Positions 1 through 64,000 of a stretch of DNA of 64,000 bases are shown in pieces (positions within the stretch are counted from its first letter, which is position 1; the number at the start of each line of letters is the position of its first letter). The notes beneath the pieces are model-generated. The model was not told where the DNA came from. It did no database searches and was given only the letters and a program-made list of their open reading frames with translations. The DNA lies in NCBI RefSeq assembly GCF_000006565.2, contig NC_031467.1:558001-622000 (forward strand), given 5' to 3'. The translations under genes and the position numbers were made by a program. The DNA comes from Toxoplasma gondii ME49 (Eukaryota > Apicomplexa > Conoidasida > Eucoccidiorida > Sarcocystidae).

Positions 1-1
1 T

Positions 2-805
2 TCAGAACGACAGAAAAAGTCGGAAGATGACAAAAACTTGAACGAGACAAGGACGAATCGTGGTAGACTTCTGGCAGACGCTTTAAGTCTGTACGAAGGC
101 GGCGACTTGAGATTTGATCAGAGCCTTCTGATTGATGCGTTCAGAGATTCGGAGATACAAATTTCACAAAGTGCCATCAGCAACCTCTTCCGGTGGTTGG
201 AGAGGACAGATATCAACAACGATGAAGACGCGAAGGACGTGAACTTGCAACTTTTGAGAGCAACCTTAGCGGTTATGAGTGGCCTCCGAAAGCACAAATG
301 GGTGGAACTGGTGGAGTTGCACAAACAGGTTTGTGATTCGTTACCAGCCCGAGATGACAGTGGGAAAGAACCCACGGAGAAACGAAATCGACTCTTGAAC
401 CATATCGATGATTACCTTGTTATGCTGGAGCGATTGCGACGCTTACATTGGAAGGAGGTCGAATATCTGGATAATTTCGGCTTGCAGCTGCAGAGGGGAG
501 CTTTCTCTCTTGACAAAGCGCTGCAGGACTACATGCACACGACACTGCTCAACCGCGGAAAGACATATAGTGGTCGGTACGGATTTCACAACCGGAGTAT
601 TTCGACCTTGGATCAGCTCCGTCGGTACTACGTCGATCTTCGAGCGAGTCAGCACACTAAAACGAATGTGAGACTCTGGGAGGACCTGCGAATTGTGCTT
701 TCAGCGTACGACGGGTACAAAGCTTTCACCTACGTGTCGGAGCTGGAAGGTGGCGTAGCCGCTGGGTTGTGGCCTGTGCATGCGCTGCCACTCTTCTTGT
801 ACTAA
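2..805 (+). CDS. Tandem-family protein, copy A (5'-truncated by window edge)
   Basis: I do not recognise this family. The reading frame is open from base 2 with no stop. The residues read upstream of codon 38 (RQKKSEDDKNL) align with the inside of the downstream paralogue (PRRKSEEEKRI), so the true start lies before the window and the TTG at 38 should not be taken as a start. The protein is charged and helix-like. Blocks shared with the copy at 2537-3454 are LAVMSGLRKHKWVEL, LERLRRLHWKEVEYLD, GRYGFHNRSI and a C-terminus ending exactly in PLFLY. No signal peptide or membrane segment is visible in the part present. The gene appears intron-free here. It is probably a lineage-specific tandem family such as coccidia often carry. 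Function is unknown. Confidence 0.75.
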   Translation, partial: SERQKKSEDDKNLNETRTNRGRLLADALSLYEGGDLRFDQSLLIDAFRDSEIQISQSAISNLFRWLERTDINNDEDAKDVNLQLLRATLAVMSGLRKHKWVELVELHKQVCDSLPARDDSGKEPTEKRNRLLNHIDDYLVMLERLRRLHWKEVEYLDNFGLQLQRGAFSLDKALQDYMHTTLLNRGKTYSGRYGFHNRSISTLDQLRRYYVDLRASQHTKTNVRLWEDLRIVLSAYDGYKAFTYVSELEGGVAAGLWPVHALPLFLY

Positions 806-2536
806 AGCTGCGAGAATGTAGATGATGCTTTTCACTGGGCAGCTGTGGAGTGCTGTCGCACCGCTCTGTGGCCTCTCCATGTGAAAGGGCGTATGCCAGT
901 TGGTAGAATTCATCCGGTATATGTTCGACATTTGCTGACTAACTTAACTTGCGTGTCGACAAAGGGTTCGCATTTAGACCAAGGTACACGTGCAGTATGT
1001 GCCAGAGCCGCTGAAAATGTGAGGCCCCTGTAGATTTCACTACGCTTTGTACTTTACTTCGGATATCCCTACCGACTCTGCAGCTTACGGAAGGATTCGG
1101 AAGATTTTAATGCCTTCCACGATGTTTTCATGCACCACTACGGGACGACCTGCTGCATTGATACGCCAGATGTGCGTATGCAGAACCACTAATAATCAAC
1201 AAACACGTGAAATCGGTAGGGCCCGGAAGACGAAGCCTCGCTGAAGACTTCCGAAGACTGTTGTACACCGTGCAATAGACCTTCATCGGCAGAGTTATAC
1301 CTTCGCAGAAGTTATGGGACAATCGCGTGGGGCGTAACATGCCTGCTCGCTGAATCGATATATGGGGACGGTCATAGAGGAGGACGTTGCTGCATACATC
1401 TAAAGACGTGATAACTACACAGTAGAAGGAAATTTATCATTTATGCCAAACAAGAAATCACATTCATCCGCAACTGTAAGCTTTCACGCGACTCCACAGG
1501 CGGCCCTTCAGTTACCGCACACCAGAACTATCAGCTCGTCGCCCCGACCACGGCTGGAACGGCGGGTTAATCTTTTCATACTCAATCTGGAAGCGTGAGC
1601 GTCGTCCAAGTTCCGGGAGGGACGAGCTGCCAATTTCGCGGCGTCCACTGAACAGCTTCGACTTATCGCTCAATGTCGGATATTGCAGTGATCTTCCTCC
1701 CGAAGTGTGTTTTGACAACCACACAGGAAACGAAGTGACGTCAAGCAACACGCATCAGCCAACCGCCTGGCGACAGCCTTTAGGTATAGCCGTACTTCTA
1801 GTTCGCTCTGCAGCCCCCGCACGGTTCCCACATCTTCCAGAAAAAACGGTACAGTGGCCTGTTACTGTCACAGGAACATCTACTGGGAGGTCCATACGAC
1901 GTAACGAACCGGTTGCGCCGTGGCGACCGTCCCACCACGCGAGGAGTGGTGGCGTAGCGCTTTAGAGACACTGGTACGTTAACTGGCCGTTTTTATCGGC
2001 TTCCGGTGTGCGTCTCGGTACAATAAGGTCCCGAGCAGTTTTCGTCTATATTCGCCTGCTGAACTCTAGAAAAGCTATAGCTTGTGTTGGATGCAGAATG
2101 TTCTTACGTAGCTTCGACGATTTCCAATATAGTGGGTGCAGGGAGCTTCAGGTGAATTGGAAAGTGCTGTCACACTCCTCATGATACATTACCGTGGCGT
2201 GTTCCAAGCCAGTGCATTTTATGAGTCCACAGTTGACGCGCTAGTATATATGAGCTAATGAAGAGGATCAACAGTCTGAAGGGATTCCAAGTTCCCTTGG
2301 ACTTGATGTGGTCGGGAGCTTCGTTTATCGGTGATATACGTATGGGCTTCGGCTGTGGGTGCCAAAGCGCGTAACAGCTAGTGATCGTCACTGAATGAAA
2401 ACCCCCAGCTGCGTTGTGGAGTGCATATGCGTCTGACTTTGAAATTGACAGAATTGTCTCGCCTCACGCGCGGCAGGATTGTGGAGAAACGGATGCCAGA
2501 AGGTCCTATCAGCTGGGTGAAGAATTGTGAGGCACG
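806..2536. other. Spacer between tandem paralogues
   Basis: About 1.7 kb between copy A and copy B. Only short, unsupported open frames occur on either strand. I see no conserved motif, repeat or RNA gene here. It should hold the 3' end of copy A and the promoter and 5' leader of copy B. By eye I could not detect duplication extending into this spacer, so the homology seems confined to the coding parts. Confidence 0.5.
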
Positions 2537-3454
2537 ATGGGGGACGCGTCAAACGAGCTAGCGAAGGTGGAGAAAGAGAGAAGAAAGGTGGAGAAGGAGT
2601 TGGCAGATATCAGAAGAATTGAAGATAGCATTCGAGAAAGACAGATAGAGTATCTGGCACCCCGTCGAAAGTCGGAAGAGGAGAAGAGAATAGAGGAGGT
2701 GGTATTGAACAGCGGTCGACTTCTTACCGACGCTTTGAGTTTATATGGGGGTTCAAAAGTGAATTTTGATCAAGACCGCGTTAGCGGCAACTTCAAACAC
2801 TCTGAAAGAGCCATATCGAAGGAGGCTATCGGTACCCTTTTTCGATGGTTGGACAAAGCGGACGAGGAAACGGGAGCTAACGAGACCCATAGAAACCTGA
2901 ATAATTTAAGGGGGACCTTAGCCGTCATGAGCGGTCTCAGGAAACATAAGTGGGTAGAGTTGGAGGAGCATCAACAGCGGATTCGTGATTCCCGACCAGC
3001 GAAAGGCGAGATCGAGGTGCCCACTGAGGAACGTAACAGATTCCTGAAAAATGTCGATGATTACCTCGTCATCCTTGAGAGATTGCGGCGCCTCCATTGG
3101 AAGGAAGTTGAATATCTAGATGATTTCGGTCTCCAATTACAGAACGGCGATTTCCCAGATGACGAGGCACTGCAGGACTACATGTATACAACACTACTCG
3201 ACCGAATAAAGACGTACAATGGCCGTTACGGATTCCATAACCGAAGTATCGCTTTGCTTGACCATTTTCGTCGCTATTACATCGACTTACGCGCGGAACC
3301 TCGGTCTGACGCGACTACAAAGGCATGGGAAGAGCTGCGACTCATGACATCGGCGTTTGATGAGTACAAGTCTTTCATCTTCAACGAAGAGCTGGAGAAG
3401 GGCGTGCTTGCAGGATTGTGGCCCGAGCATGCTGTCCCCCTGTTCCTCTACTAA
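2537..3454 (+). CDS. Tandem-family protein, copy B (full length, 305 aa)
   Basis: Single-exon paralogue of the gene at the left edge. The ATG at 2537 is the first in frame after a TGA at 2528, so the start is well defined. Residues 1-55 are highly charged (Lys/Glu/Arg heptad-like, beginning MGDASNELAKVEKERRKVEK) and likely form a coiled coil. The rest aligns throughout with copy A, with clearly more than half of the residues shared by eye, including LAVMSGLRKHKWVEL, LRRLHWKEVEYLDDFGLQLQ, GRYGFHNRSI and the terminal PLFLY. There is no signal peptide or transmembrane helix. The even conservation to the last residue suggests a functional C-terminal end. I cannot assign a function. It is most likely a coccidian-restricted tandem family. 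Confidence 0.75.
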   Translation: MGDASNELAKVEKERRKVEKELADIRRIEDSIRERQIEYLAPRRKSEEEKRIEEVVLNSGRLLTDALSLYGGSKVNFDQDRVSGNFKHSERAISKEAIGTLFRWLDKADEETGANETHRNLNNLRGTLAVMSGLRKHKWVELEEHQQRIRDSRPAKGEIEVPTEERNRFLKNVDDYLVILERLRRLHWKEVEYLDDFGLQLQNGDFPDDEALQDYMYTTLLDRIKTYNGRYGFHNRSIALLDHFRRYYIDLRAEPRSDATTKAWEELRLMTSAFDEYKSFIFNEELEKGVLAGLWPEHAVPLFLY

Positions 3455-5538
3455 CCTCACGAGAAACGGGTACGCCGTAATAGTATACTGGGGTTGGCCG
3501 CAACGGTTGTGCTTGCACATGCCGCCGTTATTGCGATGACCAAACATGTTAGTAAACCTTACTTAACGTATGTTGATTTTACACAGTCGTCGACTTCGTG
3601 CTTGTTCGCGATGAGCGAGCATCGGATTGCGCCGTCAGCGAGTTCGTTACTCACGCAGTGCATGGCTTGGTAGAGTTCGGTTGTGCCGTCACACAGAGGT
3701 CACATATCGTTACTGATGCACAGAAAACAAACACTAACACAAGATCAAAAGATACAGCGGAGCCGTGACTCACGGTTGCTTGTCTCCTCCTCCCTCGGCA
3801 ACTGAGTAACTGCCACTCTCCCTGCGCAGAGCACATCAGACACTAGAAGGAGGAATCGCCAGAGATATCGAATCGCAGTCATGATCCACTAACCAGAGAA
3901 GCAGTGAGTTTCTGGCCGTCCGTTAGACATACACCAAATGATTCGCGCAGTCTCAGTGGCGCTTGATTGATCATGAGCGCAGGCATTCACTGGAGGTGTC
4001 TTCACTTTTGGCGAACCTACATTACAAACCTGTTCTGCAGCAACAGTGTTAGGCGTAGTCCGTTGTGTGCTGTGCCCCAATACCAAACGGACTTACGTTT
4101 AAAATGATGATCATTTAAGACAATGGAACTTTGATCTCCAGTAAACAAAGATCTAAACCAGTAGTTTATCACGTAGTATATACACTCCAGAAAAAGACAA
4201 TGAACAATCCTGTCTCAGAGCAGTCGTCGGTACCAGTTTACGATTGTACCGTGACAACAGTAATCGGTTTACTACGTTCAAGACATAACCGATGACGAAC
4301 AACCTTGATGTCGTAGAAGGCTGAAATTCCAGCGCTTTCAGCTGTCTTACGCAGTCAGGTGGGGTGGTGATGTATAGCACTCATAAAGAGCGGACATCGG
4401 AGATTCTGTGTAAAGCGTAACAAATTCGTCAAGCGAGCAGTAGCTGTTTTAGCAACTTACATGTACGCATAGCTGGGTCGACTGTTTTTCGGTGGTTGTC
4501 GGAGGGTAAACCGTCACGGCACGCACAACAGAATCTGTTTTTCATTTGATTCGTCGCTGCAAACGCATGGGAAAAAAGAGAGATTTCGTCGTCTATTGAG
4601 GTTGGCAGTGTTGTCAAAATGGCATACGGCTGTTGTTTTTGCTGATTACTTCCGTGCTTACGAGAGGCCTGATTAATTACGGTGCTGTCCTCCAATAACA
4701 GCACCTTGCTCAGCAGAGTACATGAATGAAGCTGTTTAACGTACTGGCGTGAATAACTCATCATATCGGTTGCCGGGTAACAACTATCGAAAATATTCGT
4801 GCGAAAAGGAAATCGTTGTGGCTGTGGTAAGACTGTAATTCATATATCGTGGAACACAACAAATACGCTCACCTGGGTTTGAGTATGCATGTGGCGGTTG
4901 TAAATACACAGTCAATCTGAATTCGTGCTAACTGTTGTGGTGACACGGTGAACCGTTCCGCCATGCACAGGAACATACTTCAACGTTTCCGGTGATTGTT
5001 AGTCTCTATTTTTAAGTGTACGTTGCATGCGGTGCCTGGGCACCTAGTCGCTTCAGACGGTTGTTGACTTCTTTTGCTTGCGCTTTTGAGGAGTTGTTGC
5101 TGAATGCCAAATATTTGCGAACGTTTCGCTGTTGCGGGCGTGCGTCCAGAGTCAAGCAGCTTCCTTCTCCCTCCATGTCAACAGAGGGAAAGGCGCCTGG
5201 CTTGTGCTTTCAGCCGGAGGCAAGAAAAAGCGGTTTCCTCCCCCGCCCTCCATGCGTCGATAGTTTTCGGAGGCAAAATCTACTTCGTTTCTGGAAGGGC
5301 TGCGAGACTAAGATGCGTTCGCCCCTAGCGATCAGTCAGAGAGGCCGAAAAATCCGTTCCCTTTTGCCCATGCTTATAGTTTGAAACCAATGGCGTCAAA
5401 AGCAAGCATGTTTTCCCAGGCAGAGTCTTTTCTACACCCGTTTGCAGAAGCGTTCAACGCACGCACACTTCTTCACTGTCGTCCCTATGGGGTGGGAATG
5501 TTTCTCCCCCGTGTGAACTACTTCACTAGACATTCGTT
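3455..5538. other. Intergenic stretch
   Basis: Relatively AT-rich, with only short frames on both strands and none with recognisable content. A TGCATGC motif, a common element of coccidian promoters, lies at 5024-5030 upstream of the EF-hand/TMEM65 gene. Upstream non-coding exons of that gene could lie here, but I cannot show one. Confidence 0.4.
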
Positions 5539-7587
5539 ATGTCGATGTCTTGTGGCGACGTCAGAGACAGGAGAAAAACATTGTCTCCGTCTTTCTCATG
5601 TTCGTCTTTCGATACTACTGTCGCGATCCACAGCCGTTCATACTCACTGTTCAGACTTTTGCCCATCTGGATGCCAGCAGTATTAACGGCCAAACAGGCC
5701 GCTCTGCCCAAAAAACAACGGGCAATCCGCGACCTGGCGTCCTTTTCTTGTTCCTGCAGGGAGTTCGTCACTCGCTGTAACCTATGGTTTAGCCGTCAAT
5801 CATGGAAGACTTCCCCGAAGCCACTCAACACTTCCATATTCGGTGGCTGCTCCTTGACGTGCCTGTCTAATGGTTTTATTCCTTTGAATGCTTCGCACCG
5901 AGCAGAGAAAATCGTTTGCATGGAGTCATATGGAGTGCCTACCAGAACAATCTTTCAAAGAAGAGGAGAAACGTTCAAGGCAATGATGTTCTTTCGGTGT
6001 AGCGTGCCAAGGCGAAAGGGATACGCCAATTTTTCTCGACCTACGGGAAAACAGGATGGAGTGGGGTCCGCTGAAAGAAAACAGACGAGACAACCGTTTT
6101 CCTTCTTCACGCCTGTGTCTGACACGACACAGGTGCTGCCTCCTTGTTTTCCGCCTCCGCAGCAGTCACCACTTCCAACCATTCTGTTGCCACCAGAACC
6201 ATTAAATCGACAGCCACGGGCTGGTCGGGATAATTCTGAAGATCACAGTGCAGACACCGTGTTTACAGGCATTGACACCAACAACGATGGATTCGTTTCG
6301 AAGGAAGAATTTCGGAACTGGTACAACACCCACGTGTTGCCGCGGCTCCCTGGAGATTTACATATGCCTGCAGAGTCAATGTCTGAGGACAAAGGCGACC
6401 CACCTGTGATGCGTGATGATTGCAAGACGCAGCAAAGTGCAACCGAGAAAATTCCCAGAGGAGAGTCATACGTGGACAACCGTACCGCCATGCTAGTCGC
6501 TCTCTGGTCAGGTGCGCCGTTCCTCGGCTTCGGCTTCATGGACAACTGGTAAGGAGTGACGGACTGGACATTTCAACATAGTCACTGACGGGAAAGTTCT
6601 CGGTGATAGAGGATTCCCTGATATTCAACAGAGAGCGGAGATGTCTTCCCATCCTCATATGAAGAAATGCACTGATAAATATACGTAGCCAATATAGATG
6701 AAGCTTGGTTTCTTGGGGATGGCTTTCACATCCATTGATATACGTAGCGACACCGGGAAACGACCGAGTGGTCACGTGAGTAATTTCGCTAGACCAGCTA
6801 TAAATCTATCCAATACAGTGCGACATCAGGTGTTATGAAGCGTCTGGTTAGAACCAGCTTACGGAAGGCGCAACCGTCGGCTATGGGAAAGACTTAACTC
6901 TCCCAGTGAGTTGGGACACTCGTAGCGTTGTTATGAAAGAGAAGATCACTTTGGTGCTGTCTCATGTATCCCCCTTCAGCTTGATGCTTCTTTGTGGCGA
7001 CCTTATCGACTCCTATTTGGGCGCCTTTCTGGGCGTCACGACGCTTACAGTAAGGTCCCTTTTGCCTGTCTGCTTGAATACATTCCAAGAACAGAGAACG
7101 CACTTTGCTATTCTCCATACAACACCTGCTCCTCTCGATATTAATTTTACGCGTATCGCTGAGGACGCTTCAGCCTCGCTTCGCCTGGTGAAACTGCGGC
7201 CGATTCGACGATGGTCTATCTCTCGCATAAATGCATGAAATGTGAGTAGGCATATAGGAACTTTTCCTGATTCCCGTCCCGAGGAGGTGCATTGATGTTT
7301 TTGAGTCACCGGTCGTACCGTACGAACGCGTCTGCCGTGCACACTCATCCGCGGACCTCGTCTGCCTTTAATGGAAAATACTTGCGTCTCTACAAGTGAA
7401 CATCGAGAGTGGTGAGCATTTCTGACTCTCCTTCGCTTCTCTGTTTTTCTCATGTTCATAGGCAGCAGCACTAGGAAATTTGTTCTCTTGCACAAGCGGA
7501 GTCGTGACAGGACGCTGCGTGGAACAACTCGCATATCGAACTGTTTGTGAGGCCGACCTACATTTGCCTGTCCTACCCTCACTTTGA
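5539..7587 (+). CDS. EF-hand protein with TMEM65-type membrane domain
   Basis: Three exons fit in phase: (5539 or 5983)..6548, 6980..7049 and 7462..7587. They give 401 aa from the first ATG or 253 aa from the ATG at 5983. Exon 1 carries a canonical EF-hand loop DTNNDGFVSKEE at 6274-6309. It ends inside the membrane signature APFLGFGFMDN, which continues in exon 2 as CLMLLCGDLIDSYLGAFLGV and in exon 3 as AAALGNLFSCTSGVV followed by VEQLAYR. This order and spacing match the TMEM65 family, an inner mitochondrial membrane protein linked to Na/Ca exchange. The part after 5983 starts MMFFRCSVPRRKGYANF, basic enough for a mitochondrial presequence, so I favour that start. The family's usual third membrane helix is not seen. 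Exon 3 stops at LPVLPSL, though a GTGAGG at 7548 could be a donor to a further exon. Calcium-regulated mitochondrial transport is inferred. Confidence 0.72.
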
Positions 7588-10500
7588 AACCAAACTGAAT
7601 TGTACACTGAATCCGCAAGCACTAGTATTCTGGTTATCTAGAGCTTGAGGCAGCACAGTTTCAGGCAGACTGCTCAAGCAGGCAAGCAGTTCACAGCCCG
7701 TAGTACGTGCACCGGCCACGCATGACGCTTTCGATGTTCGCTGTGTATCGAATAATCGGCTTTGACACTGCGTTTGCAGCGACCTCTTGTGGATTACGAA
7801 TGTTTGTGTAGACCCGCGCGTCCGCTGATACGATTTCCGCCGGCTGTCCGTCTTTGTTGCTACCGGCGTTTCCCCGAATCACTCGATCACAACTATGTTT
7901 GCGTTCAGCCCTCAAAAAGCTCTTTCGGAAGTGTTTGTGCATGCAGTGCTGAGGACGTTTGCTTTGAGTTTCGTTTCTTACTGTATACGAGCCATCCTGG
8001 TGACAATCGGAGTAGATTAACACGTACTAATGCATCACGCCGGAATTCCGGTGATTATGCGTTATTCGCAAACCGTGTATTTTTGATCCTTTCTCCTCAC
8101 TAGATGCACCGTGTCCCACAAACGCTCTTCTTTTCCACTTTCAGGGTTTCCACGTGTTACCCTGAACGCGGGTCAAGTAGGATCCCGGCGTGCCTTACGG
8201 GCACACACCATCGGCGCTGTCGTAAGCCTTCCGACCTTGTAACATGAAAACTCCGGTAGCTTGTTGCTCTACATGCTGAGTTTGCGAACTGAGGGTATGC
8301 TGATTGTGATGATAAAAACAGCCTGGCGTGTGGATGGTGCTTATTGCAGTGCCACACTTTGGATTAGGATGTTTGTCACTACGAGAATATGGAACATGTT
8401 GGCTGAATGACCTACCGCTGTGGGGTCCAACTAAATGAGACTTACGCTATAATCAAGGAGAGCTCAACTTCGTTTAGGCTTTTTTTTGTGCAACTCGGAA
8501 AGTGGTGAAAAGCAAGCCCCTTGCACAAGAAGCGCTTTTGCTGAACACGGCACGTCCTCGATGACAGTACAACCCGCGCACTTTCTTAACGGGATATGTT
8601 TTCCTCGTCAATTTAACGTCGGGTGCGTCGTAGAGAATCTCACCTTGAGCTTGCGCTCGTGGGCCGCCAGGGTAGTTTGATAAGCTTCTTGTTCTGTGAT
8701 GATGCATTCATTTACTTGTCACCTTTTCCTTTGCGTCTTTCATTAGGGTATTTTCAGCTGTTTTTGCTCGTCTCAAAGACAGGACGCTGGGAGCAAGAAA
8801 GAGCATGGTTTTCTTGCCCACATTTGCGTTTGTTGTCTTGTTTTTAGGCGGGGGTCTGCATAGGATGTACCCTTGGAATGTTTCCACTTCTATTTCTGGG
8901 TATCAAAAGGAAAGAGTCCAAGCAGACAAATGACGAAACGAACACAGACCTTTCCTCCCCTCTTCAGGCAGTCGCTGCACCCAATGGCGGCTCTGCTGTG
9001 AAATAGGGAAGCCCTCCATCGGGTATTTCCATAGAGCAAGTTGTTGAACACAAACCACTTGGTAAATGCACTGACACAACAGAAAGTGAACTCCACTTAG
9101 CAGCGCTACACTCTCCTCCACGACAGAACGGATTTGATGCCTGTCGCCACTGTCCGACGCCCTGGCAAGACGCGTCCGGTTAGTTCGAAATTCAGGCGCA
9201 CATAATTCCAGAATTAACTACTAAGCCAGACATATATGAAGGAAAGCGGATACGCACAACCTTAAGCGGGGGTTCATTCGTCTCAGAATCTGCGGCAGTT
9301 AGACGCGACTCGATTTAGACGTGTTTCACTCCTTGCTCTCCTCGCCACCGACATGACCACTCTTCAGACTCCAAACACTTTCTGGATACTGGTTATTCAC
9401 AAAGACTACTTTTTTGTTCCCATTGTCCTCAGTGGAAATACGTTGGATATAAACTGTGGCATTTCCTGATCGCTGGCAGTGCGTGCTTTGTTTTCGCTCT
9501 GAGCACGGGGAAGAGCTGACCTGTTTCTCCAGTGGCGACTTGGGACGACCATTGGCTTCCATGGGTGCCCAACGGCTGTGAGTGTCTCTTTCGAAAGTGG
9601 CGATGGTGAGTCGCATTTCGGCTGTTTTGTTCCAGAGACTCCAGACTTTCTTCACTTGTGACTATCGTTGTTTGCGGCAAGAATACCGATTGAACGAGCG
9701 CTGTTCGATTCTCGGTAGAGGACCAGACAAGTAAAACCGCCAACGAATGGAACCTCTTGGGTATTATTGAAGTCGCTGACGTTTCCCCGATTTGCTTCGC
9801 GTGGCACATTCTGTCTGAGGGTAGACTGGAGTGCCATGGTGCTTCCACCTAAGTTTTGCAGGCTGACTCCGTTCTCTCGCACTTCTTCGCCCTTTGGAAG
9901 AAGTTGAACATAAATAGATTCAACCCTCGACCAGCATCACTGTATGCTAACCAGCGCTGGAACTTCCGGCATTACTGGGAGAAATACCCGGAAATTGGCA
10001 AGAGGTTTCTTCGTCCCTCGTTGACTTCTGGACAAGCATGACGCCTACATAGCCCTATTACGTTTCCTTTTTTTAAATGCGGCGAAAACATTCCCTCCAT
10101 ACAGATTTCCCATTCACGTGACGTCTCGCGTGTTTCAAACGTCAACTGGTTTTCCCTGCTCTTGTAGTCACAAGACCGTGCAACCAAACCTGCGACACAA
10201 TCTTGTGCCTGTGACCACCGCACCGCAACTGCCCACTCTGTAAACATAGTCCCTCCCTAAACCGTCAAAACCCCGAAACGAACCGGATGCTCTTCTCTCG
10301 TCCTTTCTCCCTCGTTTTCCTTTCTTAGAAAACAGGAAAAATCCTCACTGGATATGTGCACATTTACCGAAGCGATGCGGAATCCACGGCGAGGTGGCGG
10401 GTCAACTCCCTTGGCCAGGGGTTGAGTCTGGTAGTGGCATTTTTAGGCGTAGAGACAATGTAAAGGTCTCCCATTGAACAGAACCTGCTTACTCCTTCGT

Positions 10501-11692
10501 CTTAGCCCCTCAATTCTGCATTTACAATCCCTTTCAAAAGCAACAAAGTCTTACATCCAAAACCCTCCAAAATCCCGTGGTGTGTGACCTTTCCAGTGAC
10601 TCTTGCTCGCCACAACCGTGCGCCCTTTTTCGCGGCTTGCCGAAACATCGAAAGCTGCGTCGCTCGCATTACTGCTTTTTGGGCCTTCACTTTTCCCCAA
10701 ATACCCTCCGAGTTCTATACGTTTCTTCGGTTTTTGCTAAGCCACAAACTGCAGGCTTAGCAGGCCACCTTCCGTCGTGAACTCGTTCACCGAGTTACCG
10801 GCCTCACACCTATTTTCGTTGCCGTTCTGGAAAGTCAGTAAGGGACCACCTTCACGTGCAGTTGACCGGTCTGCAATGACCATTGAGTTCGATGTCCCGA
10901 AATCCTTTTGTTTTGATTTCCGCAAGGAGTGTCTTGAACCACTGTCCGTGTCTACTTCCTTTTTCGTCGCGCTTCCGCGCCGTCTCCCCGTCCTCGTCTC
11001 CGCCTTCCGTCTCACAACTTCCCTTCATTCTCACAGGTGGTGTACTGCAATCATAAAGAACTTGGCTGTCTGCACCTCTTATGCAGAGTCATATTCAGTC
11101 TCCTACGGAATATCATGTCCACAAATAAAGAAAACTGGTTTGATTGTATCTCATCACTGACTGTCGTCCGACCCTTCCCCCCCCATAAAATAGCTGCTAA
11201 CGTGCAATGATTCGAGATACATTTATCTACCGCACTTTAGTTTAATACCCCGGTTTGTGGTTAGGGTTGTATGAACGCAGGAATACTTGTAGATCTTTGG
11301 AGCTTAAATATAAAAGATGCATGTTTATATGTGAATCTTTCAATGAAAACATGTACGTGCATCTACACGTCTTGAAACGTAGGTGTACAACAATGTGCTT
11401 GGGAAGTCACTGCCTCTCTACAAATCACATAGTTTCTGTTACGGTGGCGCCTCATTTTCTTTCTTTGACTCTCTGTTTGCGTGTCAACATGATCTACCCT
11501 CGATCCTCCCAACAGTCCTTTCGCTGTGCTTATCACTCTTTTTCTTTCAGTCCTTTCTTGCTGTCGTCGTCCGAATTGCCTATTTCTCTCCACTCTTTCT
11601 CTTCTTCTTCCCTGACGTGGTCTTGTTGCGGTTGTCCGGGTTTCCCTCTGTCATTTCCTAACCGCTGCCTTCCCTCTCCTGTTCGCTGCAGC
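7588..11692. other. Intergenic region with only weak open frames
   Basis: About 4 kb. Several short frames occur, the most persistent being three overlapping minus-strand frames between 9326 and 9882, but no family, signal peptide or convincing splice structure supports them. The last 500 bases before 11693 are pyrimidine-rich and should include the promoter and 5' leader of prpB. I see no RNA gene or mobile element. Confidence 0.4.
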
Positions 11693-14600
11693 ATGGCGTC
11701 TCGTGCTCCCCATGCTGGACAGCGCTTGCGCAGCCTCATGCAGAAGAAATGCGTCATGCTTCCTGGGGCTTACAACGGTCTCACCGCGCGCCTCGCGGCT
11801 GAAGCAGGATTTGAAGGAGTCTACGTCTCTGGAGCTGCTCTCAGTGCATGCCAAGGCGTCCCCGATATCGGCATATTAGGTCTCGAAGACTTTACTCGAG
11901 TAATCTCCCAAGCCGCCTCTGTCACCAGCCTCCCTGTTCTCGCCGGTGCGTAGCAGAATCGTGTTCTTCACTTCTTACTTCTATCTGCTTTGTGTCTTTC
12001 CTGTTTTTGGTTCGACTTGCTTGTCGATGGATAGAACCCCACGTTGGGTGTTCCGACGCGCCTCGAGCTTCTTCAGTTGCCCTACCTTCTGTACTCTTCC
12101 TGACTTCGCTTCCTAGTCTCGAGGATCCACGTCGCTTTTCGACTCGTCCCTTGTCGCCGTCATCGCTTCAGAAACCGTTCACATCTACTGGCCCTTCCTC
12201 GTCTTTTCTTTTCCTCGATGTCCTTTTCCCAACTTTTCGCTCTGCTCTCTCTCTCCTCTGTCGACGGTCTGGTCACTCATTCGTTTCGTGTCGCGTTCCC
12301 GTTGTGCTCTTTTCTCTCTTCTTCTCGTCCCTCTCCGTCTTCTCGCTCTCCTGTTCTCCTACCCGCTCTCCTTTTCTGTCTCGTCCGCTCAACCTCTCTC
12401 TCTTTTCCGAGCTTCTTGCTTAGATGCAGACACGGGGTTCGGTGGCCCTGAAATGGTTCGGCGCACTGTCTTCGCGTACAACCAGGCGGGCGCGGCTGGG
12501 CTGCACATTGAGGACCAGCGTTTGCCGAAGAAGTGCGGGCATTTGGAGGGGAAGCAGTTGGTGTCCATTGAAGAGATGGAGGAGAAAATCAAAGCGGCCG
12601 CTGCGGCGTCCCAGGACTGCTCGAACGGCGACTTCATCATCTGCGCTCGCACGGACGCCCGCAGTGTCGACGGTGGGTGACCCTCGAAACGGCCGAAAAC
12701 AGAACTCTAGGGTCTCGCGCATTCAGCGCGGGTGTCCCCTCGAATGGACGCTACAGTGCTGTTAGTGTCGAGTGTTTTTAGCGACTTTCTTCAGAGCTCA
12801 CTTAGGTTTCGTACGATTTCAATCGACAGACGGAAAGACGCTCAAGTGAAATTCGGGCCACCGAGAAGGCGAAGAGAGAGCAGAGGAAGGGAGGACCGGG
12901 AACCTTTGGACTACTGAGAAGCAGGCGAAGACGGGCGTTTCAGAAGCGCCTGAGCAGGTCTCCACACCGAGAGAAGCAGACTGAAGACGCAGTTCAGATG
13001 AAGCTCGAAAACCGGAAAGCGCCTCTTTAATATTGTAGAGGGAGTCTTAAGTCGTGCCTCTTTTCTCCCTGTCTTTCTCGCTGTCTCTGCATGGCTCAGG
13101 GCTTGATGCGGCTGTGGAGCGAGCAGTCCGATACACGGCAGCCGGAGCAGACATGCTTTTCCCCGAAGGACTGGAGACAGAGGTGAGAGGTGGAAAGAAG
13201 AATCAGAGGAAGAAGGCGTCGTATTGGAGAGGCAGCGAGAGGCAGTCGCTCTGGTGAGAAGCTGCGGCGGAAAGGGAGAAAGAAAAGAAATGAAAAAACC
13301 CGGTCGAGAGGGATGGAACTCTGAAAACTCGGAGAAGTGGAGAAAGGGAGCTAGGAGCAGAGGAGGTGAAGGAATCCGTATAGTGGATTGATGTGTGACG
13401 TCAACTATGAAAGACATGACAAATTCAACTACAGGCGAAGGGTATGACAGGGACATGCGTTTTGTACAGAAAACAGAGGACAATGAACATGTCAGACCTC
13501 ATACCACACGCGAAGAGATGCGCAGTGGATTATGGAATGAGCAAGAGTAAGGAGTGAAACTTCACAATGTGCATTCGGTGTCAGATTGAGTCATCAAATC
13601 TCGGTGTTCGTGCTCTTTTTTCTCGTCTGCCTCCAAAAGTGTGTCCTTGCCTTCCTCATGTCTGCTCTGCACCCATTGTCCTTCACCGTGTTCCGTTCGC
13701 TCCCCGTATGCCTGCGGTTTCTTGTCCGTTATCAGTCTCTACCGGGTTCATCTCCTCTTTCTGCGGAGAGGCTTTTGTTCTAGCGATGGGTGTATGAGTT
13801 CGTTTCTGTCATCCTCATATACTACCGTCACGAGACAAACAACTGCTCCATGGTCGCTGTACACGGCCAACTTGTTGGGCTGCTCACAAAAGCCACAAGT
13901 GTCGAGTTTCAAAATTCAACCACATTAGTGTTGTTCCACGTCGGTTACGTTTACGCGTTTCGCGAAGAAGACGAAGACGAAAGACGCGTCCATTTCAGAG
14001 AAGACCTGTCCGTTTTCGTTGTGACACCAGGAAGAGTTTCAAGCATTTGCGCATGCATTGGCGGTTTTGCCTGGCAAAGCGCCTTTCGGGGGGCCCTATC
14101 TGCTCGCAAATATGACGGAATTTGGAAAGACGCCCATCATGGAGCTTTCCACCTTCGAAGGCCTTGGATACCACTGCGTTATCTACCCTGTTTCACCTCT
14201 CAGAGTCGCCATGAAAAGCGTCAAGGTACGTTTGTCCTGCTATCCATACTGAGTGACTCGGATCGATTTCTTCGTTTGCTGTGGCACGTGGAACTGAGTG
14301 CCATATGCGTGTACGCAAATGCAGAGGAATGCATGCATGTGAGCACACCTGTCTGCAGCTACGCGAATCTCTGCCTGTGTTGACCTTCTACCTGATGGCA
14401 GGCATGCACGTGTATACACGCACAAGCATCTGTATAAATATGTGTAGTTGAGTAATTATACGTGACCTATTAAATCTAAAGCAGAAAACATGCTCATACC
14501 GTTCTTGTTGTTGCTCAGGGCATGCTGGTCGACTTACGCAAGAATGGCAGCGTTGGCCATAGCCTGGAGAAAATGTATACACGGCAGGTACAGCGTTACC

Positions 14601-14967
14601 ATCATAAGGCGGATACTTATAAGATTTTCCTTCAATGACGTGCATGCATCACGGATACCAAACCTGCTCGTTTAATCCTCTGTTTTGCTCTGTAAGCGTC
14701 TTCCTTCTTGTATTCTTCCATCCTTTCATCTGCCGTTGTGTCAATTTCTGCCCTGGGGCTCTGTCTTCGCTTTAATGCCCTCAGTGTTTTTCTTCTTTCT
14801 TGCCTCTCCTTATTCTGTCTCACGGTTCCTGTTTGTCTTCTGGTATCTCGTGCTGTTCGTGCTTTTAGGAGCTTTATTCCACTCTGCACTATCGGCCGGA
14901 AGGGACGTGGACGTATCCCTCAGCGAGTGTGTGCATGGACAAAGCCGTGGAAGATACCGAGGCCTAG
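11693..14967 (+). CDS. prpB: 2-methylisocitrate lyase (PEP mutase/isocitrate lyase superfamily)
   Basis: Six exons join in phase to 315 aa: 11693..11945, 12424..12672, 13100..13182, 14031..14225, 14519..14587 and 14869..14967. All introns are GT-AG. The enzyme cleaves 2-methylisocitrate to pyruvate and succinate, the last step of the methylcitrate cycle that disposes of propionyl units. Visible motifs are the metal-binding DADTGFGG around residues 85-92 (split by intron 1), the catalytic-loop KKCGH at 120-124 with the active-site Cys, CARTDAR, LANMTEFGKTP, and the C-terminal helix region YTRQELYSTLHY. Length matches bacterial PrpB (about 295 aa) and is far shorter than true isocitrate lyase. 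The start MASRAPHAGQRLRSLMQKK is basic and may serve mitochondrial import. The frame is open further upstream but low in quality, so it is treated as leader. The cycle is reported in Toxoplasma mitochondria. Confidence 0.92.
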
Positions 14968-17184
14968 GGAGTCTCAGGCTCGGCATTTTCTTTTTCTCGA
15001 CTGGTCTCACCAATACAAAAGACAATGCTCACAGACGAAAAGCAGAAGTTCTGAAAAGACAAAAGGACGAAAGCGAGGAAACATGGCACACGACGGCGGG
15101 GGGACTCTCACTGCACAACGTTATTCCAACCAGTGTGCAAGAGTACCCGGATGTCCTTTGGTGTATGAATGCATGGTCTTTTTCAATTCCATCTGGCTGC
15201 TTCCGTGAAATTTCGACGAGAAGCAAGAACAGAAGGCGAGCTTTTGTCACTGCGGCTAGTCGCCAATATTGAAGGGCCCGGGGGGGGGGGGAGCAACACA
15301 AACCACAGAAAAGGAAGGCGTCTGCAAAATTTGCGGCGTCCCTCTTGGAAAGAAAGAAAACCGAAGAGGATGGACAACTTACCCCACCGAGGACAGACCA
15401 CAGATGCGAAAAAGAGAATGAATCGAGAGAAAAGAAATGCGAGCCGATGCAGAGGGGTCCTCTTCGTTTGAGGAGTTTCCAGGAGGGAAGCGAAAGAGAC
15501 GTTTGGAAACCGGAAAGTGGACAAAACTCCTTTAAAATGCGGAAGAGTGAGGCGAATGCAGGGCGGCTGTCTGTTTCCTCTTACGAAACTGTTCAAGGGT
15601 TAGAAACCCAGTAGAGTGCTCGTGACATCTTCCACTTTCGTGTCCTCACTTGGGTGCTCGGTTTCTGCAGTGCAAGCTGCTTCTCGCTGTCCTCACTTCT
15701 TTCTATTGAGTAGACGAGGCACAGCGACCGGTTCCTGCCTGCGCGTTGTGTGAAAGGGGAACTCTGAGAGGCGTTGTTCTTTATGTTTTCTAACTGGTAG
15801 AGAGGGACGTGGTAGCGTGAAAAAACCGGCGTTTCTTTTGCTTCACGGCAGCACATGAGAAAGCTTCGGAGGTAGATGTGTTTTCGTCTAAAATGCATTT
15901 CTCGGAAAAGAACGCCAGAGAACGGTAAATTCTCTAGACAGTGACTGAGAGTGGACTCGCACTACCCTCCGCCGCGACTGCGTCTTTTTCTCCACTCTGC
16001 GAATCTCACTTTTCTTCTGAATTTCTTTGTCGACGAGGAACCGACCGCGTAGACGGCGGCACAGCGTTTCTAGCAGATATTCGGGTTTTGTGTGATTAGT
16101 GTCTGTCTCTTTCTCTCACTCTCACTTCTTGCCCGGGAAGGAGGAACGCCGCAGAAAAGCAAAAACACCGGCGAGTGGACCCAGTTTTCGGTAGCTTCAG
16201 CTGAGGCCCGCCGGTCGCGAGCGAAACTTCTCGGATTTATCCTCCAGCACTGACAAAACCCTCTGGTGCAGATACGCAAATGCGCATGCACGTCGAAGAC
16301 GTCAAAGATATCCTTGCGATGAGCACGCAAAGAAGCCTGGAACGCATGCGCTAGAAACCCGCGAAGCACCCCAAAGTCGGCAATCTCTGTCTCACGTGCA
16401 CACCACCGCGATGACCACGGGAAACGGGACAGACTCTACAAACCTCCAAAATCTCTGTCCGACACCAAAAAAACAAACACGGATTCCCGACGACAAAAAG
16501 ACTCTCAACATCACATCCATGTGTGCATCTCTCTACACACTTGTGGCGGAATACACATTTGTATCCATACATATACTTTCTAGTCGCGCTGCAGAGAGCT
16601 CCGTCGGTGTTCCTTCCTTGATCGGAATGGCCTCGCTAGCGAGAGTCTTTGCCATTTCGCCACTTTTCCCTCTCTAGTTCAAGGTCTGAAAAAGACCATT
16701 TACGTTTTGAACTCTGCTCTGTCTCTCGGATCGCTCATCTGCTTTCCAGCTCCCTCTCTCCGCACATAAGCCGAATGTCATTCTCTCCTCTCAGTCTGCC
16801 CTTGCCCGGCTTCCCAGACGAGGGGTTTTACGAAAAAATGCCGCCTCACCGTCAGAGCATTTGCTCCACACCTTCTTCCGCTGGCTTTCCCCTCTGCTTC
16901 TCCCGTGTTTCTCTTGATTCACTTTTGCGTTTCTCTCTTGTCTCCGCCCCGTCGCGCGACCGCTTCAATCTAGGAGAGGCACACTCCCCCCGAAAGAGCG
17001 TGTTGCTTTGCGCCTTCTCCTTCTAACTCGCTTTCCCCACAGGAGGCAGTTAAGAAGAATCTCAAAAGGATCCCAGAAGACACCCTTAGAAATCTCGAAA
17101 AAACGCTCAAGAACCTCAGAAGAATCTCTCGGAAACCTCAGCAGAACCCGTCATGGAGCTCTCAGAAGTTTCTTCAGAATCTCT
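14968..17184. other. Convergent intergenic region (prpB / calpain 3' ends)
   Basis: About 2.2 kb between the stop codons of prpB and the calpain gene, expected to hold both 3' untranslated regions. It contains a run of G at 15279-15291 and pyrimidine-rich tracts at about 16660-17040. Frames present are short and show no recognisable domain. Confidence 0.5.
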
Positions 17185-20100
17185 CTAGAGGAGAAGCTGA
17201 ACATCGAGAGGACGGTCGGCAATTACATGCAACATCCAAGGTCTTGCTTTGGGGACGTCTTCTCTCTGTCTTCCCTCGCAACGATGAAGATAGTGGAGAG
17301 CGACATCCCGGCTGTGGGCGTACTGAGGACAGCCGTCGGCATCTTTGTCTCCGTTCAGCGTCGAAATGAAAATCACGTAAGGTGAGAGAGGATCCACTAG
17401 CTCGACGGAAGAGACATTGACAACTCCCTGAAGCGAATACGCACAACACACAAATCCAGCTTCTAAATCATCTCCAGAGAACTACGATGCGCGATAGTCG
17501 ACGGCCGACGTTTCGTCACATCCCTGAGTCTGAGAGCTCTCCTGATTCTCGTCTGCTTCTGAAAGAGCTCTTCTTCTCTTTTTCGGTTACACATCTTTCT
17601 GTCTCGCTCCGAAAGACGTCTGTTTTTCGACAACTCTCGTTTGTCTCTTGTTTCAGAACGCCTGTTCTTCTAGGACGTGTGTCTCCCTTATTGGAAACGA
17701 CATTGAAAACACAATGCCTGGAGACCCTAGAGGCCCCACCCCACAGCCCCTGCAGCATGCCGGAGAGTCACGAAAGCGAGAAAAAGAGGACATCATTGCG
17801 AAAAAGACATAAACGAAGCTGAAATAAAGGGGATATGAGGGAAAGCCTCGACCGGTCGGAGAGAATACGCGAGGTACTGCAAGCGTTTTTCTCCGTTTCT
17901 CTCAAAGACACTCCCGTTTTCACGGCCCAGATGCATGCGAAGCGTCACACCTCGCAAACGAGAGACGCGTCCACCCTCTTCAGAAACAAAAGCAGGAGGA
18001 CGCTGACTCGTGCTTCACAAGCTGTGCTTGCCCTACCTCCCAAGCCCGTCCCCCCCATTTCCCTTCCTTCTTCTCTGTTGTCTCCCTTTCTTCTTGACCT
18101 CATTGACATTGTTCCATTCTTGCACTCTCCTTCGACTTCTCTTTCACTTTCTGTTGCTGGCGTTCCGCCTCGTCTTTCTTCCCTCGTTCTCTACCTTGTT
18201 CTCACTATTGTTCCCTTTCTTCGCCTGCCATTCCTTCTTTGCCTCCTTGGTTTCTGTCCGGTCCTCTTTCTTTGTTCGCCTTCTTCCCTTCCTCTTCTTT
18301 CTTCTCTTCTTCCTCTTCTTCTTTCATCTTCTCTTTCTCGTTCTCACCTGTTTCTGGAAGAGATCCTGTGCGGCGGAAGAAGCCGTGTGGCCGTCTTCAC
18401 TGAGGCCGCCGTCGAGGTCGCTTCGAATGACGAACTGCAGTTTCTTCTGATTCTTCCTCTCCGCGCTCCTCTCACTCTCCACCTCTCGCTCTCTCTCTGC
18501 TGTCTCTGTGTAGCGATAGACTGTCAGCGAAGGAAACACGTCGCCTGGCTCGGGAGGTCCAGGCATTTGCAGGCGCAGTGCCACCTGCACACAACGGCAC
18601 AAACGCCCCGCTCTTTCTCGCTCCTAACATTTAAATACCGCACCTGTAGATACACACCTACACTAAATATACACAAATGTATACTACATATCCACACGAA
18701 ACTGCTGCCATACACCGACCACCACAAGCCTCTTAAAACATGCACATCTACATACACATACATGCATAGATACATGCAAAGCAACAAAGAATGAAACCTA
18801 CATACATAGATACATGAATGCATGCACGAAGCGCGCAGCACTTTGTTTAGCAGCCATTGTTTCATCTTCCTTACCAGAGTAGGGCCTTGGACTTGAAGAG
18901 CGACTCTCGCCCAGACTTGCCGTGTGCATTTTCGGCCATCCACAACTCGATAGAAAAGGGAAGAGGGCGGGGGGATTGCGTAAGGTTGCGGAAGAAGCAC
19001 CGGCCGAGGCTTTGCGACATTGCCAGGCACGTGTAGAGACAGCTGAAACGTGTCGAAGTCATCTGGTCTGAACGTTGAGGGAATAATCGTGTACGTCGTC
19101 GCCTCGAGACGAGCCTTGAGCATACAACATCCTGCCCGGTACGGCCCCGTTGACAAAGCCTTGCCGGTCCGCAACAAACGCGCCGTCGCAACTCGGTTTT
19201 TGAACAAACGCAAATTCACTGAGTGCTCCTGAAAGACACACCAAAACAACAAATTAACAGCGCCGTCATCGATACGTTACTCATAACTATTCACACGTGT
19301 GTATACATTTATATATATATACATATTTCATATAGACGGATAAGCAGAAGTATGCTGTACACGGATAGTATCCTAGATGTCCCGGATATATCCACATATA
19401 TACAGGAATAATGTATATATATATATATACATGTCACACATGAAAAGATGTATACATGTCTTCGACGGATATATATAAAAATATCCTCCGTGGTCAGGCT
19501 GACACACATGACAGGGATGTGGATACAAAACTGTGGGAACGGAACAGAGGCGAAAGGAGACAGCGCTGCTGTTGACACATTCTTCCCGCACTGGACCAGA
19601 CAGACAAAACCGCCCGGGAGATCTGCGGAGATGCGCAGAGCAGAGAATCCAAGAAACGAAATAACCCAGTGTACAGACACATACACCGGCACACTTTGAA
19701 CCATACCGTGGAAACAGATTACCAGGTGCACTGGAAAGGCGCTCTTTCGAGTAGAAAGAGAAGCTAACCGGGGATCGAGACAAGAGACCTATCAAGACAA
19801 ACGAGACCTTTCACTCACTTGAGGAGATTCGAGAAAGAAAATGGCGTCGCACGGCTGAGGGACTTTCAGACGAATATGTGGATTGGTAAAATACCTCCAC
19901 AAATCATTGGAGCAGCCTCCCGCCGTCGACGGGCCCCAGCTGTCTGTGCAGCCCACAAAAAGAAACGCAAACCCAAGGAGGCTTTCCAAGGAGTGCTTCC
20001 CTTTCAACGCGGAGTTCTCTCACACAGTTTCAGAAGCAGCAGTGTGGGAATTTTTAGGATGTTGCTCGCTCCAACGGCCTCTCATCGACCTCAAGCCGGC

Positions 20101-23100
20101 TGTCTTCTTGTGACCTCTGTCTCTACAACATCGGACATTCCTTCTGCACAATTCGGTCCGCGGGAAATCTAAACAAGAACTGCCTGCGAGGCAGAGACCT
20201 CCATATCTAACGGGTTTCTGTCTTTACTTTGGATTCCACGTGTCCATAGCCGCATGCAGATTTACAAATGCTACACTACTATTGATGATTACGACGAAGT
20301 AGAGCGAGTTCCTTCTCATCTACGCGTCTGCGTACGACACGAAACTCGAAATGTCTCAACAAAACATGAAACGAAACACCTCAGCAATCGATTCTTTTTC
20401 GCAATCACTGTAGAGGACGCACTCTTGAAATAGATCGATTGCGCATCCGTAGGAAGGAGAGGCGGCAGTTGGGTGAGACATGAGTGGACGTGTCCGTACA
20501 CCTTGATAGTGAAATTGAATTCGTCCTGAACGACAAGGACAACAGAAATACATTTTCCAGAGGTGAAACAACTCCCGAGGAAAAGAATAGTCAAAGATAG
20601 AGCCATCAATCATGAGGTCGGTCTCATTCCTCGACATGCATACACATACATATTTACATATCTGTAGAGAGAGATCGCATTCATTGGTTGAAGCTTCGGA
20701 AGCCGTCGAGGCCGAGCAGGAAGAACACTGCCCAGGTTGTGTTTTCGATTTTTAGGTCGCAGTGTCTCACTCGATTTTCCCAGATCTCTTTTCCTTCGCT
20801 TTTTGTGACTCTGTCTCCATTTCCGTCGTTTCCTCTTCGACCCCTGCGCTTCTCTGCGTCAAGATCCTCGTCTGTGCGTAGATGTAGCTTTTCTCTACAC
20901 CGCCCTAGACACTTGACCTTCGTTTCACCTTGACTCCTGTTGCACTCTCTGGTTGCATCCTCTCTCATCCTTGTTCCGTGTCGCGTTGATCCCTTCTGGA
21001 CTCGCTGGGATCTTCTCTTCCTCCAGTTCCATCCGTTGGACATTTCTTCACCTGGCCCCTGAATCTTTTCTCTCCCCTCCACCCGTGTGTACCTTTTGCG
21101 AGTACTGGGAGACGACCAGGACGAATTCCGACGCGTCGAGAAGTTGGTGGCCTTCGAACCCTGGAAGCGGCGGCCTGCCTCCAGCCGCTTCCTTTTTCCC
21201 CTTCTCTTCGCGCTTCGCGGAGTTGTCGGAGGGGAACCGGCTGCCTTCGTCGCTCGCGTCTCTCGCGAAGAGATCGCGGAAAACGTGTGGGTGAACGCGG
21301 AGTTTGACCAGCGTGCATTCGCCGTTGCTGTAGACGCCCTGCTTCGCCGGAGGCGGGGGACAGGTCGCTCGCTCAGAGGCTGCATGCAGGTGAATGGCTA
21401 GGTACTTCGTCGCCAAGTCCTTTTGCCTCTCGCGTACGTGTCGCGAAAGGAGAATCCAGAGCTCCACGGGTTGATTTTCCTGGGAGAACGAAGGCACGGG
21501 AGAGAGCGAGGCGGTGTGAGGCGTGCCAGGAGGCGAGTTCGACGGCATCGGCAGAGAGGCTGCAGACGCCGGAGAGGTCAGAGAAGGAAAAGACAGAAAC
21601 GGGTACGGCCCCGCTAGCGCAGAAGAGGCGAAGTCTTCGGGACGAGGACTGATGCGCAGGTGAAACTGCGGGTTGAACGCAACCATGTGTGAATCGTCTG
21701 CCAACGACGAATTCTCGATGAACGGCGAACGTTCCCACCTGAAGGAAAAAGGAACGAACAACAGGCTCCAGCAACAGATCCCGACAGAAAGTGGAGGGGG
21801 ATAGAGAGAACGCGTTTTTTCGAGGGACGTTGAAAACCCACGAAACACGGGAGAGACGCAAACACCTGGGAGAGAAGACGACTGGGGTTCGAGGGAGATG
21901 AAGAAAGTCAGAGAGGACGGGAGCGAGCCGCGAGAACAGGAAATACAAACGTGGGCGACCTCGGCAAGGTCCCGCGGAGAAAAGAACTGAAAGAGGAGAA
22001 ACGCTGAAAAACGTAGCGACCTGACTGATCGCTCACTTCGAATGAATCTCTGCTTGGTAAGGAAAACAACTATTGTCCCAGCAGACGTAGAGGTGCGAGA
22101 ACCACCGGACGACGTCCAGCCACTCGATCCAGAAGCAGCCGCAATCCGACTTGGCCTGAACGCGGGAAGCCACAACACGCACCGGAAAAAAACGCATACG
22201 AGGAAGAAAAGAAGAGAGAAGCGCAAACGCAGGAGACATCAAAGGCGCAGCATGGAACGACGGAGATGCACTCGATCGAGCGCATGTGCAGGAACCCCGG
22301 AAAGACGGAGACAGAGACACGTCGCCAGGTCTCAACACACATGGAAATGGACTCTATACGACCAGACAACCCCAACGCGCAAGCGAAGACGAGACACCGA
22401 ACAGTACAAGAGAAAAATAAGAGGTTGGAGGGAGAAAACGAAGAGACAAGAGAAACAGACCGCAAGAAACGAGAGTCAGAGGGTTTTACCGAAAGGAAAC
22501 TCGCTTACGGCTGTTGCAGGATCGTAGCCAAGTTTCTCCTTCATGTTTTGCGTCCAGCTCGCTTTGTCTGAAGGAGAAAACTTGCCTTTCCAGCGGACGC
22601 ATCCCCATGGGTTTTTTACGTACAACAATCGATGTCCCTCGATTTCCGCGTAATTCAAAATGCTGTATGCATGCCGAGCGACGATGCCTGAAACACAACA
22701 ATTTTGTGGACCTCTCAAAGTCGTTCCGCACGGTCTCTTCTTCTTCATCTGCCCCTGAAGCCTCCCCCGCATTTCGCTCTCGCGACGAGTTCTTTTCGGC
22801 AGAACAGAGAGTTCCTGGCCTCTGCCGTTCCCCTGTTTTCCACCCGTTTTTTCCCCTCTTGTCTCCGGGGGTTCTTCCCTAGTCTCTCGCTTTCTTCTGT
22901 AGCGATTCCGCCGAGTTTCGCGTCTCTGTGTATCTCCCCCAGTATTCTCTCTTCTCACACGGAAACCCTCTCATGCACTGCTTCCTCCTCACCCGTTTGT
23001 GTTCGACCCTCACGTTGTGTCTTCTCTCCCCTTTTCTCCTCCATTTCCTTCTTCCTTGAGTTTCCTCCATCTTTCTCTCTCTTCCTCTCCCTTTCATCCT

Positions 23101-26100
23101 TTGTGTCTTTCTCCCCTTCGCTTCTTCCGCAAGTGAAACGCCGATCTCTTCCCTGTCGACCCTTGCTTTCCTCTCTTCTTCCCTCTGACACGCCACCCTG
23201 CGGTCTCTGTCGCACGCCTCTCGAAAAGTCGACGCATTCGTCTTCTCTGCTGTTCTCTGGATGCCTTACCGCTGCTGACGGAGACGCCTTCGGGGAAGTC
23301 AAGTCCACTTGGAGCAGCGTCGGAGACTTCGCTGGTGCCTAGACAGGCGACGCACCGTCCCGCAGTTAATCCGAGGTACAGTTGCGTCCAGATTTGCGTC
23401 CATTTGGGATCTTTGACGACCTCGTCATCCTCGTTTTCGCGACCCGTGACGATCGGTTTGTGCGAAGCCGGCGACCCGGTGTGAACGTCGCTGCGGAAGG
23501 GAATCGTTTCTGGAATCCACCCGGTGAGGTGGTACAGATCTGCGCCGGGGTTCGACCCCTGCATCGAGTAGCTACCTCCCATGAGCTTCACGAACGCTTT
23601 CTCGAGAAGCGTGACCCAGAGCTCGCTTTTGTTCGACGAGTGCGCCGCGAGGAGTTTGTTGTCCTTTCTGACGGGGACGTAATCATCGATCAAAACCTTT
23701 CGAGGAACCCCGTTGAAGTATAGCCTGCAGGCGTACATGCCCCGTGGGTTGAAGATAGGTCCGACCCTTTCGCCTCCATCTTGCGGTCTTCTGCCGGCCT
23801 CCGAGACGGCCGGGATCGTGCCCTGGGGGTAGAGGAGGCCTGAGAGCACGGGGACGTTGTGCTTTCGCTCGAACTCCGAAAGGACCGCGAGAGAGGAGAG
23901 AAAGGAGCAGTCGCCCACGAACCCCTGACGAATCGCGCGGCTGTTCGGCACATCTTGAATTACCACAGGGTCCTTGACAATCTCCGATAGTCGCTTCCAG
24001 GCCGCGAACTTCTGCTGCTGCTTCCGACTCAGAGACATCACCCCATCCGGGTCCGTCCACTTCCCATCAGGACCCCACTCTTCGCAGCGACCCAGAGCCC
24101 CAGGGTCCCCACACGGAGACAGCGTCGCCAGGTCGCATGCGGGCGCCTCGGCGCTGTCTCCGGGGACACCCAACTCGCCAGGAGACACCTCGCCCTCCGC
24201 CTCCGTCCGGACTACGGGGTCGCTGACCGAGGCGCCAGCAAACGAGCTGCCGCCAGTAGGAGAAGACGCGGACGCGAGAGGAATCGACGTACAGCACGCA
24301 GGCGGACGCGGACAGGGATGCGAACGAGCCTCACCCTCGAACCGAGAAGAGACAGCTCCGTCCTCTGAACAGGCAAACAACAGTGAGTTGAAGACCTTTG
24401 ACGGTGCGGACCACGCGTTGTCTCTGCCGGAGGGGGAGGGGCAGGAATGGCGTGTCTGAATGGGTAACTGGCCTCATGCGTGTGAATAACGAAGGAAGAC
24501 GGCTCTGCATATGCAGCCCAGTGAGGTAGAAAGTCTGTACGAAACGAGAAAGACTGTGGCTGCAAAGTGATATTTATCCACGTGAGACGCAGACTCTCTT
24601 CTCCCTCTTCTTCTTTTTCACCGAACTGGGGGCAGGGCCCCGGACAAAGCAGCACACTGATGACCGAAGAAAGCCGTCTACATCGTGTCTCTTCCGCAAA
24701 AGAGGACTCACCTGTCTTCCGTGTCTCGCGTCCCTGAGCGCGGCTGTTGCAGGCTTCTCTACTCCCCCCGCCTGTGTTGCGTCTCCTCCGTTCTCGGCTT
24801 TCCTGAGGGAACCCCCCGAATCCGTAAGACAGCGACTCGAGAGACTCCGTCACGTCTCCTTGGGCAGGCGCCGGATAATTTCGCTTAGTCCACCGACTCT
24901 TTTCCGTCGTTCTCCCTCCCTCCTCTCGACCTGCTCTCGCGTTTCCACATGCACTCGAAGCTAAGTGTCTACCGTTCACAGGGCTTTCTTGCGTACTCTT
25001 GACAAGTCCCTCGGGAGCCAGCTTCGCTCCCGCGTACATACCGCTCTCGAGTTCATCGCGGCCGCGCCCGTCTCCTCTCTCCGGTTCACTTCTCCGGTTC
25101 ACCCTGCCTCGTCTCCCACACGGAGGAGACACAGGACACGCGGCGACGGCCTCGCGCCGCGAAGGGCCTAAAGGAAACGGAGGTGGAGTGCTTGCATGCA
25201 TCGCGACGCTCTGCGACAGCGGCGAGCAAAGCGCGACGGGCGGCGGGCAGTGGACATAGAAGTTTTGCCGAATGTCGCCGTCTTCCTCGTTCCACGGCAA
25301 CATGACATACCGGCCTACGATGCTCGACTCGAGGAGAATCTCCGACACCGCGAGAGAACCGCTCAGATGCGAAGGCAGCAGCTTCTGCTGAGAGTACGCG
25401 AGCGGCGAGAGACAGCACAAGGCGTCCGAGTCAGCACACTTGTTGGAAACGCATGCACCCTTCTTCCATTGAGATAACGCAGCCGGGAACGCGGAACCTT
25501 GAGAGACAATCCCCGAACACCCGCTCTGCGTATGGCGCGGACGAGACCCCGAGACACGCCCTGAGGAAGGCCCCTCTGGGCGCGAGGGCGAGGCCGAGCT
25601 GACACGTCGCCGAACGAGGCTCCGGGAGCTGTCTCTTCGCCGAGCGGCGCTCCCTCGGTCGGGATCTACTCCACCGTCGCTGCATCCATCGCCTGAAGCA
25701 AAGGAACTGGAGGCGACGCCTGGGGTGGCCTTCCCATCCTTGGGGCGCGAGCACGCGCCTGCGATCGGCGCGGCGCTTCCAGCCTCGTCGCCGCGGCCCT
25801 GGCGACCACTGCTTCGCCTTTTGTACGGAGACGAAAAGATCGCAGCGGGACTCCCATCCTGCGACGCGCAGCTCCGCAGACTGCCCTTGCCTGGACCTGA
25901 CGTCGCCGTCTCAGGGGAGGGACACCCGCGCCCGCTGCATGTGCCGAGAGCCGGACCTGCGGGCGGGGCCTCTCGCGTCGATTCCGTCGCTCGCGTCGTC
26001 CCTGTTGACGCGAGACGAGCAGGCGATGTCATCAGGGTCTCCTGTTCGGATGGATGCGCCTCGCTGTCTCCTCTCTCCTTCACTTCCTCGCCCCTTCGTT

Positions 26101-26749
26101 TCCTTCCCCCCGCAGCAGACAAGGCAACGCGGCTCTCCATGGCCTCAAGGTGGCCTGCATGCACATCTTTTTCTAGAGCTGTCAAGCCTGAGGACGCGAG
26201 TCGGCTAAACAGCGGAGGCGCGTCTCCCTCACCCACGCCACTTCTCTCAAGGTCTTTCTGCTCTGACTGCCAAGGTAGAGGCGGGGAAGAACCCTCTGTT
26301 TGATGGTTTTCCCTTTCTTCGAGGCGCCAAGTACCGGCCTCTCGCGACGCGTGTGAAGTGTCTCCTCGCACCCCACACTTCTTCCCTGGCTCCTGCGTCC
26401 CTTGCCCCGCTCGCCCCTCCGGCGACGAGACACCTCCTGGCGTGCCGTCGACTGGCTTCTCGCTGGCGGCGTCTGCGCTGACCTCCTCCTCCTCTTTACC
26501 GGGTTCGTCTGCTTCTCGCGCTCGAATTCCGCCACGCTTCCTCGGTTCACCATCCGCGGCCTCGCAGCGCGCTTCGGACCCCCGCGACCCCTGCCTCTTC
26601 GCCTCCCGCGGCGTGCCTTCCACAGTCGCTGGCGTCGAGGAGAGACCCGCCCTCGTCCCTTCGCTGCGCCGGACGACGCTGTCGCTCTGAGACTTGGACG
26701 GCGACTCAGGCCTCCGCACGTTGCGCTGGGTTGAACACTGACAGCCCAT
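17185..26749 (-). CDS. Calpain-type cysteine protease, atypical, with two C2-like domains
   Basis: Ten exons join in phase (read on the minus strand): 26749..24712, 24364..23270, 22687..22509, 22155..22037, 21738..21093, 20525..20423, 19943..19819, 19228..18875, 18584..18348 and 17427..17185, giving 1712 aa. It is a cytosolic or membrane-tethered Ca-type protease. The start MGCQCS has Gly2 and Cys3/Cys5 as for N-myristoylation plus palmitoylation, as described for Plasmodium calpain. Residues 6-780 are low complexity. Catalytic Cys is in GFVGDCSFLSSL (about residue 832), His in ARHAYSIL (about 1050) and Asn in VKNPWG (about 1070), followed by GCFWIEWLDVVRWF. A first C2-like region ends FNFTIKVYGHV. 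A second begins STAGGCSND and continues through TTYTIIPSTFRPDDFDTF. The last exon ends PWMLHVIADRPLDVQLLL. No EF-hand domain is present. The frame stays open 557 codons upstream to an ATG at 28420, so the start is the main doubt. The last two joins are also less certain. Confidence 0.9.
18620..18810. repeat. ACATA/GATACA-type simple repeat in calpain intron
   Basis: Degenerate tract of acata, catac and gatacatg units, lying in the intron between calpain exons 18875 and 18584. Confidence 0.6.
19301..19490. repeat. AT microsatellite in calpain intron
   Basis: Runs of alternating TA (19309-19322 and 19412-19430) with interspersed acatat units, inside the intron bounded by exons ending 19819 and starting 19228. 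Confidence 0.75.
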
Positions 26750-28420
26750 CTTTCTCAGACAGTTGGGAGGCGCAGACGCGATTCCCAGGCTGTCTGGTCT
26801 CCGCTCTGGCGACAACGCCGACGCAGTCAAGCGAACTCCAGAGGGTGCCGAAGCAGCAGACAAAGACCCAGAAAGCGGCAGCGAATCTTCGGGGGTCGCG
26901 GGGGAGAGGCGCCACGCCGGGCACCCCTCAGACGGGAGAGGCGACCAGGTCTCTGGGCGCCGCAAGACGCGACGAAAAGGCCGAGCAAAAGCCGAGCTGA
27001 CGGAACTCAGAGACAGACGCGAAGATACAACGTGAGACGGAGAGAGAGAAGGGACGGAGGAGCGATAAGACGACAAAGAGGAAGAGTGAGAAGAGAGGGA
27101 AGGAGAGAACGACGGTGCGCGAGCAGAACTCGCTGCGATGCCGTTGCGTCGTCGAGGAGGTTGTGCACAGGCCGACGCGGAGTTGGGAGACCGAAGGGGA
27201 GACCACGGAGACAGGCGACGGGTGTACGGAGCAGTTCCGAACGCTACCACGGCTGGAGAAGAGTCGCGACCACAGTCAGGAACCCCCCTCTCTAAATAAT
27301 TTCCTCGAAAAGGAGAGGGTGAAGAGAGGAATACAGAGCAGGAAGAAGAGGAGGCCTGTATGCGACGCTCAGAGAGAAACCGCAAGGCGGGATTGAAGAG
27401 ACGGGTCTCCAGATGTCTCGGAGGCTTGCTGGGGTCTCTTTCAGGATCGACCCTTGTATCCCCACTCCCGTCAGCGAGAAAGGTGCCGAAAAATCCCCGC
27501 AACTTCCTCGCGTCCCGCGCCTCCGCTGCTCCCTTCTGGCTTCCCGAGGCGTCCTGCAATCGGAACCGAGAGTGTCTCCTCAGTCTTGCCACACTCGGTG
27601 AAAACTCCCTGGCGACGCCAGGGGACAACGGCCCCGCCTCACGTGTAGACGGAAGCGCAGAAGGACAAATCGAAGACGGAGAACAAGAAGCCTCAGGAGC
27701 GCGTATGGGGCTCGCAGCTGCTCGACTGAGTTCTTCTCCGACACACAGAGACGCGAGAGGTCGATCCGAAGCGACAGAAGGCGACGCGCCTCTCGGTGAG
27801 CTGGAATTCGATCTCCTGTGACCTTCGCAGCCTGCAGAGACAGCCGTCTCAATGCAGGGAGGAGTCTGTTCACGGTAGAGGGCAGTGTCCTCTTTTTCGG
27901 AGCGCAGATCCAGAGATTCCTCGATCGCTCGCTCCCACCCAGCCTGACAGTCCACCCTCCACCGTTCCTCCCAAACGTGGGAAGGTGCAGCCGTCCAGAG
28001 GGAACAGCGACGGCGCTGGGGCGTGTCTGGCACTTTCGTTTGCAAGCTAGAACAGGACCCACGGGCAGTTGGAAGGCTGTCTGTACACTGCGAAGAACCG
28101 GACGGCGCATGCGCGGGAGGAACGGAATGCAGTGACGGTACGGCGTTTCCCGAAGAAGGCGTGGACCGGGGAGAGGAATGCGAGGAAGAGTAGAAATGAT
28201 CGCCGGAGGTCAGAGGTGACAAAGGAGACAGAGACGAAAAAAAATTTGACAAGGTCCCCACCTCGAAAACGGGAGACGGGAATGCGGCGAAGAAGGACGC
28301 ACCGCCAGGAGCAGCCCCCTCTGGAGGGTAAATGGCTTGTTTCTTTTCCAGACACGCCGAGGCAGAGGAGACGGGGAAGGTAGGAGGAAGAAGAGAGAAG
28401 GAAGAAGCGAAACCCTTCAT
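26750..28420 (-). other. Open 5' extension of the calpain frame (alternative N-terminus or leader)
   Basis: From the ATG at 28420 the frame runs 557 codons without a stop into the MGCQC start at 26749. The translation is Ser/Pro/Arg-rich low complexity, like the part of the calpain just downstream, with no domain. Either it is the true N-terminus, which would bury the acylation motif, or it is a long leader that is open because GC-rich sequence has few stops. The AAGATGG context at 26749 is good for initiation. Confidence 0.4.
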
Positions 28421-31140
28421 AATATGCCCCGAGACGGCACAGACACCCAAACGACAGGAGAGTGCAGGGAACGTAGAGATCGCTCTCAAAAAAAATGCCG
28501 ACAGTGTAGACGTCAGAGCTGTGCTTCGACGTTTAAATGGGCACCGCCACCCCAGAAAACGGTTTACGGCATAGGTAAATAGCCGAGACTGCGCGACAAC
28601 AAGGCCGGCAGAAAAGGCTCCGGAACCGACCGACGTCTACCAGATAAGAAAGACGTTCGAACTGGAGAAAAACAACGAAGAGGCGAGAGGACGGTGTTTT
28701 GATCAATAAACGATGGCGGATAAGAAAGCTGCTTTGCATGGTTTTGTGCTGGACACGCGTGCGTCGGAGAAAAAATCAGTACCAATCTGCAATGCACGGG
28801 GTGGCAAAAACCCAACCAGCGGCGGTCCAGCCGGGAGGCCCGCCGCTCTCCTACTGCGGGAACGTCCCCCGCCTTTTGTCGGATCGAAGCCTCATGGGAT
28901 CGAGGACGAATCAAAAGTCGAGTGGAAATTAAGCGAGTGCGAACTTTTCCACAAATGCCCAGGGATATTCCAACAAAATCACTGCTGTCTGCATGCGGCG
29001 AAGACTCAAGATCTCCAGAAAGAAAGAAGTGGCACAGCCTCAACCGAGCAACGGCCACAGTTCCCTTGGTGTAGGTACAGAGAAGATGAAAAGGATGGCA
29101 TCGTGTTGCTCAACTGCCAGTGAACGAAAAAGGGAACGACACCAGACCTACTTTAGCAGCGGCTTCAGCCAGCTAGATGAACGGCAACAAAGGCGAAGAA
29201 AAGCACAAAATAATAATGGGGAAATGGCGGGGACGGAAATCCTTGATATGCTTGTGACGAAGAACCCGCATCATTGTGAAATAGCCGCCTGAGCATCCTT
29301 AAAAACCAAAGACATACTAGAGTTCATGCCTTGTGGCCCTCTCCCCACCCACCGGGAAGTTCCACAATGAGACGCTGTAAAGGACGAACGATTGGAGAGG
29401 AAAGTACGAAACCGCCAAAAAGGCTCCTTCTTTCCTTCGAGGAACTGACGCCACCTTTGAGAAAGTGTACAACAAACCCCGGAGCGCAGCAGACACGAGC
29501 AAAAGCAGCTGCAAAAGCACCGCTGGTCAGCAGGTCTGAAGATTTATTGCTTTCCGGGGCTTCTTTTCGTGACTCTGAACCGCCGTCATTCCGCGCGCAG
29601 TGCTGTCCTTTGCGACAGCAGTTGCTGACGTGGTGCAACTGACTTTGACCTCACAAGCTGGCTGTCGCGCCAAAAGATTAGATTTGGGAAAACGCAGCAA
29701 ATGGGAAGGGCCGACAAGAGGCTACCTTAAAACGAAACGTTACACTAGTGACTTCAACGGTCAAGCAAAGTTAATCATGCGTGCTAGGCACTCTGCGAAG
29801 AACAAACCGCATCCGCTGGCACGGAGCAACGGCGAGCTGTGCTGAATCTGAGCAACACAAACACTTGTATCCTCTAGCAAGTGCGTTTTCACCTAATCGA
29901 AAATACACACACATTCGAAAGTGAAGTACTGCTAACAGAAGTGATTGTTGCAGCATCGACTTGGGAACACGACAAGTACCTTGTCGATTTCCTCGAGCGT
30001 TTCCTCCTTTGAATTCGAGCTCGGAGCGTCGTGGTCACATTACCTATCCAGGATAAGACGCGTACTACGAGCTACGAAGATGCCTGAGCCACTCACTTCA
30101 CGGGTTCATTTTGTCAAAAGGATGAGACACACATTTTGCGAACAGCGTTCTTTAGGTTTTTCACAGTGGGGACTGACATCTGTTCCCTGTCAGCTCATTT
30201 CAATGATGCTTCGCGGCGCACAGATATTGCTGTACAGTCGAGATACCGACTTGCACATGCAGGAGTCGGAATTTTTTTTAAAGCGCTCCCAATGTACATT
30301 TTCCTTCGGTATGAATAGAGCTGGTGGATTTTGATTCTCCGAGGACGCCCGTTTGCTGTCTCGTCGCGCGTCTGATGTGACCACAAGCCACCTGCAAGCA
30401 TCACATGGGTTCTAACGGGGCTCGATGGAGTCACTGAAGACGAAATGCGGTTAAGTTCAGTTGCTGAATTGTGAATACCACCCGCCTGCAGTGCAGCCTG
30501 TCAGCTGGAGGTTCGCTAGCGTCAACCAAGGGAAACGGTTCCCTCTACGTGAAGCGAGTGGACGGGCGATTGAATCGTACTAAACTGCAAGTCCGTTCGA
30601 AATGAAGGACGGATGTCACGAATATCGTGTGAGCATTTGACACAACGTGTGAGCAGAAACCCAACGTCCGCCAGGAAGTGCATCAGGTTTGACCTGCGGG
30701 AGTGTTCCTCGTGGTAGTGATCACGTTAGACAGAGTCCATGTGAACAGGCGTGGAACATCTGAATCCTCCGGTATCACTCGTAAAAGGCACATGTTTCCT
30801 TAGCTATCGAGATGAAGTGAAAATCTCTGATGCAAGCAGCTTAAGGATGCGGAGAGTCGCATGTTTCTGCCTGCTATCGCATCTACTGGAGAACCTTTTC
30901 ACTGTGTTTCCCTCAAGGTCACGTCCTCAGTTGCGATGTAGTAACAGTCATTTTCTTCTGTCTCTCTCTAAACGCCAAGACAAGAAGACGGGCCTTGTTC
31001 TGTTGAGGTCACCAAGCATGGACACATAATCCCGTTATTCCCAAGAGCCCCTCGAAGGTGGAGTCTTCGGCTTTTTCGGAAGCACGGTGCACGAATCATG
31101 GTTTTGACATTCTCTCATCCAACCTGTTTCAGGAGTGACC
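28421..31140. other. Intergenic region, calpain 5' side to PMT-like 3' side
   Basis: About 2.7 kb. An ATG at 28713 in a good context opens a 136-codon + strand frame (MADKKAALHGFVLDTRASEK), but nothing in it is recognisable and no downstream exon is evident, so it is not called. No RNA gene or repeat is seen. The stretch should contain the calpain promoter and the PMT-like 3' end. Confidence 0.4.
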
Positions 31141-34100
31141 TCACTTCTCGGGTTTGACACTGTGAAGTTGCACTCTCACGTCTGACGGGAAACTCTTCCG
31201 TTTCAAGGCGTGTTTCGTTTTTATGTATGCGTCAACGTTGTATGCGCAAGAACCAGCAGCATTGACTGTCAGTGTGGTTGGCCTGCTGATAAAGTGTCAT
31301 GGGATGCGCCGAGAGCACCATTTGCACCGCAGTTCCTGAGTAGTGACGTCCCAAAAAACGACACAGCCAACAGAATCATAAAGTGTCCCGAATTTTGAAA
31401 GTAGCGAAGACCACTCGATAATTGTGTACAGGAATCGATACCCCACAGGGATCCGTATAAGTTGCACTCGCTTTGGTCCCCTATTGGGCCCAGTCTGAGG
31501 AACGACACTCTGCGGTTCAGCACTAAGCACGCCCCGCAGTTTTCGAAAATCAAGAAGATGCAGCATCCGCCATTGTTTGTTTCAAGGTGTCAAGGGGATC
31601 CCTCTGTTCAATTCGAACCATAACTTTCCAGTCTTATTCGGGTTTCAATAGACGAAGTATGGACAGATTCTCACAGTCTTTCTGCATGCCCTCACCTGTT
31701 TCCTCTGACGCTTCGTGGATCCACCGCGTATACACTTCTGCGCGCCTGTACACTGTCGGATTTCCCCATAGGGCCCAATTACGACTCTGTTTTCCTTTAT
31801 CAGATGGCTCTCCGCAGCTCTCACGCAAGAACACGAAACCTCCTCTCCTAGACCAGGCAGATACTAATTTTCGAAGAAGAGTCTTCACTTCATCATCAGT
31901 GAGGTACATCAGTAACCAGTTGATGATTATTAAATCAAACGTAGACGGGGATTCTGCAGCGTTCAGAAACCAAAAGACACCCATAATGAAGAATGTTTTG
32001 GTGGAGTAACAGGAGTATGTACGAGTGGCTGCGAGTCTCCAACTGCTGTTCCCGTCCCGTGTGTCATTTGCATTGTAGTATCGGTAAGGATACTTTCCGT
32101 ACGGCTAAGTGTCATTACACCGTGAAACAATTAGATGTTCGCTGGCTCGACGATGACCAGATCCGCGCCGCGGAACATAGTCATTTCCACCATATCATGA
32201 ATTGGCGCCTTCGAATCAGAGTCGATTTACCGAAACACATTCTGAACTCGAATTCGAATCTGTATTCTAACGTATATTCGGAACGCCACACATTTTGTTC
32301 GTGGGCAGTGAAGTGAACGAATCTATAACTTTTGAACTCCCTCCGGCAGTTAACTGCCTACGCCTTATTAAGAAGTACAGTGCTGGCGACGGAGGAGAAT
32401 GGAGATTGATTCTCTGAGGTTCATTAAACACCAGTGCTGTTGCAAAAACTGTGACTACATATCAAAAGCAGCGCAAGGGTGGCGAGCTGAGGAAGAAGAC
32501 CCCCTAGGTCTACGTTATTTGCTGCGTTACAGAGAATACCAACAGGAAACATTGTCCCGTAAAACATGTTACTTACCTGTTTTGTGCGGTAGGCCAGTCG
32601 TGAACACCCTCTGGTCGTTCGTCGCAAGAGGGAACTCGATAGTCGTTGCATCGGCTACGACAAATAGGTCATTTTTCCTGCAAATACAAAAAGATTGCCA
32701 CGTGCGTCGAATCACTCTGTGAGACTTTCTAACCTAGAAAGCGTGTACTATCGTCACATACGGTGGCTACAGAGTCTGCATAAAACGCTGACAGACATTT
32801 GATGGAGAAGCAACGATGCCAGTTCTTTCACCTCGACGCTGCGTAAGTGCTCATAGCGGAAGCTTACCTGCTGTGGCAACTGCCATGTGCGTCTCGGTTG
32901 GCTTTGACGTACTCGTCAACAAAATCGACTGCCACTACCTGTGCCGCGAATTCCTGCAGCAGCCGTGTGAGGCGGCCAATCCCAGCGCCGAGTTCTAACA
33001 CCGTGTCAAAGTGAGGGGTCACTGCTAGGTGGGACCCCAGGTTTCGCCGTAGCAAAACATTTCCGTGCTCGTTTCCACAGTTCTCCAGTCGGATATTTGC
33101 GAGCTGTCGACACTCCGGGCACCGAGTATCATCTGGGTTCTTTTTCGTGCTCGGAAGGAGGTCTGTCTCATCCCCACCGCTCACTAGAAGAAGCGGGAGA
33201 GCGGATGAAATCAAACGGCATGACTTGGCTTCGCATGCTGACACGGAAGATTCCCTACAGCTGTTGACGTCTTCTGCTCCAGTTAGATTGTCGTGTTTTT
33301 CTCTGGTGCCCGACTGATCAGCCTTCTGTAGTGAAGCAGAAGCAGAAACCTCTGGTTTGCTTTCTTCTTTGAGCACTGCATCGACTGTGCACCGCATCAT
33401 GAGACTCATTACTTCTTGAGCGTCTGCACTACAAAAACCCTGATGACAAATAACAGCGGAGACAGATGTTCCGAACAAACACCAGGAGCTCACGTATTGA
33501 TTAATATGTGAGGACGCGCGAGAGACAGAGTTCTTGCGGAGAGTACACATAATGTCGTTCTTTAGCAGCATTCACACATTGCATTCCGTTGGTAAGCCTC
33601 GCCCTGCAAATATTCCCCGGATAAACCGAAGCATTCGAGACTATGTGAAAAACTTGATATTCTGTAGACGATATGGCTGCGCCTCGGAACTTTTGAGCCT
33701 ATCTGTAACCCATCGGAGCTGGATAAGTCTTCGCCGGCGTCATCAGGTTTACCTGTTCGCAGGCATCTTGTTTCAGTAGCATGCCCTCGTTCGTGAGGCC
33801 GAAATTGTTGAGTGCGCACTGCCAATAGACCCGGAACTTTTCCCTTGGGTTCCCTTTTGTCTTCTCTGACGATGACCGATTCCGGCCGGTGGAGTGAACG
33901 CCCACATTTTTGGAGCCTATAGAGGTGTACTGCACCGCTTGTTTCATTTTGCTTGCGTCTACCTTTGTAACGTCGCATTCACCTCGAGACTTCCGAGCAT
34001 CACCTGGTGTACACAAAGGCAACACATATTCAAATGCCACTCTCACTACATTTGAGTTTCGCGTCAAATCATCCCTGCAAAGGTTCCCTATGTTCTTGGA

Positions 34101-34630
34101 TCCAATTCACTTGCGTCTACCGCCCGAACTACGGCAAGCTGGTCGGTACATGAAGGGACCATCAATTGAACTCAGTGGTCAGTTCTACAGCTGGGTGAGT
34201 CAACGGGTTTTCGTTTCGCATTTCCTGTTCCTGCCGACAGTCGAGCTCCCCTGCAGCCCAGAGGCTTCATTACATCACCATTTAGGTCCGTCTCGGCCGT
34301 ACCGGAGCATATAGGAAGAAGCGCACCGTCTGTCAGAGTTACGGTTTCAGTTTCACCAGAATATGCGGAGAATCGTTTTGCGTTTGAGTCCGTTTGCTCG
34401 ACGTGGTAATTGTGACTGTTATTCGCCATATAGGGACTCTCTGCATCGTGGGCATTCTCGATGCTACAGCCGAGAGGTCCGGGAGAGTTCTCCAATGTAG
34501 GCGGATCTTCTGCGATTTGCCAACCCTCCCATAAATCTGATCTAGGAGTACGATGCGATTGTAGCAACAGTGATGGCGTAACCTCCCTTTCCTCCGCGCC
34601 CTCACGAGGCACAATCGTTCGAGGCTCCAT
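31141..34630 (-). CDS. Phosphoethanolamine N-methyltransferase-like protein (PMT)
   Basis: Six exons join in phase to 582 aa: 34630..34189, 34003..33753, 33439..32868, 32677..32577, 31953..31696 and 31265..31141. The first donor and the last exon are the weakest. PMT uses S-adenosylmethionine to methylate phosphoethanolamine toward phosphocholine in the cytosol. Core signatures in order are REKFRVYWQ followed by GMLLKQDA (residues about 200-230), motif I TVLELGAGIGRLTRLL (about 377-391) with VVAVDF, LFVVADAT, FDLIIINWLLMYLTDDEV (about 461-478), then GGFVFLRESC and NPTVYRRAEVYTRW. The NWLLMYL and FFRESC-like segments resemble domain 1 of plant PMT, not the Plasmodium single-domain enzyme. Oddities are about 200 N-terminal residues of unknown nature and a roughly 110-residue insertion before motif I that includes a CPEC. 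Only one methyltransferase domain is present. Substrate is inferred from motifs. Confidence 0.8.
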
Positions 34631-35898
34631 GTTTGAGAAATAAATAAACAATCGAATTACAAACTGTCCTCTGTGTATTCAAGTCTTTGCCCGGGAGACA
34701 GAAGAAGTCGGCCACTTGGAAATACTCCTGGGTTACGATCATGCACAACAGCAAGAATTTCATACAGCATCTTATGATATGGCGCATATCAGTGATAAAT
34801 AGAAATGTTCGTGTCCTGCGAAACGGGTGCCGTCGACTGGCAACGTGGCTAGATGCAGCACGTACTCAAATTCAGTCGGGCTGTCTAAGCGGGCAAATCG
34901 ATCCAGCTCGAAGCGTGTTACCGGTGACATCATGTTGCCAGCCTAAAGCTGTTTACCAGCGAACCACTATTAGGCAGTTATAGACGAAAAATTGTCCGAA
35001 GGAATTTAGCTAAAACAGATTAGTCTATTGCTCTTTGTGGAAGACTTTGATGCTACTTGTACCAAAGTCAACAAGGACGGCAGCTGCTCGCTACAGTTTA
35101 AACGACTCTTGCGGGTTTGTTTGAGTACAAGGTATTCAGGATTTCCCAGCTTGGTGGCTACAAGCAGACATGCACACCATAGATATTCTCGCAAGCTTTT
35201 GTTGAAACTGAGGGGGGCGCTGCAAGAGAACAAACACCTGCGTGTTAATGCCTGCTCGGGAGAAGGACTCGCCTTGATGTTTCCGCCACAGCCTCATACG
35301 AAAACAATCCATCATGCGCTGCATTAGTGTCTTTATTCCACAATCACTTATTTAGCGGCGCAGTTCGCAGTGTGTGTAGCTCGTAGCATCATCGAATTAC
35401 TAGATAAGCGGACTTTTCTCTGAAGTAAGATTTTTCAAAACCTGGGCACAGTCCAAATTGGCCCGTTTCCATGTCCAGTGAATCGCGTTTACTGGTGTCG
35501 CGAAGAATAAACACACATGAAAGCAAACACAAATTTGACCCGCAATTGGGTGCGGCACCGCAGATTCCATTAAACTCGAAACCGTTGTCACTGTTCCTGC
35601 CAAGCACGTCTGGCTGCAAGTATGGGGGCGGTTTTTTCTTCCCCGTGCTCCCAAGTTTTGCTCCCTACCATTCTCTATGGGAGATCGTCTTTTCTCTCCT
35701 CATTCCGTACGCCTATCCCGTTCGTGCTCTTTCCTCCGCTTCTGTATCGCGCCACTGCTTTCCCCCTTCTGTAAATATCACGGCTTGGCCGTGAGGCCGT
35801 TCTAGGTAGATCCCGCGCCTTCGTTAGTGCTGTCGTTCCCCTTTCTTTCTGCCGCTTCTTTCCGCTGCCTTCCTTTCGCCTGCAAGTGCATCATTCTT
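34631..35898. other. Intergenic region
   Basis: About 1.3 kb between the PMT-like start and the stop of the Ser-rich gene, both on the minus strand. Only short frames occur. It presumably holds the PMT-like promoter and the Ser-rich 3' region. No repeat or RNA gene seen. Confidence 0.4.
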
Positions 35899-36978
35899 CT
35901 AGAAGTTCCTCTTGAGACGCAGGGACCCGTTAGAAGTGACTGGGACGACCCTGGTCCCGCCCCAAACGTGCGTCTCGGTTGAATGTTCTCGGGACCCTGC
36001 AGAAACTGGCTGAGGTCTCCTGGGTCTCGCCAGCTGTTCTTCTTCCTCAAGTTGCCGCTTGAGTTCGAAAGAAAAATGTCCCGCACTCGAAGCACGAGGA
36101 GCGGTGCAGGCGGGAGGCGAAGAAAGAGAAGCAGAAGACGCAAGCACAGGCGGAGATCCGGGAGCAGATAACAACTGTCCATGTGACGCCTGACCACTGC
36201 ACAGCCGAGACGAAGCTGAGACAACAGAAAGAGAAGACGAGACTTGACGGGAAGCTGAGAATCGAGTGAAACTGTTGGAAAGACACGCGGGGTGGTTGGA
36301 AACATCTGCAACGCGAGAAGAACTTGAGGATGAGGCAGCTGCGAGTAACGAGATCGATGTGGAATTGGGACTTCGAGAGACAAGCGTAGAAGACTGCAGG
36401 GGAGAAGAAGGCCCGTTGACAAATGTGCTTTTGGGGATTCGAGAGAACAAGATGGAAGATGCAGACATCGTGCGCGGAGGCGGCGAAGATGCATCGGACG
36501 CTGAGGAGCGAACAAGCATAAGGGAAACAGGGGGCGAATGCGGATCCGGCGACAGATCAGATGCGCACCGAAACGCGGTGGAAGGTGATCGGAATGAACT
36601 AGGAAACTGAGATGTGAGAGAAGAGGAAGACGGTAAAACGCCGACGCCGGACCTTGGTTCTGAACGACGCAGGGACAGACAAGCACCCAAAGAGGACGAA
36701 AACCGAGAGGAAGAGTAAGGAGAGCCAGAGTCAGCAGAAGAGCAAGAAGGGATTTGAGGTTCACAGCTTGGAGAAATTCGAGTCGATAGAGAAGAAGATT
36801 GAAAAGAAAGAGAAGATGCTGGTGATACAAGACACGCTTCGACGGGATGCGGTCGGCTGGGGTCGGCACGGAGAATGGCGACGAGGCGAGACGCAGCTTC
36901 TGCAGCGATGAATGCAAAGGGGATAAAAATCACACATGTCAACAATATATGAGGAACCAAGATGACCCAGACAAGCAT
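35899..36978 (-). CDS. Ser-rich protein with N-terminal hydrophobic leader (hypothetical secreted)
   Basis: Single open frame of 359 codons from an ATG at 36978, which overlaps a GCATGC. Not a recognised family. The first 25-30 residues (MLVWVILVPHILLTCVIFIP and on to FAFIAAEA) are strongly hydrophobic and could be a cleaved signal peptide or signal anchor. The body to about residue 290 is Ser-rich low complexity. The C-terminus has a short charged helix LKRQLEEEEQLARPRR. An overlapping Leu-rich frame (36917-35802) is the expected shadow of Ser-rich coding and is left out. Such a build is common among coccidian dense-granule or other secretory proteins, but location is inference. It lies on the same strand as, and downstream of, the large secreted-protein gene and could be a distal exon of it, although it has its own ATG and leader. 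Confidence 0.45.
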   Translation of the reverse strand: MLVWVILVPHILLTCVIFIPFAFIAAEAASRLVAILRADPSRPHPVEACLVSPASSLSFQSSSLSTRISPSCEPQIPSCSSADSGSPYSSSRFSSSLGACLSLRRSEPRSGVGVLPSSSSLTSQFPSSFRSPSTAFRCASDLSPDPHSPPVSLMLVRSSASDASSPPPRTMSASSILFSRIPKSTFVNGPSSPLQSSTLVSRSPNSTSISLLAAASSSSSSRVADVSNHPACLSNSFTRFSASRQVSSSLSVVSASSRLCSGQASHGQLLSAPGSPPVLASSASLSSPPACTAPRASSAGHFSFELKRQLEEEEQLARPRRPQPVSAGSREHSTETHVWGGTRVVPVTSNGSLRLKRNF

Positions 36979-37625
36979 GCAAACATCCGAGGACGGAAGC
37001 GTGCATCCAAGGTGATAAGAAGTGAAGTCATTTGATTCTCGTGTACTGGGTTTTCGCCCTCCGTCATTCCCACCCTGTCACAACCTCTCTATTACTTTTT
37101 GGCCTCCAGAGAGTCATCCGAGCCAACGAACCGACAAGAGAAAGCGGCAAAGTTCCCGCAAGACACACTGAACAGAAAACAAGGACTCACAGCTAACTTG
37201 AGTCGGTGTGTGTACGTTTATGAGTGTCTTCCACGTCCATCTTAACTGTATATGTGTGTATGCATGTGCACGTTTCTTCTGTGTGTACAAGCACGTATGT
37301 GAAGGCAATTATCTAGTATGTGGATTGCCCAGCAGGTGCGTTTATTGTTGGGCTACGCAATCATACACACCTCCACCAGCACAACGATTTGCATGTATGT
37401 GTAAGTGGAAGTTCGTTTACGTGTGAATGCCTGGGCCAACATTTTCAGAGCGTTTTACTTTGCGTGTAGAGCTGCAAAGAGAAGCACGTCAACTGGTAGA
37501 TACTGAAACACTTTCAGTGGCATCTGTCTTTTACTGTCTGTACCGTTATGTCCATGGAGGCACCTAACTAGCGCTATGAGTCAGAGGGCATCCCGATCCG
37601 TTTGCTCACCTGCGTCCATACATAT
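36979..37625. other. Short intergenic gap
   Basis: About 650 bases between two minus-strand genes. It is rich in gtgtgt/tgcatgt-like sequence (about 37204-37290). No coding signal seen. It likely includes the promoter of the Ser-rich gene and the 3' region of the large gene. Confidence 0.4.
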
Positions 37626-40600
37626 CTATGTCCTACGCCCATGTAAAAACTGCATATCATTGGAAAGGATTTCGTACAACAGGTGGAACTCGTCACCAGT
37701 TTGTGTGTTTGTGGTCGATTTGTTTTCTTCCTTACGAATGCTTCTAGTGGCGGTCGCGGCCGCCTGTCCTGCCTGTCCTTTCTCTGTAATGCGGTCTGGC
37801 AATTGATCCATTTTTGGTTTGTGGCTTCGTCCACTGATTTTCGCTTTCGAATTATCAACAGTGCTGCGTTCTGTCAAATGTGTTTCCGTCTCTTCTTTCT
37901 CGCCACACTTATTTCTCGCGCTTCCCTCAGAGGTCTTCGTCTGCCCTGTCCTTTGTATTTCCGCGTCGCACTCGCCGTCGGTTGCCGCTTCCTTCTCTCG
38001 TCTCTCTTTCCCTGTTTCTTCTCCCTTTTCGCCCTGCCCTCCATCTCTCGTGTCGCTTCCTTCATAATCTGCAGCCCCCCGTCCCGTGTTGTACTTTCTT
38101 GTGAACGCCTCGCGCTCCCTTTCGCGCCTTTGAACTTTTCTTCTCTCTTGTTCTTCCGCGGAGTCCTTCTCCACCAAAGTTCCTGCTCCAGGCAAAACGC
38201 CTGAAATAGCGACTTCCCCTCCCCGTTCTCTAAGCTCTTTGAGGCGACGTGTGCACTGTCCCCCGACCCTCGAGAGTTGAGAGCTCTCAACTCTGCACCT
38301 CTTCTCCCTCTCCCGTGCTGCCTTCTCTGGCTCCTCCTTCTTCTCTGGCTTTTTCGTCCAGAGGTTCGTGCCACCCGCTTCGACAATGACGAATGCCTCC
38401 GGATTAGCTGGCAATGAACGAGTCTTTCTGTCTCCGTGGCTTTCCCCTTCTCCATTCGCCTTATCTCCCCGCTCTTCCTCCCTCGCTTCGACACCACGTA
38501 GGCGAAAGACCAGCCCGCCAGGCCTCCAGACAGCACGGATGTTGTCTTCCTCACCGAAGACTGTTCCGCATTTAGATGCCGGATTTGTTCGTTCTTCTGT
38601 CTCCTTTCTCCTCGCACCTCGTGAATCAGTGCCTCCTGCCTGGCCGACGTTCGCTTCAGTTTGGTTTCCTGAAGTCGGAGACACTTCTACGAGCGTGGCT
38701 GTCTGGCGTTCTCGCGGCCACACGAATTCATTCGAAACTTTATCTGAACTCTCGGAAGTCGGCCCAGAGCTCTTGCCTGATGCTGGGCCGGCCCGGGTGT
38801 CTCTCCTGACAGGGGCGAAGTCCCCACTAGAGCAGAAACGAAGACTGCAGAGAGAAGAAGAAGGCGAGGAACAAGACGACCTTGTATCCAGACATGCTTT
38901 TCTCTTGATTGTGTCCCGGAGTTCGGTCTTGAAGACAGTCCAGGAGGAAGCCGAAGAAGACAAAGCAGAAGACGCTGCAGCTGGAGCAACCATGGACACC
39001 TGAGAAGGCACGTCCTCCCCAGAGGACGACGCTTGAGGAGACAGAGACAGGAAGGCCGAAAACGGAGACACAACCGACGCAGAAGGAGACAAGGGAGAAA
39101 AGGCAGCGCTAAGAGACGTGGGATGAGGCGAAACAGAGGATGATGAAGATACCAGAGGACCTGCGATTTGCGCAGGATCGACGGCAAAGGAAATGCGGCG
39201 AGTTGGTTTCGATAATCCTTTCGTACTTCTTGCAGCGATTCCCTTCTCCTCCCCAGGCATCTTGACACGAGCAGGCTGACTTTTGTCGCCTCCTCGGCCA
39301 GAGAAAAACGCTGATGTGGATGAAGCAGGTGAGTGAGAGACGGTGACGGAAGCGAGACGGGTTGCGATCTTCGTTTTCGAGGAGGAAGGAGAACTGCAGG
39401 GAAACGAGGAAGATGGTCTCGAACGTGGAAGCGGCAAAGGGACGTTGCCCTCTTCTTCTGTACGTTTCAGTGCATGCCCTTCGCTTTCTTCCGTGCGAAT
39501 TGAATGATCTTCACCCTCTGCTTCCGTCTCAAAGTCGCCCTGTCGTGTGGAGACCCACTTCTGTGGGGACGCCTTCCAGCGCTCCGGGTGTCTCTCCAGT
39601 TCACGTCGGATGGCCTTGAGGACCTGCGGGGGTGGAGCTGAGACATTTCGCTTTCTTTTCAGCTCGCAGAGGCTACCACCTCTGTTGCCTACGTCTGCGA
39701 CGTTTGACAGAGAATCCCTTTCATCCTTTTGTTGACGCTTTCGCACTCTTCTAGCTTCGACTTCCCGCGCCTCGCCCTCTCCAACCCCGGCTGGCGGCTC
39801 TCGACTCTTTGACGCCTTCTCCCAGTTCCGGGATCCGTCGCTTCTGTCACCCGCCCCCTCATTCACAGTCTCACGTCCCGTTTTTCTCTTCATTTCCCTC
39901 TTTATTTCGCTTTCTGTTTCGCTTTCTGTTTCGCTTGTTGTTTGCCTTGTTTTCGTCCTTTCCGGCTCCGTCGCCGATCCGAGTTTTGTGTGCGTTGCCG
40001 TTTGTCTTCCGTTCCTGCCAAGCGAGACGCGTCGTGGTCGTTTGTCAGCTTTATGCGAGAGAGGACGCAAAGAAAGGGAAGCGAACGGATGAAGGAGTTG
40101 CACCCAAGAGGATCGAAAAATGGAAGGCCAGCGAACAAGCGCGGGGATGGGCTTTGTGATTTCGATGTCGAGGACGAAGCCGTTGGCGAGGAGGCGCAGG
40201 AGTGCAGAAACAGCTGACAAACGCGAGACAGGAGACAAACAGAAAGAGAGCGAGGGGTGAGGAAGCCAGAGACAGACGCAATTGATACGCCTCTGAATGC
40301 TTCGTTGCTTCCACTTCGACTTTCGTCCCTGTCGTGACCGTTCCAAAGAACTTGTGCTTTTTTTACGAAATGTGAAATTCAACCGAACAACGGCATGGAA
40401 TGCCCACATCAAGAGACACGTTGTTCCTGTGTCTTTTTTGAAGACCATGCGCTGAATTAATATATCTCTGTTCCATGGTGAAAGGTGAAGGCTTACGTAG
40501 ATGTATACATTTCGGTTGATATATGCTTCTACAAATATATATAGATATATGCATATATACATATGTCTGTACAGACATACAGTCGCACATGCATACGCGT

Positions 40601-43600
40601 CTATGCATCTATCTATCTATATACAGGTATCTGTTCATAGACGCATATGACTGTGTACGCGTGGCAGCACGCTCTATCAGAGCCTTGTCTAAGATGGACT
40701 GTCTCTGCGTTGTTTGTGCTCTTGCTCTCCCTTTTTTTGCGCGTTTGGGTGGCACTTCCTCCGTACCGAGAGGAAGAAGACATCTCGTTTCTGGATCGAC
40801 GAAAAATGTACTGAGCAAGTCCTTGGTCACATCCGCCGTGCGACGAGAGTCTAGAACGGTTGCCAGCCTCTTTTGCTGCTCTGAAAGGGTTGCCGCATCT
40901 TTAGCTGCCTTTTCTGCAGCTGCGTGTCGATCGAGAAACACGAAATTTCGAGGCTCCGTTTTTTCTCGAATATTTCCACTTCTTAACTGAATCAAATTGC
41001 TCTCCTTTTCTTCCTTCTGTTCTGTCTTTTCTTCTTTACGCGGTAACCAGGTCTCCGTGTCTCTCTCCCCTTGACCTTTGTTGGGGACGGCCAAAGACTC
41101 AAGTGGAACTCGAAGCAGCTGGCTACGTTCCGCTGTGCCCACTTCCCATGAAGCGCTGGAATCACTTTCCCCCGAAAACGAGGCGTCGTCCTCCGTAGCG
41201 AATCGAACCTTCCCTGCTGCGTTTCTTTTTCGCTCTCTTCTGCATTCATCTCCCGATCTCTCCGCCATCCCCCCTCCTTGCTGTCTTTCGTCTCCAGCCT
41301 CGTCTTCCACCTTGCCGTCCCCCGACGCGCTTCCAGCGTCTCTTGGACAAGCGAGGGAAGATGGAGAATGGTCAGAGGCACCTCGTGTCGCTTCTTCTCG
41401 GGTATTTCCTTCTTCATCGCCACTAGGCACACTTACAGGCGCTTTGTTCCCCTCTTGCAAAAGGATAGGCGCCAGTGTGGTGTGGAGCAACTCGCCGAAT
41501 GTCGCAACGAACGGCCGAGATGTCAGGAGCTTTACAACAGCGCGAGGGTCTGGAGAGCCAAGAGCGAACGTCGGGCATGCATCACATTCCTCGAGTTTAG
41601 TCTCCTCTCTTACAGCTTTCTCCAGCTCAACTGCCTGACCTTGAGACTCTGCGGTAGGAGACGACGAGACGGCGTTCGATGACGCTAGGGACGACGATAC
41701 AGCGGGAAGGCCGGGCTCCAGCTCTTTAACCTTTTTCGGAGAAGAAAGACTCCCAGAGCGTTCTTGCTGCGGTGGCTGAGAGAGCTTGTCTGCAGGTGTT
41801 GATGTGCCCGTCTCCTCTTGTCTCTCTTCTTCACTGTGCTCGTGAATCAGAGCCGGAAGTAGACATCGGAGGAGATCGAGAAACGCAGCCACCCGCTGAA
41901 CACGGCGTGCAATGTTTGCCTTTTCGTTTTTTAGAGGTCGTTTGTACGAATCTTGAGAACTTTGATATTCTCTATCTTCCACGCCAAACGAAGCTCGCGA
42001 CCTCGCGCTCCGTTCTTCTCTGTCTTCTTTCTGTCCTTCTCCGTCTCGTTCTTTCTCCCCGTGGCCAAACTCACCCCGGCTGCCCCTGTGAAACCCATAT
42101 CGTTCGGACGCTGTCGAATAAGATCGGCTACACAGATTTCTTTGCCTCTCAGTTTTCTTCCTGTCGAGTGTGTTGCCACCTGTCGGCCTCATAGAGACCA
42201 GTCTACTCTGTCTCGCCTCGTCCTCCGCCGGCCTCCATCGTCCCCCTGGGGCGCTCATGGCCCTGTGGGGTCGCAGAAAGCGCTTCGGACGAGAGAGAGA
42301 AGACGATGATGGAAGGAATCCGGCGGCGGAAGAAGGAGAAGAAAAGGGGTACGAAGGAGGAAAAAAGGGGGAGTAGCCTTGTTCAGCGCATGCGGTTATC
42401 GTGCTTTCATTCGTGAGAGAAGACAGTCGAGGCTCGAGGGTTCCCTTCCTCGGAGGCGGCGGGTGAGAAGACGAAGAGCATCGAGCCACACAGAGAGAGC
42501 GCAGACTCGCTTCCGTTCCGCAAGCGGATCGCTCCCTTCCTTTTTCATCAGGCGATGCGTGAAAAAGGGTGTTCCGCCCTTGGCAGGAGGAAGCACACCC
42601 AGAGGAAAAACGGTCCTGGGGAGAGATGACGGCCGAAACGAACCGGCCTCGAGGCCAGGTGGAGGAAACGAGGACCTGAGACGAGTTGCGTGCGAGTGGA
42701 GACGCAGCCGATGAAGAACGCTCGGGAGAAATGTGGGGAACTTCCTCTACACTTGGAGCGCGAGGCAACGCGAGCTGGAGGGACGCGCCCTGTCCCGAAG
42801 CCCGTGACAAGCGTTGTTCTGCACTTTGTCCCCGTTTGTCTCCAAATCCTGTCTTTCCTCTCCTTCCTCGACCTTCGTCGAGCCAACACGACTGCGTTCT
42901 TCCTTTTCGTCTCGTTCTTCGCGCTCCTTCTCTCTGCGCTGCATCTCCGGGGAACGCGGTCTCCCGCCTTTCTCTCCCGCCTTCTGTCTCTCGGGCTCGT
43001 CTGCTCGTTTGTCTGTCGACAACGGTCAGGAACACGGGAGTCGCGTTTTCTCCCTCGCCGGTATTGTCGTCTGGTCTTCGTTTCTCGTTTTCATCGATGC
43101 CTGTCACCTCGCTTGATCTGACGAGAATTGCCCCGTGTCTCCTTCGCCCGCCTGTCTGCTCGGGGTCTTGGCTATCCGAAGAGCCGCCGGCAGCAAACGC
43201 AGAACTTTCGCGAGACGCAGGAACGAGCTGGAGGGTAGCGGCTCTCAGTCGGGCAGCGGCGACAGGGCCAAGAAGCAGAGTGCTCTTTCCACGTGCTCTT
43301 CGACTGCAAGCTTCACGAGACTCGGTGACCGAAAGGCCCGCGTCCTCTCCTGTTGAACACAGACGTAGGGAGAGGACAGCTAAGAAGAGGAGAATGACTG
43401 ATGCCTGCTAAGAGAAGGAGACGCAGGATGCGAGAGAGAGGCGGTCACCCGGGAGGTAAGTCCAATAACCACTGTTCTCCTGCTGCCTGCAGACAAGCGC
43501 GTGTTATGTCGATGCATGGCGTTGGGGTCTTGGTTTTTTCCAGCTCTAGAATCAATCAAGAAATCGAGACACGCTCCCAGATAAACGCCACTCCGGTAGA

Positions 43601-45438
43601 ACCCCGAATGCGGTTCTCACTTTGCAACGGCAGGAACTGTTTCGCGTCTTCATCTCCGATAGGCTTGTGCCATTCGCTGTGCCACCTCCTTCCGAGCCCA
43701 CGGGGAGCCACAGTTCCACCGGGTCGGCAGGTAAACGCGGGGACTCTTTCCGGCTTCCCGTCCGTTTCTTCTTCACATGCTACCGTCTCTTTCATCTTCT
43801 CTCTTGCCTCCACCTCGCGGGTGAAGAGGGCCGCTCGCGTCTGGGCGGAAGCCGCCTCCTCCGCCGCCTCGTCTGCGCGGCGGCGGGTCCTTTCGGCGTG
43901 TCTGACGACGGCGCTTGCCTTGGCGAGGAGCGCAAGCGCGGCCGCTTCTCCCTGACACCCGCCTGCGTCCGTGAAGACTACGGTGCGGATCAGTCTGAGC
44001 AGGAGCTCTGCGCTTTCCTCCAACTGTGAGAGCGGCATCCGTGCTTCGCCTTCGAGCAACGGTCCTGCAGGGCAGAGACTCGGGTCCCTCCAGAGACGCG
44101 CTGCGTGGGCCGCTTTGGATGCTTCCTCGCGAGCAGCTGCTGCAAGTTTGCATGCACGCCTCGCGTCTTCAACGGCGCGCAGCGCGGTTGCCTTGGCGCC
44201 CAGAAGGGTGGCATTTGCCACACGGGACAAGTCCGTTCGAATCGCGACACGGGGAGACTCCGAGGCCTTCTCAGCAGACTCTGTATGGGCTTCGGGCGCC
44301 GACCGCGGGCCTGCGGAACCGCCACAAGATACAGAGAAAGCGTAGAACGGGGAAGAATGACGAGAGGGGATTTCGCGGAAGACTGACAAGACGCAGTGAC
44401 GAGGACGGATGATGAGACAGCGTGATGATACCAGTGTTATTTTATTTTGTCAGCATTAATCATGAAACGGTTATAGGAGCTGCATGTCTGTCGCGAGCTC
44501 CGGCTGTGAGATGGTGGGTCCTCATCCAACTGAGCTGATGACTCTTAACTAAATCGTGAAAGACCTATCCAAGAATAATGGAGGATAGTTACCGCGCTGG
44601 CAGATCATCAAAGCTTCACAAGCAGAACACCCGACGAAGACACGTTGGACGAGGAAAAGGAGGAGGGACAGATGCGTGAGGTCGAATGGCAATGCCACGG
44701 AAGAGAAGGAACAAATACAGAGAAGGACTAGAGCATCACAGGGGGAGACAGCAAGGAAGAAGGAGACGATCGCGAGTTTCGAAGGAGATTTGGAGGTAGC
44801 GTCAACAGAATCTTTCAGGCAATCCGGGGAGCCCATAGGGCGACCGAGAGACCACGCGTGTGTTGCAACAGTTCTTGAAAAAGGTGGTAAGTGGAATAAC
44901 GGAACGTCTTACCTTCCACAGGCTGCGCAGCTCCCTCGACAGAAGATGGTTGTTCATTCCCGGAAACCAAAGAAGAGGGAGAAGAGGAAAGAGAAGACGT
45001 AGGTGGGTGGAAGCCTGTTACGTTGGGAGCCATGCGAGCGTGAGGCTCTTGACACTTCAGCTCGCTAATCGACTCTATCGACTTTGCCGATTCGCCTGCT
45101 CCGCGAGGCCTCTCGTGACCCCCTCCAAGTGCCAACGCGGAACAGGTCCAACCTGTTTCTACATCGGTGCTGAGTACAGAATTGTGTTGAGGGTTTCGTG
45201 TAGCAGGATGAGAGCAGAAGAAAGAGGAAATGCGAGAAGCCGGCGTCTCTTGCTGATAAACCTGCTGAGAAATATTCGTTTTAGAGATGTCCTTCTCTTT
45301 TTCAACATATGTGGCTCGGGCGGACGCAGCCGCAGCTGAAGCAGCAGCTGTAGTGGAGAGGAATGAGGAAAGGCAGGAGACCAAAGAGAAGCGAAGGGTG
45401 AAAGAGACAACGAACAGACGAAGAAAATCCCGAGGCAT
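37626..45438 (-). CDS. Large low-complexity protein with signal peptide (about 2164 aa)
   Basis: Four exons fit in phase: 45438..44913, 44310..43621, 43349..40659 and 40213..37626. Function unknown. The ATG at 45438 begins MPRDFLRLFVVSFTLRFSLV, then an Ala/Ser stretch ending SARATY, a convincing signal peptide. Exon 2 encodes an Ala-rich helical segment (ALRAVEDARRACKLAAAARE and EEASKAAHAARLW) likely to be a coiled coil. Exons 3 and 4 are charged and Ser-rich, with scattered ordered-looking pieces such as VQRVAAFLDLLRCLLPALIH, VSALLRLLANGFVLDIEITK, VLKAIRRELERHPERW and AVWRPGGLVFRLRGVEA. The C-terminus is Lys/Glu/Thr-rich, ending LSNDMQFLHGRRT. No transmembrane helix beyond the leader is obvious. 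Large secreted low-complexity proteins are typical of coccidian dense granules or parasitophorous vacuole effectors, which is inference only. The first splice could include a tiny extra exon near 44593-44613. The exon 3-4 join spans an AT-rich intron. Confidence 0.65.
40500..40645. repeat. AT-rich microsatellite in intron of large secreted-protein gene
   Basis: Tract of atatatagatatatgcatatatacatatg plus tatctatctatctat, within the intron between exons ending 40659 and starting 40213. Confidence 0.75.
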
Positions 45439-45511
45439 GCGACCGAATTAGATAAATTCAGAAGGAGAGACGATACGAGAAAGGGCTGGCAAACAAGGAC
45501 ATCCGCAGGGC

Positions 45512-45977
45512 ATGGGGCAGAGGCGATATGGGAAGGCAAACCAAGGGTCGAGGGAGTTTTACGAGTTCGTTCCAGGTGCACGCTGTGACTCCTGTGGAGA
45601 CGGCGTTAGAGAGGCCGAGTGTAAAACGTGTTTTCTATTGCAGGTAAGAGCAACGTTCCCCAGGCTATCTAAATGCTGGGTTGTTGTTCTCGAAGGACAG
45701 GGAAAACGTTCGGCAGCGAATTAACAATCTCTCAGCTTTCCAGGCATATCCATCTAAGAGGAAACCGGAAGAGGAACGTTGGGGCACTCTGGGAAAAGCC
45801 CGATTTTCACTCATTCACCTGTGTGCTGGGGGTGCTCGTAGATCCGGAGGTGTACAGAGACTTCAGCATCCCATTTCTCGGTCGGCAAAAGAGCAGCAGC
45901 AATGTCGTTCTTATCTACCCAGCGGAGGTGTCTATCCATCACACGAAGAGATGAGGGAGAGAGGCACATGTGAGTGA
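45512..45977 (+). CDS. Small protein with paired CxxC (zinc-ribbon-like), candidate gene
   Basis: Two exons, 45512..45643 and 45744..45977, join in phase to 121 aa across an intron with AG/GTAAGA donor and CTCAGCTTTCCAG acceptor. The pattern GARCDSCGDGV ... ECKTCFLL has two CxxC pairs 10 residues apart followed by an LL, like the C-terminal zinc ribbon of the tRNA 2-thiolation ATPase CTU1/NCS6 (CxxCG..CxxC.LLE). No PP-loop ATPase domain is visible upstream on this strand, so this is at most the ribbon alone, a fragment or an unrelated Zn-binding protein. The rest is basic (AYPSKRKPEEERWGTLGKAR). Its ATG lies only 73 bases from the divergent ATG at 45438, which is tight and casts some doubt. 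A GTGAGT near the stop could lead to another exon. Confidence 0.4.
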
Positions 45978-48900
45978 GTCTTTGTGTCTAACGAACTGCC
46001 CGTACAGGCAACGTACAATCACGATGGGTGCGTATGTTCTGGGTAGTGCATCATGAACACGTTTTGTCGTTTCTGGTGGCTTCACAAAACGCTCTTCGTG
46101 GCTCAGTCCTCTCCACGCGACTGCAGTCAAACATAACATAATGTAGATGCCCAAACCTTTCGTTCCTTTTCAGCGGAACACGAAGTCCCACGACCCTTTG
46201 CTTCCCTGACTATCCCTCTGTTTTCTAATGGATTTTATATAGCATCCACGTGAACATGATTGGAGTAACGGAGTGAGAAGCACGCAGCCACAGCGAGCGT
46301 TCCTCGAACCATGAGATCGCGTTCCCCTGTTTCTTCCATTTCCTTCTACGTTTCTCAGGGACCTGGGATATTCGAGCAAATCGAAAAAGAGGCACTGAAT
46401 ATTATGCCAGATTTCCGAACAGGCTTTCATCTTCTGTTTTTCTGACCCTCTTTCGAGGAAAGCTGCCCTCTGTTTAACGTGCTCGACATGCTGCATCCTC
46501 GGCGTCAGGATATCCAAATTCGCCGTGATAACTCATGCGCAGAGATAACACGCATTCGCATTTCGAGAAATGGAAATGTTCATGTGTAACGAGCTCGAAA
46601 ATCTGACCGTTTTATTCTGTCGCGGTGAATGTAGACTTCCTCGAGCATTTGGTCTAGGGGCACGCTGCATGACACTCGCACGTAAAACCATGTCGGCGGC
46701 ATCTGATCGGAGAACATGACGACGGCAAGGAAGAGAGTCTAGACAACGAAAAAGCAACAAGTAGAGAAAACGGCTTCGTGTGTGCCCTAAAGGTCCTTGC
46801 AAAACACTGAATGATTGCCTAAGTCAGTATGTCTTTGGTATGTTTCTCCTGCATTCTGCCTCATCCTCTGTTTTCACTGATACGTCATTGCATAAAGGAA
46901 GGTGCTGCTGAATTTTAGTTCTCACTGTTCCCTGGAAAGGTTTCGTTTATGGCATTCGACTAACCGTAAACCTCAGTGCCTTACGCACCTGCTTACCATG
47001 AGGGAGAGACATTTCGCTGGAAGCTAGCAGCCTCGAGGTCCTCCAGTGACACACGACCGTCTCTGTCTCTGCGGAAAGTTCAGCAGCAACACCCACCTAT
47101 GTGTCTTGGATACCATGAATTTCACAGGGTATACGGACTGATGAAGACACAAAGTACGTCTGTTACACGGACTGGCACAGCCTCAGGGGAACCTCAGATG
47201 CGCGTGTGCATCTCCGTTTGGCAGTCAAACAGCATACAAGCGATTTTGGCGACCGAAAGGAAAATCTTTGTACTCCTTGGCATCTCAGAAGTGGCAGTGA
47301 AACCGGCACTAACAACAAGCGAAAAAAGCTGGGGTAGTGTACGCGTGTAACCAACCCGCTAGAAAGGTGCAACGCACACACGAATACTGTATGGTGTTTT
47401 CGATTCCGTGTATTGGGAGACACGAACAACAGCAGTTTCCGTGACTGTCTCGTTGAGATCGCCCACCGGAGTATTTCTCAGAAATTTCGCGACTTTCATA
47501 CATCGTGTGGTAGGCATGTACAACAGGTAAATATTTGTACTTTGCGGATGCGGCGAGTGGGGTTGGTGGTACAGCTCTACAGATGCGGCAGCCATATCGT
47601 AGGTATGGAGGTTGAATCACCGTTGTAAGTCCTTTGGCTTGTCTAAACGTGTAACATTTAAAGCGGTGCTTGCTCAGATGCAGCTTCCGGACCAACAGTG
47701 TCCACATGGTGGAAACTATGTCAAGTGCAGATATTTTTCAATGCTGCTGTGCGGTTACTGAGGAACTTCGATAGGAAGACCGACGATGACACAATGTCAT
47801 TCGGTGCCTTTTCCACTCGCGATGCCAACCACATTGCCGTTTGTTTTAGCCCACGGAGGCCGTCTTAACCGTCGTAGATGAAGATTTCAATTGAAATGTG
47901 TTTTTGGACTCAAGAAGGGCTAGTACCTACTGGGACTCCTAGAAGGCCCACACTCTACAACGGAAGCGCTTCTTAAGATATTCAGATGCTTGAGAAAACG
48001 GCTTTTTTCCCAGGTGGCAAAGGAGAGCCCCGTCTAATCTCGCCTACAAACAGGACGACTAAAGGCGAAATGGCCTCACCGGTCGACCCCGCGAAAAAAC
48101 GTATCGATCGCGCGGGCGACTCGAGCCTCTAGATCTGCTTTTCTGCAGGCGAACACATGGGAATTCGTCAGCCGTTTCTGGTGGCGTTGTGCTGTTTAGA
48201 AGTCGTCTCTCCTACCACTTCAGAACAGCGGATAAAAGGGTGATGGATACTGAAGACGATGAGACACATCATCAGACACGCAGATATGGGTGCGAGTTGT
48301 TTCTTCCAAGGCATTCCGTGACCGACACGAAGACTCTACAGAGCGATCTGCGTCCTCGTAATTACACAGTGGATTCTTTTGATGTACTGCGATACCAATC
48401 GGTGGAGTCACCACAACTGAGCAGCTTCTGTTTTCAAGCAACATCCCCAGTGTACTGTGTCGGAATCAGAAGCATATGCTTAACGAGCAAACGGCTGCAG
48501 GCAGAGGTGAAGAGAGGGCCGAATGCTTACAGGGCAAGAGTGTACTGGAAGATACGAAGGAGTGTTTTAGACTCGTTACTCCCTTTATTTCCCTTTCTTC
48601 CTTTGCCTCTGGTTAGGTTGATGGTCCCCGCCGTCTTCTGGCTACGTCTTTCCTCCATGCCATTGTTCTGTGCCGACATCATATGGGCAGACCGTTTCGA
48701 GCGTATCTCTTGTTCTTGCCTGTTTTATGAGAATCACTGGAAGGAGCATACCGTTTCTGTTTCTCTTCTCGCGACCTGTCGAAACAACCCTCATGCCGTC
48801 GCTTCAGCGCCTCACATAGCCTGATGCGTCTTTCTTCTTGTCTGTCGTGGCTCACGTCCTCCTCCATCGTTGGACAAAGCTTACGAATACCTGAGGTTTT

Positions 48901-49894
48901 CTGCTACATTCGAGATTGCCCAGCATACCCTGAGGGAGAACGCGGAGGCCTTTGTGTGTGTGTGTGCGGCAGTTTCTAGTGTCTTCCACGGAGGCGAAGG
49001 CAAAAACGTTTGAGGCACACTGGGCTGCAGAAACAATCGATTGGTAGGTATATCCGGTTCTGGATAAAGATGCTCCGTATTGGACAGCAATTCATCGAAG
49101 GAGACACGCGACCTCGCTGTGTGAGACGTAAACAACAGTCCCAGCCTCGTCCGTTTCACGTCCGACCATTAACCACCGGGCAAGGATGAATATCATGAGT
49201 TGCGTGTGGGTTTTGTGATTCAAACAAGGATACAGTTTAGGGACTTGCTGATATTGGGAAAAGCTGAAGAGGCCAGGAACAACAAGAGTGAGACAGGGAG
49301 GGTTGATTTACACAACTATGTGGGGCGCTGGCCCACAACTCACCGTCGAAAATGGATTCTCGTAAATGTGACAAAAGTACGCCACAATGGATATAGCTAC
49401 AAATTCTTGTAAGACATACACTTAATGACGACCCACCTTTCTAGAGCCGCACTTGGAAATGCAGAACACCGGAATGTCAAGTGCGAATTCCCTTTAATAA
49501 AAACCAGCTGGTGCTGCCGCACACTCGAAGTTTGCTAAACTCACTCGAATGTGGCCCGCTAGCCCTGCATCGTCTTATGAATCGATCATCGGTTTCAATT
49601 TGAAGTCTGGCAAAGAGTGGTCTATGCGTTGAGTTCCATTTGGTCTTTGTAACTCGTAGATGCTCTACTGTACTGATACTCACGCCAACGTCTTTTGATA
49701 TGAAGCGCCACACTGAGTCTGAAGGTTGTTCTTTGTGTCCACCACACAAGGGTGCGCAGCTTCCGTCAAGGCCGGTTTCTATACTCAGGTTCTGGGATGG
49801 AATGTATGAAAACAGTCACGGAAGTCGCACCATATGCTTTTCCTGTTCCCTTCCATTTCCAAAGCTGTATCTTTACGGTTCACAGTGAACAACA
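45978..49894. other. Intergenic region upstream of IFT38
   Basis: About 3.9 kb. Frames at 46976-47350 and 48189-48824 on the + strand are the longest, but neither shows a family signature or clear splice partners. A short (tg)n run is at 48953-48967. The region should contain the IFT38 promoter. No RNA gene or element recognised. Confidence 0.4.
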
Positions 49895-52800
49895 ATGGCG
49901 TCTATCTATCACATTCGCCATCTAAACGGCCTCCTGATGGCGCTGGGGTTCACAGGATCCCCGCTGTCATTCGGTCTGTTTTCCTCTGGACCGAGGTTTT
50001 TGTCGGTGGCCGACGTTCTGAGATGGCTTGCACTCCAATGTACCGGCGTCAAAGAACTACCAAAGCGACCATTAGAAAATGCAGACGATCGAGTGGCTTT
50101 TGTCGAACAAATCTCCGAATTGTTAGCCCGGCACGCGAGTTTCTGCCTCGATGTAGAGACCATATATGCCGCAGAGGGTGCGGCGGTAAAGGAGCTCATC
50201 AGACTCGCGAGGACGCTCCTTAACGCAGTTCAAAGCGCCATAAACCGGCCTGCCCTTCCTGCTACATTAGAAAAGCAGTTGCAAACCATCAGCACATCAA
50301 CTGCAGTAGAGCTGATGCCCGTTTCTAGAGGGGACTGTGTTGGCCACTCGGCAGGTCGGCCTGACGGAGCATGTTGTATCGACCAGCTTGCCATGGCAGC
50401 CAAACTTCAGCAACTGAACCTTTCTCGGTGAGACGCCAACCCGATGTTTTCGCAGCTTCATAAATTCCTATTGCAAGCAATTCTCTCACACGACCAAAGT
50501 GTGACGCGAATAAATAACCGCTAGTTCGCTCGGGGCGACCCGCTGAATGAGGTTTGTTGCTTTGGCATTCGATGCTTCCTTTGGAAAAAAGACACACGTC
50601 TGGTCCTTTCATTGCTCTTCATTCTACAGTCTCCGACTAGTCCTCAGCAAAAGCTTGTCCCAGCTCACCAGAGGCTGAATAGCTTTGTAGCAGCACAAAA
50701 CATTCCCCCAGGTCAAGACTGATTCCCCTACGTCGTAGAACAGCTCGCTCTCCGCGTCGCTCGAATGATGTGGAATGTGGACTAGGTTACGATGACAGCA
50801 TTACCCTTTCGTGGTTCCGAAAACGGAGGCTCGATGAAACTCCAGTGTATCTGCCGCTGAGCAGTGTGCCAGTCCCCGATGGTCCTTCGAAGAAACTACT
50901 GAAACTGTCCCACAGTCTCGCGAGCTACCTGTAACGTTTGCCTGTGGCATACGTGCGGTTTCGCTGATATTCGCGTTTCGAGCCTGCTGAATAGCTGGCT
51001 CGGTCTACCTGAGTTTTCGGCCTTTTTCTCCTGCGTGCTAATGCTCCTACGGCGTATGCGCGCAGCTCCGCGGCCTCCCAGTTGGTTGACACTGCGGCTT
51101 CTCTTCTGCAGGCTTTCGAGCGCCACAGCAGGCCGGAACGTGTTATTCTTCGACGACGCGTTCGGGATTTCTTGCTGAGACTAGGTCTGCACTTGGACAG
51201 CGGCGCCGACCAAGAGCTGGAGCACATTCAGCTTCAGCTTGCGGAGCAACTGAGACGGGCAAAAGCGGATCTTCTGGATACGCAACACGCGTGTCTTGAC
51301 CTAGAGAATGAAGTGAAACGGACCAATGTCTCTCTTAGCAGAGTAGGGGGAACACATATTTAGATGACCGAAGAAAGATAGGTGTACGAACGCGGCAGGG
51401 GGCCGTCTCGAAAAAGATACCCGGCTCCCAGAAACAGAAGTGTAGCCCCCCCCCCAAGGCACTTTTGTAAAGAATACATGCGAGAGGTGGAATAGGACCG
51501 GCGGCTTGTTCCTCCTGAAATAACTTGTCACCCACACTCCAAATCGACTGAGTCATCTCTGTAAACTTGAAAAAGGTGCTTATATATGTGTTTACATGCT
51601 TCCGCTTGCCAGACGGACGGAAGCAAGTGGTATGAGTGCCATTTTCGCGTATGTATACACGTAAGCAAGCTTGAGAATAACAATTCGTGCTTGCCCGTCT
51701 GTGAATGGGCAGCTGTTGATGGGGCACAGAATAAAACGAACCAGTGCAGAAGAAACGTTTCTTACATGAGAACTCCAAAGGCGGCTCCAAAGGCGGCTTC
51801 AGTGTCGCTTGCGATGGACTAACAGTAGACGCCCGTTCTCTGGTGGTGTCTCTTGTTTGTCCAGTTGACTCAGGACAGCGACCGAGCACAGAAGCGTTTG
51901 CAATCCCTGCAGAATTTGAAACCAGCCTTCCTGGAAGATCACAAGAAGCTTATGGTGAGACATAGAGAACGAGGTTCTTCGCAGACTCAGCGGACCCTCA
52001 CGTTTGCATGTGACGCTTGAAGACAATATGACAAACGGGATTGCCATGTTCTTGTGTTCCTTTCAGCAACCGAGGTCTGCTTCCGTCTCGTTTTCATGTT
52101 TTTTAACCTCTCGGTGTGTGCCCGTTTGTTGCCGACGCAATGGAAATTAAGGGTCATTGTGCATGAGTAGACCTCAGGCCACACCCGTGTTAATTCCAGA
52201 ATTCCCTATAACTTGCCCATCCAGCGACTTGTTTCTTCTTCGACTCTAGTCACTAACTGGTACCTCAACCAAAAACGCCACAGGGGATATGTTTCTCTGC
52301 CTCTGTTATGCTTGCTTTTCCCCTTCATTTCTCCTTCCTTTTTTACCTCGAAGGCAGAGCTCCAAGAGACCTACGACATGTACGTCGCCTGCGTGCGCAA
52401 CGAGCGATTTCTCGAAATGGAAGCGGAGAAAAGACAGGCAAAGGCGCGAGCGGGGCTGCTCGAGCAGCAGAAAGTCCTTCAAAACATCCAACAGAAAATG
52501 AAGGACGAAGCCGCTAACCTTCTGGCGTGCAGGTTCGACAGAGGCACGTCCGATGACGAAGAGGAGGGACAGAAGGAATCCGTAAACTTAGCTCGGAAGA
52601 GAAGGTCGACCCGAGAGAGTCAGGAAAGTAAGCAAGAAGAAACCGAAAACCCGTTCACTGCTTCTGGAAGACAGCTCCCGGCTGAGACGTCGCGTCGAAG
52701 GCGACCACAAAGGCGAGGCAACGGAGAAACGACAGAAAGACGAAGCTCTGACGATGTTGAATTCTCTGAGGACATGCAGGGAAACGGGGTACGCAAAGGA

Positions 52801-54373
52801 AATCAGTTCACTGTTGCAAAAAGGTGAAACGATCCCTCGATTCCGGTGAAATGCTGGAGAGGGACGCAAAACCTCTAGGGCAAGCAGAACGCCCTTCCTG
52901 AGTACGCCTGTCGCAACTTTCCATCGGTGCCCATTTTACTCCTGATTTTCTGACCTCTCTTGTTTCCCCTTTCCTAACGTTTCTCGGTTCGTTTTGCAGA
53001 TCCTTTAGCCTGTGCCCTGTCGTCTCTTCCACGATTAGCCTTTCTTGTTCTTCTGTCATTCCACATATTTTCCCTCCTCAGTTATCACCCAGATCTGGCG
53101 TGTGTAACGCTAGTGGCATTCAGTGGTTCTTTCTTCTCCCTTTGGTTCTCGAATCAGTACCCTTCCTTTTCTTCTCTGCTCGGATTGTCTTCTCGTCTTT
53201 CCCTTCTTTCTTGCACGCTTTCTCGCAGATGCTTCCCCTCCATTCTGTGTTGTTTGCCTTGTTTTCGCTCCTGTCTCTTCCTTCGAAAAAACCCAATCCT
53301 TAGCTGTCTTCGTTTTTATCGATCAGGTGCCTCGAAGCAGGCATCACGGGAACCCTCGGGCAACATGTTCCTCCCCCGCATGTGGTGAGGACTTCGACAG
53401 CTGCGCGAGCCAACGAAACGAGAATATTGGACGGATCAATGCATACCTACACGTGTATAGACGCACGCGCATGAAAATATATAGATGTATATATATGTAT
53501 ATATACATATGTATATGCGTCTACAAATGAAGAGGGATACATGAATACAGATACATATTTTTTATATGATTAGACGTGCATATTAGTACGTGTGTGGTAC
53601 CACTGGCAACAAGCAACATGGATCAGTCTACTGTGATAGTGTATTTTAACGCTTCAAGTATTTAAATCCGCCCAGTAGGGTTTTCAAATTTAGCGTAGCT
53701 GCACGTTCCCTTGTACCGCAATCTTGTGCGGCTGTTCCGTCTCTTCTGCTCAATTTCGTCTCTCTGCCCACGAGAAGTGAACTTGTCTTCGGTCAGTCTC
53801 TACACGAAAAGGCTGCTGACTGTGTAAGCCCCGTTGCGACATCTGCTCCCTTCCCCCCCTAACAAGGCGACCTCACGGTTAGTTTTGTACAGTTTCCGTA
53901 TCTGTCTCCTTCCCTTCTCTTCTCTCTCTGTCTCTTCCTGTTCGCAGTCACGCCCTGTTCCCGTCTCTTTTATTTCTCCGCTTCTTCAGCTTCCTGTTTG
54001 TTTTCCCTGAATTAACTTCTTGTCTCTCCTTCTCTGCGGCACAGGCGAAGACTCGCAGTCCTCGTCTTTCTCGCAAGAGAGGGGAGACGACTCTGTGTTT
54101 GACAGTGACAGCTGCTTCTCTGAGGAAGAAGACGAGGAAACGCGAGCGAGAGAAGAGTTAAACAGTCAACACGATTCACACACGCACACTCGGAGGGTTT
54201 GGGGGAAAGAGAAGGAAGGAAAACTTCCCAGTCTCGACTTCCATACTTTGATGAACATTGAGGAAGATCTCGGTGAAGAAAGTGACGCTGCTGAAGAAGT
54301 CCTCACAGCGACGGAACGCCGACGAGCAAATGAAAGGGCTTATCGGCAGGCAATGGAAGAGACCCTTTTTTAG
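49895..54373 (+). CDS. CLUAP1: Clusterin-associated protein 1 / IFT38 homologue
   Basis: Six exons join in phase to 573 aa: 49895..50427, 51066..51342, 51865..51954, 52354..52788, 53327..53384 and 54045..54373. CLUAP1/IFT38 is a core subunit of the IFT-B complex that moves cargo along axonemes. Residues 1-115 match its N-terminal calponin-homology-like domain: HIRHLNGLLMALGF, SVADVLRWLALQC, DRVAFVEQISELLA and IYAAEGAAVKELIRLARTLL. Exons 2-4 form the long coiled coil, with RAQKRLQSLQNLKPAFLEDH and ELQETYDMYVACVRNERFLE as in the family. The end is acidic and Ser-rich (SVFDSDSCFSEEEDEE), again as in animal CLUAP1. In coccidia the only flagellated stage is the microgamete, so expression there is expected. 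Exon 5 (58 bases) is the least certain; it is kept because it alone restores phase between exons 4 and 6. Confidence 0.85.
53465..53575. repeat. AT-rich microsatellite in IFT38 intron 5
   Basis: Alternating atata/tgtata units in the intron between exons ending 53384 and starting 54045. Confidence 0.7.
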
Positions 54374-57012
54374 AAAGTACCTGTTCGTATGGGAGTAGCG
54401 CTAAAGTGTTGATTCGTTACGGCGTCCCACGACTCTCATCACGAGGCATTTTCCTCGTCATGTGAGTCCACTTTTTCTCCAGTTTCCTTGTTTTCGTTCT
54501 TTCTTTGTCGCCTTCATGTCTTCTAACATCTCGTTTATCGTGATCCGTGTTATCGTTGAATTGTCGCCCCGTCTGAGCCTCAGCTTTGACCCGACACTTG
54601 CCTGCCGTTGACTTCTGTTCTCGTCGAGACTGACCCTTCTTCGCTTCTCCTTTTGGCGGCTTTGTGCTCGACACCTGCTCTTCAATGAATCCCCTTTCTC
54701 TGCAACGGCGATTTTTTTTATCTTGCATGTTTCGTGTCCTTCTTCGTTCCTTGTGAAACCTTCCTGTTTCCTCTGTTGTCTTTTCATTCCCACGTCCTCC
54801 CGTCATTTTTCTTCCTTACCCTCGAGCTCTTGGTTCTTCCCTTTCACCACCCTATCGACTGTCCTCTTGAGGCTTTCTTCCTCTGTGTTTTGCCCGTCTC
54901 TCGCCTTTCCTCTCTCCTCGGCCTGTCTCCCTGGGCTGCTTTCCTGTCTGTATCCCTCACTCCGCCCCTTCCTCCTCCGCGAATTCTCCGTTTGACTTTT
55001 GTCTGACACCGGCGTTCTCCAATTATTGCAAGAGCTTGCGAGATCTCGACTAGCTCACTTCTTCGGCTATCCCGGTTCGCTGACTTGACGTCTTCACCAG
55101 TGATTGTCCTCGAGAACTACCAATCAAAAATGCAGAATGTAGCTCTCTTTGCTGCACTGCTTTCTCTTTTTGCTTTGCTGCTTTCTCTTTGCTTGACTTC
55201 TTTCTCTTTGCTTTCTCGTTCTTTTTTTCGAACCAAGCTGAAGTTGGGACGACACGACAGCTGCAAGAAACTCGGAGCATCTGAGAGACTCAGAGGCGGC
55301 TGTTTCCCAGCTGGGAAACGCAGTCGAGACACAAATGTTGGAGGAGAAAGACAACGTAGGTTGCCTCCAACTCGCGTAGCAATAAAAGTGTTATTTCTTC
55401 GAAAGAAAGAAGCAAATGACGAAAGAAATATGTGCCTGTGTAATGGTTTGCTTGTCGCTTTGGCTCAGAGAAATCCCTTACTTTTCGCGCCGTGACGACT
55501 GTCACAAAAACAGGAAGTCGACGGCAGGGATCAGAAGGCCTGACTGGGCTTCGGTGCATGCAAATAATTCAGTGGCGCATGCAATCAAATAAGACGGAGT
55601 TACCTATTAGATTATCTTCCCTCCCAATGTCTGCTGGACGTTGACATGGAAACGTATCCAGTGTAAAGTGTAAACGTAACGCAGCTTAATCTTCTCGGCA
55701 ACGCTTCCAAAGAGGCGGCGGGACATCAAAGGCGAGCCAGAAGCGAAGCTGATGTTGGAATTTTTATTTGATTTGAAGGGAACTCTTCTGGATTTCTACG
55801 TCGGAAACTCCAGTGAAAACCGACTGCAGAAACGCGACTGGACTGACAGGCAGAGCGAGAAAGGCGGAAAAAAGAAATGCACAGAAATCCCCAGAAAACA
55901 AGCAAGAGACCACCTCACAACTCCTGGCTTCCCTGCCACAGAGTGCAACCACTGTGTCATCTCGCCGCACGCCTCAATCGGAAAAAAGAAGAAAGAAAAC
56001 GGTATCTCTCCTCTCGTCCTGTTTCACGCCCTCCCCTCACCGAGAGTCCACACGCGCGGAAACACAGGAAAGATTGCCCTCCTTTCTCTTCTCACGGAGA
56101 CACAAGGTAAATGAGGGGATGCGCGAGGGTCCGCCCCGAGTGACGAGAGGCAGCGAACGCGAGGAGAGTAAAAAGCGAACATTCCTGGATCCCAGCTTTT
56201 CTGGTCCCGCAGGGCAGCCCCGCAGAGTTTGGCGAAAAGAAAAGAATCTCCGATCTCTGATTTCTTCAAGCGAACCTAGGATCAGACCAAAACACTTCAC
56301 TAATGCTACTGCGGCACAGAAGGTCGCGTTCGGTCTTGGTAAAGCGACTGCCCACCCCCAGTGTTGACTGATACAAAGAAGTTGCCATATCCTCCTTGCG
56401 CCTCCGAAAAAAAGAGACCCTATCTCCCATGCACCCACTTTAGCGCGCTTTTGTCAGACTGAACCAGGTGAGGTCGGTGTCCTGAGACAAACAACAGAAA
56501 GAGACAAAAGAGACACCCAACAAGAGACGCGCATAAAATAAACTGTCTCACATCTAGTTACCACATTGGATCTCTACAGATATAAATACATATATATTTG
56601 CTAAACCGCCAGGTGAAATAATTACAGCGTCCAAGCAGAGATGAATGCCAGTGGTGGTCAACAAGCGACAGGCAAGAAAAAAGAGAAACAAAGACAAAGC
56701 CTCTGCGGAAGGTAGGCGTTTTTCGGTGGCTGCCTGGAGGTCGTTAGATTGCGTTGTTTTACGGGGAAGAAAATGAGAAAGGCGAGACCGACGGGCAGGA
56801 CCGCCTGTATCGACAGGCAGCGGCATCGAGACGAAAAGAAGGAAACAGACCAGGCACTGAGAAAAGGAAACAAGACATAACAAGTGAAACACGGAGAAAA
56901 ACAGTTTTCCTTCTGACACACGTAGCGAGACACGAACGTTCCCGCCTTTACGATAAGATACATTCTAGCATTTGGACGCATCTACAGCGGCGGTAACCGT
57001 AACCGTTGTGCT
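54374..57012. other. Convergent intergenic region (IFT38 / CacyBP 3' ends)
   Basis: About 2.6 kb. Pyrimidine-rich on the + strand around 54720-55010, which produces long but meaningless frames. Should contain both 3' untranslated regions. I could not find a further CacyBP exon here. Confidence 0.4.
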
Positions 57013-59611
57013 TCACCAGCGGGTGATCTTTTCTTCTCCTACCTGTTTAGCAAGCACAAGGGTAATGCGGTCGCGCTTCACACTGGCACGGCACTTGGAG
57101 ATGTCGACTGGGTGATAAAGGCGATTCAGAACCAATACGTAGTTTCCGGCATTTGCTGGAAAGCGCATGCACAAGCAAAAGCGAAACATCCTCCACAGGC
57201 GCGCCTCCCTTTCTCCATTTGCCTTCGTCTTGGACGGTACAAGGAAATCCTCCCTTCATCGAAGCGCGAAGTCTCTCTGCCTGATGCCTCCTGTTAAGCT
57301 TCTTTCGAACTCTCTTCTCGCCGCCCGTCGCTGTGTCTCAAGACCGACGTCATTCCCGGCCGAGATTTCCTGAGTGCACCTTTCTTTCTCTGTTGCCTCC
57401 GTCTCTTTGGAATCTCGCTTTTCCCACGCTCTTCTCCCTACTCACTCTTTCGAGTCTCTCTCACCCTCAGTTCGCTCTCCCAGGGAACGTCATCCTAATC
57501 TCTCTCGCACTCGTCGCTCTTCTCCCTACCCTCCACCTGTCCAGTGGCTCTATTCTGGTGTCGCTGCTGCTTATGGCCTCCCATGCCGTCGACCGCACGG
57601 CCGGGATGTACAGACAGGCTTCACCTTTTTGAACAGCAAACGTACTGTGTATCGCGAGGGCTGCTCGTTCGTCGTCGAAGAAAGTGCCGAGTTGCTCCTG
57701 TTCGAAGCAAAGGTCTGCGTCCCCCGATTTAGGAGGCTCCACGAGCTTCTCCAGAGACACGTACACCCTGAGACAGACAGAGAAGAGAAGTCAGGCAAGC
57801 AAGCGAACAATGACTCAAGGCACATCCGTTGCACAGCTACGGACAACAGGACGAAGCAGAAGAGTGGCGAAGCACAGAAGACCGCAAACGAATCGCAGCA
57901 GAAAGCCTCAAAAGGAGTCCTGTGGCGCGGTGGTGTTCGGCAGTCACCGAGCACGTAGTTGTCTGTATCTCTTCATTGGAGCCACATTACGACCGATCCA
58001 CGGCTTGCAGTGGCAGAAGTCATAAAGAATGGAGTTGCCCCGCCCTCTTAGCTGGAAAATGGCACGGACGCAAGGGAGCGATGAAGAGTCATATCCTCAA
58101 ATAGAGGGCGGCTGCACAAGAGAGAGCAGAGCACCTCAAAGACAGGAAGAAAGTCGAGGAAAAAAGCACAGCAGACATTGAGCAAAACAACGCACTGAAT
58201 AGAACAGAGAAGAAGAAAAACGCACCGTTCGCCTTCCCACACAAAGGCACAGACAGCGTCGGCATTGTGCCACGGGGGGGAGGGGGGGAGGGGGGAAGCT
58301 CGGCTCTGTCTCTGCTTACAGGTCTGTGGCTTCGGCATCGTTCACCACAAAACCCACGAAGCGCGCTTCGTTCTTTGACTGCCAGCAGACACCCATCTGT
58401 CTCCCCTTTTCTTTCCGTGTCAGATTTGTGGCGGTGACGTCGCAGAACCTCACCTGACAGTTGCGCCTTCGTCCGTCCACATGTAGCTCTGAACAGCCTT
58501 GTAGGAGGCGGGCACACTACCGGAAGCCGCTGCATACGCTGCCTCGTCCGGAGACGCGAACTTGGTTGCTCTTTTCTCTGCGCCTTCCTCTGCGTGTCTT
58601 CTCTCGAGCAACACCGGGGGTCCGCCTGTGACGACGCCAGGTCCTGAGATCACCTGGACATCCAAAGGGCAGACGAAGAGAAGGAGATGGCGACGCAGCG
58701 AGACGCGAAAGCGTGACAGAAGGAACGCAGAGCTTCAAAGGCAGAGGTGAACGGGCAAGTGTGCGCGGATATGTTGGCAAGCAGAGACGGGAGTTTTCTC
58801 GAGAAGAGAGAGGAAACAGAGAGTGGAAGAAAGCAGGCTGATCGAAGCGGCGAAGAAAGTGGAGAAGAGAGGAGAGAGGAACAAAGAAGGATAGGCATGA
58901 GGTCGAGAGAAGCATAGAGTAACAAAAGGAAACGGTGTCGACAGGCGAGAGGAGACAAGACGGTCGATAGACTCGCAGTGGTCTTACTTTGACATCTCCT
59001 TGCTGCTGAGCTCCAGGCAAAGGGGCGTGAGCATAGTAGTACTGAAGCAGAGACAACAGCAGATGCATCAGGGACGCCAACGCTTGAAAGAGCAGAAGAT
59101 TTGGAGGCAAAAAGGAAGCCCTCAGAGAGAATTGAAGAATGGCAGATCCAGCGACAGAATGAAAAAATGCTTGTCACATCGCGTGTGGAGACTCGACCCA
59201 GAAGATCTATGTGTATCCACCCATGGCTCGCGCTGGGCTAGCTATCTGTCCAAAAGCCGTGCGTCCCCCGTTTTTGAGTTCACCAATAAGAGCGAGAAGA
59301 AAAACCACCCCACAAAGAGACTTTCCATCATCCCCGTTTAGTCTGTCTCTCTCTTCTACGTTCCCTCCTTCGCACATGCGCCATATAAAGCCTGTTGGGC
59401 TAGAACGAGATACACAAAGAGACTCCTCAGCGCGCACACTGTTGCTTCCGTAGCGTGCAATACTCTGTCGTAGAGCGCTCGCGGTCCTCTTAAGGTCTCC
59501 CTCCTCTTCGACTTTTCCGTCCATTTCGGTTGCTGCAGACACTTCCTCGCGTGCGTTTCTCTCGTTTTCTTTCACAGCCACGCCGGCGTCTGCGGTCGAG
59601 AGTTCGGGCAT
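57013..59611 (-). CDS. CacyBP/SIP-like CS-domain protein
   Basis: Five exons join in phase to 230 aa, close to the 228 aa of animal calcyclin-binding protein: 59611..59438, 59041..58988, 58653..58454, 57767..57646 and 57155..57013. The start MPELSTADAG is preceded by GCGAAAATG, a typical coccidian initiation context. Residues about 130-215 form the CS (p23-like) fold: YMWTDEGATVRVYVSLEKL, then LCFEQEQLGTFFDDERAAL, GNYVLVLNRLYHPVDIS, and VKRDRITLVLAK, matching the CacyBP strands including the N.L..PI motif. The end VGEEKITRW resembles the family's KKVENTRW, after which animal proteins carry an SGS tail that is missing here. A GTAGGA at the last codons could be a donor to a further exon. CacyBP links Hsp90, SIP/Skp1 ubiquitin ligases and S100 proteins. 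The specific partner here is unknown. Confidence 0.8.
58274..58297. repeat. G-rich tract in CacyBP-like intron
   Basis: Three long G runs separated by single A residues on the + strand (C-rich on the transcribed sense strand), in the intron between exons ending 58454 and starting 57767. Potential G-quadruplex on the template strand. Confidence 0.6.
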
Positions 59612-61205
59612 TTTCGCTGCGCGTGAGAAAAGGGGAAACGCAAATGAGAACGGAAGACAACCCTGGTCAGCAGCAGATGGCTTTGAGGACTGAGACTTCG
59701 TCGCGAAGCAGAGATCTGAGAGTGCGAGGCCGACAAAAACAAGAACTTCCGGGAAGGAATTAACGTCTGGTCTGCAAGCACAACAAGTACACAAGAGAGG
59801 AAACCAGGGAACGAGGCGTCGATGAGTGTAAGACACAACATTGAAACGAAAAAGCAGACCACGATGAAAGGAGACGGGTATTCCATAAACTTCGATGCAG
59901 CATATGTAGAAAAAGGGAACGTGTCGAACGAGAAGTTGACTTTGTGACGAACAGGTGATGATGTTGCGTGTTCAACAGGGCGTTCGTTCCACTCTGGAAA
60001 TCGCACCTTGAAATGTCCACCGTACTCGTGGGGGTAGCTGGGAGAAGCAGCAAATGAGGAGTAACGGGTGGCACTAAGGAATATGGGAATGTGCAGAAAC
60101 GCAGTCGCAAAATCTTCTCGTATACGTGCCAAAAGAGCTGTTTTTGTACTCTTGAGACTGGGGGCTAAAGGCACACAGTTCTTGTCGAGATCCGAATGCA
60201 CGGATGTCGTTAGAGAAGAACCGCGAGAGAGACGATTTGGTGTGGCAGGAAACGTCTTACTTTCAGGAGCCGAAGAGCAACTGTGGAATGCGTTTCTCTC
60301 AAGAGTGGTGGACCGCTTGTCCGTACTCGTGTTTTTCTTAGGGATCGACGGAGTATCTAGGCTCAGACGGAAAGAGTATACTTTAACCGCGGTTTCTACA
60401 CAAGTCACTCAGGCGGTTTTCCCGCTCTCTCCAGTGTGTCGTGTTCTCGGGGTTTCCGCGTTTAAAAAAATGCGTGTTGCTGATTTCGTTGCCGTCCTTG
60501 TTGCTCCTTTTCTTGTGTTACGCTTGACATGCACGCGCGTATTTACATCAGCGTTGGCCGGGTTTTCGCGACCGGTGAGTCTCGCCCCACCGCATTCCTT
60601 GCGAAAAATATTCGTTCTGTTCCATTTCCTTTTCCGCGCCTGGAACTCTCTCTCCAATGTGACGTTGAACGCGAACCGCCTCTTGGAGAGACAGCGCAGC
60701 AAACCCGCAAAAAGGACGTGCGTGTGTGTTCGTGTGTCAAGGTTGGAGAAAGCTTTTCCTGCACTGCAATTGCGTAGGATTCTGTCCGTCTCCGCAACTT
60801 TGCCCAACGCGTCCCGCCCGGAAATGCCAGCATCACCCAGGGTGGTGACCCACCAAAAAATCCGGAGAATATGCGTGTCCGCACAGACTCAGTTGCGACA
60901 TTCACGCACCCTGTTAGCTTATGGGGCGGAAGTCAGAGATGACATCGGGTGTTGCGAAAAGCAGTGCGCATCGGGGCCGCTTGTTTAATGGTTGGTGAAG
61001 GTATTCTTCTTCTGGGTTTTCCATTTTTTCCTTTCCATTGTCTCGTGTTTGAACGCACCGGTTTCACGGTCGCCTCTCCTCGGTCAAGTGAACCTCCAAG
61101 CAACTCTGTTGCCTTCGTGAAGAATCGAGACACGTGCGTGGCGCGTCTCGCAGCTCCCACAGACTCGCCGCTTTCCGGGTTTCTCTGTACGCTAAAAAGC
61201 ACAAA
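59612..61205. other. Divergent promoter region between CacyBP-like and thioredoxin genes
   Basis: About 1.6 kb. A + strand frame (60068-60988) stays open by chance or design. Inside it an ATG at 60471 begins MRVADFVAVLVAPFLVLRLT, hydrophobic enough for a signal peptide, followed by a good donor ACCG/GTGAGT near 60572, but I found no convincing downstream exon. It is reported as a finding, not as a gene. Confidence 0.35.
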
Positions 61206-62559
61206 ATGCCGGTCCATCACGTCACCACCGAGGCTCGTAAGTCTGAACTGCCTGCACACACACTGTCCGCCGCTGCAGTCTTCGCTGCTCCGGGCAGAGC
61301 TGCTGGAAGCCACCGATTCACGGACATTTGATTTGCTCGCTGCTCGTTCGGAAGTAAAACGCACACGCGTGTTTTCGACACTCATGGTAAAGGAATTCAC
61401 CGTGCTGTGCGGAACAATCTCAAGTTGAGACTGCGGACTTGGTACTGCTTTTGCGATTGCCACGGACGGTTCGCGACGGAAGTCCACCGGTTCATCTCGG
61501 CGGGTTCCTCTGTAACAGTTGGCTTACAACGTGTCTGCATGGAATAGTGTGGTAAAGTTCTTTTCGGCAGCTACTCGTCCCTGCTTGTCACCCAGAATGT
61601 TAACGTCATCCACAGCCTGGTGTACTCGGGTTCAGTGTGCGTCGTACGTGCACTTTTTCACTGCTGGTTTTCGTTCGTGCTTCCGGCTCTTTTGCAGAAT
61701 TCAAGAGCTTGATCGAGGAGAATGAGATGGTTCTCGTCGACTTCTACGCGGTCTGGTGCGGTAGGTTTTCCCGGACTGCTGACGGGACCTTCAGCCGCAC
61801 GTTATTCCTGGGCATCCACGAGAGTTCCGTCCTCAGAAGCCCCTGTGGAATGTGCTTTTCACCTCGAGATGCTGTTTTTTCTCCTTAGGAGTTTTGCTGG
61901 GCTGAGCTTCGTAGCTTGAGTTACTCTGTACAGAAGCAACAGTCAGCTATATGTGGTAGCCGTCAAGCCCGATTTGTGCGGCGGCCACACCAAGTGTTGC
62001 CGTACTAACCTGCGGCTATCCCGAGGGTTGAGTTCGAGGTAATAAACGTAGATCGACAAAGGATGACAGAAACACTATCAGACCATCGGTTGTGGATGGA
62101 ATTTCTTTCACACAAGTCGGCGTCTTGGGTGGACTTTTACCCACTGATATGTATGCCATTGCGTGTGTGTGTGTGTGTAGCCAAGTGTTGCTGCGGCGAT
62201 GTCGTGTCACTCTGGAAGGCGGAATTTTTGAAGGCCACCGCCGGCTTTTGGTTATGACTTCTCTCGGGGTAGAGAGAACCATTCCCAGCGGCGTGCTCAG
62301 ATTTTCCGCTGTGTTTTCTCTGGAATTTTCAGGCCCCTGCCGCCAGGTCGCACCCTTGGTGGAAGCCATGAGCGAGAAGCCCGAGTACGCGAAAGTAAAA
62401 TTCGTGAAGATCGACGTCGACGAGTTGGCGGACGTCGCTGAGAGAGAAGAAATCAATGCGATGCCCACCTTCAAGCTCTTTAAGCAAGGCAAGGCCGTCG
62501 ACACTGTGCTCGGCGCAAACGCAGAGCGCGTCGAAGAGATGGTCAAGAAGCATCTGTGA
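61206..62559 (+). CDS. Thioredoxin (classical, 106 aa)
   Basis: Three exons join in phase: 61206..61236, 61698..61760 and 62333..62559. The start lies in GCACAAAATGCC, an excellent coccidian context. The protein is a single thioredoxin fold with no presequence, so cytosolic location is likely. Motifs are FYAVWCGPCRQVAP with the redox pair Cys31/Cys34, Asp25 in LVDFYAV, KIDVDE, and the cis-proline in NAMPTFKLF (Pro76). It reduces protein disulfides using thioredoxin reductase and supports peroxiredoxins. The second intron interrupts the glycine codon of the WCGPC active site, and the first comes after only ten codons. Intron 2 holds a (gt)n run at 62162-62176. All catalytic residues are intact. 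Confidence 0.95.
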
Positions 62560-64000
62560 GCACGGATGTGAGACAAACAGTCTCGGGGATTTGTAGAGAG
62601 GCAAGAGCCAGGACTCGCTGCGTGAGTGGACAGCCGTGGCATTGAAAGAGATCGAACCTGGTGACGGTAGAGTCCGGAAAGCTAAAGAGGAGTTTTCCCA
62701 AAACGTACAATACTTGACGGAGTGTGCCTGCTGAATCGGCGACGGCCTGTAAAGGCGGCTGTAGAGCATCAAAGGAGAGAAAAGTACTGAGAGCCAGCTC
62801 CATGTTTTCGTAGTTGTCGATGTGGGCGGGGACCTGAATTCTAGAAAGTGCGTGTGAGGGAATGTCTGCCGTGTGTGGCGTACTTGGGGCCTGTCGGGAA
62901 GAGGGGCAGAGTATGTTCACAGTTCGTCAGCATTTGATTTCCGTTGAAGCGAGGCTATGAGGCTGTCGTTTTTTTGAAATCATCTAACCCCACCTTTCAA
63001 ACGTGTGTAGGCACTCTGTCGTCTCAGTAAACTTATTAACTTAGCGAGAGTTCGCTTTTTGTCTGAACTGTGAGGCGGTTGGGCCTTCGTCCGCGGGGAA
63101 ACTTTAGATGCAGCAAGTCGCGTGAGTCAATTCACTCACACACGGGGGAGAAACTGGGAGACGTAGTGCGTGACGAAATTGCCTCGCTATGCCGTAGTTG
63201 ACGGAGGCAAGATCTACGTGGTGTGACACTTCTTAGCATGCATTTGTAGTTTAGGAAATCATACAGCACCCATGATCTTCCTTATCACACAGAACCTCCA
63301 CTGTTGCAGGCAGTGACGTGCGTGTTTGCGTCGACCCTGCGACCTAAGATTCCAATCCTCAGATCGCCTCGAGTGTTCAGACATCGGCATGCAGATGTGG
63401 ATCAAAACCGCAATAGGATCATCGCAAATATAGCTGTGAAAGTAGGTGAAGTGCATACCCGAATAAGCGCTGCAATAATGCTAGCCCCACCGTTCCGCCA
63501 GGCAGACCCCTCCAACGCCGTTGTTGCAGTTTTAGAGAAACAGGAAACACGTGCAACTCGCGATCTCTCGTGAGTCCACGTGGAACGGCGCCATGATACA
63601 TCGAGGCACGGCAAGGCAACAGTCGCCATCACTCTCTTGTTCACGCGAGCGCGAATGGCGAGATGTTTCGGGTGGAGGTTGATTCCGCTCGTTTCGACGT
63701 GATGTATTACGCAACGGTCTATCACGAATGAGGACCACCAGAACGTGCTACGCTCGTTGATTTCATCTGGTTATGCACATGAAGCGGCGAAGGGGAATGA
63801 CGGAGTCGTGGCAAAAGAAAAGCCTCCCCCTGAAGGATCTGAGGAACCCTATTGTGAGGCTGACAAAAATCACGCGTTACGCGCTCTGGATAGGCAGTCA
63901 CACTCCAAGGCCAGACGAGCTGGCCCATAAGTCTCCATGAGTTTGCCGTCAAAAAAAATCTGTGTGAAGCTTTAAGGATTCCAAAAGGATATGCTTTCCC
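62560..64000. other. 3' flank of thioredoxin, no gene recognised
   Basis: About 1.4 kb to the window end. Open frames are under 150 codons on both strands, with no domain, signal peptide or splice pattern I can support. It should include the thioredoxin 3' untranslated region. Confidence 0.4.

Follow-up and report, generated by a model that had tools for sequence, protein, structure and literature searches.

A gene for a predicted stand-alone domain-I phosphoethanolamine methyltransferase in Toxoplasma gondii

Results

Structure of the gene

We analysed a stretch of 64,000 nt of the Toxoplasma gondii ME49 genome (NC_031467.1, 558001-622000), hereafter the window, taken from an assembly of 65.28 Mb in 1959 contigs. 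On the minus strand, from position 34630 to position 31232 of the window, a splice model joins six exons across five GT-AG introns into a protein of 537 residues. A preliminary description of this DNA had given the gene the span 31141..34630; the start at 34630 is shared with P0001, the protein of T. gondii GAB2, whereas at 31141 a different, incorrect frame terminates and the real end lies at 31232. All five of the stretches it quoted are present on the minus strand and their frames splice together, with YWQ...GMLLKQDA at residues 169-190, LELGAGIGRLTRLL from 341, INWLLMYLTDDEV from 428, the RESC of GGFVFLRESC at 461 and NPTVYRR..VYTRW from 482.

All exon boundaries are those of the splice model. 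Exon 1 (34303..34630), which also matches P0001, holds the start codon and a disordered N-terminal tail and ends at the donor GTACGG; in the AF2 model of P0001, pLDDT is below 50 across most residues of this part. The 3' portion of exon 2 (33753..34003) is the cap region YWQ...GMLLKQDA, placed by structure and pocket comparison, and its substrate-side residues are the counterparts of Trp14, Met26 and Met27 of Haemonchus contortus PMT1 (HcPMT1). Exon 3 (32868..33439) encodes the remaining cap region, a poorly conserved insert and, as seen in the AF2 model, SAM motif I LELGAGIGR and the post-I element VAVDFV, and exon 4 (32577..32677) contributes a SAM-fold strand with NDLFVVADATT, recognised by alignment. 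Exon 5 (31696..31953) carries INWLLMYLTDDEV, GGFVFLRESC and NPTVYRRAEVYTRW, assigned by motif and pocket comparison and by the PDB match. The final strands, running to MTLYQQANHTDSQCCWFLRIQR and the stop, lie in exon 6 (31232..31335), which was set by comparison with P0001 and by alignment; it encodes GTAVQMVLSAHPMTLYQQANHTDSQCCWFLRIQR, and its closing strand ends in SQCCWFLRIQR. This ending is the same in P0001 and P0002 and similar in P0003 and P0005-P0013, and the Besnoitia model P0004 has a different C-terminal end. The 537-residue protein contains no second methyltransferase domain, the chain stopping after domain I.

Compared with P0001, we find 508 identical, 4 mismatched and 25 gapped positions, the gaps arising because a 75-base in-frame piece of exon 3 (33184..33258, minus strand) is absent from P0001, as if spliced out. 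Clearly similar coding sequence is kept at this place in the Neospora model.

Assignment to the domain-I phosphoethanolamine methyltransferases

The best solved relatives of the protein are Arabidopsis PMT1 (AtPMT1; E 8.6e-23, phmmer search of the PDB with the 537-residue protein) and Haemonchus PMT1, both phosphoethanolamine methyltransferases (PMTs). The AtPMT1 match covers residues 338-532 of the query, reaching into exon 6; an earlier join with another last exon gave E 1.6e-22, with at most six of its last-exon residues in the match. We observe a class I SAM fold with the ELGAGIGR motif I, the fold being taken from the predicted model, together with the YW..M(M/L)L, NWLLMYL, RESC and NPTxYR series of domain-I PMTs, and 17 alignment columns are invariant across 30 family members. 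Orthologues were found in Hammondia, Neospora, Besnoitia and Cystoisospora by a homologue search which, like the NCBIfam search and the coccidian alignment, had as its query the earlier join with the wrong last exon. Given the AtPMT1 match and the orthologues in these four further coccidian genera, the motif series is far beyond chance. Among the 118 matches listed, none bears the name of Eimeria, Cyclospora or Sarcocystis, in a word-limited search with incomplete names.

The Pfam family search of the joined protein, a check of the kind that the preliminary description had proposed, gave general methyltransferase matches of up to 37.1 bits, weaker evidence than the PMT matches of the PDB search. 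The best matches are PMTs and not unrelated or coenzyme Q methyltransferases, and a coenzyme Q or generic methyltransferase was set aside. NCBIfam returned solely matches below cut-off, to other methyltransferases. By sequence, predicted fold and tree, then, the gene is classed as a stand-alone domain-I PMT, and the earlier claim of such an enzyme in a coccidian is borne out at this level. Several coccidian proteins of this set are automatically named phosphoethanolamine N-methyltransferase in UniRef, so the assignment already exists in automatic annotation; in the excerpts of the open-licence literature that were covered, we found neither a discussion of it nor a coccidian gene described as a PMT.

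Phylogenetic placement

The phylogeny comprised 53 rows, of which 46 were domain-I sequences hand-picked from 233 proteins and seven were domain-II sequences, namely four proteins together with second halves taken from three of the 46. Neospora P0003 was omitted on account of the middle exons missing from its model. The public model in question (NCLIV_000800) omits the NWLLMYL exons, perhaps by annotation error and not through loss.

The split between domain I and domain II is supported at 100/100 (46 versus 7 rows), and the T. gondii protein groups with the domain-I sequences. It falls in a clade of 15 single-domain rows (100/99) made up of four coccidia, Cardiosporidium, Rhytidocystis (the organism behind the GHVS prefix, according to a passage of PMC7522995), two transcriptome entries and seven others; the branch leading to this clade measures 0.87 changes per column. 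Four single-domain rows, P0041, P0115, P0116 and P0118, lie outside it. Plasmodium PMT sits within the domain-II branch (100/100), and a constraint uniting Plasmodium PMT, P0138 and the 15-row clade was rejected (AU p 0.000175). The coccidian gene is not an orthologue of Plasmodium PMT. Joining the clade to plants was weakly rejected (AU p 0.039, a value weakened by three environmental rows added to the plant group after the tree was made). The separate clade and this weak rejection mean that the term plant-like, used earlier of the gene, describes a resemblance and not an origin. P0138, a protein from the GHVU transcriptome, is itself a Plasmodium-like domain-II PMT and sister to Plasmodium (94/85).

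Pocket residues and conservation

According to a passage of PMC10269165, the HcPMT1 pocket is confined to the conversion of phosphoethanolamine to phospho-monomethylethanolamine (PMME) through four residues, Trp14, Met26, Met27 and Trp123. The T. gondii equivalents are W, M, L and W, so that three are identical and the Met27 to Leu change is conservative. Across the 15-row clade, the Trp14 position is W in 13 of 15 rows and F in the other two, and the Met26 and Trp123 positions are M and W in all 15. The Met27 position is divided between M (8 rows) and L (7 rows), with L found also in some animal domain-I rows. Identity to the Cystoisospora protein is 114/195 in the core and 25/146 in the N-terminal tail, and the core is conserved above the tail in all four other coccidian genera compared, which, at the level of sequence, argues for a working enzyme.

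Search for a domain-II partner and neighbouring lipid routes

A domain-II PMT was not recognised in a six-frame protein search of the assembly with P. falciparum PMT, P0138 and P0136 as queries. All three match just one frame, on contig C14, with E values of 3.4e-5 for the P. falciparum query, 0.017 for P0138 (eukaryotic domain-II) and 0.056 for P0136 (bacterial-type). We rejected this frame as a candidate, since by eye its sequence (VLDVGSGTGILSLFAAKAGA...) looks like that of a PRMT-type arginine methyltransferase. The distant domain-I control query P0010 produced three matches at the present locus (1.2e-19, 9.4e-4 and 0.30) and one elsewhere (0.51), and with P0001 as query 7/7 matches fell at this locus, the gene thus being seen once. 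A PF13489 family search matched four places and missed the gene in the window, indicating that six-frame searches can overlook intron-split genes, and the absence of a partner holds within that limit.

Among the neighbouring lipid routes, the Kennedy-pathway families choline/ethanolamine kinase and CDP-alcohol phosphotransferase are found in the genome. A lipid PE-methyltransferase is unlikely: the single match to PF04191 (PEMT), although above cut-off at 28.8 bits, reads as an isoprenylcysteine methyltransferase-like frame (RHPAYTGWFYW, named by eye). For Eimeria falciformis, section 7 of PMC5964319 lists PEMT as missing and does not mention PMT.

Proposed function and alternatives

On the basis of these sequence comparisons, the protein is probably a stand-alone domain-I PMT that yields PMME alone, with the route halting there. 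SAM would be bound by the LELGAGIGR fold, and the cap region (YWQ...GML), NWLLMYL and the RESC/NPTxYR elements may close over phosphoethanolamine, upon which one methyl would be transferred to its nitrogen. The narrow pocket would disfavour the next two methylations and, with no domain-II enzyme recognised in the genome, suggests that the route ends at PMME. PMME may then enter the CDP-ethanolamine branch to give phosphatidyl-monomethylethanolamine, or remain as a soluble pool. In extracellular tachyzoites supplied with [14C]ethanolamine and SAM, PtdCho was unlabelled (as given in a passage of PMC11166882), a result that fits a PMME-only enzyme and fits equally one that is unexpressed or inactive in tachyzoites. 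NBD-PtdEtn was not methylated either, according to a passage of PMC7949121, which bears on lipid methylation and not on phosphobase methylation. The complete de novo path to phosphocholine suggested in the preliminary description is therefore disfavoured on three counts, namely the lack of a recognised partner, the one-methylation residues kept with one changed to Leu, and the unlabelled PtdCho; its more cautious suggestion, a first methylation step at the least, fits better.

Other functions were weighed against this one. A retained fold with a switched substrate, whether a different metabolite altogether or some small phosphorylated amine or amino acid other than phosphoethanolamine, is unlikely; the lack of a recognised partner enzyme, the long separate branch and the unusual T. 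gondii headgroup phosphatidylthreonine (described in a passage of PMC4643901) would suit it, but RESC, NPTxYR and NWLLMYL are common to domain-I PMTs, with the 17 invariant columns among their 30 members. We regard as distinctly unlikely that the enzyme performs all three methylations alone in the manner of Plasmodium PMT, providing a hidden choline-independent route, perhaps in non-tachyzoite stages. Three-step single-domain enzymes do exist in Plasmodium, the Met27 to Leu change could slightly widen the pocket, and the domain-II-type T. canis PMT methylates phosphoethanolamine, an activity not significant in HcPMT2 (passage of PMC10269165), indicating that PMT specificity can shift. Against this stand the production of PMME by the domain-I nematode PMT1 enzymes (same source), the retained equivalents of Trp14, Met26 and Trp123, and the labelling result.

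Decay following loss of the pathway, with the gene left silent or failing, is very doubtful. The partner not found in the six-frame genome searches, the Neospora model without middle exons and the differing end of the Besnoitia model would agree with such decay, but the reading frame is open with GT-AG introns, the core is better conserved than the tail in the four other genera, and the Cystoisospora model retains every motif. The joined protein also exceeds the Pfam cut-off for PF05891 (36.2 versus 27 bits), and the Trp pair of the pocket occurs in N-terminal protein methyltransferases as well, so these two observations do not in themselves settle which substrate is used. Even so, identification of the protein as an N-terminal protein methyltransferase (NTMT/PF05891), or as another common methyltransferase, is close to refuted: a better PF05891 gene lies on contig C8, where three exon matches of 55-74 bits each jointly cover profile positions 3-218, whereas this locus reaches 21 bits in the genome search, and the PDB search gave E 8.6e-23 for AtPMT1 versus 3.4e-4 for NTMT1.

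Comparison with known systems

In Arabidopsis PMT1 (5WP4) a second domain is fused to the N-terminal one, the counterpart of the coccidian protein; the latter stops after domain I and differs further by its insert and tail, both disordered. Haemonchus contortus PMT1 (4KRG) has Met27 where the coccidian protein has Leu and extends into a further C-terminal part; the worm also has PMT2, whose counterpart was not recognised in the T. gondii assembly. Plasmodium PMT (3UJ6, 4IV0) resembles the coccidian protein in being an apicomplexan phosphobase methyltransferase with a single SAM domain, but it belongs to the domain-II branch and the coccidian protein to domain I. Cardiosporidium P0150 (330 residues) and Rhytidocystis P0009 (287 residues) consist of domain I alone and fall in the same 15-row clade, yet are shorter and lack the long coccidian insert.

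The preliminary description had set Plasmodium, where the enzyme is discussed, against Toxoplasma-type parasites, described as depending on choline and the CDP-choline route. In a 2021 article (PMC7909640), the legend of Figure 5 gives a pathway map that assigns PMT to P. falciparum and not to T. gondii. Conservation of a domain-I PMT across five genera of coccidia contradicts this map, and a metabolite that has been overlooked is predicted from it. Comparisons among apicomplexan PMTs change as well, the Plasmodium enzyme and the coccidian gene being on different branches. Mammalian cells are said in a passage of PMC10269165 to lack phosphobase methylation, so that the enzyme, if active, would be parasite-specific relative to the mammalian host. 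More tentatively, and with less confidence than we would need to favour it, the apicomplexan phosphobase pathway may have been split, the Plasmodium line keeping a three-step domain-II enzyme and coccidia, Rhytidocystis and Cardiosporidium keeping domain I alone, with PMME leading to phosphatidyl-monomethylethanolamine as the coccidian end product. Its headgroup goes unmentioned for Toxoplasma in the lipid passages of the literature covered.

Other open frames in the window

Elsewhere in the window, an open frame at 5530-6549 on the plus strand gave weak EF-hand matches under the curated cut-offs, and one at 23097-24473 on the minus strand contains a calpain-family cysteine protease domain (PF00648, E 4.2e-24).
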